A stretch of 48,462 nucleotides of DNA from an uncultured Chlorobiaceae bacterium (GTDB lineage Bacteria > Bacteroidota > Chlorobiia > Chlorobiales > Chlorobiaceae), in the NCBI GenBank assembly GCA_903824295.1, contig CAIJWE010000056.1:1-48462 (forward strand), read 5' to 3'. Position 1 is the first letter of the stretch; the number at the start of each line of letters is the position of its first letter. The position numbers and the translations under genes are program-made. The notes beneath the pieces were generated by a model. It was not told the origin of the DNA, made no database searches, and saw nothing but the letters and a program-made list of their open reading frames with translations. Shown here one piece after another: positions 1-48,462 of the stretch.

Positions 1-27
1 GACAATAGAAAATGGTTTTCAAAAACC

Positions 28-1443
28 TCACCTCTGCAGAGCATTTTCTGCTGCCTCCCTGATCGTTTCCGAAAGGGTCGGATGCGCATGAATCGTATCG
101 GCAAGCAGTTCAGCACTGACCTCAAGTCGACGTGCCAGAGTAATTTCACCAATCAGCTCAACCGCTCCATGTCCAACAATATGCGCTCCGAGCAAGCGAT
201 TGTCGAGCGCATTAAAAACCAGCTTGACTAACCCCTCAAGATAGCCACAAGCATTGGCCTTACCTGAAGCAGCGAACATTGAGCGGCCAACCTTAACCGT
301 GTAACCCCGCGCTTCCGCCTCCTTTTCACTCCACCCTATGCTTGCAACCGAGGGCTCGGCATAAACACATCGCGGAATCATGCTCTCGTCAATCGGTCGG
401 GCATGCTTGCCTGCAATGGTATCAACAGCAAGAGCTGCTTCAGCCGAAGCCTTGTGAGCAAGCAACATTCCACCACGGACATCACCAATGGCGAAAATAT
501 GGTCGACTGAAGTTCTGCAGGCACCGTCCGTCACCACAAAACCCCGTGACCTCTCCACTCCTGCATGTTGCAGACCGAGCCCGTCACAGTTGCCGGTTAC
601 ACCGACAGCAACAAGCAGACAGTCAACAGTAACCGGCTGAGGATCGACTCCCTCAACCGCCAGAAACCCGGTCACCTGATCGCCGGATACCGTAACACCT
701 TCCAGCTTTGCCCCGGTCATAACGCTGATACCTGCCTTCAGAAACGAACGTTTCAGAACTTCCGAAATCTCTTCATCTTCAAGTGGCAACAGCCGGGGCA
801 TCATCTCCACAAGCGTCACCGCACTGCCAGCCATGGCATAAAACCAGGCCATCTCAACTCCGATAGCTCCACCTCCCAAAACAATCATGGAGTTCGGAAC
901 CCTCTTCAGGGTAAGGGCCTCCCTGCTGGTAATGATATGCTTCCCGTCAGGCTCAAGGCCCGGCAGTTGACGGGAACGGGCCCCGGAAGCAATAATAATA
1001 TGGTTCGCCTGTAAGGTTTCAACATAAACGCCTTCACGAAAAATATCAAGCCTATCTGCTCCGCTGAAGAGCGCCTCCCCCTGAATCACCTCAACCTCTG
1101 CCCGACGCAGCATGAAGGCGACCCCTTTTGAAAGTTTTTGCGCCACAACCCTACTCCGCTTGACCGCTTCCGGAAGATCGATATCGGCGGAATGAATTTT
1201 GAAACCATAGGATGAAGACTTTTTAAAAAGATCAAACAGTTCTGCACTCCGCAAAAGAGCTTTTGTTGGAATACATCCCCAGTTCACGCACACGCCGCCA
1301 AGCGCGCCTTTTTCGATAAGAGAGACCTTCATACCGGCCTTTGACGCCCGAAGCGCAGCCTCATAACCTCCCGGGCCAGAACCGATAACAGCAAGATCGA
1401 CGCTACGAACCGACTCCTGAGGCAACTGTTGCTTGGAATCCAT
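28..1443 (-). CDS. lpd: dihydrolipoamide dehydrogenase
   Basis: This is the FAD- and NAD-dependent disulfide oxidoreductase (E3) of 2-oxoacid dehydrogenase and glycine cleavage complexes. It reoxidises dihydrolipoamide in the cytoplasm. The N-terminus carries the FAD dinucleotide fold (VIGSGPGG, about residue 20) and the redox disulfide CVNWGCIPTK (Cys52/Cys57). A second dinucleotide fold for NAD (VLGGGAIGVEMA) lies mid-protein, followed by AIGDVRGG contacting FAD. The C-terminal active-site His-Glu motif is HAHPTLSET. The length of 471 aa is normal. The frame is open upstream to a TTG at 1503, but the ATG at 1443 gives a normal family N-terminus. The gene is divergent from the pseudouridine synthase, and the two starts are only about 70 bp apart, so they share a promoter region. 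Confidence 0.93.
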   Translation of the reverse strand: MDSKQQLPQESVRSVDLAVIGSGPGGYEAALRASKAGMKVSLIEKGALGGVCVNWGCIPTKALLRSAELFDLFKKSSSYGFKIHSADIDLPEAVKRSRVVAQKLSKGVAFMLRRAEVEVIQGEALFSGADRLDIFREGVYVETLQANHIIIASGARSRQLPGLEPDGKHIITSREALTLKRVPNSMIVLGGGAIGVEMAWFYAMAGSAVTLVEMMPRLLPLEDEEISEVLKRSFLKAGISVMTGAKLEGVTVSGDQVTGFLAVEGVDPQPVTVDCLLVAVGVTGNCDGLGLQHAGVERSRGFVVTDGACRTSVDHIFAIGDVRGGMLLAHKASAEAALAVDTIAGKHARPIDESMIPRCVYAEPSVASIGWSEKEAEARGYTVKVGRSMFAASGKANACGYLEGLVKLVFNALDNRLLGAHIVGHGAVELIGEITLARRLEVSAELLADTIHAHPTLSETIREAAENALQR

Positions 1444-1513
1444 AGATAATATGGTATGGTTTTTGTTATACTGACCGAGTAGTCTATTGCCTGTAGTGTT
1501 CAAGTACCTTAAA

Positions 1514-2563
1514 ATGCAAAATCAGCCACAAAAAAACGAATCCGTGCTAACGGATGCACTTCCTCCTGAGCCAAAAAAACTCACTCTGCAGGTCAGCCGT
1601 GTTCAGAGCCCGATGCGTATCGACCAGTACCTGACCCGGCAGGTTGAAAATGCAACACGCAACAAGGTGCAGGAAGCCATTGAGGAAGGAAGGGTGCTGG
1701 TCAATGACAAGAAGATCAAATCGAACTACCGCGTCAAATCCTGCGACATCATAGAGATGACCTTTCTGCGGCCCCCAGCACCTGAACTCGCTGGAGAAGA
1801 TATCCCCATAGAGATTATTTATGAAGACGAGGATCTGATGGTCGTCAACAAAAAAGCGGGCATGGTTGTCCATCCGGCATTTGGCAACTGGACAGGAACA
1901 CTGGCAAACGCCATTCTGCACCACATTGGCAAGGCGGCTGAAGAACTCGACAAATCTGGACTTCGTCCAGGCATTGTACATCGGCTCGACAAAAACACCT
2001 CGGGTCTGATCATCATAGCAAAAAATCCTGTTGCCCTCCACCGTCTGGCCCGCCAGTTCGCTGAGCGAAAGGTAATCAAAATCTACAAAGCCATAGTATG
2101 GGGAGTTCCAGACCCGACCTCAGGCACGATAACAACCAATATCGGCCGTTCAAAAAAAGATCGGAAGGTTATGGCAAACTTCCCTTTTGAAGGTGAATAT
2201 GGAAAAACCGCGATTACTGATTATACGGTTACAGAAAATCTTCACTGGTTTTCGCTGCTCTCGCTCACGCTGCACACAGGACGAACACACCAGATCAGGG
2301 CCCACCTGCTGCACCTTGGTCACCAGATCCTTGGCGATGAAACCTACGGAGGAGCTGCCTTGCGCACTCTCCCTTTCAGCAAAAGTGAAAATTTTGTCAA
2401 AAACCTCCTTGAGCTGCTCCCTCGTCAGGCCCTGCATGCCGAAACCCTTTCATTTCATCAGCCGTTGAGCCATGTACCACTTTCCTTTACGGCTCCAATT
2501 CCGGAAGATATGCAACTCGCGCTCGAAAAAGTCCGCACATCGTTCAGTCAGTCCTCTCTTTAA
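1514..2563 (+). CDS. rluD: RluA/RluD-family 23S rRNA pseudouridine synthase
   Basis: The protein converts specific uridines in rRNA to pseudouridine; by length and architecture it is closest to RluD (large-subunit helix 69). An S4 RNA-binding domain sits near the N-terminus (MRIDQYLTRQ, then EGRVLVNDKKIKSNYRVK). The catalytic domain contains HRLDKNTSGLIIIAK, whose Asp is the nucleophile, and LHTGRTHQIRAHL. The product is 349 aa. A TTG at 1487 is an alternative start in the same frame, but the ATG at 1514 is preferred. The gene ends inside a hairpin that probably terminates it. RluD versus another RluA-family member cannot be settled from sequence alone. Confidence 0.85.
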   Translation: MQNQPQKNESVLTDALPPEPKKLTLQVSRVQSPMRIDQYLTRQVENATRNKVQEAIEEGRVLVNDKKIKSNYRVKSCDIIEMTFLRPPAPELAGEDIPIEIIYEDEDLMVVNKKAGMVVHPAFGNWTGTLANAILHHIGKAAEELDKSGLRPGIVHRLDKNTSGLIIIAKNPVALHRLARQFAERKVIKIYKAIVWGVPDPTSGTITTNIGRSKKDRKVMANFPFEGEYGKTAITDYTVTENLHWFSLLSLTLHTGRTHQIRAHLLHLGHQILGDETYGGAALRTLPFSKSENFVKNLLELLPRQALHAETLSFHQPLSHVPLSFTAPIPEDMQLALEKVRTSFSQSSL

Positions 2564-2579
2564 ATCCTGAAAGAGAGGA
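2552..2579 (+). terminator. hairpin at the end of the pseudouridine synthase gene
   Basis: A perfect 10-bp inverted repeat (TCCTCTCTTT / AAAGAGAGGA) with an 8-nt loop overlaps the TAA stop at 2561-2563. There is no clear T run after it, so it may be a weak terminator or an mRNA 3' end-stabilising hairpin. Confidence 0.5.
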
Positions 2580-3002
2580 TGATAAACCAACTTCTCGCCC
2601 TTGTCATTTGCATATTTTGAATGATAAAACTATCCTATACAATGGTGCCGTTGTCGATCAAGACGAATATTGAGTAAAATCATAAGGAAACCGAAAATTA
2701 CAACAATTAAACGTACCCGGCAGAGGGTGAATGCCGAGCAACCTGCTGTGTTGCAGGGATTTCATTCAGCATTAGACTTTCCTTGAATATTCTGAACAAG
2801 AAAAATAGCCACCATGCCAAGAATATACGATCGAAACACAGATAATCCTCGCTCAGAGGTTACACGGACAAATCTATCGGCTCATCGCCAGCAAGATAAA
2901 TCATCGTAACCTTATCAATTATAAACACGCATTGCCGCATGATTAGCAACCCGATGAACGGAACCTGTAGAGTCATTACTCTTCAAAAAAATTGAACTGA
3001 CA
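2580..3002. other. non-coding stretch upstream of the gas-vesicle regulator
   Basis: About 420 bp without a supportable gene. It begins the A+T-rich part of the window and must hold the promoter of the response regulator. I found no sigma54-type GG-N10-GC element and no convincing -35/-10 pair at proper spacing. A short CCTGC/GCAGG hairpin lies at 2742-2757. No riboswitch class was recognised. Confidence 0.4.
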
Positions 3003-4406
3003 ATGGAAAACAAATATATCGGGCAAATAAAAGTGCTGACGCTTGATGATGAAATTGATTTTACAAATGAGATCAGTGATTACCTTCAAAATTCCGGATT
3101 CATTCCCTTTGCTGCCAATACTCCTGAAGATGGGTATGCCATATTAAGCAAAAATAATATTGATTTGCTTATTCTTGATGTGCGCCTGCCAGGAACCAAC
3201 GGACTTGATATTTTAAAAAATGTTAAATCTCTTTATCCTGATATAGAGGTTATTATGGTCTCCGCACATGGCGATATGGATACCGTTATCGATTCAATCA
3301 GGCTGGGCGCATTTGACTATTTGCGCAAACCAATGAGATATATAGATATACAGATTGCCATTAAGCGCACGCAGAAATATCTTCAAATGCAGCATAAGCT
3401 CGCCAAAGCCGAAGAGAAATACTCACTGATAACGTCAGACATGGAGTCAAAAATTGGACGCCATTGCATCGGGAAAAGCAAACAGATTATTGAAATTTAC
3501 GAACTTGCAAAAAAAGCATCACAATACCCTGATATAAACGTACTGATAACAGGTGAAAGCGGGACAGGAAAAGAGATTTTTGCAAGACTTATTCACTATA
3601 TGAGTCAACAAAAAGGTAATTATTTTGGGGCTATTAATTGCAGCGCAATCAGTGACTCCCTTATTGAAAGTGAGTTTTTTGGCCATAAAAAAGGGGCATT
3701 TACAGGCGCTATATCAGATAAAAAGGGATTATTTGAAATATGTAATGATGGGACATTATTTCTGGATGAAATCGCTGATATGCCATTTAATCTCCAATCG
3801 AAAATCTTGCGAGCTATAGAAGAGCGAACAATTACAAGGGTTGGTGACACGAAACAGATACAAACAAAATTCAGATTGATTGCTGCAACCAACTGTGATC
3901 TGCATAAAATGGTGGAAGAAAAAAAATTCAGACTGGATCTGCTTCACAGACTGAATACCCTGCACATACATATCCCTCCCCTCAGGGAAAGAACTGAAGA
4001 TATTGGCCCTCTTTTGATCGATTTTACAGAAGAGTTTTCCGAAAAAATCAATAAGCCGATAGAATATATTGCTGACGAAGTATTTGAAGTACTTGAGAAA
4101 TATAATTTCCCCGGTAATATAAGAGAATTAAGAAACCTTGCGGAAAGAGCGATTATTCTTTCCAAAGGAAAATCATTGGAGGTAACTGATTTTCCCTTAC
4201 CAACAATGGAAAAAAGATTGGAAAAGAGAAATACAACTGACAGTAACAACAAGACGAATGAGGCCGAAGCAATAAGGAAGGCACTTGAAGAATGTGAATA
4301 TAATCAGGTAATAGCGGCAGAAATACTTGGAATTAGTCGATATACACTCATAAGAAGAATGAGAAAATATAAAATCGATATCGGGAAAAAAGAAATTAAC
4401 AGATAA
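3003..4406 (+). CDS. NtrC-type sigma54-dependent response regulator of the gas-vesicle island
   Basis: This is a three-domain bacterial enhancer-binding protein of 467 aa. A receiver domain fills residues 10-125, with acidic pocket Asp15/Asp16, phospho-acceptor Asp59 (LLILDVRLPG), Ser87 and Lys109. A sigma54-activating AAA+ domain follows, with Walker A GESGTGKE at about 184-191, the sigma54-contacting loop GAFTGA at 231-236, and Walker B FLDE at 253-256. The C-terminus (about 425-460) is a Fis-type helix-turn-helix. The gene converges on gvpK with a 49-bp gap, and no sensor kinase gene adjoins it. The gvpA promoter at the other end of the island is a sigma54 promoter, so this protein most likely activates it (inference). 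NtrC-like regulators (gvrA, gvrC) are known in the Serratia 39006 gas-vesicle cluster. Confidence 0.92.
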   Translation: MENKYIGQIKVLTLDDEIDFTNEISDYLQNSGFIPFAANTPEDGYAILSKNNIDLLILDVRLPGTNGLDILKNVKSLYPDIEVIMVSAHGDMDTVIDSIRLGAFDYLRKPMRYIDIQIAIKRTQKYLQMQHKLAKAEEKYSLITSDMESKIGRHCIGKSKQIIEIYELAKKASQYPDINVLITGESGTGKEIFARLIHYMSQQKGNYFGAINCSAISDSLIESEFFGHKKGAFTGAISDKKGLFEICNDGTLFLDEIADMPFNLQSKILRAIEERTITRVGDTKQIQTKFRLIAATNCDLHKMVEEKKFRLDLLHRLNTLHIHIPPLRERTEDIGPLLIDFTEEFSEKINKPIEYIADEVFEVLEKYNFPGNIRELRNLAERAIILSKGKSLEVTDFPLPTMEKRLEKRNTTDSNNKTNEAEAIRKALEECEYNQVIAAEILGISRYTLIRRMRKYKIDIGKKEINR

Positions 4407-4416
4407 AATATAATCA

Positions 4417-4446
4417 GTTGCAAAATAAAAAAAATAATTCTGCAAC
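4417..4446. terminator. bidirectional terminator-like hairpin between the regulator and gvpK
   Basis: GTTGCAAAAT and ATTCTGCAAC form a 10-bp stem with one mismatch around a 10-nt A-rich loop, in the 49-bp gap between two convergent genes. T/A-rich runs flank both sides (CGTTTATTATTAT on the plus strand). It could end both the regulator transcript and the long gvp transcript. Confidence 0.5.
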
Positions 4447-4455
4447 CGTTTATTA

Positions 4456-4800
4456 TTATAAAAGATCGCCTAAGGGACCAAGATTTAGATTAAGGTCTTT
4501 ATCAGTCAGATTAAATATTTTTTTCAGCTCATCCATCTTTTGTTCAAGCTTCATAAGAGTTTCTCCAAGGTTTTCAATTTGATCTTCACTTAATGAATTA
4601 CCATCAATTCTGCGCATTGCCTGCTTTTCCATCAATTTTCTGATCAACTCAATAAGGGTCAAGACAATTTTTGCAAGGCCTGAATCGACATTTTCAGGTG
4701 TTGCATTAATCCTGCCTGGATTGCCGGAAGTAATTTTTTCGAGTTCCTCTATTATCTCATTTGAAGAGCCTCCATAAAACAATATTTTATCTTCTTCCAT
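4456..4800 (-). CDS. gvpK: gas vesicle protein GvpK
   Basis: A 114-aa protein matching the GvpK family, one of the small soluble accessory proteins needed for gas-vesicle formation. Family hallmarks are the N-terminal INATPENVDSGLAKIVLTLI segment, a basic helix RKLMEKQAMRRIDGNSLSEDQIENLG, and an amphipathic helix LEQKMDELKKIFNL. It is the last gene of the minus-strand gvp run. Its ATG lies 2 bp after the stop of the preceding gvpF/L gene, implying translational coupling. Its exact biochemical role in the family is unknown; it is thought to act during assembly. Confidence 0.93.
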   Translation of the reverse strand: MEEDKILFYGGSSNEIIEELEKITSGNPGRINATPENVDSGLAKIVLTLIELIRKLMEKQAMRRIDGNSLSEDQIENLGETLMKLEQKMDELKKIFNLTDKDLNLNLGPLGDLL

Positions 4801-4802
4801 CG

Positions 4803-5552
4803 CTATTCAATCTTTATTTGAGTAAAATTGTAGGGTGGCCATGGGCCAGTCAAGATGACATTATGTTCAGGATACCTGGATTGAATACGTGATGCCAAAG
4901 CAAGAATTTCGTCTTTGGCTGATCTTTCGATCAAAAGCACAGCATCCAAAATTAATGCCGGCGTTACTCTTTTTTTTAACTCAAATATTTCAGTAATTTT
5001 CCTGATTTCTTGAGTAACATGAGACTGGATTTTTTCGATATATTGATGACGATTTTCTTCGACTATGTGCTCTTGATATTTTTTCAGCAAATAGTTCTTT
5101 GTCTCCGTATTTCCCTGGAGTATGGCAGGAGGTACCTTAATAATTTCAGTGCTTTCCATATTCAACGTATCATGTTGATGCCGCTGAGAAAATAAAAGTC
5201 TTAACGAATACTCTTCCTTATTCTTTACACTATCCAATACAGCATAAAAAGATTCTGAATTTTTTTGTAATAGCGCTATCACGTCTTCTAATGAATCGAC
5301 AACTGAACCGTACCTCATAGGAAGAATTGCATATCTTTTTGATATTTTTTCAACAATACTGGCATAAGCCAATACCTCTTGCTGAGAATAAACTGGATTT
5401 TTTTCTTTTTGAAGGGAGACTAATGCTGTCAATTTATTAGCATAAATAAATTCAAATTTACCTTCTGATCCTGATAAAAACAAATCAATATCAGAGGGCA
5501 TATCGTCATGAACTTCGCTAGAGTAAAAAACAGCATAAACAGTTACCGGCAT
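4803..5552 (-). CDS. gas vesicle protein GvpF/GvpL family (copy 5)
   Basis: A 249-aa GvpF/L-type protein. The family signature is visible: N-terminal beta strands ending in LTALVSLQKEK, the central block KRYAILPMRYGSVVDSLEDV (an ILPMRYG variant of the usual LPVRFGT), and the C-terminal GPWPPYNF motif. GvpF/L proteins are minor structural or assembly proteins that interact with GvpA. The ATG at 5552 is chosen over an in-frame TTG at 5561. It lies between a gvpJ-type gene and gvpK in one tight operon. It is the most divergent of the five GvpF/L paralogues at its N-terminus (YAVFYSSEVHDD). Confidence 0.87.
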   Translation of the reverse strand: MPVTVYAVFYSSEVHDDMPSDIDLFLSGSEGKFEFIYANKLTALVSLQKEKNPVYSQQEVLAYASIVEKISKRYAILPMRYGSVVDSLEDVIALLQKNSESFYAVLDSVKNKEEYSLRLLFSQRHQHDTLNMESTEIIKVPPAILQGNTETKNYLLKKYQEHIVEENRHQYIEKIQSHVTQEIRKITEIFELKKRVTPALILDAVLLIERSAKDEILALASRIQSRYPEHNVILTGPWPPYNFTQIKIE

Positions 5553-5581
5553 ATCAGGCAATGATGATTACTTTTATGAAT

Positions 5582-5776
5582 TCATAAGGTGATCGCCTTT
5601 CTTTTTTCCATAGTCTCTACCGAACTAAGCAAAACTCTAAGACCAAGATATACAAGATCGATATCAGCTACTGAGATCACGATATCCCCGGTAATAACAA
5701 CCCCTTTTGTCAAAACACGATCAAGAACATCAAGAATCGTAATTTCTTTGTTTATGTCATAGAGGTCATCTTGCAT
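5582..5776 (-). CDS. GvpA/J/M/S-family minor gas vesicle protein
   Basis: A short protein (64 aa) with the GvpA-like core: ILDVLDRVLTKGVVITGDIVISVADIDLVYLGLRVLLSSVET. Compared with GvpA it has ITGDIVISVADIDL in place of [14 protein letters not shown], which is typical of GvpJ/M/S proteins. These nucleate or cap vesicles and are minor shell components. It is coupled to the preceding gvpF/L gene, whose stop lies 1 bp before this ATG. J, M or S cannot be separated from sequence alone; the short length without a C-terminal tail fits an M/S type. Confidence 0.87.
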   Translation of the reverse strand: MQDDLYDINKEITILDVLDRVLTKGVVITGDIVISVADIDLVYLGLRVLLSSVETMEKRKAITL

Positions 5777-5777
5777 A

Positions 5778-6575
5778 TTAATTAGATAGATTAATAAATG
5801 AATATGGAGGCCAAGGGCCTTTAATCTCCAAAAAGAGCCCTATATTTTCATGTTCTACAATCAAATTATCAGCAAGTTTTATAAAGTTATCGATCTGCTC
5901 TTTTTTAATCAAAAAAGTAGCATTGATAATCATATCATTATTATTTTCTGACAATTCACCTGGAAGTATGGCATGTAAACGATATTCTTCGGACAACTCG
6001 TTCAAACACGTAAATACACGCTTGGATATATTATTGTATATGCTATTGATTTCCTTTGCAATAATATCTTGCTTCTTTTTATTCAGAATATAGGCTTTAC
6101 CTGGTGAACTGCTTTTAATTTGAAGATCAATATCAAAAACATTCTGGCTGAGCAAGCTAATATTTTCTATTATTTTTTCCTTATCGCAAAAAGCTTTAGC
6201 GGACCACTCCTGCTTGTTGTCAAGATGGAGCAGAACATCATTAAAATCAGCACAATAGGTAGCGACGAAACTTCTTAAACTTTCTTCTGATTTATATATA
6301 GTCCCGAAATTAAAAGGAATCACCGTATTCGTCTGCATGACATCGCAAATCACTTTCAGGTGTTTTCTTACATTAACATCCAACCACGCTTCATTTGCTA
6401 TATTATTTTTGATATTTGTCTCAGAATATTCATTCTCTGAAACATATTTCATGGTCACAAAGAGTTTATCGACTTCAAAATAAAATATACCCTCTTCATT
6501 CCATGAGCTGAGAATTATAGGCTTCTCGCTGGTAATACAATAGATATATATAAGTCCCTTCTGATCATTACCCAT
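5778..6575 (-). CDS. gas vesicle protein GvpF/GvpL family (copy 4)
   Basis: A 265-aa GvpF/L protein. It starts with KGLIYIYCIT, the usual family N-terminal strand, has the central NTVIPFNFGTIYKSEESL block, and ends with GPWPPYSFINLSN. An ATAFLI-like strand appears as NATFLIKKEQIDNF. It has a Lys/Asn-rich composition typical of this A+T-rich island. It lies between gvpO and the short gvpJ-type gene and probably works with the other GvpF/L paralogues in vesicle nucleation or assembly. Which paralogue corresponds to F or L in other organisms cannot be decided here. Confidence 0.88.
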   Translation of the reverse strand: MGNDQKGLIYIYCITSEKPIILSSWNEEGIFYFEVDKLFVTMKYVSENEYSETNIKNNIANEAWLDVNVRKHLKVICDVMQTNTVIPFNFGTIYKSEESLRSFVATYCADFNDVLLHLDNKQEWSAKAFCDKEKIIENISLLSQNVFDIDLQIKSSSPGKAYILNKKKQDIIAKEINSIYNNISKRVFTCLNELSEEYRLHAILPGELSENNNDMIINATFLIKKEQIDNFIKLADNLIVEHENIGLFLEIKGPWPPYSFINLSN

Positions 6576-6594
6576 GAGAACATCATTAAATCAA

Positions 6595-6867
6595 TCAATT
6601 ATTTTCCTGTTCTGATTCGTCGTATGTTGAGAGCCTTGTGAATGACAACACCTCCAATTCTGAATCAACAACAACAGCATAAAATAATCGAATTTTTTTA
6701 GGAGGAAGGTTCATGGACTTCAAAAAAGAATCATCTTCATATACCTCAGAAACAGTTTTCCAGGTATCTCCTGATTTTTCTATACGAATGACGGTTACTT
6801 CTGTCGTCTTAATATTTTCTTTAAGAAACTTGATTACAGCATTTCTTACCGTAATTATTTTGCTCAT
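6595..6867 (-). CDS. gvpO: gas vesicle protein GvpO
   Basis: A 90-aa GvpO-type protein. The family features are the W-containing strand DTWKTVSEVYEDDSF followed by a LFYAVVVDSELEVLSFTRLSTYD ending, close to the YEV-LD--GEL--Y-R--RY pattern of GvpO. The ATG at 6867 is chosen because GTGGAG lies 6 nt upstream of it; the longer frame would begin with GTG at 6879. GvpO is a small soluble accessory protein required for vesicle formation in haloarchaea. Confidence 0.87.
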   Translation of the reverse strand: MSKIITVRNAVIKFLKENIKTTEVTVIRIEKSGDTWKTVSEVYEDDSFLKSMNLPPKKIRLFYAVVVDSELEVLSFTRLSTYDESEQENN

Positions 6868-6941
6868 AATATGCTCCACAGTTAATTTTACAAAAAAGAG
6901 ACTGATTTATGAAACTTTTATTCAAATACAATCAAACGAGT

Positions 6942-7178
6942 TTATTGATTTTGCTTGTCCAATCTGATTCTTTCAAGTTTATTCAACAGATCATCCTCTT
7001 GCCTGTCATATTCCTCCTCATCAATTTCGTCAAGCTCGAATCTGAGCTGAAGTGCCATAAGTTGTTCTTTAACGGTACCTTCATCTGATGTCTCTTTCTC
7101 TACAACATCATTAATTTTTTCTGCAATAAAGATAAGACCGTTTAATGGCGCAAATAATATGTCATCAATAATAAAAAT
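6942..7178 (-). CDS. gvpG: gas vesicle protein GvpG, probable ATT start
   Basis: GvpG family: an N-terminal hydrophobic segment FIIDDILFAPLNGLIFIAEKI followed by an acidic coiled-coil helix (EQLMALQLRFELDEIDEEEY, then LLNKLERIR). In this frame no ATG exists between 7241 and the hydrophobic segment. The ATG at 7241 would overlap the upstream gvpF/L gene by 62 bp and has no Shine-Dalgarno site. An ATT at 7178-7176 lies one base after the TGA of that gene and 5 nt after AAGGGGG (7190-7184). It would give MFIIDDILFAP, the usual GvpG N-terminus. If the ATG is used instead, the gene is 6942-7241 (99 aa). The protein identity is firm; the start is an inference. Confidence 0.85.
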   Translation of the reverse strand: MFIIDDILFAPLNGLIFIAEKINDVVEKETSDEGTVKEQLMALQLRFELDEIDEEEYDRQEDDLLNKLERIRLDKQNQ

Positions 7179-7179
7179 A

Positions 7180-7956
7180 TCAGCCCCCTTTGGTATTAAT
7201 CGAAAGATTGACAAAGTTATATGGCGGGAGCGTACCGACATATTTGAATGTCATAATATCTCCATATTTATTATCAAGTCCATTAACAGCCTCATCAAAC
7301 TCCGGCTCTTTTACCTCTTTAATAAGAAAAGCTACATTAAGAATCATTAGATGACCATAATTATCAGTGATCTTGACATCTTCAGCGATTGGACTCAACA
7401 GATCAAGGATCTGTTTTTTATAGTTTTCAATTTCTTTCTTCAAAGCATCCGAAACCATTTCGCCTATCTTGACCCGTTGATAGTGGATTTTATCGGAAGG
7501 CTGATTTATCAGCTTGTCTCGCAGATTTCTTATACTATCATATTTCTGAATAATATTTTCATAAATTTTCGATTCGTCCGCAACAACTTTAAGGCCGAGT
7601 TCCTTTTTACCCTTCATTTTATCAAGCAAATCATCAAGTCTTGCATAATCCGCAGTAATGATACGAATTATTGCATCATCATTATCATGCGGGGAAATCG
7701 TAGAAAATCTTACCGGAAGAACATTAAACCGTTTCATTACCTCTTCAAGTACTTTTTGATGCGCTATCATATTGGCCCGTCTTGCCTGATATTGAATATC
7801 GGGCGATGAACTTACTACAGCACAAATGTCTTTATATGTAACTCCATACACATGGTCATTCCTGCTTCCAATACCAATCGGACCAAAATCAATTTTATCG
7901 GAATTTCTGATTATTCCGTATATATATCGACCTTCTTTTGTATTATCAATATCCAT
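7180..7956 (-). CDS. gas vesicle protein GvpF/GvpL family (copy 3)
   Basis: A 258-aa typical GvpF/L protein: GRYIYGIIRNSD at the N-terminus, then FGPIGIG and ICAVVSSSP. The central block is AHQKVLEEVMKRFNVLPVRFSTI, followed by NVAFLIKEVKEPEFDEAV and the C-terminal GTLPPYNFVNLSI. The arrangement matches the two-domain GvpF fold (ferredoxin-like N-domain, helical/beta C-domain). It is most similar by eye to the next copy upstream (7980-8753), which shares FGPIGIG and AHQKV, so the two look like a tandem duplication. It is followed directly by gvpG. Confidence 0.9.
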   Translation of the reverse strand: MDIDNTKEGRYIYGIIRNSDKIDFGPIGIGSRNDHVYGVTYKDICAVVSSSPDIQYQARRANMIAHQKVLEEVMKRFNVLPVRFSTISPHDNDDAIIRIITADYARLDDLLDKMKGKKELGLKVVADESKIYENIIQKYDSIRNLRDKLINQPSDKIHYQRVKIGEMVSDALKKEIENYKKQILDLLSPIAEDVKITDNYGHLMILNVAFLIKEVKEPEFDEAVNGLDNKYGDIMTFKYVGTLPPYNFVNLSINTKGG

Positions 7957-7979
7957 ATCTATAATAATCTATTGTAAGT

Positions 7980-8753
7980 TTAGAGTTCCCATTTTTCAGG
8001 AAGAATTCGCAAGTCAATAAAGTTAAAGATTGGAAGAGGTCCGGTATAATAATAATCACTTCTGTCCTTGAATTTTTCTCCAAGGTCTATCATAACATTA
8101 TCAAATTCAACTTCACGACCTTTATTAATCAAAAAGGCACTGTTCATGAACATAGCCTCTCCAGTGGTTTTATTATGCTTATATGCCACAACAGTCTTGC
8201 GGAAAGCAGTTACAATTTCCTCAGCCTCAAATTCTTTCTTATTTTGTAGTGCCTGTTCTATGATGTGACCAGCTTCAACGATAAGATTTTTTCTTTTTTC
8301 CTCATCAGTTAACCCCTCAATTTTACTTCTTAGTTTTTTCAGACCAGTATTTTCTTTGTCAATCTCTTTATATATAACAGCCATATTTCGCCATGATGCT
8401 TTAAGGTTATATTCAACCTTGTTTTCAAAGCGCTCAAGCAGTTCAGATAATTCGCTGTACCGTCGATCAAGAAGATTTCTGATTTCATCTGGCGTCGCAG
8501 CTACAGTACCAAACCTTACCGGAATAACACTGTTGAATTGGCTCATTACAGCCTCAATTACTTTTTGATGAGCAAGAATGTTCTCAGGGTTTAAAACAAA
8601 ATGATCAAGAGGATGATCGCTCACCACCATGCTTAATCCCTGAAATCCAATAGTGCTGACCAAATCACCTCGACCCCCTATTCCTATAGGGCCAAAATTG
8701 CATTCATAACTTGTTGCAATTATACAATAGACATATTTGCCATCCTTTTGCAT
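7980..8753 (-). CDS. gas vesicle protein GvpF/GvpL family (copy 2)
   Basis: A 257-aa GvpF/L protein with GKYVYCIIATS, CNFGPIGIGGRGD, LSMVVSDHP, NILAHQKVIEAVMSQFN, VIPVRFGTVA, MNSAFLINKGREVEFDNVM and TGPLPIFNFIDLRI in family order. The usual PP of the GPWPPY motif is replaced by PI (GPLPIFNF). The ATG at 8753 follows the stop of the J-domain fusion gene by 1 bp, so the two are translationally coupled. It probably joins the other GvpF/L proteins in vesicle assembly. Confidence 0.9.
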   Translation of the reverse strand: MQKDGKYVYCIIATSYECNFGPIGIGGRGDLVSTIGFQGLSMVVSDHPLDHFVLNPENILAHQKVIEAVMSQFNSVIPVRFGTVAATPDEIRNLLDRRYSELSELLERFENKVEYNLKASWRNMAVIYKEIDKENTGLKKLRSKIEGLTDEEKRKNLIVEAGHIIEQALQNKKEFEAEEIVTAFRKTVVAYKHNKTTGEAMFMNSAFLINKGREVEFDNVMIDLGEKFKDRSDYYYTGPLPIFNFIDLRILPEKWEL

Positions 8754-8754
8754 A

Positions 8755-9789
8755 TTATTTCTTTATTTTAACCAGATATAAAGGTTCATTAAACGCAGCG
8801 TCAGGCGACTGCTTTATAAAATTCGAATATTCAAGTAATATTTTGTATGCATCGTTTATTTTTATAAATCCATCAACACTATTTTCTGAACTTTCAGCAC
8901 TTTTATCCGGATGTGATAATCCTGCTTTTAGACGATAGGCTTTTTTAAGATCACTTTCGGATTTATAAACATCGATACCAAGCACTTCTTTTGCTTTTTC
9001 AATATCATTCGCATTAAGCATTTTACACTCAATCGTATAAAAACTGTAGCACGGCAGCGGGCCAACTATTTTAAAATTAAGATTATCAGCATATTTTGCG
9101 TCAAGCTGATCAATCGTTTCCATGTACATATCTCTGTTTTCTTTTTTTACAAGAAACGCTGAATTTACCGGCATCTCATCATTCATTGTCTCATGTTTTT
9201 TAGCATCAAGACAATAAGAGATCAAGGAATTAGTAACATCAAGATTGACTTTGTTGTTTTTTTCATCAATTTTTTTCTTGATCAATTTACCTATATTGAT
9301 ACTGTCCGCCTGATCATAAACGTCTTTTTTAGCAATATCTTCCTTCAAGAGCCTTATTTGTGAAGTATCTGATATGCGCACAATAAGATCTGGAAAGTTA
9401 TTCCATACGGCCACTAAATCAAATTCATCCACATTGCGGATAATGTTAAAAGTCTCTTTTAAAATATCAAATCCGTTTTTTAATATTTTTATAACATCAT
9501 TTCCAGAACTGACTATAGTGCCAAGTTGAACCGGAATAATTTCTGAGCATCCGCTGCTCATAATCAGTTCAAGTTTTTGTTGATGATCAACAAGGCGATA
9601 GGCAAGAGCCTCTCTGTCCATATATTCGAGTTTCTCTTCCTTTGTATCAGAAACGACTGCGGATATATCCCTATAATCTATTGAATAGATACCCGATTCA
9701 TGCAAAAGACTTTTAATCGCATCAAAAAAGTGAGTAGGAACAAATCCGTATATATAAATGCCTTGCGTATTTATGCCTTGCGTATTCAT
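8755..9789 (-). CDS. GvpF/GvpL protein fused to a C-terminal DnaJ domain
   Basis: A 344-aa two-part protein. Residues about 10-255 form a GvpF/L domain: GIYIYGFVPTH, DISAVVSDTK, LVDHQQKLELIM, IIPVQLGTI, NSAFLVKKENRDMY and the closing GPLPCYSFYTIE. Residues about 262-325 form a J domain: AKEVLGID, SDLKKAYRLKAGLSHPD with the HPD tripeptide at 293-295, then FIKINDAYKILLEY. The HPD motif is what stimulates DnaK (Hsp70), so the protein could recruit DnaK to vesicle assembly intermediates (inference). The first codons lie in three 15-nt tandem repeats, which give the peptide NTQGINTQG. It sits between the CDC48-like ATPase and another gvpF/L gene. Confidence 0.93.
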   Translation of the reverse strand: MNTQGINTQGIYIYGFVPTHFFDAIKSLLHESGIYSIDYRDISAVVSDTKEEKLEYMDREALAYRLVDHQQKLELIMSSGCSEIIPVQLGTIVSSGNDVIKILKNGFDILKETFNIIRNVDEFDLVAVWNNFPDLIVRISDTSQIRLLKEDIAKKDVYDQADSINIGKLIKKKIDEKNNKVNLDVTNSLISYCLDAKKHETMNDEMPVNSAFLVKKENRDMYMETIDQLDAKYADNLNFKIVGPLPCYSFYTIECKMLNANDIEKAKEVLGIDVYKSESDLKKAYRLKAGLSHPDKSAESSENSVDGFIKINDAYKILLEYSNFIKQSPDAAFNEPLYLVKIKK

Positions 9790-9796
9790 GCCTTGC
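9761..9796 (-). repeat. short tandem repeats at the start of the GvpF-J fusion gene
   Basis: Three copies of GCAAGGCAT, spaced 15 nt apart, lie at the AAA-ATPase/GvpF-J junction and around the ATG at 9789. Each carries an AAGG core, so the repeats duplicate a possible ribosome-binding site as well as two short peptide units. Strand slippage here would add or remove five residues without a frameshift. Confidence 0.6.
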
Positions 9797-11943
9797 TAAT
9801 TTAATATATTTTCATTTTGACTTTTAACAACTTCTATTGCCTCTTCAAAGTGCTTTTCTGTAACAAAAATCTCAGCAGTATCTGAAATTTCTTTTTTATC
9901 AATTACTTCTCGAATAGCGCACATTTTCGCCTTTTGACAGATAAACTGTATGTCGGCCCCAGTCATACGTTCTGTTTTTCCCGCCAACACAGTCAGACTC
10001 ACGCCACTCCCCAAAGGCATATTTTTGGTATGGATTTTAAATATTTTTTCTCTGGTACCTAATTCCGGTAACGGAACTTCAAACATAAGATCAAATCTTC
10101 CCGAACGTAATAATGCAGGATCAATGATATCAATTCGATTTGTTGCAGCAAGCACCGTTACACCTTTCAACTCTTCAATACCATCCATTTCAGTGAGAAA
10201 TTGACTAATCACTCTCTCAATGACCCCAGATTCTGTACCATCATTTCTTCTGCGAGGTGTAAGACTGTCTATTTCATCAAGAAAAAGGATAGTCGGCGCT
10301 GATTGTTTGGCAAGCCTGAAAAGCTCACGTACACCTTTTTCAGATTCGCCAATAAAACGACTAAGTAGTTGCGGCCCCTTTACTGAAATAAAATTCACAC
10401 CACTCTCACTGGCCAACGCTTTTGCAAGATATGTCTTGCCAGTTCCCGGCTTTCCGTACAGTATTATTCCTTTTGGAGGCTTGGTATCAGTTTTTTTAAA
10501 CAGTTCTGCATATTTTACCGGCCACTCAACACTCTCTTTTAAAGCCTGCTTGATTTCTTCAAGCCCACCGACATCTTCCCACTTGACATCTGGTACTTCT
10601 ACAAAAACCTCACGAATGGCAGATGGTTCAACCTCCTTCATTGCATCAAGAAAATTATCCATGGTGACTTCCAATTGCATCAAAAGCTCATAAGGAATTT
10701 CAGATAATTCAAAATTAATCTGCGGAAGAATTTTCCTTAATGCCGTCATTGCTGCTTCCCGCGCAAGGGCTTCAAGATCAGCTCCAACAAAACCATGGGT
10801 AATATCAGCAATTTTTGACATATCCACATCATCTGACAATGGAATACCCCTTGTATGGATATGAAGAATTTCAAGCCGTCCTTTTTTGTCAGGAATTGAA
10901 ATCGATATTTCGCGATCAAAACGGCCAGGTCTTCTCAGGGCTGGATCAATAGAATTAGGTATATTTGTCGCACCAATGACAATCACCTTACCTCTTGACT
11001 CCAATCCATCCATCAATGACAAAAGCTGTGCAACGACCCTCTTCTCAACCTGCTTTTCGCCACCCATATCCTCCCTTTTGGGAGCGATTGCATCGATTTC
11101 ATCAATAAATATAATCGATGGCGCATGCGACTGGGCTTCAGCAAATATATTGCGAACCCTTGCTTCACTTTCACCATAATACTTGCCCATAATTTCAGGG
11201 CCTGATATATTGATAAAATATGCATCCGTCTCCTGAGCCACCGCTCTTACAATAAGTGTTTTACCAGTACCAGGAGGGCCATAGAGAAAAACACCTTTTG
11301 GAGGTTCAACGCCCAGTCTTTCAAATATCTCAGGGTATTTTAGAGGCAGTTCAATCATTTCACGTATTCGTTGAACTTGATTACCAAGTCCACCGATATC
11401 TTCATACGTAACCTTATTGGATTTTACCTCGTTTTGTTTTGTCAGCTCAAGCTGAATTGATGTATCTGGATGGATAAGAACCACTCCGTCAGGCACAGTT
11501 GACGTAATCGTATAATATATAGATCCGGATCCAAAAAGAGTCGCCTTGATTTTATCACCTTTAGTAACGGGCAAACCATTAATGAGCGATCCTATATATT
11601 TGGCATCATCTGCTTTTATCTGAGAACTTGACTTTGTTACTGGTTTTAGCTTTATTTTAGTAGCTTGACGGAAGGTGACTTTATTGATCAATACTTTTTC
11701 ATCGATACCAACGCCAGCATTCTCCCTGGTGATACCGTCAATCTGTATGATCCCCTTATCTCTGTCATCCGGATAGGATGGAAGTACTTTGACCGGAGTG
11801 GAGCGCTTCCCCCCGATCATAACAATGTCACCAGTATCCAATCCAGTGCGAGCCATATCATGAGGATCAATCCTTGCAATTGCACGTCCTACATCCTTAA
11901 CTATAGCTTCTTTTACCTTGAGCACCAACTCATCATGACTCAT
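9796..11943 (-). CDS. CDC48/VAT-like double-AAA+ ATPase
   Basis: A 715-aa protein with the full CDC48/p97/VAT layout. An N-domain (about 1-175) has the double-psi barrel motif VGRAIARIDPHDMARTGLDTGD and the archaeal-like DGITRENAGVGIDEKV. D1 (about 178-400) has Walker A GPPGTGKT at 222-229, Walker B IIFIDE at 277-282 and pore loop KYYGES. D2 (about 455-680) has GKPGTGKT at 497-504, ILFLDE at 552-557 and pore loop RFIGES. Such ATPases unfold or remodel proteins by threading them through a hexamer. Its start overlaps the stop of the ArsA-like gene (ATGA). Family function is known; a role in unfolding or quality control of Gvp proteins is inferred from the operon. Confidence 0.93.
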   Translation of the reverse strand: MSHDELVLKVKEAIVKDVGRAIARIDPHDMARTGLDTGDIVMIGGKRSTPVKVLPSYPDDRDKGIIQIDGITRENAGVGIDEKVLINKVTFRQATKIKLKPVTKSSSQIKADDAKYIGSLINGLPVTKGDKIKATLFGSGSIYYTITSTVPDGVVLIHPDTSIQLELTKQNEVKSNKVTYEDIGGLGNQVQRIREMIELPLKYPEIFERLGVEPPKGVFLYGPPGTGKTLIVRAVAQETDAYFINISGPEIMGKYYGESEARVRNIFAEAQSHAPSIIFIDEIDAIAPKREDMGGEKQVEKRVVAQLLSLMDGLESRGKVIVIGATNIPNSIDPALRRPGRFDREISISIPDKKGRLEILHIHTRGIPLSDDVDMSKIADITHGFVGADLEALAREAAMTALRKILPQINFELSEIPYELLMQLEVTMDNFLDAMKEVEPSAIREVFVEVPDVKWEDVGGLEEIKQALKESVEWPVKYAELFKKTDTKPPKGIILYGKPGTGKTYLAKALASESGVNFISVKGPQLLSRFIGESEKGVRELFRLAKQSAPTILFLDEIDSLTPRRRNDGTESGVIERVISQFLTEMDGIEELKGVTVLAATNRIDIIDPALLRSGRFDLMFEVPLPELGTREKIFKIHTKNMPLGSGVSLTVLAGKTERMTGADIQFICQKAKMCAIREVIDKKEISDTAEIFVTEKHFEEAIEVVKSQNENILN

Positions 11944-12905
11944 TTTACCTCTCTGTTTAGCTCTTTATGTTTTTCAAAGAGTACCTGCATTAACCTCTTC
12001 AATGCTGTTACCCCCTTTATTTCATCAGGAAAAAGAGGAACAATTACTACCTGTAATTCTTTAAACAGATCATGGACTTTATCAATATACTTTCGTTGGG
12101 CGACCTTTCTTTGCCGGCAAAACCCAGATTCGTCTGACTCCATGACATTATTGAGAATCAATTGATGTGATGAAATCTTGAAGTGCCTGAGTTCCTTTAA
12201 AAGCCTCTGCGTTTCCATAATAGCCATGTCCTCAGGAATACAGACCGGAATAAATTCACATTTCTCACTATTACCCAATAGAGCGGCAATACGCTTAACT
12301 GTCTTTTTCAGGTTAAGCAACATAACATCTGCTTCATCATCCTTGTATTCACCAGAAAAAGACTCAATCATATAACGATACTTCCACCTCATTTTAGCTG
12401 CCATCTTGATCCACTCATCCAAAAGTACCGGGGAGGACAAAAGACGCAGCGCATGTCCGGTTGGTGCCGTATCTACTACATATTTTTCGTAATTATTCTC
12501 TTCAATCAGGTCAATAATAGTTTTGAAGCTCATAACCTCGTCAATACCTGGTATTGAGAGGCTCATCATTTGCTGAATATCTTCGTCATCAAAATTTGTG
12601 GATGTATCAAAGAGTTTAATAAGCTCAGCTTCATGCTCTTTTTTAAAATCCTGGAAAGCTTTATCTGCAGAAATCTCTATAGCAGTGAGGTTGGGAATGT
12701 TTTGAACAGGCTGAAGTCTGAACCCTATCTCTTGTTCAAGACTGTCAGAAATTGAGTGCGCCGGGTCTGTTGAAATCACCAATGTCGTGAATTTTTGGGC
12801 CAAGCCTATAGCGCAAGCCACAGCACAACTGGTCTTGCCAACACCGCCTTTCCCGCCAAATATAACCATCTTAAGGTCTTTGCACTCCAAACCTGTCAGC
12901 GGCAT
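11940..12905 (-). CDS. ArsA/Get3-family ATPase in the gas-vesicle operon
   Basis: A 321-aa single-domain ArsA/TRC40-type ATPase. It has the deviant Walker A GGKGGVGKT at 17-25, the switch I motif STDPAHSISDSL, a switch II-like VVDTAPTGHALRLL, and a C-terminal DEIKGVTALKRLM. Members either pump arsenite (double-domain ArsA) or, like Get3, shield hydrophobic helices of tail-anchored membrane proteins. The single-domain size, the absence of arsenic genes and the position between Hsp20 and a CDC48-like gene favour a chaperone role for hydrophobic Gvp proteins (inference). Its TGA overlaps the next ATG by 4 bp. Confidence 0.9.
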   Translation of the reverse strand: MPLTGLECKDLKMVIFGGKGGVGKTSCAVACAIGLAQKFTTLVISTDPAHSISDSLEQEIGFRLQPVQNIPNLTAIEISADKAFQDFKKEHEAELIKLFDTSTNFDDEDIQQMMSLSIPGIDEVMSFKTIIDLIEENNYEKYVVDTAPTGHALRLLSSPVLLDEWIKMAAKMRWKYRYMIESFSGEYKDDEADVMLLNLKKTVKRIAALLGNSEKCEFIPVCIPEDMAIMETQRLLKELRHFKISSHQLILNNVMESDESGFCRQRKVAQRKYIDKVHDLFKELQVVIVPLFPDEIKGVTALKRLMQVLFEKHKELNREVK

Positions 12906-12909
12906 TATA

Positions 12910-13434
12910 TCATTTTTTAATTCTTATTTCAAGGATACCGTTCGTGTATTTTTGCTTCATCGAACTCATATCAGATTTGATCGGCAATAACAATTCCTTA
13001 CGGTAACTTTTCTTCATGCTTTTCGTCGAAATCTCAAGAATATCATCGTTAAGATCAATAACAATATCCGATTCTTCAATGCCAGGCATTTCTGCGATGA
13101 TGACAACCTCATTATCCTCATCAAACACATCAGTTATAGGCTCACGTTCCTCGTTAACCCTGGGGCCTTGAGCTGTTTTGACAATGTTTCCGAATGTCTC
13201 AACCTTTGGAGAACCACCTACTGCTGATTTAATGGTAAATCCATAAACACCTTTCATTCCTTTTTTCAACTGATCAAAATTGAGCTCTCCTTCGCGACTT
13301 ACCGCTCCAGTCTGCTCAAGCTTACCAGCTAAATCGACCAATTTTTCAATTCCCTTAAAAAGACCTCCCAAGCCAAGAAAATCAAAATCAGATTCTGATT
13401 CCCCTTTTCTGTTACTATCTTTTTCATATTTCAT
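12910..13434 (-). CDS. gvpH: Hsp20 / alpha-crystallin-type gas vesicle protein (GvpH-like)
   Basis: A 174-aa small heat-shock protein. The C-terminal alpha-crystallin domain is clear: ITDVFDEDNEVVIIAEMPGI, ESDIVIDLNDDILEIST, then a final strand TNGILEIRIKK. The N-terminal half contains DFLGLGGLFKGIEKLVDLAGK, typical of GvpH proteins. The protein ends right after the crystallin domain and lacks an IXI-type tail. The ATG at 13434 has GGGGTG 5 nt upstream; a TTG at 13446 is the alternative. In haloarchaea GvpH is a chaperone-like protein of vesicle assembly. Confidence 0.88.
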   Translation of the reverse strand: MKYEKDSNRKGESESDFDFLGLGGLFKGIEKLVDLAGKLEQTGAVSREGELNFDQLKKGMKGVYGFTIKSAVGGSPKVETFGNIVKTAQGPRVNEEREPITDVFDEDNEVVIIAEMPGIEESDIVIDLNDDILEISTKSMKKSYRKELLLPIKSDMSSMKQKYTNGILEIRIKK

Positions 13435-13446
13435 AATGCACCCCAA

Positions 13447-13740
13447 CTATGATATTTTTGTCATCGCTTCCAGTTTCTCGATACGCTGCTGTAACTCGTC
13501 CTGTAAAATCTGCTGTTCTTTGGCTTTCGTAGAAAGATATGGATCTTCCTGCCACCAGTTTATACCCATCTCCAAGGCCTTATCAACTGACGCAATCAAA
13601 AGCCTTATCTTAATGGTCAACAAGTCTATATCTGCAATCTGTATCTTTATATCTCCGGCAATTACAATACCTTTATCAAGAACCCTTTCGAGTATGTCCG
13701 CAAGACCTGTTGCATTAACAGCATGTTTTAATTCAGCCAT
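13447..13740 (-). CDS. gvpJ: GvpJ-type minor gas vesicle protein
   Basis: A 97-aa GvpA-family protein. The core GLADILERVLDKGIVIAGDIKIQIADIDLLTIKIRLLIASVDKA matches GvpJ/M/S. It continues into a hydrophilic helical tail beginning MGINWWQEDPYLSTKAKEQQ, as in GvpJ proteins that act in nucleating or capping the vesicle. The gene lies directly before the Hsp20 gene, with the TAG adjoining that gene's possible TTG start. It differs from the second J-type gene (5582-5776) by having this tail. Confidence 0.88.
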   Translation of the reverse strand: MAELKHAVNATGLADILERVLDKGIVIAGDIKIQIADIDLLTIKIRLLIASVDKALEMGINWWQEDPYLSTKAKEQQILQDELQQRIEKLEAMTKIS

Positions 13741-13752
13741 GGTACAATAAAT

Positions 13753-14058
13753 TTAGTACTCTATTTGGATGGTTGTAAATCCAGGTTCTGAGTTTACCTC
13801 GCCGTAATGGCGATTATTCTGATGATGAAGTAAATGAGAGCTGTGCTCATAAATATTTTCAATAATTCTCAACCTGTTCTGGACATAATCAAGCCTGCAT
13901 AATATTTTTGACTCTTCAGCCATCAAACGCTGCTTCTCTTTTTCAAGCATATACAATTCAAGAAAATCCGCAGTATCATTTTTCTTGATAGATGCCTTGG
14001 TAACGGTATGGAGAGTCTTAATATGGCTGACGCCCCTCTTAGGATTCATAATCGGCAT
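13753..14058 (-). CDS. small coiled-coil gas-vesicle-cluster protein (GvpV-like by position)
   Basis: A 101-aa basic protein. Residues 1-30 are basic (MNPKRGVSHIKTLHTVTKAS). Residues 31-70 form a helix with heptad-like spacing (FLELYMLEKEKQRLMAEESK, then DYVQNRLRIIENIYE). The tail is His/Asn-rich. It follows gvpN directly, where Serratia 39006 carries gvpV, so GvpV-like is a positional guess. The ATG at 14058 has GAGA a few bases upstream; a second in-frame ATG lies at 14049. No catalytic motif is visible. Confidence 0.7.
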   Translation of the reverse strand: MPIMNPKRGVSHIKTLHTVTKASIKKNDTADFLELYMLEKEKQRLMAEESKILCRLDYVQNRLRIIENIYEHSSHLLHHQNNRHYGEVNSEPGFTTIQIEY

Positions 14059-14087
14059 AACATCTCTTTTGATTGCAGTTTATATGG

Positions 14088-15014
14088 CTATGAGTACAAG
14101 TCAATAAGCTCATTTACAATACCACGTACTCTCTCCTGATTTGTTTTGGATCCGACCCTGCTTGTCTCCGAAGTCAAAATATCCTGACAAACTTTTTTAA
14201 ACATATCGTTTGACTTATCAGGCCTTGCTCCAAGAACATTCAATGTTTTAGCTATCATGATCGAACCCCGGATTGTGGGGTCAAACTCAGTTTTACCCGA
14301 TTCACGCAACCCGCGTACGATTTTAACAATTTTTTCAGCATCATCAAGTGACATTCCTGATTTTGCATGGGTGATCATAAGTTCCGTCTCATAATCGAAA
14401 TAATCAAGATCCATGGTAACCATTCTGTCACGCAGAGCATCCTGGGTCCTGTTTACACCAGCATATTCCTCTGGATTCGAGGTAAATATTGCCCTGAATT
14501 CAGGATGGACCTTCATATAATACTCTTCTTCATTTGATGAAGAGGTACTCAACATTTTTTCCTGAAGAATAGGAAGGAGAATATTGTTCGCTTCAGGACG
14601 CGAACGGGTAAATTCGTCATACACCAAGGTAAACCCTTTCTTGATTGCAATGGTAAGTCGGTTGTTTACCCACTGTTTGGTCATGTCCTCTTCATACTTG
14701 TGAACAGAATGAATAAAATTATCATCCAGCCTTCTATATTTGTAACCCTGCTCACTTCCAATAAGATCAGATGTTTTGTATTCTGAATCGCCATGAATAA
14801 TGACAACAGGTCGACCGATCTGGCTTGCAAGATGCAACGCAACCGTCGTTTTCCCGGTACCAGAAGGACCCCTGAAATGAACAGGAAAGCCCGCTTTCAT
14901 GTAGGTCAGACCACGGTTGGTTATATCCCTGATGTAGTCTGTTTCGACAAAATTCGGCATGGGCTTTGGCTCAAGCACTGTATTCATCTCATTATCATTT
15001 CCTTGACGACGCAT
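14088..15014 (-). CDS. gvpN: gas vesicle AAA+ ATPase GvpN
   Basis: A 308-aa MoxR/CbbQ-type AAA+ ATPase of the GvpN family. It has Walker A GPSGTGKT at 49-56, HGDSEYKTSDLIGSEQGYKY (a hallmark of GvpN), Walker B FTLVYDEFTRSRPEANN at about 128-143, and sensor-1 FTSNPEEYAGVN. GvpN is needed for vesicles to grow from bicones to full cylinders in several organisms. A second start at 14987 (MNTVLEPKPMPNF) is equally possible. A strong hairpin lies upstream of the gene, so this half of the cluster may depend on read-through or a separate promoter. Confidence 0.94.
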   Translation of the reverse strand: MRRQGNDNEMNTVLEPKPMPNFVETDYIRDITNRGLTYMKAGFPVHFRGPSGTGKTTVALHLASQIGRPVVIIHGDSEYKTSDLIGSEQGYKYRRLDDNFIHSVHKYEEDMTKQWVNNRLTIAIKKGFTLVYDEFTRSRPEANNILLPILQEKMLSTSSSNEEEYYMKVHPEFRAIFTSNPEEYAGVNRTQDALRDRMVTMDLDYFDYETELMITHAKSGMSLDDAEKIVKIVRGLRESGKTEFDPTIRGSIMIAKTLNVLGARPDKSNDMFKKVCQDILTSETSRVGSKTNQERVRGIVNELIDLYS

Positions 15015-15077
15015 AGTTACAGGCTATTTGAATTTTTATTGGACAAATTTACTTAAAAACAACAGCTTAAAAACACA

Positions 15078-15121
15078 AAAGCAAGATAATGATTTTTGCC
15101 TAAAAACCCTTATCTTGCTTT
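15078..15121 (-). terminator. intra-cluster terminator or attenuator
   Basis: A perfect 12-bp stem (AAAGCAAGATAA / TTATCTTGCTTT) with a 20-nt loop lies 12 bp after the GvpC-like gene. In the minus direction it is followed by TTTTGTGTTTTT. It is placed to lower transcription of gvpN and downstream genes relative to gvpA and the coiled-coil genes. Confidence 0.72.
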
Positions 15122-15132
15122 AAATTTGTTAT

Positions 15133-16299
15133 TTACTTGTTTTTCTTAGCCGGGTAGTACAGATTTTCTACTTTTGAAACTTTCCCTGCATCCAGCAGAC
15201 ATTTTGCAGCAAAACCAATCTTCATCCTGGTCTCATGTAAAGGTTCTTCCATATCAGAAACCTTTACACCTTCATGATAGCTATTGATGTACTGGAAAAT
15301 TTTGTCTTCCAAAGTGATTTCATCGTGTACTGCTGGCGGCTCAATATTGACTACTGGTGCCTTTTCCTCAAAAACAGGCAGCCCTTTAATAACAGCAGGT
15401 GCCGGTTCAGCTTTTACCTCACGCTTTTCAACCGCTTTTTCCACTCTTTTTGGAGTTGCAACCTGCCCGCCACTTCTGATCGCAGCGATCTCTTCCTGCA
15501 TCTGTCTCCAATGATCAGCTCCCTGTGATCTGTCTTTGGAATAACTGCCAAGCAAGCTCGAAATGGACTCTCTCAGCTCTGTAACTTCACTGCTGATCCG
15601 GTCAAACAATGCGTTATACTCCTTCAGCCTGTCTGCCTCACCATCGTTTAAATCGTTTCTGAGCTTACGAGCAGCATTGAGGTTGTCGTTACTTATCTCC
15701 GCAATTCTTCCCTGAATGCTCTTGAGCAATGCATGGGTATACTCAAATCGCTCGTTTCTTGTTTTGCTCAACTCCGCCCTGAGCTCATCCGTCATCTCCT
15801 TATGTTCACTGTCAAATTTTTCAAGCATTTCGTTCGTATAGTTGAAAATACTTGACACTTCATCACTTATTTTTCCAATGTACATCTCATACTCCGCCAT
15901 TCTCGATTGCTCATTCTGGGCGCGTGACTGATTTTCTCCAGAGAAAAACTTGTCCAAATCACTTGCCAGCACCTTTCTTGCCTTGGCGAACTCATTAATC
16001 AATGCGTTCGTTGATGACTTTGACCCTTTAACGTCCCTTTCAATACCTTTAATATCGTTCTGTATAGAGCCAATCAACTGTCCATATTTGCTTATCCTCT
16101 CTTTTTCACCTGAAGCAAGATTACTTTTTAATTCAGCAGCATTCGCACTCAATGCAGCGGCTGTATTTTCCTGCTCTTGACGATACTGTTGCAGCCTTTT
16201 CTCAACATTGGCGACAAGTTCCTGATTATCTCTGACGCGCTCCTTAAATGAAGAAAGCATCTCTTCACTCAAGCTTTTCATTTCATTAGCCAGTCCCAT
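15133..16299 (-). CDS. repeat coiled-coil protein with winged-helix-like tail, candidate GvpC
   Basis: A 388-aa protein with three parts. Residues 1-275 are almost wholly helical and contain four degenerate copies of R-x2-3-Y-x2-L-x3-I-x3-I, starting near residues 68 (RISKYGQLIGSI), 133, 184 and 224 (RLKEYNALFDRI). A Pro/Ala/Val-rich linker follows (about 280-325). Residues 328-383 form a compact domain, including MKIGFAAKCLLDAGKVSKVE and ENLYYP, that reads like a winged helix. GvpC proteins are helical repeat proteins on the vesicle outside, usually encoded just after gvpA, so GvpC-like is a reasonable but unproven call. The ATG has GGAGAG about 6 nt upstream. Confidence 0.75.
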   Translation of the reverse strand: MGLANEMKSLSEEMLSSFKERVRDNQELVANVEKRLQQYRQEQENTAAALSANAAELKSNLASGEKERISKYGQLIGSIQNDIKGIERDVKGSKSSTNALINEFAKARKVLASDLDKFFSGENQSRAQNEQSRMAEYEMYIGKISDEVSSIFNYTNEMLEKFDSEHKEMTDELRAELSKTRNERFEYTHALLKSIQGRIAEISNDNLNAARKLRNDLNDGEADRLKEYNALFDRISSEVTELRESISSLLGSYSKDRSQGADHWRQMQEEIAAIRSGGQVATPKRVEKAVEKREVKAEPAPAVIKGLPVFEEKAPVVNIEPPAVHDEITLEDKIFQYINSYHEGVKVSDMEEPLHETRMKIGFAAKCLLDAGKVSKVENLYYPAKKNK

Positions 16300-16324
16300 C
16301 TTGCTCTCCGTTTTTGGTTAAGTA

Positions 16325-16915
16325 TTACGAATAACGTTCTTTGCTGATTATATATTTAGCATTCTTGATATCCCTGATACTGATATTATCTCCCTTTTCA
16401 AGTAATGATTCAAGATATGCCATAACCTCTTTGTGTATTTCCTGAAAATCTGTCAATATTTTTATAACCGTCTCTTTTCTTTTTTCCTGTATTTCCGCAA
16501 TTTGAGCCAGTTCTTCTTTCAGCAAAGTATTTTTATCTGGCGAATCCGTTGCACCATAATCGGAAATATTTACTATTATATTTTTTAATGACTGGGTAAA
16601 ATCTTTCTGGTCCTCTATGAAGGCAATAAAATTGTTTTTTGCATTGCGCTCTTTCTCATCAAGTAAACTATAGATATCACCCATGATGATATTATAATCT
16701 TTTTTTCGCAACGACTCTTTTTTAGCCAGTGCTTCACAGAGTTTTGAGCTCACATCATTCCGCCTCTCCTTCAGATATTCCAGGGAATGTTCAACACTGT
16801 CAACCAGAAAATGACACGACTCTTTAATATTCTCGGAACTCTGGAACGCATTCTGAATTTTTTTTATTCTGACATTTTCCGAGTCACCGATATCTTCAGA
16901 AACAATCTTTTGCAT
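16325..16915 (-). CDS. coiled-coil protein of unknown function following gvpA
   Basis: A 196-aa charged helical protein, first gene after the gvpA pair. The segments KERNAKNNFIAFIEDQKDFT and KRKETVIKILTDFQEIHKEV look like two copies of one helical unit (basic pair, hydrophobic run, F-x-E-x-x-K). They end in LKNII and LESLL respectively. The ATG at 16915 is preferred because AGGAG lies 8 nt upstream; a longer frame opens at 16939. It could be a shell-associated or assembly protein. No enzyme motif is visible and I do not recognise the family. Confidence 0.72.
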   Translation of the reverse strand: MQKIVSEDIGDSENVRIKKIQNAFQSSENIKESCHFLVDSVEHSLEYLKERRNDVSSKLCEALAKKESLRKKDYNIIMGDIYSLLDEKERNAKNNFIAFIEDQKDFTQSLKNIIVNISDYGATDSPDKNTLLKEELAQIAEIQEKRKETVIKILTDFQEIHKEVMAYLESLLEKGDNISIRDIKNAKYIISKERYS

Positions 16916-17117
16916 ATCTATTTCTCCTCTGATATCCATCTCGACCTTATGTTATATGCAGTTTTAAACACCAACAATACAAAACATTCACCATGCATCA
17001 CCACCAACGTTTTTTTTCTTTTTTTACGGTATAAATGAGTTCTTGGTAAATCATGCTCACAAGTTATTATAGCCGGAGGACGCTTTAGCAAGAACAATCA
17101 TTAAACTGCCAGCACCC

Positions 17118-17324
17118 TTACGCTGCCTTTGCAGTCAGGCCGATTGCTTCAGCATATTTCAGGTAGGTCTCTACAGAGGCAACTACGACACGTGCTTCGA
17201 TAGCAAGAAGCTCGATACCGACAAGTGATACCCTTACCCATGCATCAACAACAACACCCTTATCAAGAATACGGTCAATAACCTCGACGAGGCTTGATGA
17301 ACCAATCGTTTTTTCTACTGCCAT
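17118..17324 (-). CDS. gvpA: gas vesicle structural protein GvpA (copy 2)
   Basis: The 68-aa major shell protein. The sequence has the invariant GvpA core: [20 protein letters not shown], then [20 protein letters not shown] and [14 protein letters not shown]. GvpA subunits stack into the gas-permeable ribs of the vesicle. The protein is identical to copy 1, and the DNA differs at only a few silent sites. GGAG 9 nt before the ATG is conserved in both copies. It lies 57 bp downstream of copy 1 and is probably co-transcribed with it from the sigma54 promoter. Confidence 0.97.
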
Positions 17325-17381
17325 GATAAATCTCCAGTTGTTCGTTTTAGAAATAGGAACTCTTCAGTGTACCGAATCTGC

Positions 17382-17588
17382 TTATGCTGCTTTTGCGGTC
17401 AGGCCGATTGCTTCAGCATATTTCAGGTAGGTCTCTACAGAGGCAACTACGACACGTGCTTCAATAGCAAGAAGCTCGATACCGACAAGCGATACCCTTA
17501 CCCATGCATCAACAACAACACCCTTATCAAGAATACGGTCAATAACCTCGACGAGGCTTGATGAACCAATCGTTTTCTCTACTGCCAT
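17382..17588 (-). CDS. gvpA: gas vesicle structural protein GvpA (copy 1)
   Basis: The first gene of the gvp run, 68 aa, identical in protein sequence to copy 2. It has the conserved beta-turn-beta core ([20 protein letters not shown]) flanked by two helices. The frame is open upstream to 17699, but the ATG at 17588 gives the family N-terminus [12 protein letters not shown] and has CTGGAGATTTATC before it. The sigma54 promoter lies about 80 bp upstream, giving a leader of about 66 nt. Confidence 0.97.
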
Positions 17589-17664
17589 GATAAATCTCCA
17601 GTTATTTGTTGCTTCAAATTCCGTCTTGTAAAGAGAGGGACGGTCTGCCTCACCAAATAAGAGT

Positions 17665-17680
17665 AGCATATAGTGTGCCA
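17665..17680 (-). promoter_or_regulatory. sigma54 (-24/-12) promoter of the gas-vesicle operon
   Basis: On the minus strand the sequence TGGCACACTATATGCT matches the sigma54 consensus TGGCAC-N5-TTGC with one mismatch in the -12 box (ATGC for TTGC). The essential GG (17679-17678) and GC (17667-17666) are exactly 10 bp apart. Transcription would start near 17654, about 66 nt before gvpA copy 1. The NtrC-type regulator at 3003 with its GAFTGA loop is the obvious activator. Confidence 0.88.
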
Positions 17681-17786
17681 ATGTAGCTGAACGCACCAAT
17701 ACACTCCGGATTATTTCCGCTAAAACATTTTATTAAATAGTGATATATGATTTATTATTTTTTATTCAACTGACTGTCCGCAATAA

Positions 17787-17811
17787 CAAACAGCCTCAAT
17801 GAGGCTGTTTG
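17787..17811. terminator. palindrome between alkD and the gvpA promoter
   Basis: An 11-bp perfect inverted repeat (CAAACAGCCTC / GAGGCTGTTTG) with a 3-nt loop lies 69 bp after the alkD stop. It can terminate alkD on the minus strand, although only TTATT follows. It is also centred about 145 bp upstream of the inferred gvpA start site, where activator sites of sigma54 promoters often lie. Confidence 0.6.
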
Positions 17812-17825
17812 TTTCGGCAGAGATC

Positions 17826-17839
17826 CGCACAGTTGTGCG
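17826..17839. promoter_or_regulatory. possible enhancer dyad for the NtrC-type activator
   Basis: CGCACA-GT-TGTGCG is a 14-bp dyad about 172-185 bp upstream of the inferred gvpA transcription start. Fis-type helix-turn-helix regulators bind dyads of this size upstream of sigma54 promoters. It has no second copy that I could find, so the assignment rests on position and symmetry only. Confidence 0.35.
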
Positions 17840-17879
17840 ACTTGCTGTTCGCTATTCGCTTCACCCTCTCAACCCGCCC

Positions 17880-18590
17880 CTACAACTCGCCTTTCAAAAA
17901 GCTCTGCCTCCGTTCTTCAGGAAATCGCTCAATGGCATATCGAAGCATGACCCTTGGCATCCGCCGGTAATGCTGCAACAAAAAAATCTCCAGAGCCGCC
18001 AGGTTACGTTTGCCAACTTCCCTGAGCATCCAGCCAACAGCTTTATGAATCAGCTCTTCATTGTCCTGAAGCAAGTTTTCGGCAAGGACAAGGGTATCAT
18101 GAAACTCTCGGCGACGAATAAAATGAAACGTTGACGTGATGGCTATCCTTCGATCCCAGAGAGTTTTCGACCCGGCAAGCAGGTAAAGGGGTTTTCGTGA
18201 ACGATGGAGCAAAAAACTCCCGACGATATGCTCTGCGGAGAGATCAACCAGATCCCAATTATTGATAAAGCGGGTATTTGCAAGATAGAGATGGTAGATC
18301 TGCTCCCTCATCAAGTCATCGCCTCCGGCAAAACGACGCATAAGCATCAAAAGGGCAAGCAGGCGGTCTTCATGAAAGGGGGAGGCAAGCAGCAGGATAA
18401 CCTCCGGCAAAGGCGTATCATCAAGGGTACGGGAGAGCTTTCTCAGCACCGGAACACGAATGCCGCGAAAACGATCGCCCTCACCATACTCTCCGGGGCC
18501 GGTTTTAAAAAACCTCTGTGCAAAAAGTGCTGCCCCGGGATTTGAGAGCGATTCAAGATTTTTAACAATCATGGCAATGGTAACGCTCAT
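17880..18590 (-). CDS. AlkD-like DNA alkylation repair protein
   Basis: A 236-aa HEAT-like repeat protein of the AlkD family, which are DNA glycosylases that excise N3- and N7-alkylated purines. Visible family features are FFKTGPGEYGEGDRFRGIRV near the N-terminus, then RFINNWDLVDLSAEHIVG. The helix W-x-R-R-I-A (LWDRRIAITSTFHFI) and HKAVGWMLREVGKR follow. In AlkD the conserved Trp and Asp residues contact the lesion; the NWDLVD and AVGWMLREVG motifs supply these here. It precedes the gvp promoter region and is not expected to belong to gas-vesicle function. Confidence 0.9.
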   Translation of the reverse strand: MSVTIAMIVKNLESLSNPGAALFAQRFFKTGPGEYGEGDRFRGIRVPVLRKLSRTLDDTPLPEVILLLASPFHEDRLLALLMLMRRFAGGDDLMREQIYHLYLANTRFINNWDLVDLSAEHIVGSFLLHRSRKPLYLLAGSKTLWDRRIAITSTFHFIRRREFHDTLVLAENLLQDNEELIHKAVGWMLREVGKRNLAALEIFLLQHYRRMPRVMLRYAIERFPEERRQSFLKGEL

Positions 18591-18653
18591 GAACTCAAAC
18601 TGCCCCCAATAATTAAAATCAGAAATACGCGAAAAACAATAAAACGCGGAAAT

Positions 18654-20546
18654 TTACGACTGTTCAGCAAGTTGACTCCACCTGGTCATCTCCTTTTCAA
18701 GCTGCTGCTGAAGCCCGTGAAGCTCTGCACCAAGTTGCTGCTGCAACCCGAAATCACTGCCGGCCGTCGCAAGGCGTCCTGCGATTTCCGACTGACGACT
18801 TTCAGCCTCATGAATAGAGCGCTCAAGCAACTCCAGTTCACGCCTCTCTTTGCTGGTGAGCTTCCCCTGCTTTAACGATGGTGCCGCGACGGGTTTTGGC
18901 GCCTCAGTCACTTTTTTTGCCGGTTTTTTTTCACCCTTCGTTCCGTCAGAAGCTTTCAGGTCAAGATAAACAGTATAGTTTCCGGGATACCGACGGATGA
19001 GACCATTCTCCTCAAAGGCAAAAATATACTCAACCGTACGATCAAGAAAATAGCGGTCGTGACTGACCACCAGAAGGCAACCCTTATAGGTATCAAGATA
19101 GTCCTCAAGCACACGAAGCGTTGGAATATCCAGATCGTTGGTAGGTTCGTCAAGCAGGAGAACATTGGGCGCATCAATCAGTTGTTTGAGCAGATAAAGC
19201 CTCCGGCGCTCACCTCCTGAAAGAGTCTTGATATAACTATACTGTGTAGAGGGTGCAAAGAGGAAGCGCTCGAGCATTTTTGAAGCAGAAAAGACCATGC
19301 CATCCTTCGTCTTGATCTGCTCGGCATGTTCCTGAATGTATTCTATAACCCGCTTGGAGTCGTCCAGTCCCCGGCTTTGCTGATCGTAATAACCAATGTT
19401 CACCGTCTTGCCAAGATCAATATGGCCGCTGTCCGGCTTGACACGCCCGGTAATCATATCAAAAAGGGTAGTTTTTCCCGAACCGTTTGGCCCGATAATA
19501 CCAATACGATCACCCTTCTGCAGATGGTACTCGAACGACTGCAAGAGCAACTTGTCACCGTATGATTTCGAAACCTGATGGAACTCAATAATTTTATCGC
19601 CCAGCCTTCCCGAACCAAAACCTATCTCAAGCTCCTTCGCCTTCTCCTTTTTGGGAGCATAAACCAGACTTTCAGCCCGCAGCATCCGGGCCTTCTGCTT
19701 CGTCGTCCGTGCCTTACACCCGCCCCGCATCCAGTCAAGCTCCTGACGAACCAGGGCGGATCGCTTACGGTCATCACGTATCGCCTGCTCTTCCTGCTCA
19801 GCCTTTTGTACAAGATAGCTCGAATAGCCTCCCGTATAGGTTACTGCCGTCCGGCCATCCATCTCAATCATGCGCGTAGCCACACGGTCGAGGAAATAAC
19901 GGTCATGCGTAATGAGCAGCACCGCACCCTGATATCGCCTGATATAATTTTCCAGCCACTCAACACTGTCGGCATCAAGATGGTTGGTCGGTTCATCAAG
20001 AATAAGCCCGTCACTCGGCACAACAAGCGCATGAGCCAAAGCTACACGCTTGCGCTGCCCACCCGAAAGCGTGCCCATAAGTGCCGTAAGGTCGTAAAGA
20101 CCAAGTTTACCAAGCACCATCTTGGCATTCGATTCGAGCTCCCACGCTCCGCACACATCAAGCTCATGGGCAAGCCGGCTCATCTTCTCAATTAACGAAG
20201 GATCTTCACTATGCCTCGTTTCAAGCTCCTTGCAAACCAGTTCATACTCATAAATCAGAGCCATGGCTTTATCACTCGACTTCAGAATGGCCTCGAGCAC
20301 CGTATCGTCAGGATTGTAGGGGGAATCCTGCGGCAAATAGGCAATTTTTTTCTGGTTCGCCACCATGACCTTGCCTTTATCAGGGGTTTCAACCCCGGCA
20401 AGGATTTTCAACAGTGTACTCTTTCCACTCCCGTTCGCCCCGATAATACCGATTTTGTCGCGGTCATCAATGCCAAACGAAACGTCCTCAAACAAATGTT
20501 TCAGACCATATTTTTTCTCTAACCCTTCAACCGTTAAAAGCACCAT
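18654..20546 (-). CDS. uup: ABC-F family ATPase, Uup type
   Basis: A 630-aa soluble ABC-F protein with two ATP-binding cassettes and no membrane segments. Cassette 1 has GANGSGKST, LSGGQRKRVALAHALV and LILDEPTNHLD. Cassette 2 has GPNGSGKTT, LSGGERRRLYLLKQL and LLLDEPTNDLD. The linker carries the ABC-F signature YSSYLVQKAEQEE. A Pro/Ala/Lys-rich spacer then leads to a C-terminal antiparallel coiled coil (about 560-630), the Uup DNA-binding tail. ABC-F proteins act on the ribosome or, for Uup, on branched DNA intermediates. The ORF ends 63 bp before alkD. Confidence 0.9.
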   Translation of the reverse strand: MVLLTVEGLEKKYGLKHLFEDVSFGIDDRDKIGIIGANGSGKSTLLKILAGVETPDKGKVMVANQKKIAYLPQDSPYNPDDTVLEAILKSSDKAMALIYEYELVCKELETRHSEDPSLIEKMSRLAHELDVCGAWELESNAKMVLGKLGLYDLTALMGTLSGGQRKRVALAHALVVPSDGLILDEPTNHLDADSVEWLENYIRRYQGAVLLITHDRYFLDRVATRMIEMDGRTAVTYTGGYSSYLVQKAEQEEQAIRDDRKRSALVRQELDWMRGGCKARTTKQKARMLRAESLVYAPKKEKAKELEIGFGSGRLGDKIIEFHQVSKSYGDKLLLQSFEYHLQKGDRIGIIGPNGSGKTTLFDMITGRVKPDSGHIDLGKTVNIGYYDQQSRGLDDSKRVIEYIQEHAEQIKTKDGMVFSASKMLERFLFAPSTQYSYIKTLSGGERRRLYLLKQLIDAPNVLLLDEPTNDLDIPTLRVLEDYLDTYKGCLLVVSHDRYFLDRTVEYIFAFEENGLIRRYPGNYTVYLDLKASDGTKGEKKPAKKVTEAPKPVAAPSLKQGKLTSKERRELELLERSIHEAESRQSEIAGRLATAGSDFGLQQQLGAELHGLQQQLEKEMTRWSQLAEQS

Positions 20547-20829
20547 ACCTCGTCCATTCCTTATACTTATATTCGTTCATTACCTTAATGGCCATGCAAA
20601 AGAGGGGAATATAACCATTGCACTGAGTTTTGCAGCCATCTCATTGCGCGGTTTTTACCGGACAACTAACGCCATGAACACAAAACAAAGGCATTTAAAA
20701 CCAAATAAAAGAGCCATTTTTTTGTTTCCTGTTTTCCATTTTTATTTATAGACTATGCAGCATCAGAAATAACACGCAGAACTTCCCCTGCATAACTGGC
20801 TGAAACAGCCCATAAAGAGTGAACTTCAA

Positions 20830-21390
20830 ATGAGTGAATTGGATGAGTTAGTGGCATGGAGCGATTTAGCCGTGCCAGAAGTGTTGCATCAGTTACCACA
20901 CCAGCAGCAAAAGGAAGTGGTCTGTTGGGTAAAAAACCTTGTCAACCATAATACCGAGGGGCTTGACGATCTCTACAACGCCATAAGCATGATCGTCAAG
21001 TATATTCCCCATTTCATGGTCATTCCGCTCATGGTAGAGCACATCCGTCCACAGATTGCCGCAGGAGTATGCATTAAGATGGGAGTTGATCAAGCCACCG
21101 GATATGCCAACGACCTCCCGCTGGAATATTTCAGCAAGGTTTCCAAGCATCTCGACGCCTTGATGATGGCACAGATTCTCGAAAAAATGAAAAAAAACAC
21201 GGTTGAAAAGTTTATCCACTACGAACTCAAACAACACCAGACACGAGTACTTGACATTGCCGAACATCTTGACCAGCGTATCCTTGAAATCGTGGCAAAG
21301 CTTGTCAAGCTACCTGAACCGGCAAACGATCATGCCAAAAACCCTCACCGAACAATTATCGAAAAAATCCGGGCAATACAGGTGATATAA
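20830..21390 (+). CDS. hypothetical helical protein
   Basis: A 186-aa soluble protein that I do not recognise. It looks all-helical: EVLHQLPHQQQKEVVCWVKNL, a moderately hydrophobic central part (MIVKYIPHFMVIPLMVEHIR), then VDQATGYANDLPLEYFSKVS and a long amphipathic C-terminal helix region. VPEVLHQLPH and YANDLPLEYFSKV recall scaffold or PAS-associated helical regions but no known domain. It is alone on the plus strand, convergent with the histidine kinase. Codon use looks like the housekeeping genes rather than the A+T-rich island. Confidence 0.7.
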   Translation: MSELDELVAWSDLAVPEVLHQLPHQQQKEVVCWVKNLVNHNTEGLDDLYNAISMIVKYIPHFMVIPLMVEHIRPQIAAGVCIKMGVDQATGYANDLPLEYFSKVSKHLDALMMAQILEKMKKNTVEKFIHYELKQHQTRVLDIAEHLDQRILEIVAKLVKLPEPANDHAKNPHRTIIEKIRAIQVI

Positions 21391-21506
21391 AAAAAAGATG
21401 GAGATGCCGGCATTGAGCAGAATAAAAAACAACACCGTCGCATGAAAGCCAAAACAACTTGAACAATCCGTTGTAAAAAAAGAGATTCACATGCTGATCG
21501 CACGTT

Positions 21507-23546
21507 TCAACTCGATAACCGGGAGGGTTCCTCAAACAGAGAATCAACAATCGGGAATACCCTCGAAGGCAACCCTATGGTAATGACCGTACCTCCTCCA
21601 TCCGGACACTCTATAGAAATCGTTCCGCTATGTTTATTTATAACAATGTCATAACAGATACTTAACCCAAGACCCATGCCTTCTCCTGGTTCCTTGGTAC
21701 TGAAAAACGGGTTAAAAACCGTGTTTCTGATTTTCTCCGGTATGCCATGTCCGTCATCTGCAATTGAACAAAAAACATGCTTACCATCAAACCAGGTGTG
21801 CATGGTGATTTTACCGTGAGAACTCCGATTTTGTGATTTGATCGAATGTGCACTATTGATAATCAGGTTAAGAAAAACCTGACTTATCTGCCCGGGATTA
21901 CAGTATATCCCGGGCAGCACCTCATCAAGATTGGTTTCAATCACGGCACAGTCGCTATATTCATGATGCGCAAGAATGAGCGTATCACGGATTCCCTGGT
22001 TGATATCAAAAGAAACCCGTTCATCAGGAGCATGACTCATGGAGAAACTCCTCATGCTGTTGATAATGGTTGTCATGCGCTCGAAGCCATTGTGCGACAC
22101 GGAAAAAATCATCGGAATATCATCAAGCAGCATATCAATATCAATTTCCGCCTCCATTCGACGAAGCTTCTGCAGCTCTGTGACGTGGGCATTTGTTGCC
22201 TCAATTTTTCCTGTAATTTTCCGGTACTCGTTGACAAGCAACAGCAGATCCTCAAAATACTCCTTCTGGGTAGCAAAGTTGATCTTGATAAAATTGAGCG
22301 GATTATTCAGCTCATGGGCAATTCCTGCAGCAAGCTGGCCGATCGATGCCAGTTTTTCCTGCTGGATCACCTGCTGATGCATCATTTCAAGCTCTCTGGT
22401 ACGCTCTGCAATACGCTCTTCGAGTGTCTGGTTAAGCTGAAAGAGATGTTGCTCGGCCAGCTTGCGTTCAGTAATATTGGTACGGGTGCCGATAATCCGG
22501 TAAATACGACCAAAATCATTGCGAACCGGGTTCAGAACCGTTTCCCACCAGCCCTCTTTGCCCATAAACGGCACACTCTCTTCAAATTGTATGGAACAGC
22601 CGCGACGAACACAGGCATCGTAGTTGCCGATAAACTTTTCGGCAATTTGGGTACAAAACAGCTTCTCAGGTGTTGCTCCGACAACCTCCTTATTAGTGAT
22701 TCCTGTCAGTTTTTCATGAACCCGATTATGGCTCTTATACTGATAGGAGCCGTCAGGCAAAACGTCAACAACAAAAATGGCATGATTGACCTCCTCATAG
22801 ATACTTTTGAGAAATTGCCCGTTTTCCAGCAACTCCCGCTCATATTGTTTATGAAAATTTTCATTGAACCTGCGTTCCGTAATATCGCGAATCAACCCCA
22901 TCATGCCCGATGAATCCTGATCCTGATAATAGTGGATATGAGCTTCTCCCAAAAAAGAGGATCCGTTTTTTTTCATGAACCTGAACTCAATAATCTGATC
23001 AGTCAATTGATCCTGCAAGGTGTTTCTGAAAGTGAGAAGAGCTCCGGGAATTTCTTCTTCAACAAGATATTCAGTGAAGAGGTGCCCGAGAACCTCATAA
23101 GGCTTATAACCAAAAATCTTCTCAATCAGCGGTGAAACATAGGTCAGTATTCCTGTAATGTCGGTAACAAAAACCATCTCCGCCATCTGTTCCGTAATCG
23201 TACGAAACTTCCGTTCACTCTCGCGCAGTGCTATTTCAGCGAGCTTGCTCTCGGCGACATCAAAAAGAATAACATCAAGAAACTCCTTTCCCGCAATCTC
23301 GACCTTACTGGTGAAGGCCTCCACATCACACACAGAACCATCCGAGCGGCGATGGCGACAGAGAAACCTGTTTTGCTTTCTTGACCGGCTCTTTTCAAGA
23401 TTTTTGCGGATCTCATCAACTGAGAGTGTATTTATCTGGCTGATATTCATCTTCCGGAGCTCCTCAATAGACCATCCATAAAAGCTTGCGGCCGCACGAT
23501 TGGCATCAACGATATTGGCCGTATCAGGATCAATAATCAGCATCAC
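21507..23546 (-). CDS. multi-PAS sensor histidine kinase
   Basis: A 679-aa cytoplasmic histidine kinase with three PAS domains: about 1-110 (SFYGWSIEELRKMN), 118-235 (MVFVTDITGILTYVSPLI) and 255-370. A HisKA-type dimerisation helix follows with the phospho-acceptor His in GQLAAGIAHELNNPLNF. The HATPase domain shows N (LNLIINSAHSI), G1 (DDGHGIP), F (FNPFFSTK) and G2 (GMGLGLSI) boxes. There are no transmembrane segments. The first codon found is a GTG at 23546 inside the first PAS domain, and the reading frame continues upstream (see the separate entry). No response regulator adjoins it; the orphan regulator at 3003 is a possible but unproven partner. Confidence 0.88.
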   Translation of the reverse strand: MMLIIDPDTANIVDANRAAASFYGWSIEELRKMNISQINTLSVDEIRKNLEKSRSRKQNRFLCRHRRSDGSVCDVEAFTSKVEIAGKEFLDVILFDVAESKLAEIALRESERKFRTITEQMAEMVFVTDITGILTYVSPLIEKIFGYKPYEVLGHLFTEYLVEEEIPGALLTFRNTLQDQLTDQIIEFRFMKKNGSSFLGEAHIHYYQDQDSSGMMGLIRDITERRFNENFHKQYERELLENGQFLKSIYEEVNHAIFVVDVLPDGSYQYKSHNRVHEKLTGITNKEVVGATPEKLFCTQIAEKFIGNYDACVRRGCSIQFEESVPFMGKEGWWETVLNPVRNDFGRIYRIIGTRTNITERKLAEQHLFQLNQTLEERIAERTRELEMMHQQVIQQEKLASIGQLAAGIAHELNNPLNFIKINFATQKEYFEDLLLLVNEYRKITGKIEATNAHVTELQKLRRMEAEIDIDMLLDDIPMIFSVSHNGFERMTTIINSMRSFSMSHAPDERVSFDINQGIRDTLILAHHEYSDCAVIETNLDEVLPGIYCNPGQISQVFLNLIINSAHSIKSQNRSSHGKITMHTWFDGKHVFCSIADDGHGIPEKIRNTVFNPFFSTKEPGEGMGLGLSICYDIVINKHSGTISIECPDGGGTVITIGLPSRVFPIVDSLFEEPSRLSS

Positions 23547-23705
23547 GGCAGAATGATCTTCGAAAAGTTTCCTGAACTTTTCCTCGTTTTCACACAGGAG
23601 TTTATCCTGGTGAAAGGAGGCTGCCAGATTTTCCTCATTCTCTTTCAGCAGTGCTTTCAGGTGGGAATTTTCCTGCTGTAACAGTAATAATTTTGGTTGT
23701 CCACT
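23547..23705 (-). other. in-frame 5' extension of the histidine kinase without a start codon
   Basis: The frame stays open for 53 codons above 23546, up to a TAG at 23708-23706. It encodes QENSHLKALLKEN, a coiled-coil-like lead-in, and EEKFRKLFEDHSAV, the standard first helix of a PAS domain. This looks like true coding sequence, yet it contains no ATG, GTG or TTG. Either a CTG is used, or the 5' end has been disrupted. Confidence 0.55.
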
Positions 23706-23709
23706 CTAT

Positions 23710-23861
23710 TTAATAGTAATCCTGCATTGCGGCTATCCCATCAAGGAGTTTTACGCCTCTTCCGGTCAGTACCATCGTCCCTCGCCCAGTCTATCACAAA
23801 TGCTATCCAATGCCTTCTTTTCATCATGAACCTGATAGTACGCAATAAAAATCGTTGCCAT
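23710..23861 (-). pseudogene. short frameshifted coding remnant
   Basis: Two overlapping frames look like one broken gene. Frame one runs 23861-23766 (MATIFIAYYQVHDEKK, ending in DRLGEGRWY). Frame two continues around 23775 as MVLTGRGVKLLDGIAAMQDY and stops at 23710. Joined by one base shift they give a plausible 50-residue C-terminus. I do not recognise the family. It lies between the kinase and the cupin gene. Confidence 0.35.
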
Positions 23862-23896
23862 CCCGGGAAAACAATTATCGCCCGTAACCAAGCATA

Positions 23897-24346
23897 TCAA
23901 GGTATAGACGGAACTGCCACAACCTGCTCCTTGATTACATTCGGCACACCAACAGCTCCCGTATAAAAAACCACAAGTTTTGCCGGTACACGGCCGGAAT
24001 TATAGCCGTTATGCAGGGTGTTGATAACCTCAAGAATAGGATCACCTTTTTTGAAAACAAACGTACGGCCACTTTTCAGTTCAACGTTGAGAACCCCTTC
24101 CATGACGTAGGCATAAACCGGCACAGGATGCTTGTGCCAGCCGGTTGAACCCCCTGGAGGAATCGTAACGATAAGGGCCGTTACTTCAGGTTGAGCTGTC
24201 TGAAGATAGAGCAGCGGATCGCCATTGCTTGACGTTGTAGAGGTGATCAGCTTCTTGACCTCAACATTCCGATACTCTTCCCCCTTTGCTGCGCTGTTCA
24301 CCACCAGGAGCAAAATAAACGCGATAACACCCTGAACCATGCTCAT
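23897..24346 (-). CDS. exported cupin-domain protein
   Basis: A 149-aa protein with an N-terminal signal peptide (VQGVIAFILLLVVNSAAKG) and one cupin_2 barrel. The metal-binding motif appears as GWHKHPVPVYAYVMEG, followed by the second cupin motif region DPILEVINTLHNGYN. Exported single cupins of this type often bind metal ions; the substrate is unknown. AGGAG lies 5 nt before an ATG just upstream in another frame, and the gene itself starts at 24346. It is 22 bp after the Cache-like gene, probably in one transcript. Confidence 0.83.
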   Translation of the reverse strand: MSMVQGVIAFILLLVVNSAAKGEEYRNVEVKKLITSTTSSNGDPLLYLQTAQPEVTALIVTIPPGGSTGWHKHPVPVYAYVMEGVLNVELKSGRTFVFKKGDPILEVINTLHNGYNSGRVPAKLVVFYTGAVGVPNVIKEQVVAVPSIP

Positions 24347-24367
24347 ACATTCTCCTCAATAATAGAA

Positions 24368-25195
24368 TTATTTGCCATGACGACCCTGTAATGAATGCTC
24401 ATCCTTTTCCACCTTAATGCCAACCAGACGCCAGGATGTCCCATAAAGTGAAACGCTCTGCCAGCATGCTGTTTTTCGGACGTCACGGTCAGTTAAATTT
24501 GCCTTTCTGAACCGGTATGCGCCATTACCCCGTTCTGTTTGTGCAATTTTTTTCGCCAGCAGGAGAAGCTCTTTATAGGAATGAAACGGTGGCGAGGTAA
24601 AGAGATTCAGCCCTACCTGTTCACGATCAACATCATAGAGTATTCTCCCTCCCCTCTCCATTACCCAGATATCCATCTGCCCACCCTGCACTTTCGGCCT
24701 GATGATCTCTCCGAGAAACTGTTCCGGATGAAACAGGATGCTGACCGCTCCGATAAAACGCCCGGAAGGGCTGAAAACCGGATATTCGGCATCAACAGCC
24801 TCATCACCCTCAACCGAACGGAACACCGCACTCAATACCGGTTTGTGCCGCTTCAGAATCTGCCTGACATGCAACTGATCTGAAATATCGGTACCCTCTA
24901 CAGAACGATACCGGGCAGGCTCAACCGTTTTCATCCTTCCATAGGCGTCAATGGCGGAACAATCAATCGTATAACTGAACTCGCTGCAAGTCGCCGCAAG
25001 AATCCGTCGGGCATCGTCACCCGTCAAACCTGTTTTGCCAAGCTCTTTTGCCGCTTTCTTCAAGCCACGATCAAGACGGGCAAATTCAGCCGTCACCTGC
25101 TGCCGGGTGTTTACAAGCGTTGCGGACGGCTTTGCTGCAAAGGCTGAAGGCAGAGCAAACAGAAAACAGAACAGCAGAAGAAACAGATTTTTCAT
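24368..25195 (-). CDS. exported Cache-like sensor domain protein
   Basis: A 275-aa protein with a clear signal peptide (MKNLFLLLFCFLFALPSAFA) and no further membrane span, so it is periplasmic. The remainder resembles a dCache/PDC extracellular sensor domain: a long N-terminal helix, then YRSVEGTDISDQLHVRQILK, VFSPSGRFIGAVSILFHPEQ, and DIWVMERGGRILYDVDREQVG. Such domains normally sit on chemoreceptors or kinases; here the domain is free-standing, perhaps a ligand-binding partner of a nearby sensor (inference). GGGGAG is placed 8 nt before the ATG. Confidence 0.75.
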   Translation of the reverse strand: MKNLFLLLFCFLFALPSAFAAKPSATLVNTRQQVTAEFARLDRGLKKAAKELGKTGLTGDDARRILAATCSEFSYTIDCSAIDAYGRMKTVEPARYRSVEGTDISDQLHVRQILKRHKPVLSAVFRSVEGDEAVDAEYPVFSPSGRFIGAVSILFHPEQFLGEIIRPKVQGGQMDIWVMERGGRILYDVDREQVGLNLFTSPPFHSYKELLLLAKKIAQTERGNGAYRFRKANLTDRDVRKTACWQSVSLYGTSWRLVGIKVEKDEHSLQGRHGK

Positions 25196-25285
25196 AGTGA
25201 AGCTCCCCTAATTTTTTTTGTAAAAGTAAACAACAGTTGCACTCTCATGCTAAAACCATTTTTTGCGCCTGGATACCTTCGAACA

Positions 25286-28030
25286 TCAGTCCGGAAGCTG
25301 ATAGCCTTTTTCGCGAAACAGGCGGAGCACGGCATCCACCACAACAGGATCGAATAAGCTGCCACGATGGGTCTCAATCTCACTTATGGCAGCGTCAATG
25401 CCCAAGGAGGCTCGGTAAGGTCTATTTGAGGCCATGGCTTCAAGCACATCGGCTACGGCAAGTATGCGGGATTCAGGACGCGTATCTTCTCCTTTCAGAC
25501 CCTGCGGGTAACCGCTGCCATCCATACGCTCGTGATGCTCCCGGATGATTTGTGCAATCGGCAGAGGGAACTCGACATCATGGAGGATTTGATAGCCATT
25601 TACAGCATGAGTCTTGATGAGCTCAAACTCGATTGCTGACAATTTACCCGGTTTGGTAAGTATCTGGCCAGGTATGCTTATTTTGCCTATATCGTGCACT
25701 AAACCGATAAGTTGCATTGTTTGACACGTCTCTTCGCTCCAACCCATTTCCCGAGCTATATCCGCCGCGATCTGGCCAACACGACGCTCATGACCCGCGG
25801 TATAGGGATCATGTGCTTCCACAACGTTTGCTACAGCCTGGAGAGTGCTTTTCATTGCACCTTCCAACTGTTTTACATAGTCACTTATCTTTTGTTCTGC
25901 AACTTTACTTTCACTGACATCTCGAGCGGTGACGACTGAGCCAACGAGAAGACCTTCCTTGTCGCGTATAGGTGCGTAGTTGTAGCTTCCAATCCACGTT
26001 TCACCGCTATCCTTTCGGAGCAGTCTGAATTCGACTCCTGTACCGGTTTCACCCCGCAGAGCTCTCGACACAATCCAATTTTCCAGAGGAACAAATTCTC
26101 CAGTAAGGAGGTAAACTTCAAGAAACTTTGGATACTCTTCGAGCGTCAGGGGACACTCCTCTTTGTTCCTGAACTTGTGAAATGTTGCAAAAGCCTCATT
26201 ATAGTGGATGAAGTCTCCCTTGATATCAGAGATAAAGAGAGCATCGCTCATACTGGCCAAAGCGGCTTGCAGTTTTAAACGGCCATCTGCAACAAGTTGT
26301 TCCGCCCTCTTGTGCTCGGTTATATCCTCCTTGACCCCCACAAAATTGGTTATTATGCCCTCGATATTCCGAATGGCGGAGATAATCACACGTTCCCAGT
26401 AAAGCTCACCGTTCTTCTTTTTGTTTTGCAGTTCACCACGCCAGATATTGCCTGCAAGAATGGTGTTCCAGAGATCTTCATAGACCGATTTCGGCGTCAG
26501 GCCTGACTTAAGAATGCGTGGATTTTTTCCCGATACCTCTTCGGAAGTATACCCTGTTTGCACGGAAAACATCGGGTTGACGTATTCGATGTTGCCATGG
26601 ATATCAGTCATGACCACAATAGCGGGATTTTGCTCCACGGCAACACTCATCTTTTTAAGTGCTGTCTCAGCCAGCTTGCGTTTGGTTATGTTATCAAAAA
26701 CGACAGCAAAGTAATCTTTTTGCACACTGTAAACCGAAAGTTCAAGCCAGATGCTCAATGGCAGAAATTGAAGCTCCAATCGTTCATGTTTACCCGTTGT
26801 TGCAACCCGGCCATAAATTTCAAGGAACTCAGGTTGTATCTGATGAATGCCGGGGATAACTTCTGAAACCCTTTTGCCCTCAACCTCTCTCAGCCCGGTA
26901 AGTTTTTCGAAACTTGGGTTTACAAGTTCATAGATAAAATCAACCGGTCGCCCCTCTTCGAAGACCATGCGGCAATAGGCAAAGCCATTGAGCATGTTGT
27001 CAAAGAGTGAATTGAAGCGCTCATTACTTTCCCTGAGTGCTTCTTCTGTCTGCTTTCGTTCAGTAATATCGATAACCGTACCGATATAACGATTCGCCTC
27101 TCCATTTTCGTTGAATAAAGGCTGGCCTCGGGCCATAATCCAATGAATGGAGCCATCAGGGTAACAAACCCGGTACTCGAAATCCAACTCTTGTGCGTTG
27201 TCCGCAGCCACAGTAACGCCCAGGATTGCTTTCTCCCGGTCATCAGGATGAACAGAATCTGCCCAAAGTCTGAACGATGGTTTTTCACCACCCCTTGTCA
27301 AACCGTACAAAGACCATACCTCGTCGGACCAGATATTCTCATCGGTTTCCAGGTTCCATTCCCAAACACCGGCATACGCAGCTTTCAGCGCCTGGCTGAA
27401 CCTTATTTTACTTTCAATGATATCCGTCTCTATGTGCCGCTGCCCTGTAATATCAAAAAGAATAACCCTGCATGCATTTTCAGCATCACCAATTCCAGCT
27501 TCAATGCGAACAGTGCAGCCTGAAAGCATCGGGTTAATCCGGGGAAGCTGACAAGCATTTGCTAAAAACGTCACGTCGCAGTATCCATTTTTTCTCTTGG
27601 TGAACACTGTTTCGAGCAGATTATCAATTGCTCGATAGTCCTCTGGCAGAACAAATTTTTTTAACGACAAACCAGGTAAATGAGATCGATTAACTCCAAG
27701 CAGTTTGGCGGAAGTCAGGTTTGCCTGCTGAATTTTGCTGTCTCTGCCCAAAGTCAAATAGCCGACTGGTGCAAAGTCATAAAGTTCAGTGTACTTAGCG
27801 AGACTATCCTCAACCTCAACCCTGGTTTTGACTAACTCTTCCTGCTGCATTTCAAGCTCTATTCGGTGCACTTCGAGCTCATGGACCAGCCTGAGTATCT
27901 CTTCGGGTGAAGTGTTTGTGCCAAGTGCTGAGACGCCTGTGCCAAGATATTTTTGCTTCAGACGCTCTTCAGCCAGAGCGCATAATTCTTTGGAAGTTGA
28001 GAGGTTAATACTTTTTTGCTTTTTTGCCAT
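25286..28030 (-). CDS. multi-PAS HD-GYP cyclic-di-GMP phosphodiesterase
   Basis: A 914-aa cytoplasmic signalling protein. Five PAS-type domains lie in a row: about 70-190, 212-330, 335-440 (FNSLFDNMLNGFAYCRMVFE), 450-570 and 580-710. A C-terminal HD-GYP domain follows with AGHERRVGQIA, LVHDIGKISIPGQIL, EHHERMDGSGYP, and ILAVADVLEAMASNRPYR. Family members hydrolyse cyclic-di-GMP with a di-iron centre; the HD and the HHE/GYP residues are all present. There is no receiver and no membrane segment. AGGGGG lies 9 nt before the start. A GGDEF remnant lies directly upstream. Confidence 0.92.
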   Translation of the reverse strand: MAKKQKSINLSTSKELCALAEERLKQKYLGTGVSALGTNTSPEEILRLVHELEVHRIELEMQQEELVKTRVEVEDSLAKYTELYDFAPVGYLTLGRDSKIQQANLTSAKLLGVNRSHLPGLSLKKFVLPEDYRAIDNLLETVFTKRKNGYCDVTFLANACQLPRINPMLSGCTVRIEAGIGDAENACRVILFDITGQRHIETDIIESKIRFSQALKAAYAGVWEWNLETDENIWSDEVWSLYGLTRGGEKPSFRLWADSVHPDDREKAILGVTVAADNAQELDFEYRVCYPDGSIHWIMARGQPLFNENGEANRYIGTVIDITERKQTEEALRESNERFNSLFDNMLNGFAYCRMVFEEGRPVDFIYELVNPSFEKLTGLREVEGKRVSEVIPGIHQIQPEFLEIYGRVATTGKHERLELQFLPLSIWLELSVYSVQKDYFAVVFDNITKRKLAETALKKMSVAVEQNPAIVVMTDIHGNIEYVNPMFSVQTGYTSEEVSGKNPRILKSGLTPKSVYEDLWNTILAGNIWRGELQNKKKNGELYWERVIISAIRNIEGIITNFVGVKEDITEHKRAEQLVADGRLKLQAALASMSDALFISDIKGDFIHYNEAFATFHKFRNKEECPLTLEEYPKFLEVYLLTGEFVPLENWIVSRALRGETGTGVEFRLLRKDSGETWIGSYNYAPIRDKEGLLVGSVVTARDVSESKVAEQKISDYVKQLEGAMKSTLQAVANVVEAHDPYTAGHERRVGQIAADIAREMGWSEETCQTMQLIGLVHDIGKISIPGQILTKPGKLSAIEFELIKTHAVNGYQILHDVEFPLPIAQIIREHHERMDGSGYPQGLKGEDTRPESRILAVADVLEAMASNRPYRASLGIDAAISEIETHRGSLFDPVVVDAVLRLFREKGYQLPD

Positions 28031-28109
28031 ATGAAGGAACCCCCTGTACCAAAAATAAAATTACCAGATATCGGAACAGTAGAACGGCGTTATAAACATA
28101 GCCGCCTTT

Positions 28110-28280
28110 CATTATTTTAGCCAGTTCTTCATGATATACCGTAAAACAATTCTGCCCACGACCCTTCGAAAAGCACATTGCACCGTCTGCATGTTTCATA
28201 AAAGCAAGTTCATTCTGCCCATGTTCAGGTAGTATTGCGATGCCGATGCCGCAACAACCTTGTTCTGCGGATTTCATCAA
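28110..28280 (-). pseudogene. C-terminal remnant of a GGDEF diguanylate cyclase
   Basis: The translated piece reads CCGIGIAILPEHGQNE, then ADGAMCFSKGRGQNCF. This corresponds to the end of a GGDEF domain (SIGIALFPEHG ... ADxAMYxAKxxGRN). The GGDEF motif itself and everything before it are missing: the upstream base lies only about 30 bp after the OsmC gene. The frame drifts on to a stop at 28005, inside the HD-GYP gene. It is a broken gene. Confidence 0.75.
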
Positions 28281-28287
28281 TCCCTCA

Positions 28288-28311
28288 GGCGCCCTTCAGC
28301 CGGAGCGCCTA
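28288..28311 (-). terminator. hairpin after the OsmC gene
   Basis: AGGCGCCC and GAGCGCCT form an 8-bp stem with one G-T pair and an 8-nt loop, 2 bp past the OsmC stop. No T run follows. Confidence 0.45.
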
Positions 28312-28313
28312 AA

Positions 28314-28727
28314 TTACATAACTTCCGTGCTCCATGTCACGGCACACCCCGAGGCTCTGAGCATCGCCGCCACACTACAGTATTTCTCCATTGAAAGAGC
28401 GGTTGCTTTTTTAAGGTCAGCAAGGGTGCCATCGGGACTGTTAAGGCGGTACTTCAGATGGATTGAGGTAAAAACCTTCGGATGCTCTTCTGCCCTTTCG
28501 GCGTCAAGAGCAACTTCAAGGAGTATCAGCTCTTTTCTCATTTTTTTGAGAATGGCAATAACATCCATCATTGAGCAGGCGCCAAGAGCCTCAAGTACCG
28601 TATCCATAGGTGAGGCGTATTTGGCCGGGCCTGAAAAATCCATTGTTGCGTCGAAACAGGTTTTATGACCTTTTTCGTTCACGCCAAAAAGCGGCAGTTT
28701 TCCTGTAAACGTAACGGTAGCATGCAT
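28314..28727 (-). CDS. OsmC/YhfA-family protein
   Basis: A 137-aa OsmC-like protein. Features: ATVTFTGKLPLFG, DFSGPAKYASPMDTVLEALG, then ACSMMDVIAILKKMRKEL with the conserved Cys, and C-terminal KATALSMEKYCSVAAMLRAS with the second Cys. OsmC proteins reduce organic hydroperoxides with these two cysteines; YhfA-type members have unclear substrates. The ATG at 28727 is preferred over the ORF opening at 28793, because MHATVTFTG is the normal family start. Confidence 0.87.
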   Translation of the reverse strand: MHATVTFTGKLPLFGVNEKGHKTCFDATMDFSGPAKYASPMDTVLEALGACSMMDVIAILKKMRKELILLEVALDAERAEEHPKVFTSIHLKYRLNSPDGTLADLKKATALSMEKYCSVAAMLRASGCAVTWSTEVM

Positions 28728-28980
28728 ATTATGAAAAGAAACAGAACTGGTTAAAAAAACACTACAGAACACAGGGTTTCGGACTTTATGCATCCTGCCT
28801 CAGTATCTGCAATACCGCTTTATCATGAAACTTATAGATAGTGGCGATGGTTAAAGGAACAACATGGAAAATGAACCAAAAAGTGTAGATTACTGCAAGT
28901 ATGCGAAATCATACCGCTTCGCCTTATCTCTTAGTGAAAACAATTGACCGTCAGCAGAGCAACACATTCAACGATATTAT

Positions 28981-29430
28981 ATGAATGATCTTTTGCAGAA
29001 ACCAAGGAAAGTTTATGTCTCAAGAACAATTGAGTTCAATGCTGCTCATCGGCTTTTCAATCCGCTCTGGACAGAGAGTGAAAACTTTAAAACTTACGGA
29101 AAATGCAGCAACAAATACGGGCACGGGCATAATTATCTGCTTGAAATCACCATCAGGGGCTTCGTTAACAACAATACAGGCTTTCTTTTTGACCTGAAAG
29201 AGCTTAAGAACATCCTTGAAGAGGAGATCATTGCGAGATTTGACCACCGTCATCTGAATCATGACGTGCCGGAATTGCGGGAATGTGTACCTACAACTGA
29301 AGTGCTCGCCGTGTTGATATGGGACATACTTGAGGAACGACTGCTTGCCATCAATAATCGGGAGATCTCTCTCCATGAAGTCAAACTATATGAAACAGGA
29401 AAAAATGCCGTCAGATATCTTGGAGAGTAA
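28981..29430 (+). CDS. 6-pyruvoyl-tetrahydropterin synthase / QueD family
   Basis: A 149-aa PTPS/QueD enzyme that converts dihydroneopterin triphosphate. The zinc ligands are His23 (FNAAHRLF) and His48/His50 (KYGHGHNY); Cys42 (YGKCSNKYG) is the catalytic Cys position. DHRHLNHDV provides the catalytic His and VKLYETGKN the substrate Glu. It overlaps the GTP cyclohydrolase I gene, which makes its substrate. Green sulfur bacteria make biopterin-like pteridines (limipterin), and that pathway needs exactly this pair, so PTPS fits better than QueD. No queuosine genes are nearby. Confidence 0.85.
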
Positions 29431-30061
29431 CCCGCTTCCAACAGGTCGCGGAAGCTGTTGCGATGATGATGACTGCCCTTCGGACATAACGGAATCTGAT
29501 CCGATGATGCTTGATGGATTGTCGAAAGCGGTTACGGCCATGCTTGAAGGGATCGGTGAAGACCCTCAGCGCGAAGGACTGCTGAAAACACCTGAACGGG
29601 TTGCAAAATCGCTTCGTTTTCTGACAAAAGGATACCGTCAGAATCCTGATGAGCTTTTAAGAAAGGCTGTTTTTACCGAGGCTTATGATGAGATGGTGCT
29701 GGTGAGGGATATTGACCTCTTTTCAATGTGCGAACACCATATGCTGCCCTTTTTCGGCAAGGCTCATGTTGCCTATATTCCTGACGGAAAAATTGTGGGT
29801 CTATCAAAGCTTGCTCGAGTGGTTGATGTTTTTGCGCGCCGCCTGCAGGTACAGGAGCGGCTAACCCAGCAGATACGCGACGCCATACAGAAGGTACTGA
29901 ACCCGAAAGGAGTCGCAGTCGTCATTGAGGCAAGGCATCTCTGCATGGTGATGCGTGGCGTCGAAAAAATCAATTCCATCACCACAACCTCGGCCATGTC
30001 GGGGCAATTCATTACTTCAGAGTCCACAAGAGGTGAATTTCTGCGTCTGATCAAGCCGTAG
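29405..30061 (+). CDS. folE: GTP cyclohydrolase I
   Basis: A 218-aa FolE-type enzyme, first step of tetrahydrofolate and pterin synthesis. Motifs: [19 protein letters not shown], zinc and active site [20 protein letters not shown] (Cys-His-His), [27 protein letters not shown] with the third zinc Cys. The ATG at 29405 overlaps the PTPS gene and has AGGA 5 nt upstream. The first 35 residues are a non-conserved acidic stretch with [12 protein letters not shown]. Starts at 29375 and 29390 are alternatives. Confidence 0.93.
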
Positions 30062-30083
30062 CAATCCTCGCGGCTCACCCCAT

Positions 30084-30110
30084 CTGTCCCGGATCCTATA
30101 CCCGGGACAG
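30084..30110. terminator. hairpin between convergent folE and hupD
   Basis: CTGTCCCGG and CCGGGACAG form a perfect 9-bp G+C-rich stem with a 9-nt loop in the 68-bp gap between two convergent genes. There is no T run, but the position suits a shared terminator. Confidence 0.6.
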
Positions 30111-30129
30111 GAAGCGGGAAGAGACAACG

Positions 30130-30606
30130 CTACCCTTCAGCCAGCCAACCCTCCAAAATAGCCCGTCCACTCTCTACCGCTTCAGGAAGCAACAGCAAAA
30201 CTTCGGCGCTCAATTCCATGGAGAGCTCAAGCTCTTTGGGAGGAATACCAATCAGGACAATCTCGCGGGGCATTTTGCCACGCAGTCGAGCAAGCCCGAT
30301 CAACTCGCTGAACCCCATCTGATGGGATGACATCTTGCGGTGGATAAAGGCAGGCAACTCCTCGTTGCGATAAACATAGACCCGGCGATCATACTCTACA
30401 GGAATCAGAGCATCAAAAACAATGACCGCATCGCAGGACTCAATGTAGTCGAGCAGGTAGATCCCCTGGGTTCCACCATCAATGCAGTGCACAGTGGAGG
30501 GCAGATCAAGCGTCTCCTGAAAACAGTTGAGCGCGGCCACACCAAACCCCTCATCTCCATGGAGCACATTGCCAAGACCGATAATATTGATTCGATTGTA
30601 CTTCAC
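30130..30606 (-). CDS. hupD: NiFe-hydrogenase maturation protease
   Basis: A 158-aa HupD/HyaD-type endopeptidase that trims the C-terminus of the hydrogenase large subunit once nickel is loaded. Motifs: IIGLGNVLHGDEGFGV with the nickel-sensing Glu/Asp, DGGTQGIYLLDYI, VIVFDALIP (Asp), and SSHQMGFSELIGLARL (His). It follows hupC after a hairpin in the same direction. Confidence 0.9.
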   Translation of the reverse strand: MKYNRINIIGLGNVLHGDEGFGVAALNCFQETLDLPSTVHCIDGGTQGIYLLDYIESCDAVIVFDALIPVEYDRRVYVYRNEELPAFIHRKMSSHQMGFSELIGLARLRGKMPREIVLIGIPPKELELSMELSAEVLLLLPEAVESGRAILEGWLAEG

Positions 30607-30637
30607 TTCAGACTATGATTGATTGACCAATATGACA

Positions 30638-30673
30638 AAAGCCCACTGCGGGTTAACCCCTGCAATGGGCTTT
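30638..30673 (-). terminator. hairpin between hupC and hupD
   Basis: AAAGCCCA pairs with TGGGCTTT, with an inner TGC/GCA stem and a GGGTTAACCC palindrome in the loop. On the minus strand it is followed by TTGTCAT. It would lower hupD expression relative to hupSLC. Confidence 0.6.
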
Positions 30674-30713
30674 ACTTTTACAGAACAAAATAAGCACTCC
30701 TCGCCACCACCCT

Positions 30714-31397
30714 TCACACAGGCTCTTCCTCTACCTTGTGCTTGTAGCCGGTAATAATCGAAGAGGTAACACTGGTGCGATCGACCACATCGTGACGGAT
30801 AACCGCATAGAGGTGCATGATAACATAGATTGGTAACATCCATGACCCCAGATGGTGTGTAAAATGCAGGGTGTAGCTGCCGCCAAAAAGCGGAATCATC
30901 CAGCCAAACAAGGTTTCACTAAACCCGGCCGGATTGTTTTCACCATACATCGCAAGACCCGAAAAAATCATAAAGGTCGATCCGCAGAAGATAAAGAGAA
31001 AATGAGCCAGGGCAGCGACAGGGTTGTGACCGACATAGTTCGGCTCATCCGAACGCAGAAAGAGATAGGACTCAACCTGCTCCCTGAAGGGCTTGCCCCA
31101 CCAGGAGGGTGACCAAGGTCTGAAACCGCCAAAGCGGGCGTATTTATCACCACCAAAGAGCGCCCAGTAGAGGCGGAAAAGAAAGTTGGCGATAAAAATA
31201 AAGGCAAAAGCAAAGTGCATATAGCGCCACCAGGCCATGCCCTTGTACCAGACCGCCTCACCGAGCGGAGGGCTCAGCAAGGGGGCGGCGATATACATTC
31301 CTGTTGCAAAAAGAACCACCATGCACAGGGCATTGATCCAGTGATAAAGCCTGACTGGCAGCCTCCAGACATAGATTTCTTCAATTATTCTCCCCAT
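30714..31397 (-). CDS. hupC: NiFe-hydrogenase b-type cytochrome subunit
   Basis: A 227-aa integral membrane cytochrome b that passes electrons from the uptake hydrogenase to quinone. Four membrane segments are visible: WINALCMVVLFATGMYI, MHFAFAFIFIANFLFRLYW, ALAHFLFIFCGSTFMIFSG, and MLPIYVIMHLYAVI. Heme ligand histidines occur in LYHW, MHFAF, FTHHLG and MHLYAVIRHD. The ATG at 31397 (MGRIIEEIYVW) is chosen over an upstream in-frame opening at 31445 that would overlap hupL. It is downstream of hupL by 13 bp. Confidence 0.92.
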   Translation of the reverse strand: MGRIIEEIYVWRLPVRLYHWINALCMVVLFATGMYIAAPLLSPPLGEAVWYKGMAWWRYMHFAFAFIFIANFLFRLYWALFGGDKYARFGGFRPWSPSWWGKPFREQVESYLFLRSDEPNYVGHNPVAALAHFLFIFCGSTFMIFSGLAMYGENNPAGFSETLFGWMIPLFGGSYTLHFTHHLGSWMLPIYVIMHLYAVIRHDVVDRTSVTSSIITGYKHKVEEEPV

Positions 31398-31410
31398 GAC
31401 ACAGCTCCGT

Positions 31411-33129
31411 TTAGACGATTGTAACTGAGGTAATCTCCTTGCCATTCATATCAAAGAGATGAGAGGCACAGGCAAGACAGGGATCGAATGAGTGAACCGT
31501 CCTGAGAATCTCCAGCGGCTGTTCAGGATTGAGCATAGGAGTTCCCTTCAATGCCGACTCATAAGCCCCTGAATTACCATTGACATCGCGTGGAGAGGCG
31601 TTCCAGGTGGAGGGCACAACAATCTGGTACTCCTTGATCTTCTGCTCCTTGATGTGAATCCAGTGACCGAGCGAGCCGCGCGGAGCTTCAGTATAACCGA
31701 ATCCCTTACACTCATCAGGCCAGGTTGAGGGATCCCACCGATCACTGTTAAAGGTACGGAGGTCACCGGTTTTGATATTGGCAATGAGTTGGTCATAGTA
31801 ATGGCGCATGAACCCGGCGGTCTGCTTGCATTCGATTCCGCGGGCCGCAGTACGACCAAGAGTTGAAAAGAGCGCTTCAGGACCGACGCCAAGCTTTGAA
31901 AGCACCATGCCAACCGTATCCTTGATCATTGCGTCACCCTTTGCATAGCCAACCAGCACGCGAGCCAAGGGACCAACCTCCATCGGATGGTTTCTCCAAC
32001 GGGGTGTCTTCAGCCAACTGTATTTCTTGTCGGTATCAAGATGCTCAAAAGGTGGCTTGGGGCCGGTATACTTGGGATTAGTCTCCCCCTGCCAAGGATG
32101 AAGGCCCTTGCCGTCTCCCTTGGAATAGGTATACCAACTGTGGCTAACCTCTTCGGTAACTTCCGCGGCATCCCTCGGATCAACATCAATAACCATGCTG
32201 AGATCCTTGTTCAGAATAGCCCCTCTCGGCCAAAGCAATGTCTTGAAATCATCAAGCGTCGTCTCGGGAAAATCACCATAACTGAGATAATTGCCAAGGC
32301 CACCACCATGCAGCCACTCCTTGTAGTATCCCGCAATGGCAAGAAGATCCGGGATATAAACCTGATCGATAAAGGTGTTGGTATCATCAATAATTTTCTT
32401 GATCATCATCAAGCGCTCAATATTGATGGCCGTATCACTGTTCGGATCAATCGCACAGGCCATGCCACCCACCAGATAATTTGGGTGCGGATTCTTTCCG
32501 CCGAAAATAGTCTGAATCTTGACAATCTCTTTTTGAAAGTCAAGTGCCTCCAGATAGTGCGCCACCGCAATAAGGTTCACTTCCGGTGGAAGCTTGTAGG
32601 CTGGATGACCCCAGTAACCGTTTGAAAAAATGCCAAGCTGACCACTCTCGACAAACCCGACAAGACGTTGCTGCAAATCCTTGAAGTAGCCTACCGATGA
32701 TTTAGGCCACGGGGAGATGCTCTGAGCAATAGCCGACGCCTGTTTTGGATCAGCCTTCAGGGCACTGACCACATCAACCCAGTCAAACGCATGAAGATGG
32801 TAAAAGTGCACCAGATGATCCTGGGTCACCTGGGTTGCGTTCATCAGGTTTCTGATAATACGGGCATTGGTTGGAATGGTAATTTTCAGTGCGTCCTCGA
32901 CGCAGCGAACCGATGCCAGAGCATGTACCGTCGTGCAGACACCGCAGATACGCTCTGTAAAGGCCCACGCCTCTCTGGGGTCGCGTCCCTTCAGGATCAC
33001 CTCTATACCACGCCACATCGTGCCACTGGAGTAGGCATCCTCAATTACATTGCTGTCGTTCAGCTTCGCCTCTATTCTCAAATGTCCCTCAATACGAGGA
33101 ATTGGATCAACAACTATTTTTCTGGCCAT
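31411..33129 (-). CDS. hupL: NiFe-hydrogenase large subunit
   Basis: The 572-aa catalytic subunit of a group 1 membrane-bound uptake hydrogenase. The N-terminal nickel ligands lie in ERICGVCTTVHALAS (Cys62, Cys65). The C-terminal pair is in DPCLACASH (Cys551, Cys554). The chain ends 15 residues past His557 (LFDMNGKEITSVTIV), the extension removed by the maturation protease. IPRIEGHLRIEA near the N-terminus is typical. It oxidises H2 at the periplasmic face of the membrane. Confidence 0.96.
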   Translation of the reverse strand: MARKIVVDPIPRIEGHLRIEAKLNDSNVIEDAYSSGTMWRGIEVILKGRDPREAWAFTERICGVCTTVHALASVRCVEDALKITIPTNARIIRNLMNATQVTQDHLVHFYHLHAFDWVDVVSALKADPKQASAIAQSISPWPKSSVGYFKDLQQRLVGFVESGQLGIFSNGYWGHPAYKLPPEVNLIAVAHYLEALDFQKEIVKIQTIFGGKNPHPNYLVGGMACAIDPNSDTAINIERLMMIKKIIDDTNTFIDQVYIPDLLAIAGYYKEWLHGGGLGNYLSYGDFPETTLDDFKTLLWPRGAILNKDLSMVIDVDPRDAAEVTEEVSHSWYTYSKGDGKGLHPWQGETNPKYTGPKPPFEHLDTDKKYSWLKTPRWRNHPMEVGPLARVLVGYAKGDAMIKDTVGMVLSKLGVGPEALFSTLGRTAARGIECKQTAGFMRHYYDQLIANIKTGDLRTFNSDRWDPSTWPDECKGFGYTEAPRGSLGHWIHIKEQKIKEYQIVVPSTWNASPRDVNGNSGAYESALKGTPMLNPEQPLEILRTVHSFDPCLACASHLFDMNGKEITSVTIV

Positions 33130-33144
33130 GAGCTACTCCCTGGG

Positions 33145-34233
33145 TTATGCTTTATCGTTGTTATCATGCTTATCTGATTTCGCCTTCTTGACAGCCGTAA
33201 CTGCAGCATGAGCGGCCGCACCGGCAGCAGCGGCACCAACGGCAATCACACCAATCTTGTCGGCATTGCTGTCACTGCCAAGGAACGGCACTTCGGCAAG
33301 CCGCTCGTAAAATGGTCCTCTGTCCCAGAAATTTGGTTCAGAGCAGCCAATACAAGGGTGACCGGAACCGATAGGGAAACTTGTACCCCCGTTCCACTGG
33401 ATCTTAGAGCATGAGTTATAGGTGGTTGGACCTTTGCAGCCCATCTTGTAGAGGCACCACCCTTTTCTTGTCGCTTCATCATCAAAGCTTGGTACAAACA
33501 TACCGGCATCAAAAAAAGCACGACGGTAGCACTTGTCGTGAATCCTGGTATTGTAAAAGGCTTTTGGTCGGCCGAAACGGTCCAGATCAGGTAACGTACC
33601 GAATGTATGGAAATGGGCAATAACGCCGGTCATGACCTCTGAAATAGGCGGACAGCCTGGAACCTTGACGATAGGCTTGTTTTTGATAATATCGGAAACC
33701 GGAGCAGCGCCGGTTGGGTTGGGATGCGCATTCTGCACACAACCGAACGAAGCGCATGATCCCCATGCGATGATCGCTGCCGCATCAGCCGCAGTCTCTT
33801 TCAATGTATTAAGAAAAGAGTCGCCACCCACCATGCAGTAGACGCCATCATCTTTTGTGGAGGCATTTCCTTCAACCGCAAGGATATATTTACCCTTGTA
33901 CTCTTTCATTATCCTGTGACGCTGATCCTCAAGCTGTCTGCCTGCGGCAGCACTGAGCAAGTCGTCATAGTCAAGGGAGATCATGTTAAAAAGCAGATCT
34001 TCGATCGAAGGGTGAGAAGAGCGGATGAAAGACTCGGAGCAGCAGGTACACTCGAGGCCGTGCAGCCAGATGACCGGCGTCCGGGGTTTGTTCTCCATTG
34101 CCTCAACAATAGAGGGTACCATGGATGGTGAAAGGCCAAGATAAACAGAAGTAAGCGAACAGAACTTCAAAAAGTCCCTGCGGCTTACCCCCCTGGCTTT
34201 GAATACGTCGGCAAAGGTCTGATTACTTTGCAT
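33145..34233 (-). CDS. hupS: NiFe-hydrogenase small subunit
   Basis: The 362-aa iron-sulfur subunit with an N-terminal Tat signal ([15 protein letters not shown], residues 16-30). Cys62 and Cys65 (ECTCCSE) and the downstream [11 protein letters not shown] hold the proximal cluster; [12 protein letters not shown] and [13 protein letters not shown] hold the other clusters. After the core, the C-terminus has an Ala/Gly-rich membrane-anchor-like segment ([19 protein letters not shown]) and a charged tail. This is the first gene of the hup operon. A GGAGG-like RBS is visible (AGGGAGGATAG) just before the ATG. Confidence 0.95.
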
Positions 34234-34386
34234 TATACTATCCTCCCTTTAAAAAATCAGATTATCTGGAAAGAGACCGTAAATAGATGCGACAATACGC
34301 TAAATAGTCCTGAAAATCAGAGAACGGACGACTCAAAAAGAATACTTCAAGATAAGCTAACAATTGTTTTCTGAAATACCATAAAA

Positions 34387-34417
34387 AACCCCGTTTATCC
34401 TTGCAGAAAACGGGGTT
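34387..34417 (-). terminator. rho-independent terminator of the nuo operon
   Basis: AACCCCGTTT and AAACGGGGTT form a 10-bp stem with an 11-nt loop, about 35 bp after the nuoN stop. On the minus strand TTTTTTAT follows directly. This is the clearest intrinsic terminator in the window and separates nuo from hup. Confidence 0.88.
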
Positions 34418-34451
34418 AATAAGATTGTCCGCATGAAACGCCGAACAAAGA

Positions 34452-35987
34452 TCATTGGAGGGTGATACCAAAAATTGCTGACGAATATTTTGCAAAATCT
34501 GAAAGCGGAGTAAAAAAGAGTCCGAAATAGAGTGTCAGAATCATCAGAACGGCCAATATAATCTGCGGTGCCATGCCCAAATTCATGCTCTGCTCATCGC
34601 TCTGTTTTGATTCACGCAGATACATGTTGAGCGGGATCAGCATATAATAGTATAGTGATATCACACTGGTCATGATACCAACCAGAGCAATCCAGATATA
34701 GAGAGAGCCTTTGGTAAGCAATGCTGAAAAAATCATCAGTTTACCAATAAATCCGACAGTCGGAGGCAGACCAACAAGAGAAATCAGAAAAACGGTCAGA
34801 GCTGCACCAGCAAGCGGCATCTTTTTACCGAGGCCCCGATAGTCATCCAGATTCTCGCTTCCAGTCTTGTTCGAAATGAGAATGACAACATAGAATGCGC
34901 CAAAATTCATAAGGAAATAGGAGAGCAGGTAAAAGAGAGTTGCCTGGGTTCCAAACTGATCCATGACAAGAATGCCAAGAAGCAGATAGCCTGCATGAGC
35001 AATGGAAGAGTAGGCAAGCAACCGCTTGACGTTTTTCTGCCAGAGCGCCACAACGTTGCCGTAAATCATCGATGCAACAGAGAGGATCATGAGCAGCGAA
35101 AGCCAGTCCATGCCAAGCTTGTCCTCAGGAGGGAGCCCACCATGTGGAATGGAAACATAGAAAAAGCGCATGAGCAAGGCAAACCCTGCCGCCTTTGAAG
35201 CAACAGAAAGATAGGCCGTTATTGGAGTCGGCGATCCCTCATAGACATCGGGCGACCAGAAATGGAAAGGCACTGCGCCAATCTTGTAGCCGAAACCGGC
35301 CAGAACAAGGAGGGTTGCCAGAATCATGACGAGCGAATCAGAACCATGCGCCGCCAATTCAAGACCAATCTTGATGATATTGGTCTGGGCAGTTATCCCA
35401 TAGATGAGTGAAAAACCATAGACCATGAGGCCTGATGATACGGCACCGTATACCAGATATTTCAGGGCAGCTTCCGATGAACGGGGATTACGCTTGAAAT
35501 AACCGGCAAGAATGTAACCGGTAAAACTCACCAGCTCCATCGAAAGAAAGATCATCAGCAGATCAGCCGAAGAGGCCATCATGATCATACCGATCACCAT
35601 CGCTACGATAAGCGCATAGTACTCACCCATACTTTTCACCTCGCGATCAAACTGCTCGTCAGCCATCGTAACGACAACGGCAACGATCGCGGAAAGGACA
35701 AAAAAGTATTTAAAGAAGAGTGCAAACTCATCGAGAACATACATCCCGAAAAAGAACTCTCCTGCCGGCAGCGCATGCTGCTGGTAGATGAAGATGGTGC
35801 TGCCCGCAAGCCCGAGAAGGGTTGTTATCGCGAGCAGATTGTTTTTGCGCCCCTTTGCAACCAGATCAACAATGATAAGGAGCATAAAAAGCGCGGACAG
35901 ATAGATTTCAGGAATAAAAAATCCAACGCTTCCCTGTATACTTGCAATGATACCCTGGATTTCAGCACCTGATGGCAGCTCGAACAT
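34452..35987 (-). CDS. nuoN: NADH-quinone oxidoreductase subunit N
   Basis: A 511-aa antiporter-like membrane subunit of complex I, related to NuoL and NuoM. Around 14 membrane spans are visible. Conserved charged motifs include MELVSFTGYILAGYFKRN (membrane Glu), YKIGAVPFHFWSPDVYEGSP, WQKNVKRLLAYSSIAHAGYL with the key Lys, and LVGLPPTVGFIGK. It is the last gene of the nuo operon. Confidence 0.95.
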   Translation of the reverse strand: MFELPSGAEIQGIIASIQGSVGFFIPEIYLSALFMLLIIVDLVAKGRKNNLLAITTLLGLAGSTIFIYQQHALPAGEFFFGMYVLDEFALFFKYFFVLSAIVAVVVTMADEQFDREVKSMGEYYALIVAMVIGMIMMASSADLLMIFLSMELVSFTGYILAGYFKRNPRSSEAALKYLVYGAVSSGLMVYGFSLIYGITAQTNIIKIGLELAAHGSDSLVMILATLLVLAGFGYKIGAVPFHFWSPDVYEGSPTPITAYLSVASKAAGFALLMRFFYVSIPHGGLPPEDKLGMDWLSLLMILSVASMIYGNVVALWQKNVKRLLAYSSIAHAGYLLLGILVMDQFGTQATLFYLLSYFLMNFGAFYVVILISNKTGSENLDDYRGLGKKMPLAGAALTVFLISLVGLPPTVGFIGKLMIFSALLTKGSLYIWIALVGIMTSVISLYYYMLIPLNMYLRESKQSDEQSMNLGMAPQIILAVLMILTLYFGLFFTPLSDFAKYSSAIFGITLQ

Positions 35988-36044
35988 AATTCTCTTCGTT
36001 TATTCTTTAACCTCTGTCAATTCCATTAAATCACATTTGTGACA

Positions 36045-37670
36045 TCACAACGGGAGCGCAAGCACCTGAACCAGCTTGTTAATGCTCGACGTCAACATGC
36101 CGAGCACAGGCATTGGGTAGATACCGAGAAAAATGGTGATCACAACAAGCGGTACAAGCATGGCCAGTTCGCGCCCATCAAGATCGAGCTTTCCATTCCA
36201 GTCATGGAAATGAATATGTTCATGACCATCCTTACCCACAACAAGGTCGTAAGCTGCGTCATCTTTTCTCTTCCCGAGGAACATCCTCTGCAATGACCAG
36301 AGCAGGTAGGCCGCACCAAAAACGATGCCGAGCACGGAGACCATGGCAATAGGACGTGTTATTTCAGAACTGAAAGCGCCGACAAAAACCAATGCTTCAG
36401 AGATAAAGCCGCTCAGGCCGGGAAGACCAAGCGAAGCAAACCAGGCAACCGTTACAACCGCAGCATAGACCGGCATGTAGGAGGCAAGTCCACCAAACTT
36501 GTCAATCTGGCGGGTATGCGCACGATCGTAAATCACACCGACAAGAAGGAAGAGCATGGCGGTAATGGTGCCATGGTTGAACATCTGGTAGAGTGCACCG
36601 ACCATACCCTCGCTGTTTCCAGCCGAAAGACCGAGCAGCACATAACCCATGTGGCTGATTGATGAATAGGCAACCATCTTTTTCAGATCCTTCTGGGCCA
36701 GTGCACAGAATGCACCATAAATGATGTTGATAGCTCCAAAGATACCAATCACAAACATGGACGCTTGAAAGACCTCAGGAAAAAGCGGGAAGTTGATACG
36801 GATCATCCCATAGGTTCCAAGCTTCAGAAGCACACCGGCAAGAATAACCGAGATAGGAGTCGGAGCCTCAACGTGAGCATCCGGGAGCCATGTATGGAAA
36901 GGGAACATGGGAACCTTGATGGCAAAACCGACAAAGAGCACAATAAAGGCTATCTGACGCCAGAGATGATTTTCCGGAGCGAAAATTGCACCTGGAATAT
37001 TGAAGTTTGTCTGGGTAGCCATAGCAACAAGGCTGAACGTATGCAGACCGGTTGCAGGATCGGTAACACTGAAGTAGAGGCCGATCATAACAAGAAGCAT
37101 GAAAACCGAACCAAACAAGGTATAGAGGAAGAACTTGATGGCCGCATACTCACGGTTCGGGCCGCCCCATATACCGATAAGGAAATACATCGGAAGCAGC
37201 ATGATCTCCCAGAAAACATAGAAAAGGAAGAAATCAAGCGCTACAAAACAACCCATCATCGCCGAGGCAAGGAGGTTATAAAGGATAAAATAACCCTTCA
37301 CCTGTTTCTGTATGGTCCAGCTTGAGAGCACGCCGATTGCGGAGACAAGGGCGGTCAGAATAACCATGGTGACCGAGATTCCATCAACACCGAGGAAATA
37401 CTCAATGTTCAGTGAACCAAATCCGCCGAGGTTGAGACTGATCCACGGTACCTTCTCAACAAACTGGAATGAGCCCAGAGGGCTTCCCCCTGGTCCAGCA
37501 GTTATTCCGGGCAACGCAGGATCGTAACCTCTCCAGATCAGAACCGCCAGCACTCCCTGGGCAAGAGCCGCAAGCAATGAAACAATTCTGATTATCTGCT
37601 TTTGCGATGAAGGCACAGCAAGTATTACCAGACCGGCAATAATAGGCAGAAAAACAATTAAACTCAGCAT
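36045..37670 (-). CDS. nuoM: NADH-quinone oxidoreductase subunit M
   Basis: A 541-aa antiporter-like proton-pumping subunit. Motifs: FYVFWEIMLLPMYFLIGIWG (membrane Glu), FAIKVPMFPFHTWLPDAHVE (Lys), LAQKDLKKMVAYSSISHMGY and LPGLSGFISEALVF. A short His-containing loop DGHEHIHFHDW lies between the last two membrane helices. It lies between nuoL and nuoN. Confidence 0.95.
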   Translation of the reverse strand: MLSLIVFLPIIAGLVILAVPSSQKQIIRIVSLLAALAQGVLAVLIWRGYDPALPGITAGPGGSPLGSFQFVEKVPWISLNLGGFGSLNIEYFLGVDGISVTMVILTALVSAIGVLSSWTIQKQVKGYFILYNLLASAMMGCFVALDFFLFYVFWEIMLLPMYFLIGIWGGPNREYAAIKFFLYTLFGSVFMLLVMIGLYFSVTDPATGLHTFSLVAMATQTNFNIPGAIFAPENHLWRQIAFIVLFVGFAIKVPMFPFHTWLPDAHVEAPTPISVILAGVLLKLGTYGMIRINFPLFPEVFQASMFVIGIFGAINIIYGAFCALAQKDLKKMVAYSSISHMGYVLLGLSAGNSEGMVGALYQMFNHGTITAMLFLLVGVIYDRAHTRQIDKFGGLASYMPVYAAVVTVAWFASLGLPGLSGFISEALVFVGAFSSEITRPIAMVSVLGIVFGAAYLLWSLQRMFLGKRKDDAAYDLVVGKDGHEHIHFHDWNGKLDLDGRELAMLVPLVVITIFLGIYPMPVLGMLTSSINKLVQVLALPL

Positions 37671-37711
37671 GTTCCGTGTCTGTAAGTTTTCAGATTAAAA
37701 GTAAATCCCTC

Positions 37712-39985
37712 TTAGTAGATCAGTCGTGTAAAATAAAAAACAAAGTAGCCGAAGAGCACCAGCATCAGCATGACAACATAGGTCTGTACCTTTCCAGTCT
37801 GTAGCTTTCTCAAGACTGCGCCGGTCGTATTGACAGTGAAGGCCGTAAAGTTGACCATGCCATCAACAACGTGACGATCAAAACTGTCATTGGCAAATGC
37901 GAATTTCCTTACCAGGGTTGCTACACCGTTGACTATCCCATCAACAATATTGGTGTCGAACCATGAGAGCATTCGAGCAAGCACCATAGAGCCTTTGATA
38001 AACGTTGCCTCATAAATCTCGTCCCAGTACCACTTGTTGAGCGAAAAGAGATAGAGTGGGCGGATAGCGTTGGCGGTTTTTTCAGGATCAATGATTTTGA
38101 AGACATAGACCACAAAGGCCATACAAATACCAAGCACCACCATAATGCTTGAGATGTAGATCGCCGTGTAATGTGCAGCATGACCGGCATGAACAATTTC
38201 TGCCTGGCGTGGATCTGAGTATACGTGCCCGCCCTTCGCTTCACCATGTGCAGCAGCGGGAGCGGCATGTTCTGTGACAACGGGAGGAGGAACAACTTCC
38301 GTCGTTCGAACAACTCCGGCATGTTGCGGCGCCACACTGCCAGCAGCAAGTGCACCAATCTGAGGATTCGCTTCACCAACAACCGTTGCCGGAGTTGGAA
38401 TCATCTTCATGAACCACCCTTTTGCACCATCAAGAGGATCAGGTGAGTAGACGGCGAAAACAGAAAGTGCGGCCAGAATGACAAGCGGAGCCCTCATGTT
38501 CCAGGAAACCTCATGAACCTCATGCGCACCATGATGAGCATCGCCGTGAGTAGCATGACTGTCGTGTGCATGATGAGCCTGATGATGATTGTCGGCAGGC
38601 TTCAGATGCGTGCGACTCTCACCGAAGAAGACAAGCCAGATCTGGCGCCCCATATAGAATGCGGTAAGCATCGCCGAAAAGAAGCCAAGAACTGGTATAA
38701 GATAGTAAATGCCGCCGCCCTCTACCTCTGCAAAACCAATCGCACCGGCAAGAATGGCATCTTTACTCATAAAACCGCTTGTAAGAGGCAGGCCGGCAAG
38801 AGCAAGGGTTGCAAGGGTAAACGTTGCAAAGGTCCATGGCATTTTCTTGCGGAGAGCACCCATCCAGCGCATATCCTGCTCATGGTGCATGGCGTGAATG
38901 ATGGCACCCGAACCAAGGAACAGACATGCTTTGAAAAATGCGTGCGTCACAAGATGAAAAAGAGAGGCGGAGTAAGCGCCGACACCGAGGCCAAGCACCA
39001 TATAACCAAGCTGCGAAACGGTCGAGTAGGCCAGAACCCGTTTGATGTCGTTCTGTGTAATGGCGATGGTCGCAGCCATAAATGCCGTTGAGGCTCCGAT
39101 AAAGGCAATAACATGCAGGGCATCAGGTGTCAGCATCACAAAGATGCGTGCTACAAAGTATACACCTGCGGCAACCATCGTCGCGGCATGGATCAGGGCC
39201 GAAACCGGAGTAGGGCCCTCCATGGCATCAGGAAGCCAGATATGGAGAGGAAACTGAGCCGATTTGCCAACACAACCCATAAAGAGCAAGATACCAGCAG
39301 CCGTGAGCCACCCGTTTGAAAGGGCAAACTTCCCTGCAGCAAGATTGGCATAGATCTGCTCAAAACTGAAGGTATGAAACTGTGAATAGAGAATCAGTAT
39401 ACCCAGCCACATGCCGATGTCGCCGACACGGTTGGCAAGAAATGCTTTTTTCTGTGCATCAGCCGCGCTGTCCTTTTCAAAGAAAAAGCCGATCAGAAGA
39501 TACGATGAGAGGCCGACCAGTTCCCAGAAGATGTAGATAGAGAAGAAGTTGTCGGAGAGGACAATACCGAGCATGGAGAAGGTAAATATCCCCAGAAAAG
39601 CAAAGTAGCGGCCGTAATTCTTGTCTCCTGCCATATATCCCGTGGAGTAGAGGTGCACGAGAAGGCTGATAAGGGTAACCATCGCCAGCATGATGGAGGT
39701 GAGGTTGTCGATAACAACACCCATCCTTATCTCAAGTGGCCCGACTCCGGGAACATTGCCCAAATCAATCCAGGTAAAATCCCATGCGACCCTGAACGCC
39801 GGATCGTAGGTCTGCACGATGACCGACCAGAAGATGTATGCCGAGATACCAAACGCTGTACCGAGTATTCCCACCCCTATAAAATCGCCTCTTCTGGGGA
39901 GCCGGCGATTAAAAAAGATAAGAATGACAAACGAAAGCAGTGGCAGCAGCAGTACGACTATTGATAACTGAATTAAACTGTGCAT
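37712..39985 (-). CDS. nuoL: NADH-quinone oxidoreductase subunit L, enlarged
   Basis: A 757-aa antiporter-like subunit; typical NuoL proteins are about 610-660 aa. Core motifs: YIFWELVGLSSYLLIGFFFE (Glu), GKSAQFPLHIWLPDAMEGPT (Lys), TQNDIKRVLAYSTVSQLGY and LPLTSGFMSKDAI. The extra length comes from two loops after the core helices: a His-rich stretch (HHQAHHAHDSHATHGDAHHG) and an Ala/Pro/His-rich stretch (EHAAPAAAHGEAKGGH). The C-terminal lateral helix and the final anchor span (VMLMLVLFGYFVFYF) are present. Confidence 0.95.
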   Translation of the reverse strand: MHSLIQLSIVVLLLPLLSFVILIFFNRRLPRRGDFIGVGILGTAFGISAYIFWSVIVQTYDPAFRVAWDFTWIDLGNVPGVGPLEIRMGVVIDNLTSIMLAMVTLISLLVHLYSTGYMAGDKNYGRYFAFLGIFTFSMLGIVLSDNFFSIYIFWELVGLSSYLLIGFFFEKDSAADAQKKAFLANRVGDIGMWLGILILYSQFHTFSFEQIYANLAAGKFALSNGWLTAAGILLFMGCVGKSAQFPLHIWLPDAMEGPTPVSALIHAATMVAAGVYFVARIFVMLTPDALHVIAFIGASTAFMAATIAITQNDIKRVLAYSTVSQLGYMVLGLGVGAYSASLFHLVTHAFFKACLFLGSGAIIHAMHHEQDMRWMGALRKKMPWTFATFTLATLALAGLPLTSGFMSKDAILAGAIGFAEVEGGGIYYLIPVLGFFSAMLTAFYMGRQIWLVFFGESRTHLKPADNHHQAHHAHDSHATHGDAHHGAHEVHEVSWNMRAPLVILAALSVFAVYSPDPLDGAKGWFMKMIPTPATVVGEANPQIGALAAGSVAPQHAGVVRTTEVVPPPVVTEHAAPAAAHGEAKGGHVYSDPRQAEIVHAGHAAHYTAIYISSIMVVLGICMAFVVYVFKIIDPEKTANAIRPLYLFSLNKWYWDEIYEATFIKGSMVLARMLSWFDTNIVDGIVNGVATLVRKFAFANDSFDRHVVDGMVNFTAFTVNTTGAVLRKLQTGKVQTYVVMLMLVLFGYFVFYFTRLIY

Positions 39986-40040
39986 GTTCCTTTAGTTTAC
40001 ACCAAAAAAAAATTAAAACTGATAATGCTTTTACAATCGG

Positions 40041-40358
40041 TTACTCTTTCATGGAATCAATACTTGAGACATCGACACTCTTGAATATCTTGAAAATATT
40101 GATCACGATAGCAAGGGCAATAGCCGCCTCAGCCGCAGCAATAACTATAATAAAGAGAGCGAACATCACCCCTTCCATTCCACCGTTGTACTTTGAAAAC
40201 GCCAGGAAATTGATATTTGCCGCATTAAGAATCAGCTCAACACCCATCAAAACAACAATCGCGTTTTTGCGGGTCATGACGGCAAAAAGCCCTAAACCGA
40301 GAAGAATGGCCGAAATTGTCAGATAGTGATTGAGCCCGATTGTTGTCAACTGTTCCAT
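40041..40358 (-). CDS. nuoK: NADH-quinone oxidoreductase subunit K
   Basis: A 105-aa three-span membrane subunit. The conserved membrane glutamates appear in GVELILNAANINFLAF and in ALFIIVIAAAEAAIALAIVI. The start MEQLTTIGLNHYLTISAIL is a normal NuoK N-terminus. It lies between nuoJ and nuoL. Confidence 0.96.
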   Translation of the reverse strand: MEQLTTIGLNHYLTISAILLGLGLFAVMTRKNAIVVLMGVELILNAANINFLAFSKYNGGMEGVMFALFIIVIAAAEAAIALAIVINIFKIFKSVDVSSIDSMKE

Positions 40359-40378
40359 GTTGTGATAAACTTATTGAT

Positions 40379-40891
40379 TTATTTCCCCGACTTGTCAAAA
40401 CGCGCAAGAAATGCGGCTCCGATCAGTGCTGCAAGCAGCAGAATAGAGACCATTTCAAACGGAAGAACATAACGTGACATCGTTTCAAATCCAATCCGCT
40501 CGACGATACTGCCCTGCAGGGTGGATTCGGAGGGCATCCATCCATGTGAGGTATAAAAGGTATAAAGCAAGGCGCCGATGATACCGGCAAGCAAAAACGT
40601 GCCAGGAACGATATGAAATACCTCGCTTTTCTGTCCAGTCTGCATGATACCGTTGGTAAACATCACACCGAAAAGCAGAAGAACAAGAATACCGCCGACA
40701 TAAACAACCACCTGGGTAACAGCAATAAAATCAGCGCTCAGAAAAACATAAAGGGCAGCAACGCCAAAAAAAGTAAAGAGCAGCGAAAAAGCGGAATAAA
40801 TAACATTGCGTGTAAACACGACAAACGCGGCTGAACAGACCGTAATGGCCGCAAAGAGATAAAAGATTACCGTATAGGTTGGGTTACTCAT
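40379..40891 (-). CDS. nuoJ: NADH-quinone oxidoreductase subunit J
   Basis: A 170-aa five-span membrane subunit. The family signatures are NVIYSAFSLLFTFFGVAALY and FIAVTQVVVYVGGILVLLLF, which holds the conserved glycine-rich pi-bulge helix. The ATG at 40891 (MSNPTYTVIFYL) is chosen; an upstream in-frame ATG exists at 40906. It follows nuoI. Confidence 0.94.
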   Translation of the reverse strand: MSNPTYTVIFYLFAAITVCSAAFVVFTRNVIYSAFSLLFTFFGVAALYVFLSADFIAVTQVVVYVGGILVLLLFGVMFTNGIMQTGQKSEVFHIVPGTFLLAGIIGALLYTFYTSHGWMPSESTLQGSIVERIGFETMSRYVLPFEMVSILLLAALIGAAFLARFDKSGK

Positions 40892-40918
40892 GGTGTTAGA
40901 GCACATTAATTGGTTCGC

Positions 40919-41539
40919 TTATTCTCCGCCACTGTTTTCCTTGAGGGCTTCGGCTGCCTTCTTCTCCTTTTCCGCCTGCGCCTTTGCCTGCAACTCAGCA
41001 TTCTTGCGGCGTTTCGCCTCAGCTTCCAATCTTGACAGGTTTCCGAAATGATAAATAAAGTTGCTTCGGTCAAACTCGGAAAAATCACTGACGGGAGTGT
41101 GCACAAGGCATTCCGTCGGGCAGACCGTCGTGCACATTCCGCAGGTCATGCACTTTGCCACATCAATATCAAAAACAGGAACCCAGAATTTTTTCTGCTG
41201 CCCGTCAGAAGTCTTTCCGCAAAGCGCTAAATCATCCGCGGCAACCTTGATCGTCTCCATCGAAATACAGGAAATCGGGCAAGCTCTGACACACTGACCG
41301 CAGCCGATACAATCCTCAATATCATTATAGAGGCGATAACGACCGTTTTGAGGTGTAGGTATGACCTCCCGCGGATATTGCAGGGTGCAGAGTCCGTCTA
41401 CCTGACGGAAATATCCTGCATCATCCACACCGGCATCACCTTTGCGATGGATAGCATTGAAAAAATGCTTCAGGGTTATACCCATGCCGGAGGCAATCGT
41501 AACTGCACCGGTTTTTATATTCCCGAAATACTCACTCAT
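40919..41539 (-). CDS. nuoI: NADH-quinone oxidoreductase subunit I
   Basis: A 206-aa ferredoxin-like subunit with two [4Fe-4S] motifs, CIGCGQCVRACP and CMTCGMCTTVCP, which carry electrons toward NuoB. A charged Ala/Lys/Glu-rich helical tail beginning at about residue 165 (LEAEAKRRKNAELQAKAQAE) extends past the family core. As NuoE/F/G are missing here, the electron input is likely a ferredoxin or another donor docking near this subunit (inference). Confidence 0.95.
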   Translation of the reverse strand: MSEYFGNIKTGAVTIASGMGITLKHFFNAIHRKGDAGVDDAGYFRQVDGLCTLQYPREVIPTPQNGRYRLYNDIEDCIGCGQCVRACPISCISMETIKVAADDLALCGKTSDGQQKKFWVPVFDIDVAKCMTCGMCTTVCPTECLVHTPVSDFSEFDRSNFIYHFGNLSRLEAEAKRRKNAELQAKAQAEKEKKAAEALKENSGGE

Positions 41540-41585
41540 AATCTATACGTCATTACTTTCCAGGTCGTTGACTGTTACACTTCTC

Positions 41586-42704
41586 TCAAGGGACATAGAC
41601 TTCCCAAATCGCCGTCAGCACAAAGCTGACAAAGGCAAACGGGGTCAAAACTTTCCAGCAGAGATACATCAACTGATCCACCCTCAATCTTGGAAGCGTC
41701 CAGCGAAGCCACATCTGTACAAAAATAAAGAAGAACCCTTTCATGATAATCCAGAATGCGCCCCAAACAGGCCCGCTGGTCATGTCGTTAAGGGCAAGCG
41801 AACCAATGTTGGGAAGCGGCGAGTTCCATCCACCGAGAAAGACGATGGAGATAATAGCCGAAACCATGAACATACTGCCATACTCAGCAAGAAAAATAAC
41901 CGCAAACTTCATACCGGAGTATTCAGTAAAGTAACCGGCAACCAGCTCTGATTCTGCCTCGGGAATATCAAATGGAGCACGGTTCACCTCAGCAAGCGAG
42001 GCAATAAAGTAGATAAGGAACGGCAACCAGGCGATAGGCGACTGAAACAGGAAGAAGTGCACGAAACCGAGCGAGCCCGACTGCAAGATCGTGATCTGCT
42101 GCATGTCAAGTGTACCTGCCATCATGGCACCACAAAGAAGTGCAATGGCAGCGGGAATTTCATAACTGACAATCTGGGCAACACTGCGAACAGCTCCGTA
42201 AAGCGACCACTTGTTGTTGGAACCCCAGCCGGCAGCAAGAATACCGACAACTTCAAGTGCCACAATACCTATTGCATAAAAAAGTCCAACATTCAGGCTT
42301 GCTCCGATAAACGCCGAACTGAACGGCAGTACGGCATAAGCAAGAAAGGAGCCAACAAAGAGAACACCCGGCCCAATAACAAAGAGGAATTTGTCGGCCG
42401 ACGTAGGAACGATATCCTCCTTCTGGAGCAGTTTCAGAATATCGGCAATCGTCTGCAGAATACCCCATTTTCCAACTTCCATAGGGCCCAGCCGATCCTG
42501 CATGAAGGCAGAAATCTTCCGTTCACCGTACACACCGTAAGTCAGTGAGTACAGTGCAATAAAAACAAGGGGTATGGCGGCAAGAATAACCAGACCAAGA
42601 GGCAACCCAAGGAGATTGAACCCGGCCAGAGCTTCAGACCAGGCATTGAGATTATTACCCATAAGAAAAGGGATGCTAAATTGCGATAAAGCAGTTGAAC
42701 TCAT
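41586..42704 (-). CDS. nuoH: NADH-quinone oxidoreductase subunit H
   Basis: A 372-aa membrane subunit lining the quinone site. Motifs: [39 protein letters not shown], and [26 protein letters not shown]. Eight or more membrane spans are visible. Its ATG overlaps the nuoD stop by 4 bp. Confidence 0.96.
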
Positions 42705-43903
42705 CGGTCAACCTCCCCGAGGACGATATCAATGCTGCCGATAATGGCAACAAGATCGGGAATAAGCTGGCCTTTTGAAAGGTCTTTCATCGCTGAAAGA
42801 TTGACAAAGCAGGATGAACGGGCCTTGCAGCGAAGCGGTTTTGTTGATTTTCCATCACTCTGAATATAAAAGCCAAGCTCTCCACGCGGATTCTCTGCAC
42901 GTACATAAACTTCACCAGCTTTAGGTCGAATACGCTTTGGGATAGCCGACCTTGGATTGAAGCCTTCAGCAGATGGCATTTTGGCGATACACTGCTCGAT
43001 AATTTTAAGACTCTCCTCCATCTCAAGTGCACGGACAAGATGGCGTGACAGGCAGTCACCCACAACCGACAACTTGCCGTCGGGCACGGGAACGTTAAAA
43101 TCAAGTTCAGGATAGACGGAATAGGGATCGTTCCTTCTCAAATCCCACTTGACACCTGAACCGCGAAGCATGGGACCCGACCAGCCATAATTGATGGCGA
43201 CATCAGCAGGCATAATACCGATACCGATGGTCCGTTTGACAAAAATTTCGTTTTTCGTGAGGAGGTTGCAGAGTTCTACCGCCTTGGGCCTGAAATAGGT
43301 AACGAACTCGCCCACTCTTTTGAGAAAATCGGATGGGACATCGTATGCAAGACCGCCAATCCATATATAATTATAGAGCATTCGTGCACCCGAAGCCCAC
43401 TCCAGAAGACCAAGAATGATTTCACGGTCACGAAAACAGAAAAGAAAGGGGGTAAAGGCACCAAGGTCAATTCCATAAGTACCAATGGCAACAAGATGCG
43501 ATGCAATTCTGTTCAGTTCAGCCACAATAACGCGAATAAACTCAACACGACGGGGAATTTCAATATCAAGAAGCTTTTCAACAGCCAGAGCATAAGCGAA
43601 CTCGCTGTTCATACCCGACAGATAATCAAGTCGATCGGTATAAGGAACAATGGCAGGATAATCAACATTCTCACAACACTTTTCAAAACAGCGGTGCAGG
43701 TACCCGAGGAAGGGCTCCGCCTCTGTAATTACCTCACCATCGGTCAGGCACTCCAATTTGAGAACGCCATGTGTTGAGGGATGTTGCGGGCCCATGGCAA
43801 GCACCATCTGCTCTGTGGCAAGATCCTTTTCTATGACGACGGTATGGTCGTTTTTTCGGGTAACCCTGATCGAACCCAATCCGGCTGTATCTAATTCCTG
43901 CAT
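42701..43903 (-). CDS. nuoD: NADH-quinone oxidoreductase subunit D
   Basis: The 400-aa 49-kDa-type subunit forming the quinone pocket with NuoB. Signatures: [46 protein letters not shown] and [14 protein letters not shown]. NuoD descends from the NiFe-hydrogenase large subunit but lacks the nickel cysteines, as seen here. It is overlapped by nuoH and preceded by a separate nuoC, so C and D are not fused. Confidence 0.96.
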
Positions 43904-43934
43904 ACTTGAGCTGCTTTTACTATTTAAACCACTG

Positions 43935-44453
43935 TTAGTAGGGCACCTTTATTCCGTGATAGCTCTCCTGCACCTTGTAATCCTTACGAAGCGGGAACCC
44001 TTCCCAGTCATCGGGACAAAGAATTCTCCTGAAATCGGGATGACCGGCAAAAAGCATACCGAACATATCGTAAGCCTCCCTCTCGTGCCAATTGGCCGTG
44101 TGCCATACATAAGCGACAGTTGGAATCGATCCACCATCACGCGCACACTTCACCTTGACAGCAAGCTTGTGATTGAAAAGTGAGAGCGATTCCAGGTTAC
44201 AGACAATACCAAGCTTTTCTTCGGCCTGATAATCCATACCGGTCATGCACGCCATATAATTGAACTTGAGCTTCGCATGATCACGCATGAAAAGAGCGAT
44301 TTCAGGCCAGAGCCCGGTATCGAGCACCTCAAAAAACGGCATGGTCTCATTGGCATCGAAAGCCGACACCGCCGTACCGAATTTTTCATGGATAATCGCA
44401 TAAGCCGCTGCACTCTGCTGAACCGACTGCGAAAAAACCTTACCTTCTTCCAT
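43935..44453 (-). CDS. nuoC: NADH-quinone oxidoreductase subunit C
   Basis: A 172-aa 30-kDa-type subunit. The family signature is [20 protein letters not shown] followed by [19 protein letters not shown]. It ends with SYHGIKVPY. It is a free-standing NuoC, as in cyanobacterial and Chlorobi complexes. Confidence 0.95.
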
Positions 44454-44476
44454 CTGAGAGTTTGCCTGTTTATTAA

Positions 44477-45046
44477 TTATGCACCGACAACCTTACGCTC
44501 CTGCTCAATAACGAGCTGGGGATCAACACTTTTTTCAGCCAGCCTCTTCAACGCATCAGCTCTCGAAAGACCTATCTGCTCCATGCGAATCAGCTCCTGT
44601 ACCTTCATAAGACCACCGATAAGCGACTCGGGCCTTGGTGGACAGCCCGGCACATAGACATCGACAGGAATAATACGATCGACTCCCTTGAGCACGTGAT
44701 ATCCATGCTCCCAGTAAGGGCCTCCGCAATTGGAACAACTTCCCATTGAGAGAACATAACGAGGTTCCGGCATCTGCTCATAAAGACGGATAACTCTCTC
44801 GGCCATTTTCATCGTAACCGTACCAGCAACAATCATAAGATCGGACTGGCGGGGAGAAGAACGGGGGAAAATACCGAACCGTTCAAGATCATAATTGGAG
44901 GCATTTGTCGCCATCATCTCAATAGCACAGCAGGCAAGACCAAAACCCATCGGCCAGAGCGAAGAGAGACGCGCCCAGTTCAGCACATTGTCAACCGATG
45001 TTACCAGCACATTATGTTTTGTTATCCCGGCATCAAGTAGGCCCAT
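44477..45046 (-). CDS. nuoB: NADH-quinone oxidoreductase subunit B
   Basis: A 189-aa subunit holding the terminal cluster N2. The tandem cysteines lie in [10 protein letters not shown]; further ligands are in [12 protein letters not shown] and [16 protein letters not shown]. The start [16 protein letters not shown] is typical. The 28-bp gap from nuoA suggests one transcript. Confidence 0.96.
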
Positions 45047-45074
45047 AACGTCTAAAAAAAATTGTGGACAGAAG

Positions 45075-45506
45075 TTAACCCCTGAGAGAGTCTGATTTTC
45101 CTGATGGCATTTCAGGCATTTTCGGAATATTCGGGGTAGGCCTTACCCAATCCAGATCCCCCTTTACCCATGCATAAGCAAGTCCAAGCACAAGAATACC
45201 GGCAAAAACAAGAGCCTCTACAAGCGCAAATTCCCCAAGTTGCTTGAACACCGTTGCCCAAGGGTAAAGAAAAACAACCTCAACATCAAAAATGATAAAG
45301 ATAAGTGCGACAACATAAAAGCGGATATTGAACTTCACCCAGGCACTGCCTACAGCCTCTTCACCACACTCGTAGGTTGAATTTTTGGCGGGGTTTGGCC
45401 GGCTGGGACGCAAAAGCCGGGCTGTCAGATAACCGCCGGCAACGAAAACGATTCCGAGGGCAAGGAAAGCAAAAACATTGCCAAAATTACTCAGAGTCTG
45501 ATCCAT
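45075..45506 (-). CDS. nuoA: NADH-quinone oxidoreductase subunit A
   Basis: A 143-aa three-span membrane subunit and the first gene of the nuo operon. Signatures: [23 protein letters not shown] and [19 protein letters not shown]. The ATG at 45506 gives [15 protein letters not shown]. An upstream in-frame start at 45545 is unlikely. The nuo promoter should lie in 45507-45695. Confidence 0.95.
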
Positions 45507-45695
45507 GTAATGCCATTTTGAGTTAATCCTGGTCGAACACAGCATGATATTTCTTCATCCTGCGGCGATAATTTCACTACAGGAGCGAAAAGATAAAAAA
45601 AAAAATCTTTGCTCACAGAAAAAAAGAAGCTTTTTTCGGTGCAGGTTACGATTTTCAGCAAATTAACCCCCTTATTACCGAAATCTATCAGGCAC

Positions 45696-45947
45696 TCACT
45701 CCCCATCACTGTAAAATTTTCTGCCTGTACGCATAAATAGCCTTAACAGGAAAAAAATGACCGGAGCGAAAACCGCAAGAATTATTGCCTGGGTAATGAA
45801 CCATGAAGCGGTAAGAGCAAACAGCGGGGGCCCAAGTGTTGCCACAAGCAGCATCCAGATAATCGGAGACCAGGCAATGCCGAGAACAATGGGAAGGCCG
45901 GTTTTCATAAACCGCTTTTTAGCGTCACTATCAGGAAAAAGTTTCAT
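45696..45947 (-). CDS. small two-span membrane protein, unknown
   Basis: An 83-aa protein with two hydrophobic segments (GLPIVLGIAWSPIIWMLLVA and ITQAIILAVFAPVIFFLLRL) and charged ends (MKLFPDSDAKKRF, RTGRKFYSDGE). I do not recognise the family. It starts 6 bp after the TPR gene, so it is probably co-transcribed with it and lies upstream of nuoA. Confidence 0.6.
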   Translation of the reverse strand: MKLFPDSDAKKRFMKTGLPIVLGIAWSPIIWMLLVATLGPPLFALTASWFITQAIILAVFAPVIFFLLRLFMRTGRKFYSDGE

Positions 45948-45953
45948 GGTATC

Positions 45954-46559
45954 TTAAAAAAATAGGTTTCCAATCTGCTCTGCCAATGCTGCATCGAGCG
46001 TTTTCAGAAGCTCATACTCCCTTTTCAACGCCTTCATATCCCCTCTCGAAAGGTAATACATCGCAATCTTGCTGTGTGCTTCAGCGCTCTGGGGTTCAAG
46101 GTCAAGTGCTTTTTCAAATGCCTCCCTTGCTTTATCAAGTTCACCAAGATCAAGGTAGGCATCACCCAAAACACAATAGATCTCTGCATATTCCGGATCA
46201 ATCTCCAGCCCTTTCTTCAGGGTTTTCAGTGCAGCCTCTTCCTTGCCGAGTGTAAACTGCACAAAGCCAAGATGCTTGTATGCCTGAATCAAACCCGGAT
46301 CAAGCACAATGGTTTTCAACAGATCACATGCTGCTTTGCGGTAAACACCCATCGACAGATAGGTAACCGCACGTGCATAAAGCGCCTGAGGGTCGCGACG
46401 CCTGACCTGAATGCAACGATCAAGCAACTCAAGGGCCTCGGCATTGCGATGAAGATCAATATAGATGAGCGCCAGTGCATACTGCGTCAGTGGATTATCG
46501 GAATCATGCTGCAGTGACACCTCCAATTGCTCTCTCTCTTGCTGGACGACCTTATTCAA
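45954..46559 (-). CDS. tetratricopeptide repeat protein
   Basis: A 201-aa soluble protein built mainly of TPR units: NPLTQYALALIYIDLHRNAE, DPQALYARAVTYLSMGVYRK, LIQAYKHLGFVQFTLGKEEA, YAEIYCVLGDAYLDLGELDK and SAEAHSKIAMYYLSRGDMKA, about five repeats of 34 residues. Such proteins are scaffolds; the partner is unknown. The start is a TTG at 46559, because no ATG occurs in frame before the first repeat. Confidence 0.82.
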   Translation of the reverse strand: MNKVVQQEREQLEVSLQHDSDNPLTQYALALIYIDLHRNAEALELLDRCIQVRRRDPQALYARAVTYLSMGVYRKAACDLLKTIVLDPGLIQAYKHLGFVQFTLGKEEAALKTLKKGLEIDPEYAEIYCVLGDAYLDLGELDKAREAFEKALDLEPQSAEAHSKIAMYYLSRGDMKALKREYELLKTLDAALAEQIGNLFF

Positions 46560-46570
46560 TGGTATGGAAT

Positions 46571-47620
46571 TTACTGGTTATGTTCAAGACGCTCAAATGC
46601 CGCCTGCAGGTCATAAAGCTTTTGAAGCTCAACAAAGACCTGATCGGAAAGCCAGCGGCCGAAAGCCGGGAAATCGTTGATGCATCTGACATACTGGGAG
46701 ATGGCAAAATGAGCCTCTTTAAGCTTTTTGAAGGCATCATATTCCGTCTCGCTGTTGTCGGCAAAAAAACCGTAGGGAAACATGACCACGCCCTCGTACC
46801 CCTCGCGTTTGAACTCCTCAAGCGCATGCTCAATCGTATCGGAAGTCCACTCCCCTCCCGTTGAATGATTGATGCAGCCCTGGCGCACATCACTGAAAAT
46901 ATTTTCAGGATCGGCCATGATTTTGCGTTTCATCACCTCAAAAAAAGCTATGGTCTCATCAAGCCCGGTAAAAAGTTTCGGAGGATTTCCGGCACGGTTC
47001 TTGACCAGAGTGCCGTGAATAACCAGCACAAGTCCGATTTTACCCTTTTGATGGAGACGCACTGAAGGGGAAAGCTGCCCGAAAAGATACTCTATGTAAA
47101 TGCGGTGGAGACGGTCCTCTTTCCAAAGTTTGCTCATTACCCTGACATGACTGAAGCTGTTGTCGCCATAAAGATCAATAACCATTTGGCAGGCGACCCC
47201 GCAGGAAAATGCCGATTCAACAGGAATCATCGGCACGACGACAACCCCGTCATACTCCCGCTGCAACTGCTGAAGCATGTCGTCCAGATAGGGCGGAACA
47301 AAATAATAGGCATCAAAAACGTCTACGTCAGCCTTTGAAAAAAAGTCATTCCCGCTTTCGGCAAGAACGTGTGCAAGCGTTGTTTTCTGTGCACGGTTGA
47401 TGGCAAGGAGCGTTGAACGATAACGGTTCAGCTTCCAGTCGATATAACGCTTTGTCGAACGGTAATCAGCAACAAAATAGATCATTGCCGTAGGTATTTT
47501 GACAATCTGGCGAGTAACGACCTTCAGAATTCTCCTTGAATTCGGCCACAGGTTCTTTACTGTAACAGCTTCGACCTCTCCATAAGTTGTTACAACGACA
47601 GCATACCGTTTTCTCTTCAC
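46571..47620 (-). CDS. hemH: ferrochelatase-like protein
   Basis: A 349-aa protein of the ferrochelatase superfamily, which inserts Fe2+ into protoporphyrin IX. Features: YAVVVTTYGEVEAV (N-terminal strand), VVVVPMIPVESAFSCGVACQ, VLVIHGTLVKNRAGNPP (His of the metal site), GCINHSTGGEWTSDTIEHAL, then VVMFPYGFFADNSETEYDA with the catalytic Glu. The usual SFQSRVG and FVSDHLET motifs are altered, so it is divergent. A GTG at 47620 overlaps the TGA of the upstream PAP2-like gene and is preceded by AGGG; GTGs at 47632 and 47635 are alternatives. It may serve heme or another tetrapyrrole. Confidence 0.78.
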   Translation of the reverse strand: MKRKRYAVVVTTYGEVEAVTVKNLWPNSRRILKVVTRQIVKIPTAMIYFVADYRSTKRYIDWKLNRYRSTLLAINRAQKTTLAHVLAESGNDFFSKADVDVFDAYYFVPPYLDDMLQQLQREYDGVVVVPMIPVESAFSCGVACQMVIDLYGDNSFSHVRVMSKLWKEDRLHRIYIEYLFGQLSPSVRLHQKGKIGLVLVIHGTLVKNRAGNPPKLFTGLDETIAFFEVMKRKIMADPENIFSDVRQGCINHSTGGEWTSDTIEHALEEFKREGYEGVVMFPYGFFADNSETEYDAFKKLKEAHFAISQYVRCINDFPAFGRWLSDQVFVELQKLYDLQAAFERLEHNQ

Positions 47621-48255
47621 AGCCCTGTCCACCACGTTAATTCGGCGACAATCACAGCAAAACCAAGCAGTGCGCCAACAAGGGTTTGCATGAAATTATG
47701 GGCTTTCAGAAAAATTCTTGACCACATCAAAAGCGGTACAAGAAGCAGCAGCCAGAGGGCAACAACGCCAAACTGCATAAAGAGCAGCCCCGCAGATGAT
47801 GAAAAGGTAAAAAGATGAATACTGATCTTCCACTGAAGGGTGATAAGCAGAATAAGTATGGTATTTACTGCATTGAAAAGCAGGATACCGGTAAGCAGCC
47901 TTGGCGGAGAAAGCTGCTTCATAAACTCATAGCCAAGGGCATTGACCGCTATCAACACCAGCAACGGAAGAAATCGCTGCTCGCGGAAGGGGATGTTATA
48001 ATCAGAAATCTTGCCGACTTTTTTCAGGCCGGAAATCAAAAGAACAGGGGCGAGCGTACTGGAAACAAAGAGTATCACCAGATACGACGAACTTTTAACA
48101 TCATCACAAAATCCGAGCATGACAATCGCGATATACGCCAGCGGCGCAACAACAATCGGACTGAGCACCCAGGAGATAACGTTTGCAAAACGGCGCAGGT
48201 TAAACGGCATAGGCTTAAAAACGTATAAAACGAAATGAAAAATTTTTAGCGTCAT
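47617..48255 (-). CDS. PAP2-like membrane protein
   Basis: A 212-aa integral membrane protein with about six spans. The C-terminal half resembles the PAP2 phosphatase fold: LQWKISIHLFTFSSSAG (K...H), then LLLLVPLLMWSRIFLKAHNF (SR...H) and TLVGALLGFAVIVAEL. The classic KXXXXXXRP first motif is not seen, so catalysis is uncertain. The ATG at 48255 is chosen; a TTG at 48264 and an ATG at 48210 (MPFNLRRFANVISW) are alternatives. Confidence 0.65.
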   Translation of the reverse strand: MTLKIFHFVLYVFKPMPFNLRRFANVISWVLSPIVVAPLAYIAIVMLGFCDDVKSSSYLVILFVSSTLAPVLLISGLKKVGKISDYNIPFREQRFLPLLVLIAVNALGYEFMKQLSPPRLLTGILLFNAVNTILILLITLQWKISIHLFTFSSSAGLLFMQFGVVALWLLLLVPLLMWSRIFLKAHNFMQTLVGALLGFAVIVAELTWWTGL

Positions 48256-48324
48256 ACGCCGCAAAAGTATCTCGAAAGATAGTTTTTATTAGAACAAAAA
48301 CCACGTATATTGTGACACTGTACT

Positions 48325-48406
48325 GCGAGAGTGGTGAAATTGGTATACACGCTAGTCTTAGGAACTAGTGCCGTGAGGCGTGAGGGTTCGATTCCCTTCT
48401 CTCGCA
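48325..48406 (+). tRNA. tRNA-Leu (anticodon TAG)
   Basis: An 82-nt class II tRNA. The acceptor stem is GCGAGAG / CTCTCGC, the anticodon loop CTTAGGA sits between CTAGT and ACTAG, a long variable arm follows, and the T arm is GGGTTCGATTCCC. The terminal CCA is not encoded (ACCG follows). Confidence 0.93.
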
Positions 48407-48420
48407 CCGCTCAAAAACAG

Positions 48421-48462
48421 GCCAAAGTGGCGGAACTGGTAGACGCGCTGGACTCAAAATCC
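48421..48462 (+). tRNA. tRNA-Leu (anticodon CAA), cut off by the window end
   Basis: The 5' half begins GCCAAAGTGGCGGAACTGGTAG, the usual start of a class II tRNA-Leu with the D-loop. CTCAAAA is the anticodon loop with CAA. It lies 14 bp after the previous tRNA, in the same direction, and is probably co-transcribed. Confidence 0.9.

Follow-up and report, generated by a model that had tools for sequence, protein, structure and literature searches.

A GvpC-like rod protein with a predicted winged-helix tail in a Chlorobiaceae gas-vesicle operon

Models of gas-vesicle reinforcement rest mainly on the GvpC proteins of cyanobacteria and haloarchaea. The window analyzed here, a whole stretch of 48,462 nucleotides from an uncultured Chlorobiaceae bacterium, carries between gvpA and gvpN a gene for a protein of 388 amino acids, P0001, in which a long helical rod is followed by a linker and a compact tail. 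This raises the question of whether such a protein is the GvpC of these bacteria, and what its tail is for. In our judgement, P0001 rather likely braces the gas vesicles of Chlorobiaceae from outside in the manner of GvpC and has a docking module in addition; the evidence for this reading and for its alternatives is discussed below.

The gas-vesicle operon and the gvpA-gvpN slot

The P0001 gene is located at 15133-16299 on the minus strand, to which all coordinates in the window refer unless the plus strand is named, with its ATG at 16299 and its stop at 15133. The open reading frame is intact over 388 codons, and the boundaries proposed in an earlier note on this DNA proved exact. The surrounding genes form a complete gas-vesicle operon, and the nearest loci assign the genome to the Chlorobiaceae. 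It runs from two gvpA copies through P0002, P0001, gvpN, a gene for 101 amino acids, a GvpA/J homologue and an Hsp20-type protein, and the rest consists of an ArsA/Get3 ATPase, a CDC48 ATPase, a GvpF-DnaJ fusion and further GvpF/L genes. The tandem gvpA pair (17118-17588) comprises copy 1 at 17382-17588, which lies within a longer open reading frame (17382-17699) beginning at an upstream TTG, and copy 2 at 17118-17324; their products, 68 amino acids each, are identical. Upstream of gvpA there is a putative sigma-54-type -24/-12 site, TTGGCAC-N6-TGC, at 17666-17681, recognized only by its exact match to the consensus, and a sigma-54-dependent response-regulator-type gene is located at 3003-4406 (plus strand) at the far end of the cluster.

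The next gene downstream of P0001, gvpN (14088-15014), codes for an AAA+ ATPase (TIGR02640, E = 1.7e-102, over the cut-off). The gene for 101 amino acids that follows it (13753-14058) gave no match in the family search and is GvpV-like by position only, and the Hsp20/alpha-crystallin (GvpH-type) protein at 12910-13446 was identified by a family match. The CDC48-type AAA ATPase and the ArsA/Get3-type ATPase (9796-12905) are kept in Chlorobiaceae and several relatives, and CDC48 homologues are present in the gvp clusters of Methylosinus and Methylocella, too. The fusion of GvpF/L with a C-terminal DnaJ domain (8755-9789; Pfam DnaJ, E = 7.6e-10) was also found in genome G041 (locus L084) and, as judged by an HPD-type sequence, in loci L051 and L053.

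The slot between gvpA and gvpN, in which P0001 sits, is conserved in every Chlorobiaceae gvp locus compared, and it is filled by the annotated gvpC in Nostoc and Halobacterium, which served as controls. The earlier note had placed P0001 just after gvpA, and this has to be corrected: the two gvpA copies are adjoined by a second rod gene, P0002 (16325-16939), and P0001 comes after it. P0001 has the gvpA-gvpN position of the GvpC functional class, with P0002 intervening.

An amphipathic rod with degenerate repeats

AlphaFold predicts the rod, residues 3-275 (15475-16293), as a single amphipathic helix of about 41 nm, with a pLDDT of about 90-95 up to about residue 210 and about 70-80 towards the helix end. 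The hydrophobicity power of the P0001 rod is about 20 at a period of 3.62 versus 1.2 at 3.50. Likewise, the hydrophobic period was 3.62-3.65 in 17 of 17 homologues, with almost no power at 3.5. In the test for heptad coiled coils, which looks for a period of 3.5, P0001 did not qualify, and the pattern was the same in 16 homologues. Because the period is 3.62 and there is nothing at 3.50, the rod is an amphipathic helix with a straight stripe rather than a heptad coiled coil, and the long coiled coil described in the earlier note was rejected. The rod has a shape that looks suited to lying on a surface.

Four degenerate copies of an R-x2-3-Y-x2-L-x3-I-x3-I unit had also been described in that note, and these were recovered. 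They are located at residues 54-89 (R68; 16033-16140), about 119-154 (R133; 15838-15945), 170-205 (R184; 15685-15792) and 210-245 (R224; 15565-15672), with the strict pattern at R68 only. Relaxed patterns occurred 3-5 times versus 0.02-0.12 expected from shuffles, for a motif chosen after the fact. Because the motif was picked from the P0001 sequence itself, a motif-free profile self-comparison was used, in which the best 36-residue self-match scored 50.1, versus a null mean of 20.4 and a null maximum of 36.7 in 300 permutations keeping the hydrophobic pattern. The self-matches paired residues 54-89 with 210-245 and with 170-205, and residues 130-165 with 221-256. The spacings between units are uneven (65, 51 and 40 residues), and since they come close to whole turns (18, 14 and 11) at the observed period, the units would face the same way. 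A long amphipathic alpha-helical rod with internal repeats, as found in the GvpC class, is thus present in P0001.

As judged by sequence, P0001 falls outside the known GvpC repeat families. It had no match at E <= 1 to the cyanobacterial repeat models PF01304 and TIGR02641 (Nostoc control, E = 7.5e-48 and 3.2e-39) or to the halobacterial model PF05465 (Halobacterium control, E = 7e-41), and the rod profile gave no significant match to Nostoc GvpC (probability 3%). The earlier note had regarded P0001 as a candidate GvpC strengthening protein. A GvpC-like role is supported by gene order, the amphipathic rod, the repeats and a slot motif found across phyla, while membership of a known repeat family is not supported; P0001 probably works like GvpC. 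Cyanobacterial GvpC resembles it in having a gene between gvpA and gvpN and a repeated amphipathic helix (period 3.66 in Nostoc versus 3.62), but has a regular 33-residue repeat that is lacking in P0001. The rod of P0001, with 273 residues and about 41 nm, is about 1.6 times as long as Anabaena GvpC, at about 25 nm (PMC10185304), and its linker and winged-helix domain are extra relative to the cyanobacterial protein. The rod of Halobacterium GvpC, unlike that of P0001, has no clear 3.6-type periodicity. The GvpC of Serratia is presumably comparable as well, as judged by gene order and the published description. Loss of gvpC in Serratia lowers the collapse pressure threefold (PMC4982088).

The only Trp of P0001 lies near the rod end in the motif R257-x6-W264 (15508-15531). 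Each of the Chlorobiota lineages examined has a similar motif in this gene slot (R was replaced in three), and so do Methylocella, Methylosinus and Spartinivicinus. The gvpA-gvpN genes of these three code for helical proteins with a single R-x6-W near the end, as in P0001, but their products are shorter and have no winged-helix tail. The rod-end Trp was absent from the slot genes of Octadecabacter, Nostoc and Halobacterium. When 567 ORFs were ranked with an HMM trained exclusively on rod ends of Chlorobiota, the top six places went to the candidate GvpC genes from six outside gvp clusters; because the E-values are weak (0.006-0.16), this ranking is only suggestive, and it could partly reflect common amphipathic-helix composition. 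Desulfotomaculum L026 was rejected as a relative, being an SMC/Rad50-like coiled-coil ATPase that matches residues 79-185 only.

The second rod protein, P0002, has 204 amino acids and no tail. It, too, is an amphipathic rod (period 3.62, power 15.4) and is paralogous to the P0001 rod (hhalign probability 93.5%, E = 2.3e-7; reversed control 0.9%), so Chlorobiota have a tandem pair of rods. P0002 is conserved throughout Chlorobiota between gvpA and the P0001 gene, and it has a conserved SLRKKDF/Y motif. As paralogues, the two rods are both candidates for the brace, and P0002 also lies directly after gvpA. It might therefore be P0002 that is the real GvpC brace, with P0001 as an accessory assembly or scaffold protein whose rod measures or bridges ribs and whose tail recruits factors. 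However, the single slot gene of Methylocella, Methylosinus and Spartinivicinus has the Trp motif of the P0001 family, and the joint retention of homologues of both rod genes in Chlorobiota points to a pair of rods whose tasks are related. We consider this alternative unlikely, and prefer P0001 as the outer brace.

The linker and the winged-helix tail

The rod is followed by a disordered, fast-evolving linker, residues 276-328 (15316-15474), and by the tail, residues 329-388 (15136-15315; core 329-384), which is the most conserved part of the protein. The earlier note had suggested a compact, winged-helix-like C-terminal domain that structure prediction should reveal, and AlphaFold indeed folds residues of about 329-384 in this way. 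The predicted tail is compact, with three helices (330-339, 347-354 and 358-370), one strand preceding helix 2 and another, short one in the wing; the tail alone has a mean pLDDT of 81, and this predicted model has the H1-S1-H2-H3-wing topology of winged helices. In a Foldseek search against the PDB, the best matches of the tail were nearly all winged helices (Zalpha, ArsR, MarR and Lrp types), at E values of at least 0.9, and the VIA-align Z of the tail against winged helices reached 6.5. Because no structural match was significant, the assignment is based on topology and on the agreement among the listed matches. Zalpha, ArsR and MarR domains share the predicted helix order and the wing with the tail, but have no significant sequence or Foldseek match to it, and the tail lacks their dimerization or ligand-binding parts. 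The weak Pfam matches of the tail are winged as well (WHD_ROQ1, RPA_C and TFA2); RPA_C is a protein-binding winged helix. Sequence searches of solved structures with P0001 and with the tail profile returned noise only.

Conservation sets the tail apart from the rest of P0001. Among 17 sequences, 20 of 56 columns were invariant in the tail, versus 20 of 275 in the rod and 0 of 53 in the linker. The most distant homologue, L050 from another family of the order, has 27 of 56 identities in the tail and 52 of 214 in the rod. The dN/dS ratio was 0.03-0.04 in the tail versus 0.09-0.13 in the rod in both pairs for which it was computable, the other pairs being saturated. Chance or artefact was rejected as an origin of the architecture, for 17 distinct homologues have rod, linker and tail in one uninterrupted reading frame, and their dN/dS is low.

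The tail was found in 17 of the 98 genomes of the class, once per genome and in the gvp locus. It was present in all 13 Chlorobiaceae with GvpN that were checked and in one other family, and none was found outside gvp loci when plasmids and the 98 genomes were searched. In two families of the order (f2 and f4) and in one genome of the phylum (G064), the slot is occupied by a rod gene whose product lacks the tail. An exclusive tie between the tail and the GvpF-DnaJ fusion was rejected, because an HPD-bearing fusion is also present in G064 (L051), which lacks the tail.

Halobacterium GvpC is similar to P0001 in its gene slot and in its build, with degenerate helical repeats and then, at the C-terminus, a globular domain of nucleic-acid-binding type, but it ends in a zinc finger where P0001 ends in a winged helix. 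Its C-terminus (L069, 3967-4824) resembles ROS_MUCR, a zinc-finger DNA-binding family, below the cut-off (E = 0.0013), in parallel with the P0001 tail. The C-terminal zinc-finger region of Halobacterium GvpC binds GvpN, GvpO, F, H, I, L and itself, whereas an N-terminal fragment binds these Gvp partners weakly or not at all (PMC9372576). The view of the earlier note that such a domain is unusual for a shell protein must therefore be narrowed, because Halobacterium GvpC also has a globular C-terminus of nucleic-acid-binding type that docks proteins. No paper in the searched literature linked a winged helix to gas-vesicle proteins in this way, and within that literature such a head on a gas-vesicle rod is new.

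It could also be that the winged helix binds DNA, either tethering vesicles to the nucleoid for segregation or allowing free P0001 to regulate gvp transcription until it is sequestered on vesicles; if so, the vesicle surface would be studded with DNA-binding heads on its outer brace. Most of the top structural neighbours of the tail, including the Zalpha, ArsR, MarR and Lrp types, are nucleic-acid-binding winged helices, and the invariant polar residues R358, K360, K376 and N379 fall in its helix 3 and wing. However, with 10 K/R versus 9 D/E the tail has no net basic character, the fold matches are generic at the E and Z values given above, the weak Pfam matches include the protein-binding RPA_C, and the Halobacterium counterpart is a protein-docking domain (PMC9372576). 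We consider DNA binding quite improbable, and protein docking remains the preferred reading of the tail.

A candidate brace with a docking module

It is very improbable that P0001 has nothing to do with shell bracing and is a helical protein of apolipoprotein-like or membrane-bound kind that sits in the operon by happenstance, and an apolipoprotein identity was rejected: although P0001 matches Pfam Apolipoprotein (PF01442, E = 8.4e-7) and a Prosthecochloris gvp cluster has an "apolipoprotein" gene apart from gvpC (PMC10158934), the score of 29.3 bits is far below the curated cut-off of 90, Halobacterium GvpC also matches weakly (E = 0.0011), so the match reflects amphipathic-helix composition, and the slot is conserved across phyla.

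As a GvpC-type brace, P0001 would lie on the outside of the vesicle as a helix of about 41 nm, with its hydrophobic stripe along the GvpA rib, and would stiffen the shell, both binding and stiffening being assumed by analogy with GvpC. Cryo-ET of Anabaena vesicles showed GvpC along the ribs as an outer cage, with about four GvpA per 33 residues (PMC10185304); at this ratio, the rod of P0001 would span about 33 GvpA subunits. The repeats may represent successive contact registers on the rib, and the flexible linker of about 50 residues would keep the winged-helix domain away from the shell. The tail may serve as a handle for protein docking, either recruiting assembly factors encoded in the operon (putatively GvpN, the GvpO-like protein or the Hsp20/GvpH protein) or being placed by them, and/or it may link the rods to each other, as the zinc-finger C-terminus does in Halobacterium GvpC. 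By this analogy, a conserved head on a flexible linker at the same rod end is best read as a Halobacterium-type docking site with a different fold.

Green sulfur bacteria thereby gain a candidate brace of very different build, with two tandem rods, a longer rod and a conserved C-terminal head. The P0001 tail, the Halobacterium zinc finger and a short conserved IxI-type peptide of a related family suggest that GvpC-type rods have at their C-terminus a docking site that can be exchanged, which would be useful for engineering vesicles that display cargo.

In addition, the rod proteins of family f2 end in a FAINIPFA-like peptide in place of the tail. In the tail-less families, the gene before gvpN (L055, L056, L057, L058, L059 and L060) codes for a conserved F-[AS]-I-x-I-P-F C-terminus. 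This peptide is similar to the IxI motif at the C-terminus of small heat-shock proteins and may dock to the Hsp20/GvpH protein of the operon.
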